IMG/VR virus record: IMGVR_UViG_3300024927_000003
Location: 1-37,890 of that record
From: a virus
Direction: 5' to 3' (one strand)
Length of the DNA: 37,890 bases
The notes under the pieces are model-generated. The model was given only the letters and a program-made list of their open reading frames with translations. It did no database searches and was not told where the DNA came from. The position numbers were made by a program, and so were the translations under genes. Of this stretch, positions 1 through 37,890 are shown piece after piece (position 1 is the stretch's first letter; each line of letters starts with the position of its first letter).

Positions 1-127
1 CCCATATTTCAACCAAAGGAGTAACAACCATGACACTGGAAGAATTGCGCGCTGCGCATCCAGACTTGTGTGCTGCTCTGGTAGAAGAAGGCCGCAGTGC
101 CGGCTTCGACGCCGGAGCATCTGCAGA
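1..127. repeat. Terminal direct repeat, copy 1 (circular-contig overlap)
   Basis: Bases 1-127 are identical to 37764-37890. The protease reading frame runs through the joint without a break, so this is the overlap left when a circular molecule is written as a linear sequence, not a biological long terminal repeat. The length of 127 equals a common assembler k-mer size, which supports an assembly origin (inference). Confidence 0.97.
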
Positions 128-515
128 GCTAAATCGTATTAAATCTGTTGAGGCGCAATCTATGCGCGGACACGAATCTTTAATCACTTCACTTAAATTT
201 GATGGCAAAACCACTGGTCCTGAAGCTGCTGTGCAGGTTGTAAATGCAGAGCGTGCTTTACAAAACCAGTTTGCTGCAAACTTAGTAACAGGCACACCAG
301 CTGCAGTTGCTTTTGCATCTGCACCTGATGACGCAGCTACACTTGAGGCTGAATCTCAAGCTGATGCAAATATGTCTGTTGAAGATAAAGCGCAAGCTAC
401 TTGGGATAAAGATTCAAGCCTGCGCGCTGAATTCGGCAACAGTTTTGCAACTTATCTTTCATACGCAAAAGCTCATGCAGCTGGCAGTGTGAGAGTAGCC
501 GGTCAATCTAAATAA
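30..515 (+). CDS. Capsid scaffold protein nested in the protease gene (lambda Nu3-like)
   Basis: The last 161 residues of the S49 protease frame, with their own ATG at 30 preceded by a strong Shine-Dalgarno AAAGGAG at 15-21 (8-base gap). In lambda the scaffold Nu3 is made from an internal in-frame start of protease gene C; the same arrangement is seen here. The product begins MTLEELRAAHPDLCAAL, is mostly predicted helix, Ala/Glu/Ser-rich and lacks cysteine after the first segment, as expected for an internal scaffold that leaves or is cut up before DNA packaging. The frame upstream of base 30 is also open because it is the protease itself. The decoration protein gene starts 11 bases after the stop. 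Confidence 0.85.
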   Translation: MTLEELRAAHPDLCAALVEEGRSAGFDAGASAELNRIKSVEAQSMRGHESLITSLKFDGKTTGPEAAVQVVNAERALQNQFAANLVTGTPAAVAFASAPDDAATLEAESQADANMSVEDKAQATWDKDSSLRAEFGNSFATYLSYAKAHAAGSVRVAGQSK

Positions 516-526
516 AGGTATCTATC

Positions 527-1207
527 ATGAAAAAATCAACAATTCTTTTAATTGGTCTGGTAGCAGCGGTATTCAGTATTGGTGCTTACGCAGGCGTTTA
601 TGACGTTTCACATATTGCCCAAGGGCTACCGCTTTTAGCTGGCGTTGGTATGACCACATTAGCTCAAGATCAGTTGCGTTCTTACGAAATTGGTGACCGT
701 AATGATGTAGGCGTTGTAGCAGCAGACATTATTTATGGCGGGGCAGCTGTCGGTGATAACGCTTCTGGTTATGCCCGCCCTTTGGTGGCTGGTGATGCGT
801 TTCTTGGGTTTGCAACAGATAAAGCAGATAACTCTGCAGGTGCTGCAGGTGCTATTAGCGTTAATTTACGTTCTAGTGGCCGCATTCAGTTAGCGATTGG
901 CAGCTTGGCAATTACAGATGTTGGTAAGCCTGTTTATGCGTCTGATGATAATACATTCACTTTAACTGCAACAAGCAACTCAGCTATTGGTCGTGTGGTG
1001 CGTTTTGTATCAAGTGGTATTGGTATTGTGCAGTTTGATGCTGGTCGCGGTGGTGTTGGTTTGGTAACAGCTTTGACCGATAGCACGACAGGCACAGCAG
1101 ACGGCACTGTCGGTGATGTAGGTGCTGCATTCAACCAAGCAACTTTAAACAACAATTTCAAAGAGCTGACTGTGAAGTTCAATCAACTCGCTGCTTTGAT
1201 TAAATAA
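527..1207 (+). CDS. Head decoration/cement protein with signal-peptide-like N-terminus
   Basis: 226 residues, between the protease/scaffold and the major capsid gene, the lambda gpD position. From about residue 75 the chain reads like phage capsid cement proteins: AFLGFATDKADN, an SSGRIQLAI strand, then GKPVYASDDNTFTLT and RVVRFVSSGIGIVQFDAG, alternating beta strands typical of the family as remembered. The C-terminal 45 residues add a helical tail ending in KFNQLAALIK. Unusually, residues 1-22 form a textbook Sec signal (KK, a hydrophobic run, then a possible AYA cleavage site). The start is supported by AAAGG at 515-519. A later Met42 could give a version without the hydrophobic leader. Function by position and fold resemblance. 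Confidence 0.72.
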   Translation: MKKSTILLIGLVAAVFSIGAYAGVYDVSHIAQGLPLLAGVGMTTLAQDQLRSYEIGDRNDVGVVAADIIYGGAAVGDNASGYARPLVAGDAFLGFATDKADNSAGAAGAISVNLRSSGRIQLAIGSLAITDVGKPVYASDDNTFTLTATSNSAIGRVVRFVSSGIGIVQFDAGRGGVGLVTALTDSTTGTADGTVGDVGAAFNQATLNNNFKELTVKFNQLAALIK

Positions 1208-1217
1208 GGGGTAAACC

Positions 1218-2159
1218 ATGGATAAAATTACATCACGCGCCGTTGTGGGCATGTATTTCCAAGCATTGGAAACTGTATCTGGCGCTATGTGGTTAGATAA
1301 AGTATCTAACTACTTTAAATCAGACCAGTCATCAGAAGAGTATGCGTTCTTAAGTAACACACCAAAACTGCGTGAATGGGTTGGTGGTCGTCATGCTAAG
1401 GGTTTTGTAGAGAATGGCATCACCATTCAAAACAAGCATTATGAAGCAACACTTGAAATCAAACTAAAAGACATGCGCCGTGATAAAACTGGCCAGATTC
1501 AAGTGCGTGTTAATGAGCTTGCTGAGCGTGGTGAAACACACTGGGCTTCATTGTTATCAAGCTTAAAAGTGAATGGCGCAAGCCAATTGTGCTATGACGG
1601 TCAATACTTTTACGACACTGACCATAGCGAAGGTGAAAGTGGTTCTCAATCTAACAAGATTGATGTTGATATTTCTGGTTTACCAGCACAAGTACATGGC
1701 ACGGTATCTGCACCTAGTCCTGAAGAGGCTCAGCAAGCTGTGCTTAAAGGTATTTCGCAAATGTTGTCATTTGTAGATGACCAAGGTGAGCCTATTAATG
1801 AAACAGCAAAATCTTTCTTGGTAATGGTGCCAGTTGGTTTGTCTGAAGCATTCCGTGCTGGCTTGTCTTTAGCTCGTGTGGCTGGCCCATCTAGTATGGC
1901 AATTGAAGATTGGGATATTCAGCTGGCAGTTAATCCACGATTAACAAGCGCTGGTTGGACAGATAAATTCACAATTGATCGTATCGATGGCTCTGTACGT
2001 CCATTTATTCGTCAAGAAGAGACTGAGCCAAGCGTGAAGGTTAAAGATGAAACTTCAGAATTTGCATTCGATAACGATGCTATTCAAGTTGGTATCGATG
2101 CATGGCGCAATGTTGGCTATGGCCGCTGGCAGGGTTCTGTTCAAGTGACATTGATCTAA
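1218..2159 (+). CDS. Major capsid protein, Mu gpT-like
   Basis: 313 residues forming the icosahedral shell. It resembles the Mu-like major head subunit gpT family in length (Mu gpT is about 305 residues) and sequence style: an N-terminal region ending in EWVGGRHAKGF, the IQNKHYEATLEI strand, an E-loop-like segment with LCYDGQYFYDTDHSEG, and a C-terminal WRNVGYGRWQGSV. It follows the decoration protein by 10 bases with GGGGTAA upstream of the ATG, and is followed by the joining-region genes. Portal, protease and terminase are lambda-like while this shell protein is Mu-like, so the head module is mosaic. Family call from memory of conserved blocks. Confidence 0.88.
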   Translation: MDKITSRAVVGMYFQALETVSGAMWLDKVSNYFKSDQSSEEYAFLSNTPKLREWVGGRHAKGFVENGITIQNKHYEATLEIKLKDMRRDKTGQIQVRVNELAERGETHWASLLSSLKVNGASQLCYDGQYFYDTDHSEGESGSQSNKIDVDISGLPAQVHGTVSAPSPEEAQQAVLKGISQMLSFVDDQGEPINETAKSFLVMVPVGLSEAFRAGLSLARVAGPSSMAIEDWDIQLAVNPRLTSAGWTDKFTIDRIDGSVRPFIRQEETEPSVKVKDETSEFAFDNDAIQVGIDAWRNVGYGRWQGSVQVTLI

Positions 2160-2170
2160 GGGGCGCCACC

Positions 2171-2584
2171 ATGAAATATACAGTGATTGGAAAATCAGTG
2201 GTGATTAGCGGTGGCCTGCTGACTTTGTCAGAAGCACAGGCTAAAGACCGTGGTCACTTGCTGGCAAAAAGCAAGAAGGGCCAATATTTAGTAGCTCACC
2301 CCGTGACATTTAAACAAGGTGAGACTTTCGGTTTTGATGGCCAGTTAGATAAATATCAATCTAGCTTATTGCTTTCTGAAAAAGATGCAGAAAAAGAAGC
2401 TGCAGCCCATAAGGCATCGGAAGAGGCTAAAGCTCAGGCAGAAAAAGAAGCTGCTGAAAAAGCGGTAGCAGAAGCTAAGGCCAAGGCAGAGGCAGACCAA
2501 GCGGCTATTACAGCAGCGGAAGAGGCTAAAGCTCAGGCAGAAAAAGAAGCTGCTGAAAAATCTGCTGAAAAAGGTAACGAGTAA
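2171..2584 (+). CDS. Small head protein with Ala/Glu/Lys coiled-coil tail
   Basis: 137 residues starting at ATG 2171, preceded by AAGGGG at 2158-2163; an upstream in-frame ATG at 2102 lies inside the capsid gene and has no ribosome site. Residues 1-65 form a compact globular part (MKYTVIGKSVVISGG...), and the rest is an uninterrupted Ala/Glu/Lys/Gln helix, surely a coiled coil. The tail contains a 44-base DNA repeat (2418-2461 and 2517-2560, 99 bases apart = 33 codons), so it has grown by internal duplication. It sits between the capsid and head-tail joining genes, so a role in head completion or as a capsid-associated spike is plausible; no function is assigned. Confidence 0.75.
   Translation: MKYTVIGKSVVISGGLLTLSEAQAKDRGHLLAKSKKGQYLVAHPVTFKQGETFGFDGQLDKYQSSLLLSEKDAEKEAAAHKASEEAKAQAEKEAAEKAVAEAKAKAEADQAAITAAEEAKAQAEKEAAEKSAEKGNE
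2418..2560 (+). repeat. In-frame direct repeat pair (2 x 44 bp)
   Basis: Bases 2418-2461 and 2517-2560 are identical and 99 bases apart. Each copy encodes the helical block EEAKAQAEKEAAEK. The period is a multiple of three, so unit gain or loss by replication slippage would change coiled-coil length without breaking the frame. Confidence 0.95.
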
Positions 2585-2586
2585 GG

Positions 2587-2868
2587 ATGGCATTTACCGA
2601 GGATTTTGACGATTTCATTAACCAAGATACACCTGGCTTTGTATCGATCTCAATTCTCGGTAATCCACCTGTTAGTGCTTTATTCGATAAAAACTATCAA
2701 ACAACATTTGATGTTGAAGGTTCTAGACCTGTTTTGCATATTAGCGAGACTAATTTAGGTGTTGCAACTCGTAATACGCCTCTTGTCATTAAAGGGGGAG
2801 ACTACAAAGTCTCAAGTGTTGAGCTTGATGGTACAGGAATGGCATTAGTGATTTTGGAGGAAGTGTAG
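2587..2868 (+). CDS. Head-tail joining protein (lambda gpFII-like position)
   Basis: 93 residues starting 2 bases after the previous stop; GAGTAAGG just upstream serves as ribosome site. The chain is beta-rich, with SILGNPPVSALFDKNY, an SRPVLHISETN strand and a C-terminal IKGGDYKVSSVELDGTGMALVILEEV, the pattern of small 'head-tail joining / ATP-binding sugar transporter-like' phage proteins that close the connector. The next gene starts at a GTG overlapping this stop by one base (2868), indicating coupled translation. Assignment rests on size, order and fold style. Confidence 0.7.
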   Translation: MAFTEDFDDFINQDTPGFVSISILGNPPVSALFDKNYQTTFDVEGSRPVLHISETNLGVATRNTPLVIKGGDYKVSSVELDGTGMALVILEEV

Positions 2869-3302
2869 TGGCAAGTATAGGCATGCAAATTATTCTGGCT
2901 ATACAGGATATTTTGACAGATCCGCCAATGTCTACTGTAGCTGCTGAGGATGTTCGCACAGATCCTATTTCGCCTGCGGACTTAAATAGCGGTACCGCAA
3001 TCAATATTGAGCTTGGTGATGAGCCGCCACCAAACCTTTTGGTAATTGGATTTAAAGATAGAGACGTAGAAGTAACCCTAACATTCATGGCAACAGGCCC
3101 TACAGCAGTTAGTGATGTAGATGCGGTCATGGTAGAGGCCCACGCAAAGTTGTTTGCAGATGCAACATTGGGTGGACTTTGTTTTGATATTAATGAGCTT
3201 GGCACCATTCGCCAAAACGCTGTTAATGGAAAACGTTTGGCAGTGATTGAAAAAACATACTCGGTTAATTACAGAACATCAGAAACAACAATGGATAGCT
3301 AG
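2868..3302 (+). CDS. Tail terminator / minor tail protein U-like
   Basis: 144 residues from a GTG start that shares its first base with the upstream stop; GGAGG lies 9 bases before. The sequence has an N-terminal helix (IILAIQDIL), a central segment with VIGFKDRDVEVTLTFMATG, and a C-terminal YSVNYRTSE strand, consistent with the alpha/beta tail-terminator fold that caps the tail tube and meets the head connector (lambda gpU). Position directly before the tail-tube gene supports this. The exact family is not confirmed. Confidence 0.68.
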   Translation: MASIGMQIILAIQDILTDPPMSTVAAEDVRTDPISPADLNSGTAINIELGDEPPPNLLVIGFKDRDVEVTLTFMATGPTAVSDVDAVMVEAHAKLFADATLGGLCFDINELGTIRQNAVNGKRLAVIEKTYSVNYRTSETTMDS

Positions 3303-3310
3303 AGAGAGTT

Positions 3311-3478
3311 ATGGCAACTAATAAAGCAATTAATAGCACGGAAGTGTTAGAACAAAACCCGCAAGGTGGTGGTTCTTATGTGCGTAACAATGATGGTAGC
3401 TTGGCAGTAAACCAAGCTGATCTACATAAACCAAAACCAGCTGATGAAGATGTTGGTAATGCGACTAAAGAGGAATAA
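3311..3478 (+). CDS. Short hydrophilic tail-module protein (55 aa)
   Basis: A 55-residue frame that fills the gap between the tail terminator and tail tube genes with only 8 and 2 bases spare. GAGAGAG at 3302-3308 is a weak ribosome site. The product is polar and glycine/asparagine-rich (QGGGSYVRNNDGSLAV) with an acidic, proline-containing end, and probably disordered. I do not recognise it. Tight packing in the operon argues that it is translated. Confidence 0.62.
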   Translation: MATNKAINSTEVLEQNPQGGGSYVRNNDGSLAVNQADLHKPKPADEDVGNATKEE

Positions 3479-3480
3479 TC

Positions 3481-4443
3481 ATGGCTAACCGGCTAGTTCG
3501 TAAAACTGCTATTTTACTTAAACTTGAAACTACTTATGGCGTTGACCCTACGCCAACTGGTGCAGCTAATGCTCAGGCAGTTTCTAATCTAAGAATCAAT
3601 CCATTAAATGCTCAAAATGTTAATCGTGATTTGATTCGTGATTACCTTGGTAGTAGCGAGGAATTGGTAGGTACCGCTTATGTTGAAATGGATTTTGAAG
3701 TAGAGCTGCAAGGCTCTGGTTCTTTAGGTGTGGCTCCAGCATGGGGCGCTGCCCTGCGTGCATGTGGTTTTGGTGAGGTGATCACGGCTTCAGCTCGTGT
3801 TGATTACACGCCTGTGACTGACTCGATAGAAAGTGCAACCATTTACTGGTATGACGATGGCGTCTTGCATAAAGGCTTTGGTGGCCGCGGTAGCGTGGAA
3901 GTTTCAGCTGGTGTTGGTGAAATACCAAAACTTAAATTTAAGTTCATTTTATTAGATGGCGGAATTTCAACAGCTACAAATCCAAGCACGACATTAACCG
4001 GCTGGAAGCAACCAAAAGTAATTACTGATGGTAATACGGGTGATTTGATTTTTGGTGGCACATACTCAGCTGGCGCTATTACTGGTGGTACGCCTTACCC
4101 ATCTCGTGGTCTGTCTTTGAATGTAGCTAACGCCGTTAATTTTACGCCTCTTCTAGGTGGTGAAACAGTTGATTTGACTCAGCGTGATATCACAGGGTCT
4201 ATTCAGTTGGATTTGACTGCTGCCCAAGAGGTTGCATTTATGGCGGCTGTTAAAGCAAATACGCTAAATACATTAAGCGTGCTTCACGGTTTGACTGATG
4301 GTTACAAAGTATTAGTACATGCCCCTTCATTCCAAATGGTTTCTCCAAGCAAAGAAGAAGTTAACGCTAAGCGTTTGATTGGTTATTCAATCCGCTGTGT
4401 TCCTGTTTCTGGTAACGATGAGTTAAGAATTGTGAGTTTATAA
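3481..4443 (+). CDS. Major tail tube protein
   Basis: 320 residues; polymerises around the tape measure to form the tail tube. The start MANRLVRKTAILLKLE, the block YGVDPTPTGAANA, and a beta-rich body with repeated ETVDLTQRDITGS-type strands match the siphovirus 'phage tail tube protein' family as remembered. The gene sits in the canonical place, after the terminator and before the frameshifted chaperone pair. GAGGAATAATC precedes the ATG. Confidence 0.87.
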   Translation: MANRLVRKTAILLKLETTYGVDPTPTGAANAQAVSNLRINPLNAQNVNRDLIRDYLGSSEELVGTAYVEMDFEVELQGSGSLGVAPAWGAALRACGFGEVITASARVDYTPVTDSIESATIYWYDDGVLHKGFGGRGSVEVSAGVGEIPKLKFKFILLDGGISTATNPSTTLTGWKQPKVITDGNTGDLIFGGTYSAGAITGGTPYPSRGLSLNVANAVNFTPLLGGETVDLTQRDITGSIQLDLTAAQEVAFMAAVKANTLNTLSVLHGLTDGYKVLVHAPSFQMVSPSKEEVNAKRLIGYSIRCVPVSGNDELRIVSL

Positions 4444-4445
4444 GT

Positions 4446-4772
4446 ATGTTTTTAATTACACCTAACGCAACATTTACAACTGATGTTGAACTTCATGTGC
4501 CTGGTACTGAGCCTGGAAAAATTAAAGTCACCTTCAAATACTTGGATAAAGAGAAGTTAGCTGAGTGGAAAGTAAAGCACGGGTCTGGTCCTCTTGTTGA
4601 TGGGTTGAAAGAGATTATTTCAGACTGGAGTGGTGTGGGGTTGGATGATGGCACGCAAGCAGCTTACACGGATGAAAACCTTAAGCAGTTACTAATTGCA
4701 TATCACACAGCAGGCCAAGACATTTTAAGCGCATTTTACCGAGAGATATTGGGGGCTAGAAGAAAAAACTAG
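4446..4772 (+). CDS. Tail assembly chaperone, short form (gpG-like)
   Basis: 108 residues starting 2 bases after the tube gene. Tail assembly chaperones coat the tape measure before tube polymerisation. The chain contains GTEPGKIKVTFKYLDKEKLAEW and ends in REILGARRKN at a TAG immediately after the slippery heptamer A AAA AAC (4763-4769). Most ribosomes should stop here and give the G product; a fraction should shift -1 into the following frame to give G-T. This matches the conserved lambda G/GT arrangement between tube and tape measure. Confidence 0.88.
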   Translation: MFLITPNATFTTDVELHVPGTEPGKIKVTFKYLDKEKLAEWKVKHGSGPLVDGLKEIISDWSGVGLDDGTQAAYTDENLKQLLIAYHTAGQDILSAFYREILGARRKN

Positions 4773-4805
4773 AGGCCGCCGCCCGTTGGTGGGCAAATGG
4801 CGGCC
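4763..4805 (+). promoter_or_regulatory. Programmed -1 ribosomal frameshift signal
   Basis: Slippery heptamer A AAA AAC at 4763-4769, in the correct phase with the zero frame (AGA AAA AAC TAG). Four bases later a strong hairpin begins: outer stem GGCCGCC (4774-4780) with GGCGGCC (4799-4805), inner stem GCCC (4781-4784) with GGGC (4791-4794), loop GTTGGT, and a four-base bulge AAAT. Together they form an 11-bp GC-rich stem, the expected stimulator of -1 shifting. Confidence 0.93.
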
Positions 4806-5092
4806 AAGCAGAAAACAAGGACTTGGATGATTCACTTAGGGCATTTGGCCTGGTGATGGATGAGCTGGTGGAAACACACTTTGATCTTTGGGAAATGAAC
4901 TATCCAGTATTGCAGGTGTTTTGTGCGTGTAGTGATGACTGGAAAATAACCCAGCAAGGTAAATACAGATCAATCGATAAATTAGCGTTAGGAGCAGTGA
5001 TGGAGATGATGGAGGTAACTAATCGAAAAGAAATGTTAACCGACATTATTGCTATGCAAAACGCTGCGCTAGAGATTTTAAACAATGGCTGA
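4769..5092 (+). CDS. T extension of the tail assembly chaperone, read by -1 frameshift (gpGT)
   Basis: This frame has no usable start of its own: the only early candidate is a TTG at 4823 without a ribosome site. It is open from 4769, directly after the slippery site, so a -1 shift at A AAA AAC yields a 215-residue G-T fusion (108 + 107). The extension begins LEAAARWWANGGQAENKD and continues with DDSLRAFGLVMDELVETHFD, helical and acidic like T domains, which recruit the tape measure and tube protein. It overlaps the tape measure start by 8 bases. Confidence 0.88.
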   Translation, partial: LEAAARWWANGGQAENKDLDDSLRAFGLVMDELVETHFDLWEMNYPVLQVFCACSDDWKITQQGKYRSIDKLALGAVMEMMEVTNRKEMLTDIIAMQNAALEILNNG

Positions 5093-7052
5093 AGAATCAA
5101 AAATAATCATTAGTGCCGTTGATACCACTAAAGCTGCTTTTTCTAGCGTTCAAAGTGGTATAGGCAAGGTGGAGGGTGCGGCCGTTACCCTGAATGGGGC
5201 GATTGGCAGATTGGCCCCATTACTCGGTGCTGCTACGTTTACCGGTTTGATAAGCAGCGCTGCAACTGCTGCAGATAGAATTTTAGATGTTGCCACAGCT
5301 AACGAAGTGACGATTGGTTCTATATTGAAATTATCACAAGCGCTGGCATTAAATGGCGGTGAGGCTGATAGTGCATCAAACCTATTCGCCTCATTTACAA
5401 AGCGAGTTGAAGACGCTGTTACAGGTAGTAATGATGCCCAAGAGGGTTTTCGATTGCTTAATGTAACGCTTAATGATCTAGCAAAGTTGGATGGTCAAGC
5501 CTTGTTTGAAAAAACACTGAGCGGATTGCTGTCAATTGAAGATCCAATTAAGAGAAATACTTTAGCTATGGATTTTCTAGGTAAGGCGGCTAAAGGTGTT
5601 GATATTAAAGGATTGGCAGCATCTTACGCAAATAATCAAGAAGATTTCACAAAGGCAGAAAAATCCTTTGAAGATATCGGACTGGCTATGGATAAGTTAG
5701 ATACTTTTACTATGAGTACAAGTAAGTCTATGGCTGAGAACTTTGGTCCTACTTTACTCACGACAATTACATATGTTGATGATCTTGTTTTTGGTTTTGA
5801 TAAATTAGAAAAGAATATACGTGCAGCCAATAAAGCAAGACAAGATTCAGGTTCAGCTTGGAAGCCTTCTGCAAGTATGTCTGATGACCCTGTTTTTGGG
5901 CAATTTAGTTTGCCGGAAGAGTTTCATGGAGGGGCTTTAAGGGATGTTACTCCAGCGGAAGATAAGTCTGGGGATAAAAAGACTCCATTAGATACGTTAA
6001 AGGAACAAATCGATCTTATTCAACGTGAGAACCTTTTGGTTGCTCAAGGTGTTCCGTTGGAAGATGCAAAAACTATCGCTCGATTAAAGCAAAAAGGGTT
6101 GGGGGATGAGTTGATTGTCCAGTTGCTTAATTTGCAACAGGAAACTTCAGCGTTAGCTGCACTGGAAAAAGCGCGCGCTGAACAAAAGCAGCAGCTAATT
6201 GAAGATGAGAAAATGTTTTCAGAAGGCGATGCTCGTGTCATTGAGGCTGAGATTGAATTGCAGAATGAGCAATTTGATGTTGAAGCGAAATTACTACAGC
6301 AGCATCAATTAGCAGTTGATTCATACGACAAGATGCTTGATAGCATTAATCAAGAAACTGAGCAGCTTCAATTCCAGCTTTCACTTCAAGGGCTATCAAA
6401 AGAGGCGCAACAAGAAAAAATTGCAGCTAGAAATGTTGAAATTTCATTACAAAGAACGCTGAATGAGCTTGCTGAGCAAGGTATTGGTTTGAGTGCGGAA
6501 GAGATCGAGTCGCTGCGTGAAACTTACGCCGAAATTGAAACGCTTAAGGTGAAAGTGGATAAAGCAAATAATTCAGGCCGTGAGCTTGGGTTTATTTTTA
6601 GTTCAGCGGCCGAAGATGCGATTGTAAATTACAAAAGCTTAGGTGATGTGTTGTTAGGCTTGGAAAAAGACCTGATAAGAATAGCTACACGTAAGCTGGT
6701 AACAGAGCCGTTTGCAGAAGCTTTTAGCGGTATTGGTAATGGTCTTGGTGGTGTTGCTAAAGACTTCTTTGGTGGTTTCTTTGCTGATGGTGGTCGCCCA
6801 CCCCTTAATAAAGTCTCTGTTGTTGGTGAGCGTGGCGTTGAATTGTTTGTGCCAGACGGGCCTGGAACAATTATACCTAATGAGTTGATTGGTGCTGGTA
6901 CTAGTCAAATCAATGTAACTGTCAATGTGGATGCTACTGGCGGCAATGTGCAAGGCAGTAACCAGAAGGCAACGGACTTGGGTCGCCAAATTGAGGGTGC
7001 TGTGCGCACTGTGTTGCTTAAAGAGAAACGCCAGGGCGGGATATTGGCATGA
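5085..7052 (+). CDS. Tail tape measure protein
   Basis: 655 residues; sets tail length and lies in the tube lumen until DNA ejection. The N-terminus (SKIIISAVDTTKAAFSSVQ) and the hydrophobic/glycine-rich segment near residues 40-60 are typical, followed by long coiled-coil helices at about 300-480 rich in Gln, Glu and Leu. The C-terminus carries the conserved tape-measure end FADGGRPPLNKVSVVGERG...ELFVPDGPGTIIPN. At about 0.15 nm per residue the tail would be near 100 nm, shorter than lambda's (inference). Starts inside the end of the T frame and overlaps the next gene by 4 bases. Confidence 0.92.
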   Translation: MAEESKIIISAVDTTKAAFSSVQSGIGKVEGAAVTLNGAIGRLAPLLGAATFTGLISSAATAADRILDVATANEVTIGSILKLSQALALNGGEADSASNLFASFTKRVEDAVTGSNDAQEGFRLLNVTLNDLAKLDGQALFEKTLSGLLSIEDPIKRNTLAMDFLGKAAKGVDIKGLAASYANNQEDFTKAEKSFEDIGLAMDKLDTFTMSTSKSMAENFGPTLLTTITYVDDLVFGFDKLEKNIRAANKARQDSGSAWKPSASMSDDPVFGQFSLPEEFHGGALRDVTPAEDKSGDKKTPLDTLKEQIDLIQRENLLVAQGVPLEDAKTIARLKQKGLGDELIVQLLNLQQETSALAALEKARAEQKQQLIEDEKMFSEGDARVIEAEIELQNEQFDVEAKLLQQHQLAVDSYDKMLDSINQETEQLQFQLSLQGLSKEAQQEKIAARNVEISLQRTLNELAEQGIGLSAEEIESLRETYAEIETLKVKVDKANNSGRELGFIFSSAAEDAIVNYKSLGDVLLGLEKDLIRIATRKLVTEPFAEAFSGIGNGLGGVAKDFFGGFFADGGRPPLNKVSVVGERGVELFVPDGPGTIIPNELIGAGTSQINVTVNVDATGGNVQGSNQKATDLGRQIEGAVRTVLLKEKRQGGILA

Positions 7053-7378
7053 GTGATTTTTCTTGGCTACCTACATCTACTCCGGTTATCAACAAAAACC
7101 CAAGAGTTCTTAGAGTTTCGTTCGGTGATGGGTACGAACAGCGTGCTGGTGACGGCATAAATTCAATTATTACAGATTGGGATTTAACTTTTAAAGGTAA
7201 GTTGTCCGATATTTTAGCTATAGACGCCTTTTTGACTTTAAAAGCAGGGGTTTCTTCTTTTACTTGGACGCCATTTGGTTTCTCTGAGATTAAGGTTGTT
7301 TGCGATAGTTGGTCGCAACCTCTAATTTCTGCCAACGCTTCTAGTATCACAGCAAAATTTCGACGGGTGTTTGAATGA
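7049..7378 (+). CDS. Minor tail protein M-like
   Basis: 109 residues; lambda gpM-type tail-tip protein that joins the tube to the baseplate hub. The sequence FGDGYEQRAGDGIN, the central LTFKGKLSDILAIDAFL and the end SSITAKFRRVFE match the minor tail M family as remembered. The ATGA overlap with the tape measure and the 4-base overlap with the L gene show a coupled operon. Confidence 0.88.
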   Translation: MSDFSWLPTSTPVINKNPRVLRVSFGDGYEQRAGDGINSIITDWDLTFKGKLSDILAIDAFLTLKAGVSSFTWTPFGFSEIKVVCDSWSQPLISANASSITAKFRRVFE

Positions 7379-8067
7379 TTACTTCAGACATTCAAAAAGC
7401 AAATTCAGGTGTTTTGATCGAGCTTTTCGAGCTTGACCTTAATACCATTGGCATTGATGAACATTATTATTTTCATAACGGTGTGAATGTTCTTTTAGGT
7501 GATGTTGTGTTTAATGGCATTACTTATACCAGGCTGCCGATTGATGCTGAAGGTTTTGAGCGGAATGGTAATGGTAAACAGGCTAGGCCAACGTTGCGTG
7601 TTGCTAACGTGGATGGTTTGATTGGTGGCTTGTCTCGTGAGAATGATGATTTGGTGCGCGTTAAATTTATTCGCCGTCGCACTTTCTTAAAATACCTTGA
7701 TGCGGTGAATTTTGAGGGTGGTGTAAACCCTAGTGCAGACCCTAATGCTGCCTTGGATGAAGAGGTTTATTTCATCGACCGCAAAGCCAATGAAAATAAA
7801 GTAATGGTGGAGTGGGAGCTTGCCAGTGCTTTAGATCTTGAAGGCGCCGTGTTGCCACGCCGCCAATGTATTCAAAACGTTTGCACCTGGGCTTATCGCT
7901 CAGCTGAGTGTAGTTATGCTGGCGGTGCTGTGGCTGATAAAAGCGATAACCCTACTGCTGATTTGTCGCTTGATGATTGCGGTAAAAGATTGCGCTCATG
8001 CCGTTTACGTTTTGGTAACAATCCACTGCCTTATGGCGGTTTCCCTGCGATTAAGTTGATTAGATAG
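7375..8067 (+). CDS. Minor tail protein L-like (Fe-S tail tip protein)
   Basis: 230 residues, tail-tip hub protein. The C-terminal third has a cysteine set, CIQNVC (about residues 163-168), CSYAG (about 179), DDC and RSC (about 202 and 208), matching the cysteine-rich domain that holds a [4Fe-4S] cluster in lambda gpL. The N-terminal part (SGVLIELFELDL...HYYFHNGVN) is the usual L-family opening. Overlaps M by 4 bases; K follows after 2 bases. Confidence 0.9.
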   Translation: MITSDIQKANSGVLIELFELDLNTIGIDEHYYFHNGVNVLLGDVVFNGITYTRLPIDAEGFERNGNGKQARPTLRVANVDGLIGGLSRENDDLVRVKFIRRRTFLKYLDAVNFEGGVNPSADPNAALDEEVYFIDRKANENKVMVEWELASALDLEGAVLPRRQCIQNVCTWAYRSAECSYAGGAVADKSDNPTADLSLDDCGKRLRSCRLRFGNNPLPYGGFPAIKLIR

Positions 8068-8069
8068 CC

Positions 8070-8777
8070 ATGACGATTGCAGACCATATTTTAGAAGCAG
8101 TAAAAGCACACGTGGCAAGCTCACCAAGGCGTGAAGTTTGTGGATTGGTGGTAAGTCATCGCCGTAAGCAAATGTACTTGCCATGCACCAACGTTGCGCC
8201 TCGTGATAGTGATTTTGCGATTGATCCTGCTGAGTATGCAGATGCTTGCGACAAGTACAAGGTTGTTTGCGTGGTGCATTCTCATATCAATGTTAACCCT
8301 GCGCCTAGCCAAGCTGATTTGATTGAGATAGAGCGTCATCATCTGCCATATTTGATTATGAATTACCCGTTGCATACCTGGACATATACAGAGCCTAGTG
8401 GCTATGTTGCGCCTTATGTGGGCCGTCATTTTGTGCATGGCATTACTGATTGCTATGCCATCTGGCGTGATTACTACAAGCGCGAGCTTGGTATTGAAAT
8501 GATTGATTACCCACGTGATGTGGAGTGGTGGAATAAAGGCGATAACCTTTACCTAGACAACTATCAAGCTGCTGGCTTTGTGGAGGTGGATAGCCCCCAG
8601 CTGCACGACATTATCTTGATGCAAGTGGCTAGCCAAGTGCCTAATCATTGCGCTGTGTATGTGGCTGATAACTTGATTTTGCACCATGTGTTTGGCAAGG
8701 CCTCAAGCCGTGATGTGTATGGCGGCTATTGGAGAAAAATCACTTCAAAAATATTGAGGCATCAATCTCTATGTTAA
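8070..8777 (+). CDS. Tail assembly protein K-like: JAMM peptidase plus NlpC/P60 domain
   Basis: 235 residues with two enzymatic domains. Residues 1-115 are a Mov34/JAMM metalloprotease: Glu22 in REVCGL, then the zinc motif HSHINVNPAPSQAD with His70, His72, Ser80 and Asp83, intact. Residues 120-230 are NlpC/P60: the cysteine in GITDCYAIWRDYY (Cys128) and histidine in PNHCAVYV (His193). In lambda gpK this pair is needed for tail-tip assembly and probably for local cell-wall cutting during infection. It overlaps the start of the I gene. Confidence 0.9.
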   Translation: MTIADHILEAVKAHVASSPRREVCGLVVSHRRKQMYLPCTNVAPRDSDFAIDPAEYADACDKYKVVCVVHSHINVNPAPSQADLIEIERHHLPYLIMNYPLHTWTYTEPSGYVAPYVGRHFVHGITDCYAIWRDYYKRELGIEMIDYPRDVEWWNKGDNLYLDNYQAAGFVEVDSPQLHDIILMQVASQVPNHCAVYVADNLILHHVFGKASSRDVYGGYWRKITSKILRHQSLC

Positions 8778-9361
8778 CTGTGATTCTTTACGGGTTTTTA
8801 GCCGATAGATACGGCAGAGTGCATCAGCTCAATGCAAGAACACCAGCTGAGGTGATTCGTGCTTTCTGTGCCAATTATGCAGATTTTAAAGATGCCATTA
8901 TTCAAGATGGGCAGGCTTATTACAAAGTGTTAGCCGGTGGTGATAACCGATCAAGCGAAGACAAATTGCACGTTGGTACATCTAAGACAATCAAGATTGT
9001 GCCAATTGTGTCTGGTAGTGGCGGTTTAGGTAAGGCTTTGCTAGGTGCTGCCTTAATTGGTGCATCTTTCTACTTACCTGGTACTACTTACTTAAGCGCC
9101 ATGAGCTCGTTCTCGTATAGTTTGTCTGGCATTGCTTCAGGGATTGGCTTTTCTTTATTGCTTGGTGGCGTTTCTCAAATGTTGTTTGCACCGCCAAAGG
9201 CACAAAAGAACGCTGGTGAGCGTGCAGAAAATATTCCTAATACTTCATTTTCAGGTGCGGTAAATGTCACTGGCCAAGGTAACCCAGTGCCTGTGGCATA
9301 TGGCAAGATGGGTGTTGGCTCTCAAGTTGTTTCTGTTGGATTTAGCGTGGCGCAACTATGA
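8771..9361 (+). CDS. Tail assembly protein I-like
   Basis: 196 residues from ATG 8771 (MLTVILYGFLADRYGR), which overlaps the K stop by seven bases with TGAGG upstream; the longer frame from 8729 has no ribosome site and would run into K. It has a beta-grasp-like N-terminal half (residues 1-75) followed by a glycine-rich hydrophobic hairpin (about 85-145) and a C-terminal GAVNVTGQGNPVPVAYGKM, the signature of the lambda gpI family. It helps assemble the tip complex without staying in the virion in lambda. Confidence 0.88.
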   Translation: MLTVILYGFLADRYGRVHQLNARTPAEVIRAFCANYADFKDAIIQDGQAYYKVLAGGDNRSSEDKLHVGTSKTIKIVPIVSGSGGLGKALLGAALIGASFYLPGTTYLSAMSSFSYSLSGIASGIGFSLLLGGVSQMLFAPPKAQKNAGERAENIPNTSFSGAVNVTGQGNPVPVAYGKMGVGSQVVSVGFSVAQL

Positions 9362-12300
9362 CTGAAATCATTAAAGGAAATGGTGGCGGTGGTGGTAAAG
9401 GCGGTGGTGGCAGCGGTAGAGTTGCTGTTGAAGCGCCTGATACGCTTAAATCTGCTCAGTACGCCAATATCATTGATGTGATCAGTGAGGGTGAGATTGA
9501 AGGCTTGGTGGATGGATTAAAATCAATCTACCTTGATGATACGCCACTACAAAACGCTGACGGCACATTCAACTTTACTGGTGTGACTGTATCAACACGC
9601 ACTGGCACTCAATCGCAAGAATATATTCCTGGCTTCTCTGCTGCAGAGTCTGAGGGGCCTGTTGGCGTGCAGATTAAGCAGGCTTCAAGTGTTGTTCGCT
9701 CAATTACTAATTCTAATAATACTGCTGTGCGCGTCACGCTGTCTGTACCTCAGTTAAGCCAACAAGATACAACTAATGGTGATATTAATGGCACTTCGGT
9801 TGAAGTGGCTATTGATGTGCAAACCGATGGTGGTGGTTTTGTGCCTCAGCCATTACGCAAAACATTCCAATCTGGCAGTTTTGCATATGGAGCTGACTTT
9901 GTTAGTAATGGTGTTGTATCTGATAAGTTTAATATCACTGTTAATTGGGTTGGTCAGCTTATTGGAGGAAATCAAAGTTTATCTTTAGTGCTCCAATATA
10001 GAGCGGTTGGTGCTGTTGATTGGATTACCCACGCAAATTATTCATTCTCTGGTAATGGGTCATCGGACGTTGTTAACGGAAATTATAGTCCAGGCTCATT
10101 TTCCTCTCCAACTGGGTCTCGCACTTTTTCACTTGCTTTGGCGAGTGGCTTGTATCAGTTCAGAGTGCTTAAAACAGGTGGCAGTGCTATCGCCTATACC
10201 TACATGACATTTGACCCTCATGTTGTTTCTGGCATTCAATACGGTGGTTCTGTCTCTATCGGCTACGCAGAGCTGTATGCGCCTGCTTACACAGACGTAA
10301 TATCAGGGAAGACAACCTCTAAATACCAGCGTGCTTATTACGTGCCATTGCCAGAGGGTAACGAATGGGATGTTCGGGTGCGTAGAATCACGCCAGACAG
10401 CACAACGATTGCGCTTCAAAACAATACGATGTGGGATAGCTACACAGAGATTATTGATGCAAAACTGACTTATCCAAATACGGCATTAGTGGCTTTGCAG
10501 ATTGATTCTAGTCAGTTCAATAGTATTCCTGTGCGGCGGTATGAAATTAAAGGTATTAAAGTCAAGCTGCCAACTAACTATAACCCATTGACCCGTGAAT
10601 ATACCGGCACTTGGGATGGTACGTTTACGGTTGCTTGGACAGATAACCCTGCGTGGATTTTTTACGATATCGTTACCAACAATCGTTATGGACTCGGTGA
10701 TTTAATCGGCGAAGACATGATTGATAAATGGGGTTTGTACGCCATTGGCAAGTATTGTGATGAGTTTGTAGATGATGGTTTTGGTGGCTCAGAGCCTCGT
10801 TTTACCTGCAATCTTTATTTGCAAACACGCGAACAAGCGTACCAGGTACTTACTAACATTGCCTCTATCTTTAGGGCCATGGTGTATTGGGCATCTGGCT
10901 CCGTATATGTTTCTCAAGATGCGCCACAGGATGTGTCGCAAATTTTCAGCCCATCCAATGTGGTGGATGGTGTATTTAACTATTCAGGTTCAAGTGTAAA
11001 AGTACGTCACACCGTTGTATTGGTGACTTGGATTGACCCACTAGATAACTATTTACCAAAAATTGAGTATGTGTCTGACAACGATGCAATCTCTCGCTTT
11101 GGTGTAGTGCAAACCGATATTGTGGCAGCTGGCTGCACCTCCCGTGGGCAAGCGCACCGCTTGGGTAAGATGTTGCTGACTACCGAGCAGGAAGAGGTAG
11201 AAACGGTATCGTTTAAAGCTGGCTTAGATTCAGTCTTTATTCAATCAGGTAGCTTGATTCAAACCACAGATCCAGTGCGTGCAGGTAAGCGCATGGGTGG
11301 CCGCTTGGTTGCTGCAAGCACAAGCCAAGTGACGATTGATGCTGCCATTACTATTGAGGCAGGCAAGACTTACCAAATTTCATGCTGCTTAGCTAATGGT
11401 GAGATTGAAACCAAAGCTATTACTAATGCAGCCGGATCACATACCGTGATTGAGGTAGAGAGTGACTTTACTAGCGCCCCTCAAAATTACTCAATGTGGG
11501 TAGTGGCTGCTAGTGATTTAGTGCCTGAAACTTGGCGTGTGGTTTCTATTGCTGAGGTAGATAAAACGCAACTTGAGATTGTTGCGCTAGCTTACCGTGC
11601 TGATAAGTATGCAGCGGTAGAGCGGGGGTTAGTTTTAGAGCCATTGCAAACAAGTGCTATTAATGCTGGCCAGCCAACTGCGCCATCTAATTTAAATGTA
11701 GTGGAATCTTTATATCTGGTCGGATTAAGCGTGATTGGGGTGAGTGTTACGGTGAGTTGGGATCTAGTGCCGGCAGCATCTACTTATGTGCTGACATATC
11801 AGCTGGCTAATCAGAACCCTATCACGATTGATAACATCCGTACTAATAGTATAGACATTAAGCCTCTGGTAGAGGGGGATTACACCTTTACCGTTTATGC
11901 CGTAAATAATCTAGGTCGTCGCTCTCAGGGTAGCCAAACAGTTGCCACTATCTATGGGAAAACTACACCGCCGGTTAATGTTAATTCATTCAGCATTATT
12001 AAGAGTTCAGGGTTAGCGCTGGCATCTTGGTCTCTACATGCGGATTTAGATGTTCAGGTAGGTGGCAATATCGTGATTAGGCATAGCCCATTAGTATCAG
12101 GCGCTACTTGGGTTGATGGTGTAATTCTTGAAGCTTTCTCAGGGAATGCAGTAAGCGGATTGTTGCCATTGATGACAGGCACTTATATGGCTAAGGCCAT
12201 TGACTCAACTGGTAATTGGTCTGAAAGCGAAGTTTCATTTATAGCAACAGAAGGGATGGTCACAGGCTTTTCTACAGTGGCCACATCAACACAACACCCT

Positions 12301-12795
12301 GTATTTGGTGGTGCCAAAACAGATGTGTCACTGGTTGCAGGGTCGATTCAATTGTCAGCTGCTACGCTAATTGACGACATATTAACCAATATTGATGATT
12401 TGGGTTTGATAGATTTTGTGGGGGGCATTGTGGCTGATGGATCGTATGAATTTAATGCGGTTATGGATCTGGCCTCAGTTGCAACTTATAGGTTTGAGTC
12501 TGCGATAACTGCATTCAGTTTTGATACTGCTGAGTATATTGATAGTCGTACCGACAATGTTGATAGCTGGGGTTTGATGGACGGCTCAACCATTAATGAT
12601 TGTGACGCAACATTGTATGCCTCTACTACCAATGATAACCCGCTTGGCTCTCCGGTTTGGAGTGCATACACACCATTTTTTGTGGCTGATTTTACATGCA
12701 GGGCAGCTAGATTCAAGCTTGATTTAGCGAGTGGAAATATCAGTCATAACATATCAATTTCGGCACTTAGTGTTGTTGCTAAGGTGCCAGTTTAA
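9358..12795 (+). CDS. Tip attachment protein J / central tail fibre (host specificity)
   Basis: 1145 residues; trimeric tail-tip protein that recognises the receptor. After a glycine-rich leader (residues 9-20) comes the conserved AQYANIIDVISEGEIEGLVDG opening of the J family. A beta-rich insert at about 155-290 interrupts the hub domains. The core at about 330-640 includes SKYQRAYYVPLP and TWDGTFTVAWTDNPAWI...YGLGDLI, as in lambda J. Residues about 769-865 and 872-960 are fibronectin type III-like repeats. The last 180 residues are a separate beta domain likely contacting the receptor. It overlaps I by 4 bases (ATGA). Confidence 0.92.
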   Translation: MTEIIKGNGGGGGKGGGGSGRVAVEAPDTLKSAQYANIIDVISEGEIEGLVDGLKSIYLDDTPLQNADGTFNFTGVTVSTRTGTQSQEYIPGFSAAESEGPVGVQIKQASSVVRSITNSNNTAVRVTLSVPQLSQQDTTNGDINGTSVEVAIDVQTDGGGFVPQPLRKTFQSGSFAYGADFVSNGVVSDKFNITVNWVGQLIGGNQSLSLVLQYRAVGAVDWITHANYSFSGNGSSDVVNGNYSPGSFSSPTGSRTFSLALASGLYQFRVLKTGGSAIAYTYMTFDPHVVSGIQYGGSVSIGYAELYAPAYTDVISGKTTSKYQRAYYVPLPEGNEWDVRVRRITPDSTTIALQNNTMWDSYTEIIDAKLTYPNTALVALQIDSSQFNSIPVRRYEIKGIKVKLPTNYNPLTREYTGTWDGTFTVAWTDNPAWIFYDIVTNNRYGLGDLIGEDMIDKWGLYAIGKYCDEFVDDGFGGSEPRFTCNLYLQTREQAYQVLTNIASIFRAMVYWASGSVYVSQDAPQDVSQIFSPSNVVDGVFNYSGSSVKVRHTVVLVTWIDPLDNYLPKIEYVSDNDAISRFGVVQTDIVAAGCTSRGQAHRLGKMLLTTEQEEVETVSFKAGLDSVFIQSGSLIQTTDPVRAGKRMGGRLVAASTSQVTIDAAITIEAGKTYQISCCLANGEIETKAITNAAGSHTVIEVESDFTSAPQNYSMWVVAASDLVPETWRVVSIAEVDKTQLEIVALAYRADKYAAVERGLVLEPLQTSAINAGQPTAPSNLNVVESLYLVGLSVIGVSVTVSWDLVPAASTYVLTYQLANQNPITIDNIRTNSIDIKPLVEGDYTFTVYAVNNLGRRSQGSQTVATIYGKTTPPVNVNSFSIIKSSGLALASWSLHADLDVQVGGNIVIRHSPLVSGATWVDGVILEAFSGNAVSGLLPLMTGTYMAKAIDSTGNWSESEVSFIATEGMVTGFSTVATSTQHPVFGGAKTDVSLVAGSIQLSAATLIDDILTNIDDLGLIDFVGGIVADGSYEFNAVMDLASVATYRFESAITAFSFDTAEYIDSRTDNVDSWGLMDGSTINDCDATLYASTTNDNPLGSPVWSAYTPFFVADFTCRAARFKLDLASGNISHNISISALSVVAKVPV

Positions 12796-12804
12796 GGAGC
12801 GAAG

Positions 12805-13029
12805 ATGGGAAAAAAAAATACAACAATCGATTTGATCTCGGTAGCTGATTTAGATGATAAAAACATCTATCAAGGCTTAAAGAATATTCCAAAGTCTGAG
12901 TTAACAGCCAGTCATGTTTTGGTGCCGTCAGATTGTGATTTGGCAATAGGTGGTTACCAATGGGATGAGGATAAAAAAACGTTTATGCCTACTTTGGCAT
13001 ACATACAACAACAATTAAGTAAGGGCTAG
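12805..13029 (+). CDS. Hypothetical protein in fibre module (74 aa)
   Basis: 74 residues, start 9 bases after the J stop with GGAGCGAAG as ribosome site. Soluble, acidic, with IDLISVADLDDKNIYQGL and GGYQWDEDKKTFMPTLAYIQQQL. Short proteins of this kind often sit between J and the accessory fibre in related phages, but I cannot name the family. The next gene starts 3 bases after its stop. Confidence 0.68.
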   Translation: MGKKNTTIDLISVADLDDKNIYQGLKNIPKSELTASHVLVPSDCDLAIGGYQWDEDKKTFMPTLAYIQQQLSKG

Positions 13030-13032
13030 GTT

Positions 13033-14364
13033 ATGTCACAACATGCAATGACTTTAAGCAATCAGCCTGGTGCATCATTTAGGACTGATCTCAATAACGC
13101 AATCGCGGCTTTAGTAAGCAATAGTTCAGGCGCAACATCTCCAGCGGTAACTTTTGCCTATATGACTTGGGCAGATACTACTTCTGGCTTAATGAAGCAA
13201 CGTAATGCAGCAAATAGTGCATGGATTGAAAAAGGGGACTTGGCGTCTGCTGACTGGGGGTTTTTAAAGAAATCAAACCCAATAGTTACGGGGTTGTTAA
13301 CTCTTGATGACGGTGCCGATATTGCCTCTGCTTCAACGGTAGATTTAACCGCTGCTACTGGCAACACTGTACGCATTACAGGTACAACAGCCATCACAGC
13401 ATTCACAATGACAGCTGGTCAGCAAATGGAGTTGATTGCCGTTGGTGCGCTGCCTTTAACTTATAACGCTACCACAATGAATATCAATGGCGGTGTTAGC
13501 TACACTTGTGCTGCTGGTGATAGGTTAAGTGTCACTAAAGATGGTGCTGGTGTGGTTAGAGTTAATGTTACTAAGCAAGATGGCACTTCTGTATCTGGTG
13601 GAGCAGCAGCAAGTAAGCTATCTGACCTAGACGCAACGGTTGCTGGTAATGATTTAACTATCACAGTAAATGCTGGCGCCTGGGATTTTAGGTCAACCAC
13701 ATTAACTGACGGTACGCCAGTATCGAGAACTTTAGCATCCCCTGTCAGTTTGGTCGTTCCGAATGGTGCAACATTGGGGGTGGGGAATGGGGTTTCTGGC
13801 AGATTTGTGGTTGGACTTATCGATAACTCAGGGGTTTTGGAACCTTTCGTTATCAATATTGCTGGAGGTAATCAGTTAGATGAAACTAATTTAATCACGA
13901 CAACTACTATAAGCACTGCCGCAGACAGTAATAACGTAGCTTATTCAACTACCGGAAGAGCAAGTAAAGCGTACAGAATCATCGGATTTCTTGATATAAC
14001 TGAAGCTACAGCAGGTGTTTATGCGTCAGCCCCAACATTAGTGCAACCTTGCGGCGGTCAAGCGTTAGCTTCATTATCAAGTTTAGGTTATGGTCAGACT
14101 TTGCAAAATGTAACTGGTAGCAGGGCTAGAGCAACCACATACTACAATACAACAGGCAAGCCTATTTTTGTTGCTGTCAACTATACATTAGGTGCGGCAG
14201 GTGTATCTAATGCAACGGTAAACGGAGGTAGTTTCAATGGTAGTGGGTATTCATCTGCAGGTTCTTCAGTGGCTTCTGTGTTTTTTTTAGTACCTGTGGG
14301 AGGTGGATATTCTTCAGATTCAAGCGGAAGTCCAACAATAAATACGTGGTTTGAGCTACGTTAA
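13033..14364 (+). CDS. Accessory tail fibre protein
   Basis: 443 residues. The N-terminal 75 residues (NQPGASFRTDLNNAIAALV...AYMTWADTTSGLMKQRN) match the virion-attachment domain found on many siphovirus side-fibre or tip proteins. The middle (about 95-180) is a 'DGADIASASTVDLTAATGN' beta segment common in phage fibres. The C-terminal part is Gly/Ser/Thr-rich beta structure with no recognised enzyme motif, probably the host-facing end. Follows J and the 74-residue protein in one operon. Confidence 0.82.
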   Translation: MSQHAMTLSNQPGASFRTDLNNAIAALVSNSSGATSPAVTFAYMTWADTTSGLMKQRNAANSAWIEKGDLASADWGFLKKSNPIVTGLLTLDDGADIASASTVDLTAATGNTVRITGTTAITAFTMTAGQQMELIAVGALPLTYNATTMNINGGVSYTCAAGDRLSVTKDGAGVVRVNVTKQDGTSVSGGAAASKLSDLDATVAGNDLTITVNAGAWDFRSTTLTDGTPVSRTLASPVSLVVPNGATLGVGNGVSGRFVVGLIDNSGVLEPFVINIAGGNQLDETNLITTTTISTAADSNNVAYSTTGRASKAYRIIGFLDITEATAGVYASAPTLVQPCGGQALASLSSLGYGQTLQNVTGSRARATTYYNTTGKPIFVAVNYTLGAAGVSNATVNGGSFNGSGYSSAGSSVASVFFLVPVGGGYSSDSSGSPTINTWFELR

Positions 14365-14372
14365 GGATAAAC

Positions 14373-14750
14373 ATGACAATATATATAACCCCAAACAACC
14401 AACTTCATGATGATGCAGAGGGCTTTGCATTAACTCTACCATCTTGGCCTCAAGATGCTCGTATAGCTACTCAAGAGGAAATTGATGCAATTTTAAATCC
14501 TCAAGAAACCCCTGAGCAAACTCTGGCTAGACTGAAAGCATTAAAGCAAAGTGAAATTGACCAGCTAGAAGCTACGCTATTCATGACAAGAGGTGAACGT
14601 GAGGCGTGGTTGATTCAGATGGAAACGATTGCAACTCAACAATCTGTTAGTTTAGAAGTGTTATATCAAGCCAATCCGTTCTACAAGAAACTAAAAGACT
14701 GTGATGATGCGGTAACTGCATTACGTGCTGAACTGAAAGCAATTGTATGA
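14373..14750 (+). CDS. Probable tail fibre assembly protein
   Basis: 125 residues. N-terminal beta part (MTIYITPNNQLHDDAEGFA), a PSWPQDA turn, then a helical domain (ETPEQTLARLKALKQSEID...MTRGEREAWL) of the type found in tail-fibre assembly chaperones. Starts 8 bases after the fibre stop with AAGGATAAAC as ribosome site; overlaps the next gene by 4 bases (ATGA). Role inferred from architecture and position. Confidence 0.65.
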   Translation: MTIYITPNNQLHDDAEGFALTLPSWPQDARIATQEEIDAILNPQETPEQTLARLKALKQSEIDQLEATLFMTRGEREAWLIQMETIATQQSVSLEVLYQANPFYKKLKDCDDAVTALRAELKAIV

Positions 14751-15079
14751 AGTTGCTCTATATCCTAATTACTGACCTATACGTATTTTTCATCATGTAC
14801 GTTGCAAGCATGGGCATGATTCGAGCGCATGCCGAAAACAAGCTTAATGGTGTGTTATGGGTGCTTTGCTTACCGTTCGTGGCGATAAGCGTTGTGATTG
14901 ACTTCATCAACAACATGACAGTGTTCACCGTATTGTTTGCAGAATTTCCAAAAGAGCTGTTAGTGACTGCAAGGCTAAAGCGGCATGTGAATGAGAGTAC
15001 GTTCAGAGGGCGGTTGGCTCGGTGGTTTGGAGATGTGCTTTTAAATCCATTTGACCATACAGGCAACCATCTTGATTAG
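14747..15079 (+). CDS. Small membrane protein between fibre and lysis genes
   Basis: 110 residues with two likely membrane helices (about 4-24 and 36-58) and a basic cytoplasmic end containing FPKELLVTARLKRHVNE. Related small membrane proteins with the 'PKELLVTxRLKRH' block occur just before lysis genes in other betaproteobacterial phages (memory, unverified). ATGA overlap with the preceding gene. Possible lysis regulator or host-envelope modifier; function unknown. Confidence 0.65.
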   Translation: MKLLYILITDLYVFFIMYVASMGMIRAHAENKLNGVLWVLCLPFVAISVVIDFINNMTVFTVLFAEFPKELLVTARLKRHVNESTFRGRLARWFGDVLLNPFDHTGNHLD

Positions 15080-15308
15080 CTTAATCATTTTGGTTCTTGT
15101 GGCAGTTGGGATCAGTACATTTCTTCTGCTTGCGATGTTTGGCCTGTTTGTCATCATCAGCCTATTCAAATCAAAGCGCTTGCCCATGGACACAAGCAAC
15201 AGAATTAACCATATTAGGTTGCTGTGGTTTGTGTTGACCAGGCCAGAGCTGTTTGTGAATAGCTTTGATTGGCTGCGTCATGATGAGCTGGACAATATAA
15301 AAAAATAA
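15051..15308 (+). CDS. Small membrane protein, possible non-ATG start
   Basis: Up to 85 residues, one long or two short hydrophobic helices at about residues 8-40 (ISLIILVLVAVG...LLAMFGLFVIISLF) and a basic/aromatic tail. No ATG occurs before the helix: the start is a TTG at 15051 or 15072, both overlapping the upstream gene, so translation is probably coupled. It resembles the previous protein in architecture and is part of the pre-lysis membrane cluster. Start uncertain. Confidence 0.5.
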   Translation: MTIQATILISLIILVLVAVGISTFLLLAMFGLFVIISLFKSKRLPMDTSNRINHIRLLWFVLTRPELFVNSFDWLRHDELDNIKK

Positions 15309-15323
15309 ATAAGAAAGGTAGCC

Positions 15324-15704
15324 ATGTCAGACCCAATTACACACGCAGGTAACTCAGCGCCAATAATCGCAGCGATAGGCGTTGCCATCACCACAGTTTT
15401 TCAGATTCAAGCCATCACATTTTTAATTGCCATTGTCGGGGCAGGGTGTGGTCTTGCATTCAGGCCTGCGCCGCCGGAAGCAAAATCTAAAGTAGACCTA
15501 GCATTACGTTTCTTTGGCAATGCTGGATATGTGCTGATTACTACCGTAGTAACTGCATTTGGCATGTACTGGCTTAAGCAGAAGTTTCCTGATGCTGAGT
15601 ACCCGGTGGCATTCTTTTGCGCGTTGGCATTGATGGTTTACCGTGAGCTGCTTGTTGATCTAGGGGCTAAGTTGATTTCTATTCGATTCCAGAGGATTAA
15701 GTAA
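15324..15704 (+). CDS. Putative holin
   Basis: 126 residues with three predicted membrane segments (about 13-45, 62-82, 93-110), a polar N-terminus (MSDPITHAGNSAP) and a basic end (FQRIK), directly upstream of the endolysin cluster. This fits a phage holin that makes membrane holes and times lysis. AAGAAAGGTAGCC precedes the ATG. The next membrane gene starts at an ATG overlapping this stop (TAATG). Family not recognised; call by topology and position. Confidence 0.65.
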   Translation: MSDPITHAGNSAPIIAAIGVAITTVFQIQAITFLIAIVGAGCGLAFRPAPPEAKSKVDLALRFFGNAGYVLITTVVTAFGMYWLKQKFPDAEYPVAFFCALALMVYRELLVDLGAKLISIRFQRIK

Positions 15705-15976
15705 TGTTAGCGAGTATATGTTTAATTTGTGCAATTTATGTGGGGATAGAGTGTTTTATCGCATTCTACAAGATGGATCGGGGCGATAGGTTTTGCAGGC
15801 TTGCCAAGTACGTGGCAGCGCTTATTTCATCTGCCATTGTTGTTTATTGGTTCTTTAAAGCCCCCAATCAAATCACCATTCCGGTGTTCATCATGATGCT
15901 GGCAATCACTTTGTTTATATGGCCAGTAATGGTTTACAGGTGGCGCGGTGATTATAGAAATAGGATAGGTGACTAA
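15704..15976 (+). CDS. Small membrane protein, possible second holin or antiholin
   Basis: 90 residues with three hydrophobic segments (about 3-20, 36-50, 57-76) and charged loops (KMDRGDRF, RWRGDYRNR). One-base overlaps with the putative holin before it and the endolysin after it imply equimolar, coupled translation, typical of holin/antiholin pairs. No sequence family recognised. Confidence 0.58.
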   Translation: MLASICLICAIYVGIECFIAFYKMDRGDRFCRLAKYVAALISSAIVVYWFFKAPNQITIPVFIMMLAITLFIWPVMVYRWRGDYRNRIGD

Positions 15977-16440
15977 TGAAACCTTTAAAAATTTGTAAGT
16001 TACGCACAGCAGGCTTGGCTAGTGTGAATAGCGCTAAGTTTGGGCTAGTACGTAGAAATGCGGACGGTTCAAAGCGTGCGCACCAGGGCATTGATTTACA
16101 AGCCAACAAGGGCGATATGGTACTTGCGGTTGCTGACGGCACTATCGTTGGCGTAAACATGGGGCATGACGGCTACGGCTACACAGTTACCCATCAGTTT
16201 GAACATAACGGTAAGTCGTTATTTGCATTCTATGCGCACCTTAGCCTAGTAGCTGTAAAAGTAGGTGACAAGATTAATGCAGGCGGCTGGATTGGAAAAA
16301 CTGGCAGCACCGGCAATGCCGCTGGTATGGAAACTATTGCTAAAGGCGGCCACTTGCATTTTGAGATTCGTACCAAACAGGTGTGTGGATTAGGTACGGC
16401 TAACAGATTAGATCCGTTGGAATTTGTGGAGTTAGATTAA
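15976..16440 (+). CDS. Endolysin: M23 zinc endopeptidase
   Basis: 154 residues, a compact peptidoglycan endopeptidase cutting peptide cross-links at lysis. All zinc and catalytic positions of family M23 are visible: His36 and Asp40 in HQGID, His88 in YAHL, and His126/His128 in HLHFE. There is no signal peptide, so a holin is needed for release. Using M23 rather than a muramidase as sole endolysin is less usual in lambda-like phages but known. It overlaps the membrane gene upstream and the spanin downstream by one base each. Confidence 0.9.
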   Translation: MKPLKICKLRTAGLASVNSAKFGLVRRNADGSKRAHQGIDLQANKGDMVLAVADGTIVGVNMGHDGYGYTVTHQFEHNGKSLFAFYAHLSLVAVKVGDKINAGGWIGKTGSTGNAAGMETIAKGGHLHFEIRTKQVCGLGTANRLDPLEFVELD

Positions 16441-17012
16441 TGATTACTTTTGGCTTGTGGTTACTAGGTAAGTTTAAATCCCTATCCCAGTTACTAATCA
16501 CGCACTGGCGCATTGTGCTGGTGGTGCTCATGTTGCTAGTTATCTGGCACTACAAAAGTGCATTCGAGCAGGAAAAGCAGGACTTCAAAGAGTACATTGC
16601 CCTGGTAAAGCAAGAAGCCGAGCTACAAGCGCAAAAGAACCAGATCATTGAAGCTAACACGCAAAAAGCCGTGGCGCTGGAAGTCAATAAGCACAAATCA
16701 ACCATTGCCGCTTTAAATGTAGATAGGTCGCAACTTCAAAAGAAAGTGAGTAATTTATATGCTAACAAAACCAATGCTGATTTTAGGCTTGCTTCTTATG
16801 CTGACCGCATGCTGCTCGAAGCAGGTAGTCGCAACGCCACAGGCGAAATTGCCAGCGATACCGAAAGACTTGCCAGCTGCAGGCGAGAGCTTGACGCAGC
16901 CGATACTCGATTATCAATTGTCGAAGAAGCGTGCGCAGTAACTACCGCTGACTTTAACCTGGCGCGAGGTTGGATTGATGGTGTGTGCAGTAATCGTCAG
17001 TGTGGTGATTAG
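16440..17012 (+). CDS. Inner-membrane spanin (Rz-like)
   Basis: 190 residues. One membrane helix near residues 23-41 (WRIVLVVLMLLVIWHY) followed by a long periplasmic coiled coil rich in Gln/Glu/Lys/Ala, as in i-spanins. With the outer-membrane lipoprotein encoded inside it (16759-16941), it joins inner and outer membranes and fuses them in the last step of lysis. It has extra cysteines near the C-terminus (CRREL, EEACAV, DGVCSNRQC). Last gene of the late operon; a terminator lies 11 bases beyond the stop. Confidence 0.85.
   Translation: MITFGLWLLGKFKSLSQLLITHWRIVLVVLMLLVIWHYKSAFEQEKQDFKEYIALVKQEAELQAQKNQIIEANTQKAVALEVNKHKSTIAALNVDRSQLQKKVSNLYANKTNADFRLASYADRMLLEAGSRNATGEIASDTERLASCRRELDAADTRLSIVEEACAVTTADFNLARGWIDGVCSNRQCGD
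16759..16941 (+). CDS. Outer-membrane spanin lipoprotein (Rz1-like), nested in Rz
   Basis: 60 residues, entirely within the i-spanin gene in the +1 frame, the classic Rz/Rz1 nested arrangement. The signal peptide MLTKPMLILGLLLML ends in a lipobox LTAC, so Cys18 would be lipidated; the mature part is short and proline-containing (KLPAIPKDLPAAGESL), like Rz1. A weak purine-rich ribosome site (AAAGTGAG) lies 13-20 bases upstream. The nested frame and lipobox together make this reliable despite the size. Confidence 0.87.
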   Translation: MLTKPMLILGLLLMLTACCSKQVVATPQAKLPAIPKDLPAAGESLTQPILDYQLSKKRAQ

Positions 17013-17023
17013 CTAAAATAAAT

Positions 17024-17043
17024 AAAGGGGCCGAAGCCCCTTT
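17024..17043. terminator. Intrinsic terminator at end of the late operon
   Basis: Stem AAAGGGGC (17024-17031), tetraloop CGAA, stem GCCCCTTT (17036-17043), then TGTTGTT. The A/T flanks make it usable in both directions, between the convergent spanin gene and the minus-strand gene at 17048. Confidence 0.9.
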
Positions 17044-17047
17044 GTTG

Positions 17048-17314
17048 TTAACGCACTTCCAACCAGTTAGAAACTTTTATAGGTAGGTTGTACCATGCGG
17101 ACATTCCATCTACCAATTTAACGACCAGTAACTTGTCATCGTAATCAACGTATTTCATACAATAATCACAAATATTTTCACTTGTTTTTGCTGTTTCTAT
17201 AATCCAAGTTGATTCTAAAGGGCGGCAATAAGTACCAAACTTCCTAATAGCATCATGAAGCTTGGCGTAGTCTTTAGTTTTTATTAAATCGTAAGATATT
17301 AAATATAGTGCCAT
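17048..17314 (-). CDS. Cas2/SinR-fold-like small protein
   Basis: 88 residues beginning MALYLISYDLIKTKDYAKLHDAI, then STWIIETAKTSENICDYC and YDDKLLVVKLVDG. The 'YxISYDL...LxSTWII...DDxLLVVKL' pattern is that of the SinR-like small ferredoxin-fold proteins related in fold to Cas2 and VapD, as I remember them. Some of that fold are RNases or toxins, so a conversion or defence role is possible but not shown. It is convergent with the late operon across a shared terminator and reads alone. An AAAAGGAAAA ribosome site and a perfect TATAAT on the minus strand (17373-17378) lie upstream, so it looks like an independently expressed moron. Confidence 0.72.
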   Translation of the reverse strand: MALYLISYDLIKTKDYAKLHDAIRKFGTYCRPLESTWIIETAKTSENICDYCMKYVDYDDKLLVVKLVDGMSAWYNLPIKVSNWLEVR

Positions 17315-17428
17315 TTGGTATTTTTCCTTTTAATTTACCATCAGGCCATACGGTTGCAATGAATCAAATATGATTATATTATGCATAAACGCATGACACT
17401 GTATATCGTGTTTTAATGTGTAATCAAA

Positions 17429-17521
17429 GCACTACCACGGCTCATAAATAGTGAATCCGCCAAGATACATTCTATTTATGAGCCTTTCTTTATGATTCTG
17501 ACAGGGTAGTGCCCCGCTACC
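17429..17521. promoter_or_regulatory. Nested and mutually exclusive stem-loops
   Basis: GGCTCATAAATAG (17439-17451) pairs perfectly with CTATTTATGAGCC (17472-17484). Outside it GCACTACC (17429-17436) pairs with GGTAGTGC (17505-17512). The same GGTAG can instead pair with CTACC (17517-17521), so two folds compete. Such switching is typical of attenuators or structured RNAs, though a protein-binding DNA site is also possible. No coding frame covers it. Confidence 0.6.
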
Positions 17522-17556
17522 AGAACCAAGTTATCTTCTCATCTCATCCCCTTTAA

Positions 17557-17574
17557 ACCACAATATGTTGTGGT
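17557..17574. repeat. Perfect inverted repeat, 7-bp arms
   Basis: ACCACAA (17557-17563), four-base spacer TATG, TTGTGGT (17568-17574). No T-run follows, so it is more likely a protein site or part of the attP structure than a terminator. Confidence 0.7.
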
Positions 17575-17657
17575 CTAGCCATAAATGTAACCCATTTTTT
17601 ATGTCTTTTCTACTTAACACACCGACTTTTTTAAGATTATTTTAGTTACTTTTGCTT

Positions 17658-17679
17658 TGTGTTTAATTAATTAAACACA
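17658..17679. repeat. Perfect 22-bp palindrome
   Basis: TGTGTTTAATT followed by its exact reverse complement AATTAAACACA, with no spacer. The uninterrupted symmetry and AT-rich core suggest binding by a dimeric regulator or integrase-associated protein. Confidence 0.8.
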
Positions 17680-17810
17680 TTCGTTTAACAGGATGTGCTG
17701 ATGGTTAGTTTGCTGAGATGCAATAACGATCTAGACTGAATAAAATCATATTATTTTAAGACAACGCCCATGAGATTATGAGTATAACGGTGTGGTGGAG
17801 AGATAAAGAT

Positions 17811-17842
17811 AGATCATGTTGTTAATGCCAACAACATGATCT
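17811..17842. repeat. 13-bp inverted repeat near the attachment core
   Basis: AGATCATGTTGTT (17811-17823) and AACAACATGATCT (17830-17842) are exact reverse complements around AATGCC. Directly after it comes GGACGGTGGTTCGATTCC, a partial T-arm-like sequence sharing GGTTCGATTCC with the tRNA end at 17938. The spacer contains one of the AATGCCA repeats. Confidence 0.8.
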
Positions 17843-18041
17843 AGGACGGTGGTTCGATTCCTGATTAAGTAAATTTACCAAATGCCAGCTTTTTGCCAGC
17901 ATTTAGCTAAAGTCTAATAGGCACGATTACTCCTGCGGGTTCGATTCCCGCCTGCTCCACCATTTTTTTAGTAGTAAAAAGTTATAAAAATCAGTAAGTT
18001 AAGTGTTTTATGTCTTGGTGAAAGCTGTCATTTTAATGCCA
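17824..18041. other. Candidate attP with arm-type repeats
   Basis: AATGCCA occurs in direct orientation at 17824-17830, 17881-17887 and 18035-18041, two copies left and one right of a tRNA/tmRNA 3' end (17935-17962). GGTTCGATTCC also occurs twice (17851-17861, 17938-17948). Arm sites flanking a tRNA-derived core next to integrase is the usual attP design for tyrosine recombinases. Boundaries of the crossover core cannot be fixed from this sequence alone. Confidence 0.65.
17935..17962 (+). tRNA. 3' end of a tRNA or tmRNA gene only (attP core, not a full gene)
   Basis: GCGGG-TTCGATT-CCCGC forms a perfect T-arm (17935-17951), followed by acceptor 3' strand CTGCTCC, discriminator A and CCA, then a T-run. 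No anticodon or D-arm precedes it, so it is the fragment an integrating phage carries to restore the host gene. The arm sequence is reminiscent of tmRNA (ssrA) as well as ordinary tRNAs; which host gene is targeted is not determined. Confidence 0.75.
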
Positions 18042-18088
18042 GTATTTAGGGTGGTTTGGGGTTGATTTGCCACTTAAATGACAGCTTT
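18021..18088. repeat. Inverted repeat spanning the integrase stop codon
   Basis: AAAGCTGTCATTT (18021-18033) and AAATGACAGCTTT (18076-18088) are exact reverse complements; the right arm overlaps the integrase stop. TGACAGCTTTTT is also directly repeated just beyond (from 18080 and 18092). Could be integrase arm sites or a transcript-stabilising stem. Confidence 0.65.
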
Positions 18089-19246
18089 TTTGACAGCTTT
18101 TTCGGTGAACATTTCAACGGCTTTATTACCAGCTTCAGGAATAGAATCACTGATATATTTTGCGTAAATTTTCCGTAACATTCCCCAGTCTGAATGGCCC
18201 ATTTGTTGAGCAAGCCAAGCGATAGATTCACCAGCTGTTAACATCATGCTGGCGTATGTATGTCTGGTTTGATATGGTCGTCTGTATCTCACTTTTGCAA
18301 GCTTCAATGCGCTAACCCAAATATTTTTTCTAATTGCTTGGTCACCAGTCCAGCGTTCTGCTGAGCGTGGACTCTGAAATATTTCAGCGTTTTTAAGGTA
18401 GGTGTATTGCTTTTGATCTAAAAGAGCTTGCATTGCTGGCGCTAAGATTTTCACTTCACGATTGCCGGCATTTGTCTTTGGTATCTCAGCTATGTTTTTT
18501 GATGCCTGCGTCATGGCTTTAGTAATAAATATGCTGCCACGCTTCCAGTCAATGTCAGTCCAATCCAGTGCAACTAGCTCGCTGGTCCGCAGCCCAGTCC
18601 AGAAAAAGAACTGCACCATGTTTCTGGCTTGCCCATCTAGGACGCTTATTATTGCCTCTTGCTCTTCCTGGCTAAATGGCTGCACGTCACTTTCTTTTTT
18701 TGGAGCTTCTTTATTTTCGTAGCTCCAGCCATAAAGTGGGTTGGTTTCAATTAACTCATCCTCAACGGCATCCTGTAGCGCTTTTCTAAATACGCTCAGA
18801 ATGTTGGATATGCGCTTATTACTGCAGCCCATATCTTTAACCCAGTTTTTTACATCGATGCGTTTAATCTCAGGCAATAGCTTGCCTTTGAATTGCGGAA
18901 TAATGAGATGGTTGATGGTTTTTCTGTAGTCGTTGTAAGTGGATGACTTGAGCTGTTTTTCTTGACCTTCAAGCCAGTCATCCAGATAGGTTTCAATGTT
19001 AATTGCTTCGCCTGGTGTATCTATGAATAAGAAGCGGCGTTTTGAATCTGGAAAAGTTACGCTGTAGTTAAATGTGCCTTTTTCGATTGAGTCGAGTATG
19101 GCACCAAGGTGATTGCTTACGCGGCGATCATTAGAGGGGGAGGGCTTGAGCTTGATTCTTTCGCGGCACCTGACGCCTTGATAGGTAAAGGCGATCTCGT
19201 AGCTCGTTTCTGACGCCTTGCGGATACCATTCCCATCTCTGCCCAT
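18074..19246 (-). CDS. Tyrosine-recombinase integrase
   Basis: 390 residues; catalyses attP x attB integration and, with the excisionase, excision. Residues 1-75 resemble the DUF3596 arm-binding domain (GIRKASETSYEIAFTYQGVRCRERIKLKP is the hallmark stretch, given as positions 7-35). A SAM-like core-binding domain follows (about 83-170) and the catalytic domain spans 190-380: Arg220 in GLRTSEL, Arg328 in YQTRHTYAS, His351 in MGHSDW and the nucleophile Tyr361 in RKIYAKY. The usual first histidine of the HxxR box is Tyr325 here, a variant I remember from related phage integrases. Its start lies inside the excisionase gene. Confidence 0.93.
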   Translation of the reverse strand: MGRDGNGIRKASETSYEIAFTYQGVRCRERIKLKPSPSNDRRVSNHLGAILDSIEKGTFNYSVTFPDSKRRFLFIDTPGEAINIETYLDDWLEGQEKQLKSSTYNDYRKTINHLIIPQFKGKLLPEIKRIDVKNWVKDMGCSNKRISNILSVFRKALQDAVEDELIETNPLYGWSYENKEAPKKESDVQPFSQEEQEAIISVLDGQARNMVQFFFWTGLRTSELVALDWTDIDWKRGSIFITKAMTQASKNIAEIPKTNAGNREVKILAPAMQALLDQKQYTYLKNAEIFQSPRSAERWTGDQAIRKNIWVSALKLAKVRYRRPYQTRHTYASMMLTAGESIAWLAQQMGHSDWGMLRKIYAKYISDSIPEAGNKAVEMFTEKAVKKAVI

Positions 19247-19404
19247 TCGTTATATCCTTCAACACTCATTAATATTCTGCTGTCTTGTGCTCTCACCCAA
19301 ACTTTATTTTCAAGCCAGACACCGTCACGGATTTTAGTACGAACTGCATCCTCTGTGTAGCCAGTTTCATTGCAAAACTTAGAGATGGTGACGTACTTAA
19401 ACAT
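19117..19404 (-). CDS. Excisionase
   Basis: 95 residues. The opening MFKYVTISKFCNETGYTEDAVR and IRDGVWLENKVWVRAQDSRILMS, split here at about residue 30, match the small winged-helix excisionase family of phages, including the VEGYNEW block at about 48-54. It directs integrase to excision by bending attR. It overlaps the integrase start by 130 bases in another frame, as xis and int overlap in lambda, coupling their expression. The C-terminal Ser/Pro-rich end (ESSSSPPP) lies within the overlap. Confidence 0.87.
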   Translation of the reverse strand: MFKYVTISKFCNETGYTEDAVRTKIRDGVWLENKVWVRAQDSRILMSVEGYNEWAEMGMVSARRQKRATRSPLPIKASGAAKESSSSPPPLMIAA

Positions 19405-19818
19405 TTATGCTTTAACCTCGATTGATTCCAGTAGAGCTTTACGATACTGGGCCATGGCTTCACTTATGGCGTTGTCAGCATCTTCGTGGCTTACAAATGT
19501 TCCGCTTTTATCTGTTAGTTGAATGGCAATGCACGGTGTATTCATTTCTGTTAAATCTTTGTTGCGTAAATATCTATACATCTCAGCATCCTTCACATCA
19601 TCCACGCTTACTGTGTTAGCTGCTGTGGTCAGTGATGCTAGCTGTGCGTTATTCCACTGCATCGTTGCATCTTTCAAGTTCTCGCCTTTAACTGTCTGGT
19701 TGCAGTTGTGGCACCATACTGTTTTGTTTGCTCCGCCAACATCATGAGAGCCGCACTTAGCGCAGCCGATTAAACTGTAATCAGGCGCAACCATCCGTAA
19801 CGTTTTAATGCTACTCAT
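19405..19818 (-). CDS. Zinc-ribbon protein, Lar-like (restriction alleviation) N-terminus
   Basis: 137 residues. Residues 15-60 contain CAKCGSHDV...VWCHNCNQTV...ATMQWNNA, that is two Cys pairs followed by a W-N at the end, the layout of the Lar family that moderates host type I restriction. The second half (DAEMYRYLRNKDLTEMN...) is a different acidic domain seen in other phage early proteins. It ends exactly where the excisionase begins. Family call from the cysteine spacing and WN motif only. Confidence 0.65.
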   Translation of the reverse strand: MSSIKTLRMVAPDYSLIGCAKCGSHDVGGANKTVWCHNCNQTVKGENLKDATMQWNNAQLASLTTAANTVSVDDVKDAEMYRYLRNKDLTEMNTPCIAIQLTDKSGTFVSHEDADNAISEAMAQYRKALLESIEVKA

Positions 19819-19993
19819 GACTGCCTCGCTTATTTAAATGCTTAATGACCTTGTTCACTGCTATATCTGCACATAATGCTGTAGCGGCAATGATGAGTAA
19901 GGCTATTGAAAATAAAAGTCCAACTAACGATTTATCAAAATGTGACAAAAACACTGAGGCGATAATTGCTGAGTATGAAATGATTGTTAGCAT
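19811..19993 (-). CDS. Small two-helix membrane protein
   Basis: 60 residues with two hydrophobic helices (about 3-18 and 22-46) and a basic end (KHLNKRGSHE). Overlaps both neighbours by a few bases, so it is translated within the PL operon. Small membrane proteins of this kind in early operons often act on superinfection or host division, but there is no sequence evidence for either. Confidence 0.6.
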   Translation of the reverse strand: MLTIISYSAIIASVFLSHFDKSLVGLLFSIALLIIAATALCADIAVNKVIKHLNKRGSHE

Positions 19994-20298
19994 TCTGTTT
20001 CCTTACTAATTGAACTGTTATCAATGTATCTACCTGGACAACCACCGGCGCTATAATCAAAACCAGTGCATCCTTTGTCACTATGCTGGCATGGGTTGCC
20101 ACACTCACCGCTACACGGAATAACTGAGCGACCTTTTTTAAGTTCACCGATTAAATAGCTGTGCGCTTCCTCCGGTGACAATGTGCGGCCATCATCAATC
20201 AGCATATTCATGTAACCTTTAGGAAACTTGGTTTGTTTCATAAAGTTTTCAATATCCATGCACATGCTTACTCGTTTAGTTCTGCTTTCTAAGTTCAT
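19987..20298 (-). CDS. Hypothetical cysteine-rich early protein
   Basis: 103 residues. The C-terminal part has many cysteines in PCSGECGNPCQHSDKGC and GGCPGRY, likely a zinc- or disulfide-stabilised knuckle; the N-terminal part is helical (DIENFMKQTKFPKGYMNMLIDD). Starts at an ATGA overlap with the 43-residue gene upstream and overlaps the membrane gene downstream. Not recognised. Confidence 0.65.
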   Translation of the reverse strand: MNLESRTKRVSMCMDIENFMKQTKFPKGYMNMLIDDGRTLSPEEAHSYLIGELKKGRSVIPCSGECGNPCQHSDKGCTGFDYSAGGCPGRYIDNSSISKETEC

Positions 20299-20426
20299 TC
20301 TGTTTGCCTTAACACTTTCTTAGCCTTAGCTATTTTCTCTGGCACTTGCCCATGAAACTTCATCCCCTTTAGTGCTCCTAGCAATTCAGCAAGCGCGGTG
20401 CGTAGTTGTGATTCTTGTTCGCTCAT
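20295..20426 (-). CDS. Very small helical protein (43 aa)
   Basis: 43 residues, MSEQESQLRTALAELLGALK and then a basic helix ending VLRQTE. The start overlaps the methyltransferase stop (TAATG) and its stop overlaps the next start (ATGA), so it fits exactly into the operon, the main argument that it is real. One amphipathic helical hairpin; function unknown. Confidence 0.68.
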   Translation of the reverse strand: MSEQESQLRTALAELLGALKGMKFHGQVPEKIAKAKKVLRQTE

Positions 20427-22171
20427 TACGCGACCAATCTCATCTCATCACCTTCATGGCAAACTGCAACTAACGCAGCGCCCGGATAAGGTGAAACGCT
20501 ATTGCCAACCATACGCACTTGCTCTGCTACTGTAAAAGCGCGTCCATCATGGCCATGTGTGAATTTGTAGTCTTTGTCAAAGCCTTGAGCTGAATAAAGC
20601 TCTTTTGGCTTGAGCATGCGCAACTTAATATCAACAATCAGGTATGGCATGCCTTTGTAAATTACGGTCACCAAAGCCAAGCGGTCTTTTGTGGTAATAG
20701 TTGGCACAGGTTCATTAACGCTGCTCATGTTGTCAGTGCCGTAGTAGCTCATTAAGAAAGCTGATACACGTAAAGCTTTCTCGGTAATAGCTTCTTCATT
20801 TATCTCAAGTAGGCTGGCAGAAACAAGGCCTTGAACAGTTCTTTGTGAAATGATGGTACTTACAGGCTCACGTACATCATGGCCAAGGTTTGGTTGACCG
20901 TTGCCAGTGTTGTTGTATTGAGCAAGAAACGTTGTGACTAATGCATGACGATTCTCTGTAGTGATCGTAGGCAATGAACCTTTTAAGCCTGAGCTTCTAT
21001 CATTACCAGATTCTGTTTTGTCACCGTAGTATTGCTGCAGGTGTGCCATTGCCAAAGCTTGACCACCACCGTTTGCAGTAATTGTGCCTAATGGCTCTTG
21101 GCTTGATTTAGCACCATCGCCCCATCGTTTAGTTTTGCCGCTACCTTCGCCGTGGCCTGCTTGCACCATGATTGGTGTTGCTAAGGCAAATTCACCACCT
21201 TTGGCTGTTGTGATGGTGTTCAATGGTTGATTAATATCATGAATACCATTTGAGCTGCTTTGTGTTACTTGAACGATGAACGGATCAGCATTATTGATAA
21301 CGTACTTCATCATGCCTTTAGCGATACGGCGCATTGTGGCCTCTGCTAATGGCTTCTTACGGTCAAATATAGATTGAGATTCAATGCTGAAATCAATGTG
21401 TTCATGCGCGGCGCTCCAACGCTTCTGACCGCGCTTAGGATTTTTAAAGTGCGTAGGTGCAGGGAATCTTACTTGCTGCCCATCATTACGCGCATGCATA
21501 AATAGTCTGTCTCGTGTAGTGCCAGCACCGTAATCAGCTGCAACAAGGTTTTGGCATTTAACGTCATAGCCCATGTTGTTAAGCATTTTGATAAAACGTT
21601 GCCAAGTTTGGCCTGCACGCTTAGGGTCTGGAATTAGATATTGCTTTTCGCGCGGCACAACTTCACCAGGTGCAGCAATACGGTTAGTAACCTTGCCGTT
21701 GGCATCAGTTAACTTGTCTAAAGTAATCACGCGACCAGTTGCACTATCACGCTTTGCAATCAATGGACCCCATTTTTGAACCTGTTTAACATTCTCAAGC
21801 GTAATTACGCGAGGCTTTACTTGACCAGCCCAGCGAACAACAACCCATGACAATGCACGGCGTTTTTCATTACGAGGTTGACCACCAGCTGCTTGACTGT
21901 GATGTGTGCAATCTGGACTTGCGTGAAGGTGTCCAACAGGACGACCATGCACTACTGAATCTGGGCATACTTCAAATACATCTGCTACAAAGTGGCGTGT
22001 TTGAGGGTGATTGGCGCGATGCATACTCAATGCATCGTCATTGTGGTTAATCGCAATATCAGGATGGCGACCTAGTGCCATGTAGATTGCCTTTGACATA
22101 CCGCCACCACCTGCAAACAGGTCAACGATCAATTCGTTATGAATATCAAGCAGCATTTGTGGTCTGATCAT
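20426..22171 (-). CDS. C5 cytosine DNA methyltransferase with tandem internal repeats
   Basis: 581 residues. Motif I is VDLFAGGGGMSKA (residues 16-28). The catalytic loop reads ASPDCTHHSQAAGG, PDC in place of the usual PCQ, and motif VI is LENVKQ. A target-recognition region at about 305-530 contains five degenerate repeats of the form P-x-x-TIT-x-x-ALVT (QPLNTITTAKG, EPLGTITANGG, GSLPTITTENRHALVT, EPVSTIISQR, EPVPTITTKDRLALVT). Motifs IX-X are near the end (AQGFDKDY, QVRMVGNSVSPYPG). It would methylate phage and host DNA, probably to evade restriction; there is no partner nuclease in the operon. Longest gene of the PL operon. Confidence 0.88.
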   Translation of the reverse strand: MIRPQMLLDIHNELIVDLFAGGGGMSKAIYMALGRHPDIAINHNDDALSMHRANHPQTRHFVADVFEVCPDSVVHGRPVGHLHASPDCTHHSQAAGGQPRNEKRRALSWVVVRWAGQVKPRVITLENVKQVQKWGPLIAKRDSATGRVITLDKLTDANGKVTNRIAAPGEVVPREKQYLIPDPKRAGQTWQRFIKMLNNMGYDVKCQNLVAADYGAGTTRDRLFMHARNDGQQVRFPAPTHFKNPKRGQKRWSAAHEHIDFSIESQSIFDRKKPLAEATMRRIAKGMMKYVINNADPFIVQVTQSSSNGIHDINQPLNTITTAKGGEFALATPIMVQAGHGEGSGKTKRWGDGAKSSQEPLGTITANGGGQALAMAHLQQYYGDKTESGNDRSSGLKGSLPTITTENRHALVTTFLAQYNNTGNGQPNLGHDVREPVSTIISQRTVQGLVSASLLEINEEAITEKALRVSAFLMSYYGTDNMSSVNEPVPTITTKDRLALVTVIYKGMPYLIVDIKLRMLKPKELYSAQGFDKDYKFTHGHDGRAFTVAEQVRMVGNSVSPYPGAALVAVCHEGDEMRLVA

Positions 22172-22186
22172 ATAAGGTCCATGCGA

Positions 22187-22672
22187 TTAGTTTTGTTGAG
22201 CGATTTGGTCATGCTTTGTTTCGATCAATATTTTTGTCTGAGCAGTTTTTGCAATACTGACAATTTTCTGACGTTTGCTTGATCTGAACGCTTTGCGGCA
22301 ATCAATCATGCATGCTTGTGCTGCCGTAATGTTTTTTCGCGTGATTGGTGTATTGCTATGCAAGCGTTTTTTGATGATAGTGAGAGGCAGTAAGTTGATG
22401 CTTAAGCCTAGTTGCTCATTAATCATTTCCCATGTGAGAATCCATCCTTCTAGTGCCGGAATGATCTCAGTCCAAACGCCTTCGTTGTCTCTAAATACCG
22501 GAATGCCTTGCATTGCATCAATAGTGCCATTGCTAATTTGGTCAAGTATCGACTGAGGCATATCGAACACTGTAAATTCATCAAGCAGGGCAGGCAGTGG
22601 CACTATGCGATCACAATGGGTGATGTTTCTGCGCTCGTTACGCTCTGCTTGACGGCGTTGAGCGCGATTCAT
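22187..22672 (-). CDS. Hypothetical early protein (161 aa)
   Basis: 161 residues, starts with an arginine-rich helix (MNRAQRRQAERNERRN), then a mixed alpha/beta body with VPLPALLDEFTVFDMPQSIL and GWILTWEMINEQLGL, and a basic helical end. It overlaps the upstream gene by 4 bases. The N-terminal motif is common in small phage early proteins, but I do not recognise the function. Confidence 0.68.
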   Translation of the reverse strand: MNRAQRRQAERNERRNITHCDRIVPLPALLDEFTVFDMPQSILDQISNGTIDAMQGIPVFRDNEGVWTEIIPALEGWILTWEMINEQLGLSINLLPLTIIKKRLHSNTPITRKNITAAQACMIDCRKAFRSSKRQKIVSIAKTAQTKILIETKHDQIAQQN

Positions 22673-23046
22673 GGTCTATTTTCCTGACCGCAATTAGGAC
22701 ATTCGCCGTAATTTTGTCGGATTGTTAAAAACCTTCCGCACCCAACACATTTGTATGTGTCTTTCTTTTCTTTAGGTGGTTTAAGTAGTTTTATTCCTGT
22801 GCCACTCAATGCTTCTTCTCGATTGATATACTGCATATCAACAGCAGGGCGTGTCTTTGCATCAATGTAGTCTTTAGGCCATGGAATATCTGTATAGCGT
22901 GATTCGTGCTGTTTAACGGCTTCGTCTTTATTGTAGATATGGGCTTTTGATAAATCCGTTGTATAGCCATTCCCGTTCTTAGCCCACCACAAAACATCAT
23001 TTCCAACGTATCCACGGCTGTCTTGAAGATAAAATTGGTTACTCAT
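22669..23046 (-). CDS. Hypothetical protein with C-terminal zinc ribbon
   Basis: 125 residues. The N-terminal half (FYLQDSRGYVGNDVLWWAKNG...TTDLSKAHIY) is a small beta domain recurring in phage early regions. The C-terminal half has CVGCGRFLTI...CPNCGQ, a two-pair zinc ribbon. It overlaps neighbours by 4 bases on both sides. Nucleic-acid or protein binding is plausible; nothing more specific can be said. Confidence 0.7.
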   Translation of the reverse strand: MSNQFYLQDSRGYVGNDVLWWAKNGNGYTTDLSKAHIYNKDEAVKQHESRYTDIPWPKDYIDAKTRPAVDMQYINREEALSGTGIKLLKPPKEKKDTYKCVGCGRFLTIRQNYGECPNCGQENRP

Positions 23047-23291
23047 TCACGCACCCACTTTCTGTGCGCCCACATGCTTGTAACGATGGCAAATGGGCCA
23101 GAGGTCAAGTAGGCGGTAATTTCATAAAAACCAGCTTCAGGCACTGTTTTAAATAAAACTAGGTTAGCGCCAGATATAGCAAAACTAGTAACAAAAGCAG
23201 CTCTATAATGGCCGTTATTCACGTTTAAGCTCTGAAAACCAAGTGCAAAGACCAATACAAAAGTGCTGCCGAATATGATTAATGCGGTCAT
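23043..23291 (-). CDS. Small membrane protein of the PL operon
   Basis: 82 residues with about three hydrophobic segments (3-20, 31-48, 60-75), containing GFQSLNVNNGHYRAAFVTSF and a GPFAIVTSMWAH end. I recall related small membrane proteins in other phage early operons, without known function. Overlaps both neighbours by 4 bases. Confidence 0.66.
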   Translation of the reverse strand: MTALIIFGSTFVLVFALGFQSLNVNNGHYRAAFVTSFAISGANLVLFKTVPEAGFYEITAYLTSGPFAIVTSMWAHRKWVRE

Positions 23292-23548
23292 GCTGCTGCC
23301 TTTGTTTGCTGCACTAAAAGCTCAAGCTCGTTGGATTTAATGTTAGCTAGATGCTGGGTGAGTGTATTTATGAGGTTTTCAGTATCATCGCGCTCTAATG
23401 TTAAGCAGAATGAAAAATTTCCCTGCCTAAACCAGACTGCATTTTGTAAAACATTGTCATTAAAAATTGTTGATGCCGCTCTAATTTCCGTGTTTTGAAT
23501 TTCTATTTTTACATCTAGAGACAAGTTAATTTGGGTTTTACTACTCAT
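23288..23548 (-). CDS. Hypothetical early protein (86 aa)
   Basis: The start is taken at the ATG at 23548 because a good AGGGAG ribosome site lies 6 bases before it; the longer frame from 23572 has none. The product (MSSKTQINLSLDVKIEIQN...) is a beta strand-rich N-terminal half followed by a helix with repeated Leu and Gln. Not recognised. Coupled by overlap to the following membrane gene. Confidence 0.65.
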   Translation of the reverse strand: MSSKTQINLSLDVKIEIQNTEIRAASTIFNDNVLQNAVWFRQGNFSFCLTLERDDTENLINTLTQHLANIKSNELELLVQQTKAAA

Positions 23549-23629
23549 ATTGTTCTCCCTGATAAATTCCATGATGTTTTTAAGCTGTAGTGGCGTTTGG
23601 TTATGTAGTAATGCGTGTCTTTAAGGCGC

Positions 23630-23830
23630 TTAATCAGTCGCCCGTGTGTAATCCATGACAACATCCAGCCAAAAAGAAATACCGATGTAAGCTTCATGTA
23701 ATAACTCCAAAAATTGAGGCGTTAACAGATAGGTGATTGTTAAAATAAATACGGCTGCAACAATGCTTTTAAGCGCCTGATAGATAAAATCACTTGATGT
23801 GAGGTCGTCTAGTGGGTGGTTGTTGCTCAT
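23630..23830 (-). CDS. Single-span membrane protein (66 aa)
   Basis: 66 residues: polar N-terminus (MSNNHPLDDLTSSDF), one strong membrane helix (about 23-40, IVAAVFILTITYLL) and a second amphipathic helix. Starts 2 bases after the preceding stop. The 81 bases between its stop and the next start hold no gene I can see. Function unknown. Confidence 0.6.
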   Translation of the reverse strand: MSNNHPLDDLTSSDFIYQALKSIVAAVFILTITYLLTPQFLELLHEAYIGISFWLDVVMDYTRATD

Positions 23831-23832
23831 GG

Positions 23833-24015
23833 TTAAGCGCGCTCTGCACTCATGTTAGCCATCATCTGGCGGCGCGCCTCAAGCGACACCACCTTACTTT
23901 TGTTTTTTTCTGGACGATGCACCACACGAAGCCCTAATGCCTTTGCTTCGTCAACAATGGTTTGAACGGTGCGGATATTCGTGTTTTCTGCAATTTGTAA
24001 ATGAATGGTTTGCAT
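23833..24015 (-). CDS. Hypothetical early protein (60 aa)
   Basis: Start placed at ATG 24015 with TAAGG 7 bases upstream; a longer frame from a TTG at 24042 overlaps the previous gene and lacks a ribosome site. Product MQTIHLQIAENTNIRTVQTI then a basic helix (LEARRQMMANMSAERA). Possibly DNA-binding or a small regulator; not recognised. Confidence 0.6.
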   Translation of the reverse strand: MQTIHLQIAENTNIRTVQTIVDEAKALGLRVVHRPEKNKSKVVSLEARRQMMANMSAERA

Positions 24016-24023
24016 GGTTAGCC

Positions 24024-24224
24024 TTAAATTTTGTTGTACCAATATTCTTGTGCAGGTTTTGCACGCGAATTTTTCGGTATTGGCTGCTGCGGTGTTTTGC
24101 GTTGTGCCAGCCTAATTAAACAAGTCACCAATGCTTTACTCTGCATGGCGCGTTCAAACGTGTAGCCCAACCTAGGGAGTTGTGAGGTATTAAATGCGGT
24201 TTGTAAGTCTGCTGTTGCTGGCAT
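24024..24224 (-). CDS. First gene of the PL operon, hypothetical (66 aa)
   Basis: 66 residues, MPATADLQTAFNTSQLPRLG with a basic proline-containing C-terminal half. AGGAG lies upstream of the ATG, partly inside a 6-bp hairpin (24235-24252). As the promoter-proximal gene of PL, it would be made first after induction, the slot of N-like regulators in lambda, but there is no arginine-rich antiterminator motif. Confidence 0.62.
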   Translation of the reverse strand: MPATADLQTAFNTSQLPRLGYTFERAMQSKALVTCLIRLAQRKTPQQPIPKNSRAKPAQEYWYNKI

Positions 24225-24234
24225 TTTTCAAACT

Positions 24235-24252
24235 CCTAAATTACTGTTTAGG
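24235..24252 (-). promoter_or_regulatory. Leader hairpin covering the PL ribosome site
   Basis: On the minus strand CCTAAA pairs with TTTAGG around a 6-base loop, and the 3' arm runs into the AGGAG ribosome site of the gene starting at 24224. It could restrain translation of the first PL gene until melted or bound. Confidence 0.5.
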
Positions 24253-24267
24253 TGTGGCGTTTGAAAT

Positions 24268-24297
24268 ATAATAAAACAATTGTTTTCTTTAAGTCAA
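24268..24297 (-). promoter_or_regulatory. PL promoter
   Basis: Minus-strand -35 TTGACT (24297-24292), 18-base spacer, -10 TATTAT (24273-24268), with expected start near 24261 and the first gene at 24224. The operator at 24273-24286 fills most of the spacer, so bound repressor would block polymerase. Confidence 0.8.
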
Positions 24298-24310
24298 CAA
24301 CATTTGTTTT
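24273..24310. promoter_or_regulatory. OL operators (two sites)
   Basis: OL1 at 24273-24286 is the perfect palindrome AAAACAATTGTTTT, identical to the site at 26828. OL2 at 24297-24310 is ACAACATTTGTTTT, 12 of 14 matches on the other strand. Centres are 24 bp apart, close to the OR spacing, allowing cooperative repressor binding. Confidence 0.82.
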
Positions 24311-24350
24311 ATTTTGTGATTTTTAGTTGTTTTTAAGAATTTATAGACGT

Positions 24351-24375
24351 AAAAAAACCGCCTCAGTGGGCGGTT
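24351..24375 (-). terminator. Terminator of the repressor operon
   Basis: Minus-strand stem AACCGCC (24375-24369) and GGCGGTT (24362-24356), 6-base loop, then a run of T ending at 24351. It lies between the end of the immunity operon (24416) and PL, so CI transcripts do not run into the early operon. Confidence 0.88.
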
Positions 24376-24415
24376 GGTGAACTGTACGATTTAAGCGTAC
24401 GGTTGAATTGGGAGT

Positions 24416-25246
24416 TTATATTCCTATGTCTGAAATATAAATCTTGGTAATTTCTCCATCATTCATTTGCAGCTTTGCTTTAACAGCTATTCTTTCACCT
24501 GCTGCAAAAGCAAGGCTGTAGATATTATTAACATTGCGCAATAATGGGTCAGTAATCACTGCATTAATTCTTTGATTTGACTTTGAATCACCAATTGTTA
24601 CTTTGCAAGAGCCTAACTTCAAGTCTAATTCAGTAATAAGAACTACTAAATCTTTAGTTTCGGTAATTTCATCATCTTCATTCTGGTTTATGACTTCTGC
24701 GTCATCTTCATTAAGAGTGGTAGATAACGAGTTGGCTGGGCTATATATTGTTACAGTTTTTGCTGACTTCCCGAGTGGCGAGACTACTTGTTTAACTGAT
24801 GCGCGAAGGTCTATAGACATACGATCTACTGTATCTAAAAGGCGAGATATTACTGCTTGGTCACGGTTACCAAGCTGATGTATTGCTGTTTCTAAAGCCT
24901 CTTTTAGAAGTTTCATTTCTTCACGCTTATTTGCATTGTAAGCCATTATATACCCAACCAATGGGACTGCAATGGCGCCGAATGATCCAGCTAATATTTG
25001 ATGTTGTTGCACAAAAGTCCATGCCAAAGACATTGAAAAGCAGTTGGCTTTAGCTTCTTTTGCTAAGACTTTGACATCATGTGCGATGAAATATTTTGAA
25101 TATTTTTGAGTTAAAGCAAAAGTCCCAGCTGTCCCGGCAATTCGTGCCAAACCCTGCAAAGACGCACCTAGTGCAAATAAGTCTATTTCATGAGCTTCAG
25201 CTTCTAATCCATCAAATCTAATAACTAATGACTCTTGATTTATCAT
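24416..25246 (-). CDS. Membrane-anchored protein of the immunity operon
   Basis: 276 residues, start at ATG 25246 with TAAGGA 5 bases before; a longer frame would overlap the nuclease gene. N-terminal block LVIRFDGLEAEAHEIDLFALGASLQGLARI, quoted as residues 7-36, resembles a family of phage/prophage proteins I associate with DUF7946 (unverified). One membrane helix lies at about residues 83-104, then a helical stretch and an acidic linker (NEDDAEV, QNEDDEITE), ending in a beta domain (about 196-276). Last gene of the cI operon before the terminator, the place where lambda has rexAB. Expression in the lysogen is expected. Exclusion function is inferred from position only. Confidence 0.72.
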   Translation of the reverse strand: MINQESLVIRFDGLEAEAHEIDLFALGASLQGLARIAGTAGTFALTQKYSKYFIAHDVKVLAKEAKANCFSMSLAWTFVQQHQILAGSFGAIAVPLVGYIMAYNANKREEMKLLKEALETAIHQLGNRDQAVISRLLDTVDRMSIDLRASVKQVVSPLGKSAKTVTIYSPANSLSTTLNEDDAEVINQNEDDEITETKDLVVLITELDLKLGSCKVTIGDSKSNQRINAVITDPLLRNVNNIYSLAFAAGERIAVKAKLQMNDGEITKIYISDIGI

Positions 25247-25262
25247 ATTATCCTTATTGTTA

Positions 25263-25526
25263 TTAACACCCTCTACGTTCCCACCTGTCCTTAGCCTTCG
25301 CATCAGCTTTAGTCTGCCATTGCATATTGCTTGGATGATCTGCACCGCCACAAGCAAGCGCTTGAACATGGTCTATAATGTAGCCAGGACATGAGCCTTT
25401 ACTACGTCCAGTAGCAGGGCATGGGTTAGATTGTTTAAACTGGCTTTTAGCCTTGTAGCTGCGTCTGTATTCTGCTTGAGCAGGGTATGACAATATTAAT
25501 AATATCGTTATCAATAGATAATTCAT
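25263..25526 (-). CDS. Secreted HNH-type nuclease (87 aa)
   Basis: 87 residues. A clear Sec signal, MNYLLITILLILSYPAQA, with cleavage after AQA at residue 18, so the enzyme would act in the periplasm. The remainder has the ββα-metal layout: CPATGRSKGSCPGY, then IIDHVQALACGGADHPSNMQW with the catalytic His at about 53 and Asn at about 67, and QTKADAKAKDRWERRGC. This is a family of small exported HNH proteins as I remember. Located in the cI operon, it should be made in the lysogen and could cut incoming DNA in the periplasm. Weak ribosome site, so expression is probably low. Confidence 0.82.
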   Translation of the reverse strand: MNYLLITILLILSYPAQAEYRRSYKAKSQFKQSNPCPATGRSKGSCPGYIIDHVQALACGGADHPSNMQWQTKADAKAKDRWERRGC

Positions 25527-25538
25527 ATGTGATTATTT

Positions 25539-26087
25539 CTAATCACTCCAAGAGGTGATTCTCCCATTGTCGGTATAAATGTAGGTTCCGTTATATACGA
25601 ATTGAATTGAAGTGCCGCGCGCGTTGACTGTTCTGTTGTATCTTTTAGGTAGGCCGAATGCCGCAAATACATCGCATTCGTATCCATTAATCTTAATTTG
25701 CTTATTCCTGATGGATGATTCATCGTATTTTGTACCGCGTCTCTTTAGATCTGCGGTAATGTTGCTAAAGCTTTCATGAGATGAATATTTTCCAGCCTTG
25801 ATGCAAATCTCATGTTCTTTTAATGCGGCTAAGTTTTGAGGTAAAAGTTGTTGCCTTAGTTTCTCGGCCTTTTTATCGCTAGCAATCTTATCTCTACGCT
25901 GCTTTTCAGTCGCTGCTTTTTTTCTTTCTATTTTTTCCGCTTTTTCATCTATTATCGCTTGTTTAGCTTGGGCTTCTTTTTCTGCCTTTTCCGCAGCAAC
26001 TGGGTCATAACCACCGCCAGTGAAGTAGTCTTCTGCTGCGCTGATATTATGTAATGAAATTAATAATGCAATTAATGCTAACCTCAT
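25539..26087 (-). CDS. Secreted OmlA/SmpA-like protein coupled to the repressor
   Basis: 182 residues from ATG 26087, which overlaps the repressor stop (ATGA); the longer frame to 26123 lies inside cI. Signal peptide MRLALIALLISLHNISAAED with cleavage near ISA. Residues about 30-85 are a charged Lys/Glu/Ala coiled coil. The last 45 residues (AFGLPKRYNRTVNARGTSIQF and YIYTDNGRITSWSD) resemble the C-terminal fold of SmpA/OmlA-type envelope lipoproteins; here no lipobox is seen. Being translated from the repressor mRNA, it should be present in lysogens. Envelope role or receptor masking is a guess. Confidence 0.75.
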   Translation of the reverse strand: MRLALIALLISLHNISAAEDYFTGGGYDPVAAEKAEKEAQAKQAIIDEKAEKIERKKAATEKQRRDKIASDKKAEKLRQQLLPQNLAALKEHEICIKAGKYSSHESFSNITADLKRRGTKYDESSIRNKQIKINGYECDVFAAFGLPKRYNRTVNARGTSIQFVYNGTYIYTDNGRITSWSD

Positions 26088-26770
26088 CTTCTTTTTTTCC
26101 CTGAGTAAATTACCACGCCACATATGGAGCTGCCTTCTGGAACTTTAATAATTCTGTTTGGATAGTCTTGATTTAATGCTAGAAGATATTTTCCTTCTGG
26201 CGTATCTTGCAGCCTCTTGAATGTTGCATTTCCATGCTCATCTCTGACTATTACATCATCGTTGTGCCTGGCTTGCACTTCTGGATCAACAAAGATATGG
26301 CAGCCTTCTTGGTAATCGGGTGACATTGAGTCCCCTACGACTTCTAGTACGAATGTTTTGTCACTATGCGTCGTGCCGCAAATGAGCCATTCTGTTTCAA
26401 AGTCAACATCATATATGTGGCCAGTATCACATAGCTCTCCTGCTCTAACCCATGAAATGACGGGGCATTTTTTTATCTGAACTGATGCTGATTTTACGTT
26501 GTATTCCGCAATTGGCTGTTTTGCTTTGAGTTCTATAGCTAATCCTTCATTTGTAATGAAGTCAGGTGCTGTACTCCCTGTGAGTAGCTCTTGAATTGTT
26601 ACCCCTAAAGCTTCGGCTAGTAAGCTAGCGAACCTAGATGTTTCGCTATCTCTTTTTTCAAGCGCACTTATGGCCCCCTGAGAAACAATGTTGTTTGTCT
26701 TTTCAGATAGCTCGTATTGAGTAAGCCCTTGAGCTTCTCTGATTCGTTTTAAATTTTCACCTAGTGCCAT
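26084..26770 (-). CDS. CI/LexA-like phage repressor with S24 self-cleavage domain
   Basis: 228 residues. An N-terminal HTH_3 domain (residues 5-64: LKRIREAQGLTQYELSE...GAISALEKRD) binds operators. A linker leads to the S24 peptidase domain: cleavage site Ala110-Gly111 in SWVRAGEL, Ser148 in VVGDSMSPD and Lys185 in ATFKRLQ. RecA-stimulated self-cleavage would trigger induction. The gene starts 11 bases from OR3, with AAGG before the ATG, and is followed by an ATGA-coupled gene. It should repress PR and PL via AAAACAATTGTTTT sites. Confidence 0.94.
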   Translation of the reverse strand: MALGENLKRIREAQGLTQYELSEKTNNIVSQGAISALEKRDSETSRFASLLAEALGVTIQELLTGSTAPDFITNEGLAIELKAKQPIAEYNVKSASVQIKKCPVISWVRAGELCDTGHIYDVDFETEWLICGTTHSDKTFVLEVVGDSMSPDYQEGCHIFVDPEVQARHNDDVIVRDEHGNATFKRLQDTPEGKYLLALNQDYPNRIIKVPEGSSICGVVIYSGKKRR

Positions 26771-26781
26771 ATGTATACCTT

Positions 26782-26841
26782 AAAACAAATGTATTTATAA
26801 AACAAACAACAATTGTTTGACTTTCATAAAACAATTGTTTT
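26782..26841. promoter_or_regulatory. OR operator region (three sites)
   Basis: Three copies of one operator between the divergent repressor and Cro genes: AAAACAAATGTATT at 26782-26795 (12 of 14 consensus), core AACAATTGTT at 26808-26817, and the perfect AAAACAATTGTTTT at 26828-26841. Centres are 24 and 22 bp apart, about two helical turns, as in lambda OR. The site nearest the repressor gene is the weakest match, like OR3. Confidence 0.85.
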
Positions 26842-26846
26842 ACAAT
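26817..26846 (+). promoter_or_regulatory. PR promoter
   Basis: -35 TTGACT (26817-26822), 18-base spacer filled by the perfect operator, -10 TACAAT (26841-26846). Predicted transcription start near 26853, only about 4 bases before the ATG at 26857, so the first gene would be leaderless or nearly so. Confidence 0.8.
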
Positions 26847-26856
26847 GATTTCCTAT

Positions 26857-27117
26857 ATGGAAGCTTTCAAACAAATTATTGAAATTTCAGGTGGGCAAAC
26901 TTCATTAGTACGCCTCCTTAAAAGTATTAAACCAGACTCTAAAATTCAACAGGGTCATATTAATAATTGGATTAATAGGGACTTTGCTGTTCCGTCTGAG
27001 TGGGTTATCCCATGTTGCCAAGCCGTTAACTGGCAAAAAACTCCTCATCAAATATGCCCAGAACTTTACCCTCATCCTGATGACGGCCTACCTATACATT
27101 TACGGAGTGCTGCATGA
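26857..27117 (+). CDS. Cro-type regulator, YdaS-like HTH
   Basis: 86 residues from ATG 26857. An ATG at 26845 lies within the -10 of PR and cannot be on the transcript. The sequence EAFKQIIEISGGQTSLVRLL...QQGHINNWINR...VPSEWVIPCCQAVNWQKTPHQICPELYP matches the YdaS/Cro-like HTH family that sits divergently to phage repressors. It would bind the same operators with other preference and favour lytic growth. First gene from PR, probably on a leaderless mRNA. Confidence 0.85.
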   Translation: MEAFKQIIEISGGQTSLVRLLKSIKPDSKIQQGHINNWINRDFAVPSEWVIPCCQAVNWQKTPHQICPELYPHPDDGLPIHLRSAA

Positions 27118-27150
27118 TGCAACAATGGGGAGGCGCTGCAGCATACATTG

Positions 27151-27396
27151 CTAAATCGCAGAGAAGATCTCATCAATCGCACCACGCGCAATCTGCTGGA
27201 ATTCGATGTCCATATTCGCGTTGTCCATATGTTCGGTTAGCGCGTCATAAGCAATTGTCATCAGCCGTTTTTTTGAGGAGGGGTCTATTCTCAGTAATGG
27301 CAAAAGAACCCTGTTACTCATTGCCAATGCTTCATGCCTGGCATGCAAAGCGCGATGCGCGTCTTCTAATGCTTCTAATCGTTTCTCAAGTGACAT
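27151..27396 (-). CDS. Minus-strand coiled-coil protein inside the PR operon (81 aa)
   Basis: 81 residues, MSLEKRLEALEDAHRALHAR continuing with a clear heptad pattern, then IAYDALTEHMDNANMDIEFQQIARGAIDEIFSAI. The composition is far more protein-like than the overlapping plus-strand frame. GAGAG precedes the start. It is the only gene opposed to PR transcription between Cro and the CII-like gene, so its transcript is antisense to the early leader. I recall similar short proteins in other phages. Function unknown. Confidence 0.7.
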   Translation of the reverse strand: MSLEKRLEALEDAHRALHARHEALAMSNRVLLPLLRIDPSSKKRLMTIAYDALTEHMDNANMDIEFQQIARGAIDEIFSAI

Positions 27397-27441
27397 TTTT
27401 ACTCTCTTTATTTTTAATTACTTTCTTTAGATGACTGAATT

Positions 27442-27470
27442 ATGTATGTGTTTATTGATGAACCATACAT
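27442..27470. promoter_or_regulatory. Inverted repeat upstream of the CII-like gene
   Basis: ATGTATG (27442-27448) and CATACAT (27464-27470) are exact reverse complements, centred about 22 bp apart, just before the AGGAGG ribosome site. A dimeric regulator could bind here or a weak stem could form in the leader. Confidence 0.4.
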
Positions 27471-27488
27471 TTATTTAGGAGGAAATAA

Positions 27489-27926
27489 ATGTTGACTATT
27501 AGACATTTAGCACACCAGTTAGCCCAACACCGAATTGGGGATTTAGCTTTATTCATGGGGAAAGATCCTCAAGGGTTGCGTAATAAGCTTAATTTCAATT
27601 CAGAGAATGCTCATTTATATGTTCAAGAGTTTGAGCAGATTGTTGATTTTACTGATACTAATTTTTCTGTTGCTGAGTATTTCGCAGCCAAATGTAATGC
27701 GGTGGTGGTGAAGTTGCCAACAATCAATGATGGTGGGGATATGTGTCTGCTCGATTCGTACATGCAGATCATGAAAGAGATGGGAGACTTAGCTACTGAG
27801 TTTCAAAAGGCATATGCGGATGGCGATATTGATAGAAAAGAGTTTAAGCGCATAGCTAATGAGGTATCAGGTGTTCAGGGCAAGCTCTTGGCATTTCAAA
27901 ACACTGTAGAAAGCAAAGTGACATAA
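27489..27926 (+). CDS. Phage regulatory protein CII-like (CP76 family)
   Basis: 145 residues. The N-terminal HTH (LAHQLAQHRIGDLALFMGKDPQGLRNKLN), split as residues 6-34, followed by helical EFEQIVDFTDTNFSVAEYFAAKCN and LLDSYMQIMKEMGDLATEFQKAYADG, matches the phage regulatory CII/CP76 family, usually found between Cro and replication genes. Very strong AGGAGG 6 bases before the ATG. It probably activates lysogeny genes or early control; details unknown. Confidence 0.82.
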   Translation: MLTIRHLAHQLAQHRIGDLALFMGKDPQGLRNKLNFNSENAHLYVQEFEQIVDFTDTNFSVAEYFAAKCNAVVVKLPTINDGGDMCLLDSYMQIMKEMGDLATEFQKAYADGDIDRKEFKRIANEVSGVQGKLLAFQNTVESKVT

Positions 27927-28000
27927 CTAGCAGTTTTGATTAATCCGCAATAAGTAGAACCCCCGCGCCCCGTATAAGGATATAAGAGGAAGTAGCAAAT

Positions 28001-28123
28001 ATGATTAAAAGTTTAGTAAACAGTTCCAAGTTTAGGGGTGAAACGGGTCCTTCTGGCACTTTCATCAATACGGGTCGAAACGAGCGTGATTTGTCTCACA
28101 TAAACGGTGTTGGAACATACTAA
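28001..28123 (+). CDS. Very small protein (40 aa)
   Basis: 40 residues with an AGAGGA site 9 bases before the ATG. Product MIKSLVNSSKFRGETGPSGT and then FINTGRNERDLSHINGVGTY: basic, Gly/Ser-rich, probably disordered. The stop is 3 bases before the next gene, which has no good ribosome site of its own, so translation of this small frame may deliver ribosomes to it. Confidence 0.55.
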   Translation: MIKSLVNSSKFRGETGPSGTFINTGRNERDLSHINGVGTY

Positions 28124-28125
28124 AC

Positions 28126-28728
28126 ATGCTTAAGGTTAATGTCAGAGCTGACTTTTCAGCTATCAACAAAAAATTAAAATCTTTATCAAATGATATTGAG
28201 AAGAAGGTAATTCCTGCTGCACTGAATAAAGTAGGTGCAAAGGGAAAAGTAGAAATGTCTCGTGCTATTGCATCAGAGTTCAATATTCCAAGAAGTGAAG
28301 TTACAAGTAGATTGAAGTTGACTAGAGCCGGTCGTAAATTTACTCAGTGGCTTGTGCAGCTCGATCCATTTGCGTCACGTAGATTTGGTAGATCTCTTAA
28401 TTTAATCCGCTTTATGGAAAAGAAAGTGACTCTAGCTGAGGGGAAGCGCCGTAATAAAGCCGGTACCCAAAATCAACTTCATTTTCAAATTAAGCGAGCT
28501 GGTGGAAAGAAAATAATCACGGGTGCATTCATTGGCAATAAAGGCCGTACCGTGTTTGTTCGCCAGTCAGATGCAAGACTCCCAATTAAAGCTTTGTCCA
28601 CCATTGATGTTCCCCAAATGTTCAATACTCGTTTGATTCGTTCACGTGTTGAAGAGCGTATTCGTAAAGAGCTGGTTGTTGAATTTGACCGAGCTATCAA
28701 AGCTGTTACAACAGGAATTATAAAATGA
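28126..28728 (+). CDS. Minor tail protein Z-like (tail completion), out of place
   Basis: 200 residues. The stretch DIEKKVIPAALNKVGAKGK, then MSRAIASEFNIPRSEV and GRTVFVRQSDARLPI, matches the prophage minor tail protein Z family that completes the tail before head joining. In lambda Z lies between FII and U, but here it sits between the CII-like gene and the primase, and would be made early from PR. It overlaps the primase start by 4 bases. Confidence 0.82.
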   Translation: MLKVNVRADFSAINKKLKSLSNDIEKKVIPAALNKVGAKGKVEMSRAIASEFNIPRSEVTSRLKLTRAGRKFTQWLVQLDPFASRRFGRSLNLIRFMEKKVTLAEGKRRNKAGTQNQLHFQIKRAGGKKIITGAFIGNKGRTVFVRQSDARLPIKALSTIDVPQMFNTRLIRSRVEERIRKELVVEFDRAIKAVTTGIIK

Positions 28729-31133
28729 GCAGTGCAGTTAACCAGCAAGAGGTATTCGACCAGCTTACTAGTATCGGCTTAATTGTTGATAGTTTTATTA
28801 TTGGTCGCATGGTGCGCTGCAAGGTTGAGGGTACCCGTGAGAAGAAGGGTTGGTACTCTCTTCACGATTTTACTAAGGACAATGGCGATGTGATCATTGT
28901 TGGTAGTTATGGTATTTGGCAGGGCAATGATAACGGTGCGCGTAAAATCAACATCGATCGCCAAGCGCTGAGCAATGACCAACGAGAGGCGCTTAAAGCT
29001 AAGTACGCACAGGATAGAGAAAAGGCGGAAGCTAACCGTAAACGTGAAATTATGCTGGCGGCAAAGCGCGCCCAAGCAACCTGGCTTAAGTTAAATGCTA
29101 CTGGTGAATCTGAATACCTGAAACGTAAAAACGTAGGTGCTTATGGTGTGCGTTACTCTGACTCTGGCGCTATGGTTATTCCGGCTCAAGATAATAGCGG
29201 TTCTACTTACGGATTGCAGTTTATTTTGCCAGCAGGTCATCCACGTAAAGCTAAAACTGGACGCGATAAAGAGTTCTGGCCAGTAGGCATGGAAATGCGT
29301 GGTAAGTACCACATTATTGGAGGTTCACCACGTAGAACATTGCTGGTGGCAGAAGGCTATGCCACTGCAGCAACTCTGCATGAAGCAACTGGGTTGCCAG
29401 TAGCAGTAGCATTTAATGCAAATAACCTGCTGCCAGTCGCACAAAATCTTAAAAAACGATATAAACGAGTCAATCAATTAATCTGCGCAGATGACGACTA
29501 CATTCAAAAATGTGGCTCATGTGGAGAAATGACATTGATGAGCCATGGTGAGTATTGCGAATATTGTGGATCTGAGCACGGTAAAAACAATGCTGGCACA
29601 TCAAGTGCACAAGCTGCAGCACTTGCGGTTGATGGTCATTGGATTGCTCCTGTTTTCACCATTGACCGTGAACGCAAAAAGATAACTGACTTCAATGATT
29701 TGCACGTATCAGAGGGTTTGCATGTTGTTCAGCATCAAGTTGAGCAAGCTATCCTCCAACTTGGCTGGGGTAGTGATGTATCAGCCAGCGTCACCTCTCT
29801 ATCTGTGGGGGCGGGGGATGCGCTAAAGCCGTTGTTAGATGTAGAGGATGCAGTTGATCGCTATTCTCTGATTTATGGCGCTGGTGGCACGATGTTCGAC
29901 CATCAGGAAAGCGCTCTAATCCCAAAATCAGATGTGATGGATATATGTGTTGACCATGCCTGGAAGGAATGGAAGCTACATAAAGGTCGTAAGGTTGTTC
30001 GCTTGTCTGAGGTTGGGTTTGATCCAACTGAGAATGATAGACATATTAAGTGCAATCTGTGGGGTGGCTGGCCTACAACACCTAAGCAAGGTAAGTGCGA
30101 TGTATTGCTGGATTTGCTGCAATATTTGTGCAGCGGTGAGGAAAAGAAAAATAGCACTGAAATCTATGAGTGGGTGCTCAAGTGGTTGGCTTATCCCATT
30201 CAGCACCGTGGTGCAAAAATGCGCACAGCGCTTATTTTTCATGGACCACAAGGCGTAGGTAAAAATCTATTTTTTGAAGCCTATGGGGCTATATACGGAA
30301 AATATAACCGTATTGTTGGCCAGGCAGAGCTTGATGATAAGTTTAACGACTGGGCATCTGGCAAGTTATTCATGATTGCTGATGAGGTGATGGCTAGACA
30401 AGAGCTGTATCACCAAAAAAATAAGATTAAGGCATTAATAACTGGTGAAAATATCCGCATTAACCCTAAAAATGTGGCTGCGCACGATGAGCGAAATCAT
30501 GTAAATCTTGTATTCCTTTCCAATGAAATACAACCGTTGGTTCTGGATAAGGATGATCGGCGCTTTGTGGTTATCTGGGTGCCTGAAAAGCTAGGTGATG
30601 AGATGTATCGTGCCGTTGATGAAGAGATTAAAAGCGGTGGGGTGGCTGCATTGCATCACTACTTGCTTAATTTAGATCTAGGTGACTTTACTGAACACAC
30701 AAAGCCGCCAATGACGCAATCAAAAGAGGATCTAATCGAGGTCAATAAAGATAGCGTGCAGCGATTTATGGATGATTGGATAAGCGGTGATATAGGCCTG
30801 AAGGTTATCCCATGTCACTCCGAAGATTTATATCGAGCTTACCAGCAATGGTCTAGACGGAATGGTGTAGCTAGGCCACGTGAGTCATCTCAATTTATCA
30901 GTACAGTTTCTAAAACCCGTGGATGGAAAAAAGGTCGTCCGCGCGTTTATAAATCATGTCATTACGAAGGTGATCAAGTTCAAATGAGCATGATCGCACC
31001 GCCAGTAGATTTAATTAATGAAAAATTCCAGATGGGTGAATTGCAGCCAGCAAAGTGGCTAACGGATTGCTACATGGAGTTTCGTAAAGATTTAGATGAT
31101 AACTCTGCTCGTAGTGGGGGTGATCATGCGTAA
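28725..31133 (+). CDS. Replicative primase-helicase (Toprim plus SF3/D5-like helicase)
   Basis: 802 residues. Residues 1-60 are a small N-terminal domain, then a helical linker. The Toprim-like part (about 150-330) includes LLVAEGYATAATLHEATG and LICADDD. It is interrupted by a zinc ribbon CGSCGEM...CEYCGSEHG at about 263-286. The helicase domain has Walker A GPQGVGKN at about 506-513, Walker B LFMIADEV (about 549-556), and motif C VFLSNEIQP. It primes and unwinds the phage origin, which likely lies directly after the gene (31135-31387). Overlaps the Z-like gene by 4 bases. Confidence 0.9.
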   Translation: MSSAVNQQEVFDQLTSIGLIVDSFIIGRMVRCKVEGTREKKGWYSLHDFTKDNGDVIIVGSYGIWQGNDNGARKINIDRQALSNDQREALKAKYAQDREKAEANRKREIMLAAKRAQATWLKLNATGESEYLKRKNVGAYGVRYSDSGAMVIPAQDNSGSTYGLQFILPAGHPRKAKTGRDKEFWPVGMEMRGKYHIIGGSPRRTLLVAEGYATAATLHEATGLPVAVAFNANNLLPVAQNLKKRYKRVNQLICADDDYIQKCGSCGEMTLMSHGEYCEYCGSEHGKNNAGTSSAQAAALAVDGHWIAPVFTIDRERKKITDFNDLHVSEGLHVVQHQVEQAILQLGWGSDVSASVTSLSVGAGDALKPLLDVEDAVDRYSLIYGAGGTMFDHQESALIPKSDVMDICVDHAWKEWKLHKGRKVVRLSEVGFDPTENDRHIKCNLWGGWPTTPKQGKCDVLLDLLQYLCSGEEKKNSTEIYEWVLKWLAYPIQHRGAKMRTALIFHGPQGVGKNLFFEAYGAIYGKYNRIVGQAELDDKFNDWASGKLFMIADEVMARQELYHQKNKIKALITGENIRINPKNVAAHDERNHVNLVFLSNEIQPLVLDKDDRRFVVIWVPEKLGDEMYRAVDEEIKSGGVAALHHYLLNLDLGDFTEHTKPPMTQSKEDLIEVNKDSVQRFMDDWISGDIGLKVIPCHSEDLYRAYQQWSRRNGVARPRESSQFISTVSKTRGWKKGRPRVYKSCHYEGDQVQMSMIAPPVDLINEKFQMGELQPAKWLTDCYMEFRKDLDDNSARSGGDHA

Positions 31134-31134
31134 T

Positions 31135-31387
31135 TGTGCAGGGTTGTGCAAGGGTATGTTCAATGGTCTGTGCATGGTTAAAGCACCGTCATTATTGGCG
31201 TGTGCAGGGTGTGCAAGGGTTTTTATCACACGTATGCGCGAGAAAATAAATAAATATTTATTTAAACAATGTGCACCTGTGCGCACACGGGCGACCCCTG
31301 CACACCATGCACACCCTGCACACGCCTTATTTTATGCGGTGTTTCGATATATTCACCCTTGCACAGACCATTGCACACCCTTGCACA
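31135..31387. other. Candidate replication origin: two opposed iteron arrays around an AT-rich core
   Basis: Six plus-strand copies of TGTGCA(A)NGG(G)T: 31135, 31145, 31157, 31169, 31201 and 31210. Six reversed copies ACC(C)NTGCACA: 31294, 31304, 31313, 31355, 31367 and 31377. Within clusters, starts are 9-12 bp apart, so each iteron is on nearly the same helical face. Between the arrays, 31221-31270 is AT-rich and contains AAATAAATATTTATTT. Location directly after the primase-helicase favours an origin. Being 400 bp before the small terminase, it could alternatively be a packaging (cos) binding region. Confidence 0.8.
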
Positions 31388-31396
31388 TGTCTATTT

Positions 31397-31624
31397 ATGA
31401 CTAATTTTAAAGAAAAAAGTATTAATGAATTTACTAAAGAAATGATTGAAGCCTTTGGCTTGGATCAGTTGGCAATCAGGGTAACTGGTCCAGATGGTCA
31501 GGTTTATAAACAATCTAAGAATTGGATTGATGAAGACCAATTAATCAAGATGGAAAAAGAACGGTTAAAAAATAATGAGCGTTATAAAACTGGAGGGGCT
31601 GGAAGTGGCTACAGGAGAAAGTAA
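31397..31624 (+). CDS. Hypothetical protein (75 aa)
   Basis: Start taken at ATG 31397 because the frame upstream runs through the iteron array. Product MTNFKEKSINEFTKEMIEAF, then a GPDGQVYKQSKNWIDEDQL block and a basic Gly-rich end. The ribosome site is poor. Between origin and terminase; may act in packaging start or transcription. Not recognised. Confidence 0.6.
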   Translation: MTNFKEKSINEFTKEMIEAFGLDQLAIRVTGPDGQVYKQSKNWIDEDQLIKMEKERLKNNERYKTGGAGSGYRRK

Positions 31625-31811
31625 ATTAGAAGTTTATGCTGCATCTGCTCATGAAAAATGTGAAGGCATCCGCTGCGCATACAAAGAAAGTTGTAACCGT
31701 TATTTAACACGCAACGAAGGCATTAATGAATTTTATAGTTTCTATGCACTGGCAGATACCGATTGTGAATATCACCAGCCAATGATTAAAAGTGAGGTTA
31801 CAAATGTTTAA
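31605..31811 (+). CDS. Hypothetical cysteine-containing protein (68 aa from GTG)
   Basis: A GTG at 31605 is preceded by GGAGGGG at the right distance, whereas the upstream ATG at 31575 (10 codons longer) has no ribosome site. The product has CEGIRCAYKESC and a later DCEYHQP, four Cys plus a His likely binding zinc. Overlaps the upstream gene and the small terminase start. Related small Cys proteins occur near terminases in other phages; function unknown. Confidence 0.6.
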   Translation: MATGESKLEVYAASAHEKCEGIRCAYKESCNRYLTRNEGINEFYSFYALADTDCEYHQPMIKSEVTNV

Positions 31812-32388
31812 AGCAAATCAAACAGAGTTTGCTGAACTGATGGGCTGGACTAAGGGTTATGTTAGCCAACTAAAGCAGGCAGGACGTTTAGTTTTTTCTG
31901 AGGATGGCAAGGTGGATGTTGAGGCAAGTAAGATCAAGATTGCTGAAACTGAAGACCCTAACCGAGATGATGTGAAAGCTCGCCATGCAAATGAGCGCGG
32001 TAGCGATAGTAAAGTAAATGAAATTGGTGCTCATTCGACTACTGGCAAATCAAAAAAAGAAAAAGAGCCAAAAGACCCGAGCCGCGATAGCTTTTCACAA
32101 TCTCGCGCAAAAGAGCAGCAATTCAAAGCGCTGCAGGCTGAGCTGGACTATCAGGAACGTATAGGAAAGTTAGTAGCGCGCGATGCTATGAAGGATGCAA
32201 TTGGTGATATGGTCACTACATTTCGCCAAAACTTAGAAAACATGCCCCACCGCATTAGTGCTGAGTTGGTAGGAAAAGATATCAACGACATTCGTATCAC
32301 CCTCAAGCAAGCCGTCCATCAAGTACTTACGCAGTTAGAAAAAGGCTGCAATGACAAATTGAATCAATCTGCTCAGGAGCAAGCATGA
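31804..32388 (+). CDS. Terminase small subunit, gpNu1-like
   Basis: 194 residues from ATG 31804, with GAGG 7 bases before; an ATG at 31792 is less well placed. N-terminal winged HTH (FKANQTEFAELMGWTKGYV) as in lambda Nu1, a charged linker with KSKKEKEPKDPSRDS, then a C-terminal helical domain (LDYQERIGKLVARDAMKDAI) that binds the large subunit. It recognises the packaging site, so cos or pac is likely nearby. It overlaps terL by 4 bases. Confidence 0.87.
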   Translation: MFKANQTEFAELMGWTKGYVSQLKQAGRLVFSEDGKVDVEASKIKIAETEDPNRDDVKARHANERGSDSKVNEIGAHSTTGKSKKEKEPKDPSRDSFSQSRAKEQQFKALQAELDYQERIGKLVARDAMKDAIGDMVTTFRQNLENMPHRISAELVGKDINDIRITLKQAVHQVLTQLEKGCNDKLNQSAQEQA

Positions 32389-34349
32389 GTTTGCCATTTG
32401 ATGCATTTCTTCTGACTTATGAAGCTGCTCGTAAAGCAGTAAGGCCTAAAGAGTTTTTAACCGTTAGTGAGTGGGCTGATAAGCACAGAATATTATCTGG
32501 TGAGGGTTCTGCTGAGCCTGGCGAATGGAAAACATCGCGCACCCCGTTTTTACGCGAGCCTATGGATTCACTTTCTGAGGACTCTGCTGATGAAAAAGTG
32601 GTGTTCATGAAATCAAGTCAAGTAGGTGGCACTGAGGCAGGCAGTAATTGGGTTGGTTACATCATGGATCATGCCAAAGGACCAGCAGCGATTGTAATGC
32701 CTACTGAGCGCAGCCTGAATGATTGGGTTTCTCAAAAATTTGACCCGATGGCAAATGACACACCTGCAGTAGCAGAGGCGCTTTCTAAAAAGAGCAATAA
32801 GTCATCTGACAATAACGCACAGCGTAAGAAATTTCTTGGCGGTATTTTGTATTTTAAAACGGCCGGCTCTACCTCAGAGTTAAAGTCTACTAGCTTGCGT
32901 TATGCCTTGGCTGATGAAGTGGATGAATGGGCTTGGAGTACTGACCAAGGTGACCCACTAAAATTGCTAGATATTCGGTTAACAGCTTTTGGTGATTCAA
33001 AAATGTTTATTGTTAGTAGCCCCACTGTTAAAGATGCTAGCCATATTGAAGATGCGTTTGAAAAAGGTGACCAGCGCCGTTACCACGTGCCATGCCCGCA
33101 TTGTGGAGAGATGCAGTATCTGAAATGGCATAACCTACGCTGGACAAAGGATGTAAAAAATCCGAGAAAGATTGCGTCTGTTTACTACGCCTGCGAACAC
33201 AATGGATGTGTGATTGAGGAATATCACAAAGCCATCATGTTGCCGGAAAAAGGGCATGGCGGTGAGGCACGCTGGGTTGCCATGGCGCCTGATCATTTAT
33301 ATAAAAGTTATCACATCAATGCTTTGTACTCTCCAATTGGTCTTGGTAAATCTTGGACCCAGTTGGTTTATGAGTGGATTGATGCTCAGGACGATCCTAA
33401 AGACCTAATGGTGTTCATTAACACTCGCCTTGGTGAAACATATGCGGACCGTAGCCATGATATTAAGCCAAATGCATTATCTGCCCGTGCAGAGCCTTAC
33501 GCCTTACGTACGATACCAATTGGCTGTTTAGTTCTTACTTGCGGGGTGGACACGCAAGATGATCGATTAGAGATTCAAATCACTGGTCATGGACGTGGTG
33601 GTCGCACTTGGCCTGTTGATTACCATGTTATCTACGGCAATCCAGGTGATGACGATGTTTGGGATTCTTTAGGTAAGTATTTGAAGGATGCTGTGTTTGT
33701 GAATCATTTCGGTAAGAGTTTGAGAATTGAAGCAACAGCTGTCGATACAGGCGGTCACCATACGCATATGGTTTATGGATTTTCTAGGCGTGCTGCAGCA
33801 GATTTTGGCGTTTCACGCGTTATAGCATGTAAGGGTGCAAGTACTTATGGCCGCGCTATTTTAGGAAAGCCAAGTTTGCAAGATGTTAACTGGCGAGGCC
33901 AAACCATTAAAAAAGGGGTGGCGCTGTATGTTATTGGTTCAGATACAGCAAAACATTTGCTCTATAACCGTTTAAATGGGGATAACGAGAAAGACCCAGG
34001 GGAGCGTCTTGTGCATTTTAGTACAGGACTGGATGACTCTTACTACGATGGTTTGGTGTCTGAAACTTACAACCCCAGAAAAAACAGATGGGAGCTTAAA
34101 AAAGGTAAGCGTAACGAGCAACTTGATACTTGGGTGCTATCTATTGCAGCTAGTCATCATCCTGAAGTCTACCTGCATAAATGGAAAAAATCCGACTGGG
34201 AAAGACGCGAAGCAATGATAGAGCCACAAAATGTTGCAGATACTGATGCAACAGAAATGCAACAACCGCAACCGGATGTGGTTGACGTATCAACCAACAT
34301 TGGTGGCAAGCTGCAGCTTTCTGGTTTTAATCGTGGAGGGGCGCGATAG
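32385..34349 (+). CDS. Terminase large subunit, lambda gpA-like
   Basis: 654 residues; ATP-driven packaging motor and cos/pac nuclease. The ATPase has the deviant Walker A MKSSQVGGTEAG (about residues 76-87) and Walker B ALADEVDEW (about 177-185). A zinc-ribbon-like CPHCGEMQ...CEHNGC sits near 236-273. The nuclease starts with LTCGVDTQDDRLEIQ near 385-399. The gpA type, with a Nu1-type partner, suggests cos packaging with defined ends. It ends at a TAG sharing a base with the next GTG start. Confidence 0.94.
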   Translation: MSLPFDAFLLTYEAARKAVRPKEFLTVSEWADKHRILSGEGSAEPGEWKTSRTPFLREPMDSLSEDSADEKVVFMKSSQVGGTEAGSNWVGYIMDHAKGPAAIVMPTERSLNDWVSQKFDPMANDTPAVAEALSKKSNKSSDNNAQRKKFLGGILYFKTAGSTSELKSTSLRYALADEVDEWAWSTDQGDPLKLLDIRLTAFGDSKMFIVSSPTVKDASHIEDAFEKGDQRRYHVPCPHCGEMQYLKWHNLRWTKDVKNPRKIASVYYACEHNGCVIEEYHKAIMLPEKGHGGEARWVAMAPDHLYKSYHINALYSPIGLGKSWTQLVYEWIDAQDDPKDLMVFINTRLGETYADRSHDIKPNALSARAEPYALRTIPIGCLVLTCGVDTQDDRLEIQITGHGRGGRTWPVDYHVIYGNPGDDDVWDSLGKYLKDAVFVNHFGKSLRIEATAVDTGGHHTHMVYGFSRRAAADFGVSRVIACKGASTYGRAILGKPSLQDVNWRGQTIKKGVALYVIGSDTAKHLLYNRLNGDNEKDPGERLVHFSTGLDDSYYDGLVSETYNPRKNRWELKKGKRNEQLDTWVLSIAASHHPEVYLHKWKKSDWERREAMIEPQNVADTDATEMQQPQPDVVDVSTNIGGKLQLSGFNRGGAR

Positions 34350-34627
34350 TGGCTGAAGACATAGTAGATTTTATGATGCAGCAGTTTCGCGACGCTATTC
34401 CAGAGCTGAATAAAGAACAAATTCAGGAAAAACTAGAGATAATTGAAACAACAACGCGTAAGCATTGGGGTGGAGAGGATGCGTATATCGCCAAGAAGAA
34501 AATCAATAAAGCCCAAGTTAAAAAAGCTGTGACTGAGTACTTGGGTGGAAAACCGTTTAGTGAGATAAGAAAAGAGACTGGTGTAGGTAGAGCAACGATA
34601 TTTAGGCATATGAAAAAAGGTGATTGA
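34349..34627 (+). CDS. Mor-like transcription regulator in the head operon
   Basis: 92 residues from a GTG overlapping the terL stop, with GGAGGGG at 34335-34341. KHWGGEDAYIAKK (residues 38-50) followed by AVTEYLGGKPFSEIRKETGV, ending in the HTH GVGRATIFRHMKK, is the layout of Mor/C transcription activators of Mu-like phages. Three 28-bp dyads lie just after it and further down the operon and are natural candidate targets. Late activator or repressor role is inferred. Confidence 0.72.
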   Translation: MAEDIVDFMMQQFRDAIPELNKEQIQEKLEIIETTTRKHWGGEDAYIAKKKINKAQVKKAVTEYLGGKPFSEIRKETGVGRATIFRHMKKGD

Positions 34628-34630
34628 TAT

Positions 34631-34658
34631 CGTCTCATTTTCCCCTGAAATTGAGACA
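34631..34658. promoter_or_regulatory. 28-bp dyad element, copy 1
   Basis: CGTCTCATTTT, centre CCCCTG, AAATTGAGACA. Symmetric arms match copies at 34801 and 36755. It begins 3 bases after the Mor-like stop, and its right arm supplies the -35 (TTGAGA) of the promoter at 34651. Confidence 0.85.
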
Positions 34659-34679
34659 GTGCTAGGCAGATAATACAAT
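34651..34679 (+). promoter_or_regulatory. Sigma-70-like promoter embedded in the head operon
   Basis: -35 TTGAGA (34651-34656), 17-base spacer, -10 TACAAT (34674-34679): five of six matches in each box. The expected start is near 34686. The -35 overlaps dyad copy 1, so a dyad-binding protein would control it. A terminator follows about 110 bases downstream. Confidence 0.65.
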
Positions 34680-34685
34680 TTTATT

Positions 34686-34800
34686 AACCAGTAATTTAAT
34701 CCAAACTTTTAGGAGTAGAGCGATGAACTGTTAATTTAATGAGTTGTAACTAAGGTTAAAAATACAAATTTAATAAGGCTGCGAAAGTGGCCTTTTTTTT
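34686..34800 (+). ncRNA. Candidate short transcript, promoter to terminator
   Basis: About 115 bases between the promoter at 34651 and the terminator at 34775-34800. The only frame with a ribosome site is AGGAG (34711-34715) followed by ATG AAC TGT TAA at 34723, three codons, too short to be a normal protein. A small RNA or a leader with a minimal ORF is possible. Existence of the RNA is inferred from signals only. Confidence 0.45.
34775..34800 (+). terminator. Intrinsic terminator inside the head operon
   Basis: AAGGCTGC (34775-34782), GAAA tetraloop, GTGGCCTT (34787-34794) with two G-T wobbles, then a T-run to 34800. Unless antiterminated, it would stop late transcripts before the portal gene. 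Confidence 0.78.
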
Positions 34801-34828
34801 CGTCTCAAATTCCCCTAAAAATGAGACG
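34801..34828. promoter_or_regulatory. 28-bp dyad element, copy 2
   Basis: CGTCTCAAATT, centre CCCCTA, AAAATGAGACG. It starts exactly 170 bp after copy 1, directly behind the terminator T-run, 41 bases before the start of the small joining gene. Confidence 0.88.
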
Positions 34829-34869
34829 GTAATACCAATAAGCTTGGCACTATTAATCGGAGATTCCGA

Positions 34870-35094
34870 ATGGCCGGCATTACACTCGAACAAGCAGAAA
34901 CCAAGCTTAATGAATATCTAGAAGCAGAATCTAAGATTCTTGCTAATCAATCTTACGAATTTCAAGGGCGCCGCTTAAACCGCGCAAATCTAAAAGAAGT
35001 GCGTGATGGCATTGAGACTTGGGATGCCCGCGTAAAAGAGCTGGCTGCTAAAGCATATGGTGGCCGTCGTACAGTCGTTGCTCGCCCAAGGTAA
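34870..35094 (+). CDS. Small head-tail joining protein (gpW-like position, DUF6148-like)
   Basis: 74 residues, MAGITLEQAETKLNEYLEAE, then SYEFQGRRLNRANLKEVRDGIETWDARVKEL: a helix-hairpin-helix of the kind seen in gpW-position proteins before the portal; I associate it with DUF6148. It would join the connector or assist portal assembly. CGGAG lies before the ATG. The portal gene starts 6 bases after the stop. Confidence 0.75.
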   Translation: MAGITLEQAETKLNEYLEAESKILANQSYEFQGRRLNRANLKEVRDGIETWDARVKELAAKAYGGRRTVVARPR

Positions 35095-35100
35095 ATCATT

Positions 35101-36750
35101 ATGGCAAAAACTACACCAACCCGTAAACCGTTAGAAATTAAACCGAACTTGGTTGATAAAGCAATTGGCTACTTTGCACCTAAAGTTGCACTAAGAAATA
35201 TGCAGGCGCGCTCAGTGATGGCGTTGGCTGTAGGGGGATCTAGTGGAATTGGTTATAAAGGCGCAAAACGTGATAATGCTGCAACATCAAACTGGAATTC
35301 TTTTGCAGGATCTGCTGAGGCTGATATTAGCCCAGACTTAGTCATGAATCGCGCACGTAGTCGCGATTTGGTGCGTAACAATCCTATTGCTGGTGGTGCT
35401 GTAGGGCAGATGACTACGAATGTGATAGGTACAGGCCTTTCACTCTCCCCGAAACCAGATGCAAAATTCTTAGGAATTACCGAACAGCAAGCAGATGAGT
35501 GGGCAGAAAACACTCTGCGTGAGTATTCTCTATGGGCTAATAGTAAAGACTGTGATCTACGCAGACAGTTAAACTTTTACCAAATTCAAGATCTGGTATT
35601 CCGTTCTCGCATGGAGTCCGGCGATGTATTTTCTATTAATCTTATAAAACCACGTGGAAACAGATACGACCTGACATTACAAACCATTGAAGCAGACCGT
35701 TGCAGTAATCCTAATCGAAAACAAAATACCAACACAATGGTTGATGGTATTGAGATGGATGGTGATGGTGCGCCTATTAGATACCACTTTAGCAAGATTC
35801 ACCCTGGTAGTTTACGTCAAGCTGGTAATGAGTGGATCCCCGTACAGGCATACGGTGAAAATGGCCGTAAAAATGTAATTCATCTCTTCAAGCAATTGCG
35901 TCCTGAACAGGTGCGTGGCGTGCCTGAATTCGCCCCAATTATTGAACCATTGAAGCAGCTAGGACGTTTCACAGATGCAGAGCTTCAAGCGGCTGTAGTG
36001 AACGGTATGTTTGCTATGTTTGTGCGAATGGATCACGAAGCGTTTATGGATATTTTTGACGACACTGGGCGCCAAAATTATGCAAAACAAGCATCGAATT
36101 GGGACGGGAGTCTTGATGATAATGGTCGAGTAATTAATTTATTGCCAGGTGAAGAGCCTGTTTCGCCAAATCCTGGCAGACCAAACCCTGAGTTTGACCA
36201 ATTCTTTCAATCGATTTTGCGCCAAATCGGGATGCAACTGGAAATCCCCTTTGAAGTGCTGATCATGCATTTTCAATCAAGCTATTCAGCTGCGCGTGCT
36301 GCATTACTTGCCGCTTGGAAAACTTACCGTCGTTGGCGTGATTGGATGGCCTCTGACTTTTGTCAGCCTGTATATGAGTTGTGGCTAGAGGAAGCTGTAG
36401 CAAAAGGCTACATCAAAGCACCAGGCTTCTTTGCAGACAAGCTTACTCGTGCAGCATGGAGTAAATCAATCTGGATTGGAGATGGTCCTGGCAGCATTGA
36501 CCCAGCCAAAGAGGTTTCTGCTGCAAAAGAGCGAGTGGAGCTAGGTATATCAACACGCGAGACAGAAAGCATTCTGCATGATGGTGTGCCTTATGAAACC
36601 AAACATAAGCAATTAGCCAAAGAAAAACGCATGCGCGATGCTGACGGCTTGACTGTTTTGCCATCACAAGGCGGTATTCCAGTAAAGATTGAAGACTTAG
36701 ATGAAGACTTAGATTTAGATAAGAAAAAAAATGAAGACGATGATGAATAA
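35101..36750 (+). CDS. Portal protein, lambda gpB-like
   Basis: 549 residues forming the dodecameric DNA channel. It has the lambda portal family features: RSRDLVRNNPIAGGAVGQMTTNVIG at about 81-105 as conserved positions, MESGDVFSINLIKPRG, QAYGENGRKNVIHLF, then the LEIPFEVLIMHFQSSYSAARAALLAAWKTYRRWR region near 379-412. The C-terminal tail is acidic (DEDLDLDKKKNEDDDE), common in portals cleaved or buried in the head. Lies between the gpW-like gene and dyad copy 3. Confidence 0.93.
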   Translation: MAKTTPTRKPLEIKPNLVDKAIGYFAPKVALRNMQARSVMALAVGGSSGIGYKGAKRDNAATSNWNSFAGSAEADISPDLVMNRARSRDLVRNNPIAGGAVGQMTTNVIGTGLSLSPKPDAKFLGITEQQADEWAENTLREYSLWANSKDCDLRRQLNFYQIQDLVFRSRMESGDVFSINLIKPRGNRYDLTLQTIEADRCSNPNRKQNTNTMVDGIEMDGDGAPIRYHFSKIHPGSLRQAGNEWIPVQAYGENGRKNVIHLFKQLRPEQVRGVPEFAPIIEPLKQLGRFTDAELQAAVVNGMFAMFVRMDHEAFMDIFDDTGRQNYAKQASNWDGSLDDNGRVINLLPGEEPVSPNPGRPNPEFDQFFQSILRQIGMQLEIPFEVLIMHFQSSYSAARAALLAAWKTYRRWRDWMASDFCQPVYELWLEEAVAKGYIKAPGFFADKLTRAAWSKSIWIGDGPGSIDPAKEVSAAKERVELGISTRETESILHDGVPYETKHKQLAKEKRMRDADGLTVLPSQGGIPVKIEDLDEDLDLDKKKNEDDDE

Positions 36751-36754
36751 ATCA

Positions 36755-36782
36755 CGTCTCATTTTCCCCTAAAAATGAGACG
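36755..36782. promoter_or_regulatory. 28-bp dyad element, copy 3
   Basis: CGTCTCATTTT, centre CCCCTA, AAAATGAGACG. Best symmetric of the three copies, immediately after the portal stop and 23 bases before the protease ATG. No strong promoter is seen within it. Confidence 0.9.
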
Positions 36783-36805
36783 TCACACTCTGTAATGTTA
36801 AACCT

Positions 36806-37890
36806 ATGCGATATCCACATATTACTGCAAGGCTTTTCAATGCACCGCTGATGATTCATCCGCAAAAGCTGGATGCAATTATTGCTGGTATCAGCCCACG
36901 TTTATTTGCTGCTAATTCTCATACTGGCGATTCAGCTGGATATGAAATGCTTGCACCAGAATTATTTTCCACTAAAAAAATGAATCGCCAAGATTATGAG
37001 CGCGGTTTCCAAGTGGTGGATGGTGTGGCAGTTATCAATATTTCAGGTGCAACAGTGCACCGTAGTCGTATGGAAGCTGACTCCACATTTTTGCTTGGTT
37101 ATAACGACATTACCAGACAAATTGAAAGTGCCATGGATAACAGCGATGTTCATGCTGTATTGCGCGTTTACGATAGCCCAGGCGGTGAAGTCAACGGCGC
37201 GTTTGAACATGCAGAACGTATGCAAGCATTGTTGGGTAAAAAGCCCATGATTTCTATTGCGGATAGTATTGCCGCTTCAGCTGCTTACTTAGGTGGTAGT
37301 GCCGCTGATGAATTAGTCATTACAAATACTGGATACGCTGGCTCCATTGGTGTAGTGATGCGTCATATTGATGTTTCACGTGCGATGGCAAATGAAGGCG
37401 TTCAAGTCACTCATATATTTGCCGGTGATCATAAAGTGGATGGTAACCCATTCGCGCCTTTACCTGAGTCTGTTCGCGCTGATTTCCAAGACGAAATTAA
37501 TACCCTTTACGAGATGTTTGTGCAAGCAGTTTCAGTGCAGCGTGGGCTTTCAGTAGAGGCCATCATCAACACACAAGCCAATACATACCGTGGTCAAAAA
37601 GCCGTATCAATGGGCTTGGCTGATCGTGTGTCAACTACCGACAAACTAATTGCAGAGTTATCGCAAAAACGTAGTACTCGCGTTCATTCTATTCCAGCCA
37701 ATGTAAGTACAGCGGCTAAAGAAAATGCCACGTTGCCTGGCATGCAGCAAGACAAGGCAGCACCCCATATTTCAACCAAAGGAGTAACAACCATGACACT
37801 GGAAGAATTGCGCGCTGCGCATCCAGACTTGTGTGCTGCTCTGGTAGAAGAAGGCCGCAGTGCCGGCTTCGACGCCGGAGCATCTGCAGA
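36806..37890 (+). CDS. Capsid maturation protease, S49 family (lambda gpC-like); continues across the joint to base 515
   Basis: Head maturation protease that processes prohead proteins during capsid assembly. Starting at ATG 36806, the frame runs off the window end and continues in frame from base 1 to the stop at 515, giving 490 residues on the circle. S49/SppA features are visible: YDSPGGEVNG near residue 122, the nucleophile serine in IAASAAY (Ser158), TGYAGSIGV near 175, and the catalytic lysine in GDHKVDGNP (Lys210). After about residue 290 comes a low-complexity linker and then the helical, Ala/Glu-rich scaffold domain, which has its own start at Met330. The gene follows the portal gene and a 28-bp dyad at 36755, 23 bases before the ATG. 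It was missed as an open frame because the linear cut splits it. Confidence 0.93.
   Translation, partial: MRYPHITARLFNAPLMIHPQKLDAIIAGISPRLFAANSHTGDSAGYEMLAPELFSTKKMNRQDYERGFQVVDGVAVINISGATVHRSRMEADSTFLLGYNDITRQIESAMDNSDVHAVLRVYDSPGGEVNGAFEHAERMQALLGKKPMISIADSIAASAAYLGGSAADELVITNTGYAGSIGVVMRHIDVSRAMANEGVQVTHIFAGDHKVDGNPFAPLPESVRADFQDEINTLYEMFVQAVSVQRGLSVEAIINTQANTYRGQKAVSMGLADRVSTTDKLIAELSQKRSTRVHSIPANVSTAAKENATLPGMQQDKAAPHISTKGVTTMTLEELRAAHPDLCAALVEEGRSAGFDAGASA
37764..37890. repeat. Terminal direct repeat, copy 2 (circular-contig overlap)
   Basis: Exact second copy of bases 1-127. Removing it gives a 37763-bp circle. Anything annotated here duplicates the start of the window, including the internal scaffold start, which appears at 37793 as well as at 30. 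Confidence 0.97.

Follow-up and report, generated by a model that had tools for sequence, protein, structure and literature searches.

Organization of the immunity region

The window analysed here, a stretch of 37,890 nt (IMG/VR record IMGVR_UViG_3300024927_000003, positions 1 to 37,890), encodes a lambda-like temperate phage with terminase gpA, a lambda-type portal, tail tip J, integrase and excisionase. Its immunity region contains the following features, where PL and PR are the promoters on either side of the repressor operon:

24268..24308, minus strand, PL, TTGACT-18-TATTAT at 24297-24268, with an operator at 24275-24284 and a one-mismatch operator at 24299-24308
24356..24375, minus strand, intrinsic terminator ending the operon
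24416..25246, minus strand, DUF7946 + DUF7947 protein (Pfam; PHROG 5147, the phi80 gp40A family)
25263..25526, minus strand, exported HNH-fold protein of 87 aa (alignment, AlphaFold2, structure comparison, residue census)
25539..26087, minus strand, G2, exported 182-aa protein with a signal peptide, a coiled middle and a C-terminal domain of ~90 aa
26084..26770, minus strand, CI-type repressor (HTH_3 + Peptidase_S24; Pfam, PHROG), first gene of the operon
26808..26846, plus strand, PR, TTGACT-18-TACAAT at 26817-26846, with operators AACAATTGTT at 26808-26817 and 26830-26839
26845..27117, plus strand, divergent Cro/YdaS-like regulator, first gene of PR (PF15943, E 5e-6, under the curated cut-off; PHROG 35)
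27489..27926, plus strand, CII-like activator (PF06892, E 9e-22)

Re-examination of the window confirmed the gene order, strand and coordinates given by the first-pass annotation. The repressor was identified by matches to PF00717 (E 1.9e-21), PF01381 (E 1.2e-9) and PHROG 4. The start of G2 at 26087 lies within the cI stop as an ATGA overlap, in agreement with the coupling claimed earlier. The HNH gene begins 12 nt past G2, and the DUF7946/DUF7947 gene 16 nt past HNH. The start of the latter was set at 25246 because its homologues start there; the start at 25369 in the ORF list represents read-through into HNH. The terminator (24375-24356) precedes PL (24297-24268), as had been proposed.

The perfect palindrome AACAATTGTT, a CI-type operator, occurs three times in 37.9 kb, at 24275 (PL) and at 26808 and 26830 (PR), and thus only on either side of the operon. 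When one mismatch was allowed, 9 sites were found against 3.6 expected. This layout of operators and promoters is the lambda-type immunity-region control pattern, with cargo inside. The cassette genes lie between the repressor and PL, on the repressor's strand and with a shared transcript architecture. Anatomy and comparison with known phages back the earlier view that the cassette occupies the equivalent of the lambda rexAB slot, and that it would be linked to cI and transcribed in the lysogen. On the integrase side, the window also carries a C5-cytosine DNA methylase (PF00145) at 20426-22171, which is 97% identical in another phage, L009.

Fold and active site of the exported HNH protein

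The HNH protein has a signal peptide at approximately residues 1-18, identified by inspection, four cysteines, and residues D52, H53, N67, K79 and D80. No family in Pfam or NCBIfam covers it, and its PHROG matches to HNH proteins were weak. The AlphaFold2 model is beta-beta-alpha (E49-53, E68-72, H73-86) with a pLDDT of 87.6. In a comparison with solved structures, the top ranks were HNH domains, among them Cas8-HNH (60 residues, 1.3 Å, Z 6.8), with further matches to GVE2, Gme, McrA, pyocin and colicin DNases. Z was 7.2 at most, and values below 8 are not decisive alone, so the HNH fold was assigned from fold, motif and sequence profile combined. The nuclease fold claimed for this protein is thus backed by the predicted structure and the motif.

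In an alignment of 26-27 relatives, D52, H53 and N67 were invariant and the cysteines conserved. A wider residue census found the DH pair in 153 of 154 relatives, and 147 of 154 had a hydrophobic stretch N-terminal to the HNH domain. The cysteines would fit a protein folded outside the cytoplasm, where they may form disulfides. Close HNH pairs gave dN/dS values of 0.03-0.15 (several dS values were saturated), which indicates that the gene is under purifying selection.

The catalytic residues had been described as intact. This holds for D52, H53 and N67, but the third histidine of the motif, nine residues past the Asn, is Ala76 in the window. Of 154 relatives, 2 have histidine at this position and 148 have Ala, Gly or Ser. 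Catalysis is uncertain because the third His is missing almost family-wide. Position 80, four residues further along the helix, is Asp in 154/159 relatives, including every relative with Ala, Gly or Ser at position 76 (154/154). The two relatives with His76 carry Thr80, and the three with Trp76 carry Ser80. Colicin DNases carry their metal ligands nine and thirteen positions downstream of the Asn. By analogy, Asp80 may replace the metal ligand lost with the third His. The swap is offered as a hypothesis, since only two sequences have the His form and these are probably related.

Many exported HNH relatives end in a C-terminal tail, GxxGGxYxxxxxGxKxYV, that by eye resembles the PBCV basic adaptor domain. 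It was seen in L044, L053, L054, L057-L059, L061, L062, L066, L081, L092, L096, L099, L204 and L221.

Recurrence of the HNH gene behind repressors

Relatives of the HNH protein were collected from viral contigs and bacterial genomes, and near-identical copies were removed. Repressor-like genes were called at all loci using models built from the window's CI, and counted as upstream when they lay on the HNH strand at a distance of up to 2 kb. A repressor-like gene lay upstream of HNH in 31 of 77 non-redundant viral loci, against 2 downstream. For S24-type repressors alone, the viral loci gave 21 upstream, 0 downstream and 0 on the opposite strand. Pfam added HTH proteins at L015 and L029 that the repressor models had missed.

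Chromosomal loci had an upstream repressor-like gene in 7/68 cases and no nearby one in 58/68. Relatives outside prophage immunity regions were found in Methylococcales, Burkholderiales and Acidobacteria. Since relatives are common outside the repressor slot, the basic function of the HNH protein may be general, for example in the use of eDNA. The arrangement behind the repressor is more than chance: unrelated phages share it, and the HNH gene shows purifying selection.

On a tree of the HNH proteins (149 rows, 69 columns; most forks unresolved and few branches supported), the repressor-linked label was clustered, with 22 changes against 35 when shuffled. With so few branches supported, the tree suggests repeated recruitment of HNH to the repressor slot.

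Envelope-type partners and cassette exchange

Genes between the repressor and HNH were of envelope type in 24 of 28 cases, compared with 51 of 211 control genes from the same loci; a gene counted as envelope type if a simple hydropathy rule gave its product a signal peptide, a lipobox or a transmembrane segment. The associated p value of 3e-10 is indicative, given a crude rule and loci that are partly dependent on one another. Among the first genes downstream of HNH, 6/30 were of this type. The window's G2 fits the pattern of an envelope-type partner. Another recurrent partner is a protein of ~62 aa with a single membrane span (LAILWFxLPFAxFGTKxLI), encoded just upstream of HNH at:

L006:4792-4980
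L007:1100-1288
L008:3584-3787
L011:4738-4926
L013:4496-4681
L208:4810-4998

In L208 the start and stop of this gene and HNH overlap, and the HNH protein is 55% identical to that of the window.

The sister phage L006 matched the window at 98.9% identity across 27022-30026 and at 94.3% across 23545-24314. Between cI and PL, HNH was the sole alignable stretch, at 91% identity. The whole cassette has been swapped, with HNH alone retained. HNH was likewise the only alignable part when the immunity region of L009 was compared with the window. In its cassette, L006 has a different repressor, a solo protein resembling the type I restriction R subunit, the small membrane protein, HNH, a Gp49-like protein and an HTH protein. 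The Gp49-like match was weak, and the Gp49/HTH pair resembles a toxin-antitoxin system. The solo protein of L006 passes the Pfam cut-off for HSDR_N_2, the N-terminus of the type I restriction R subunit.

Two further genes were noted in these related phages. The solo protein lies directly behind cI at L006:4006-4782, L011:3951-4721 and L012:1153-1923, and is another candidate for an exclusion gene there. On the PL side, L007:2740-3498, L008:5962-6675 and L012:4292-5044 encode an FGE-sulfatase/C-type-lectin-like protein (PF03781 in L007). Its C-terminus, ending GFRCTKSL, is highly variable among copies and resembles the target of a diversity-generating retroelement.

G2 had been described as OmlA-like, a name for which the searches gave no support. 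PF04355, the SmpA/OmlA (BamE) family, did not match G2 at E up to 1, a PDB profile search returned no BamE, and the signal peptide MRLALIALLISLHNISAAE contains no Cys and therefore no lipobox. Nor did PF04355 match three G2 relatives at E up to 0.1. A match of G2 to MotB at profile positions 6-106, probably due to the coiled region, was not accepted as homology. No relatives of G2 were found in phage records or viral contigs. Its C-terminal domain, and no other part, was found in 2 of 150 Methylophilaceae genomes: in two long exported proteins of one, and in a lipoprotein of the other (L175). The L175 lipoprotein has a lipobox and is encoded near phage-type genes; its contig also carries an exported HNH relative ~3 kb away.

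A search for the same trio in other prophages had been proposed. HNH behind a repressor does recur, but the exact trio of G2, HNH and DUF7946 was found nowhere else.

The DUF7946/DUF7947 gene

The last protein of the operon matched PF25678 (E 2.7e-51, 174.7 bits) and PF25679 (E 1.4e-17, 63.9 bits), each with a cut-off of 27, and PHROG 5147 (E 2.6e-80). It is 43% identical to phi80 gp40A, whose gene itself lies between cI and pL of phi80. Directly behind a repressor were 50 of 63 DUF7946 ORFs, while 0 lay ahead of one; several of the remainder follow HTH proteins unrecognised by the repressor models. In the near relative L013, HNH and DUF7946 are adjacent, with DUF7946 98.6% identical to that of the window. 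The HNH-DUF7946 order is repeated in the distant phage L258, where the two genes overlap (HNH 51%, DUF7946 37% identity).

This product had been called a membrane protein. A single hydrophobic segment in its centre (residues 84-102), kept across the DUF7946 family, makes a membrane location plausible. In the structural model, residues 1-90 have a pLDDT below 50 and the N-terminal half is unreliable; any fold claim is confined to the C-terminal part, an OB-like barrel. OB/cold-shock-like barrels are too common to indicate a function. The NCBIfam name 'LAPAL phage structural protein' was rejected (36 bits against a cut-off of 60). A 330-aa protein behind HNH in L012 was considered as a DUF7946 analogue and dismissed, as no relatedness was detectable. 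Among the defence profiles of PADLOC-DB 2.0.0, the DUF7946 protein weakly matched the candidate PDC-S42 (E 1.5e-4), and neither HNH nor G2 had a match.

A possible function in exclusion

We propose that these genes form an interchangeable exclusion cassette expressed in the lysogen, whose exported HNH nuclease would act outside the cytoplasm on DNA brought in by phages or by transformation, a reading to which we assign about an even chance. We infer that the lysogen transcribes the genes, that the HNH protein cuts DNA and contains disulfides, where and on which DNA it acts, and that the cell is protected. As a lysogenic-conversion cassette in the interval between cI and PL, it would be read from the repressor-maintenance promoter during prophage dormancy. 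The small exported HNH-fold protein would be its constant element, presumably disulfide-folded outside the cytoplasm. It would most likely cut DNA entering the cell, whether superinfecting phage DNA in transit or dsDNA taken up by competence, by which the prophage might otherwise be replaced or face competition. That a nuclease made in the lysogen would meet inbound DNA is suggested by combining the cI-n hotspot described below with the precedents of element-encoded DNases. Either phage DNA or competence DNA may be the main target, as ComEC was present in 7/7 Methylophilaceae genomes searched.

The exchangeable envelope proteins, here G2, would probably localise HNH at the site of entry or act as separate exclusion factors. 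Export of the two products, G2 and HNH, is backed by predicted signal peptides, whereas the earlier suggestion that neighbouring proteins serve as immunity partners is unsupported. No self-protection was found for the phage's own DNA, which must enter the same kind of cells. The DUF7946/DUF7947 protein, a member of the phi80 gp40A family, is a separate exclusion candidate that is repressor-linked in its own right and travels in the same slot. A broader version of the proposal, possible but on the doubtful side, is that the exported HNH family, with its swapped D-H-N-D site in place of H-N-H, serves as the constant effector in a modular exclusion system driven by the repressor, breaking down inbound DNA before it reaches the cytoplasm. 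Interchangeable envelope proteins would direct it, and phages would have recruited it to the cI slot repeatedly.

The exported nuclease might instead mainly block natural transformation, as do Dns of CJIE1, YokF and IdeA, with little effect on phages. The gain for the prophage would be that uptake of homologous DNA, which would cure it or recombine it away, is prevented. All characterised exported DNases of mobile elements in the literature searched act in this way (PMC4774983, PMC10893306), competence DNA is naked dsDNA exposed outside the inner membrane, and ComEC is encoded in every Methylophilaceae genome searched. ComEC by itself, however, is no proof of competence, and the phage-exclusion slot with its exchangeable envelope partners fits phage exclusion at least equally well. 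We regard a main role in blocking transformation as unlikely.

It seems improbable that the HNH-fold protein, rather than being a nuclease, is weakened in catalysis and binds DNA or has a structural role after export, with any protection coming from G2 and DUF7946. The family-wide replacement of the third His by Ala, Gly or Ser would suit such a protein, as would the strong and independent linkage of DUF7946 to repressors. Against this, D52, H53 and N67 are invariant, the gene is under purifying selection, and the residues at positions 76 and 80 follow a pattern that fits a swapped metal ligand and not decay. The many relatives that Methylococcales, Burkholderiales and Acidobacteria carry on the chromosome, outside immunity regions, could point to general lysogenic conversion, in which scavenging of extracellular DNA for phosphate or nucleotides, or biofilm turnover, benefits the host and the cI operon simply offers a convenient place for expression. 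Phage copies of HNH, however, favour the position behind the repressor, with envelope partners, and sister cassettes hold conflict genes such as the solo restriction R-like protein and the weakly matched Gp49/HTH toxin-antitoxin-like pair. Conversion with no defensive role is, in our judgement, very improbable.

Comparison with known systems

The cI-n interval is a mosaic hotspot that holds rexAB and bstA (PMC8585504). Like the window's cassette, lambda rexAB and BTP1 bstA immediately follow cI, share its strand and precede PL, and expression in the lysogen is expected. They have no sequence family in common with the cassette, and neither RexAB nor BstA is an exported nuclease, whereas two of the window's products are predicted to be exported, one with a nuclease fold. 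In phi80, gp40A stands alone behind cI, without G2 or HNH, in a position shared with the window's last gene.

P22 SieA-type exclusion is likewise an envelope function expressed by a prophage, and stops DNA crossing the periplasm (PMC11436027). SieA, however, is an inner-membrane protein that blocks passage and is no nuclease, unlike the window's HNH protein. Phage HNH packaging endonucleases are also small, phage-encoded and of HNH fold, but adjoin the terminase and act in packaging (PMC9658991). The window's HNH gene (25263-25526, minus strand) is remote from the terminase (32385-34349, plus strand) and its product carries a signal peptide, so this assignment was rejected.

Dns, YokF and IdeA belong to other protein families, being endonuclease I-like or thermonuclease-like. 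As with the window's HNH, they are exported, encoded by prophages or other elements, and thought to shield the element from incoming DNA; such DNases lower transformation 10- to 1000-fold in Bacillus, Campylobacter and Vibrio (PMC4774983). They are not tied to a repressor operon, whereas the window's HNH is. The literature searched, with partial coverage, described no exported HNH protein in this role.

The arrangement is real, conserved and recurrent, and the function is proposed from it. An exported HNH family unnamed in Pfam and NCBIfam gains a genomic address and residues to test, and phi80 gp40A is tied to the same slot in distant phages. No nuclease is among the exclusion mechanisms known for the cI slot, RexAB and BstA, and the exported nucleases of mobile elements in the literature found are described as barriers to transformation and have no tie to the repressor. 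If the proposal is true, a repressor-linked family of exported nucleases would join cI-slot exclusion with exported DNases, and would make destruction of DNA in transit testable.
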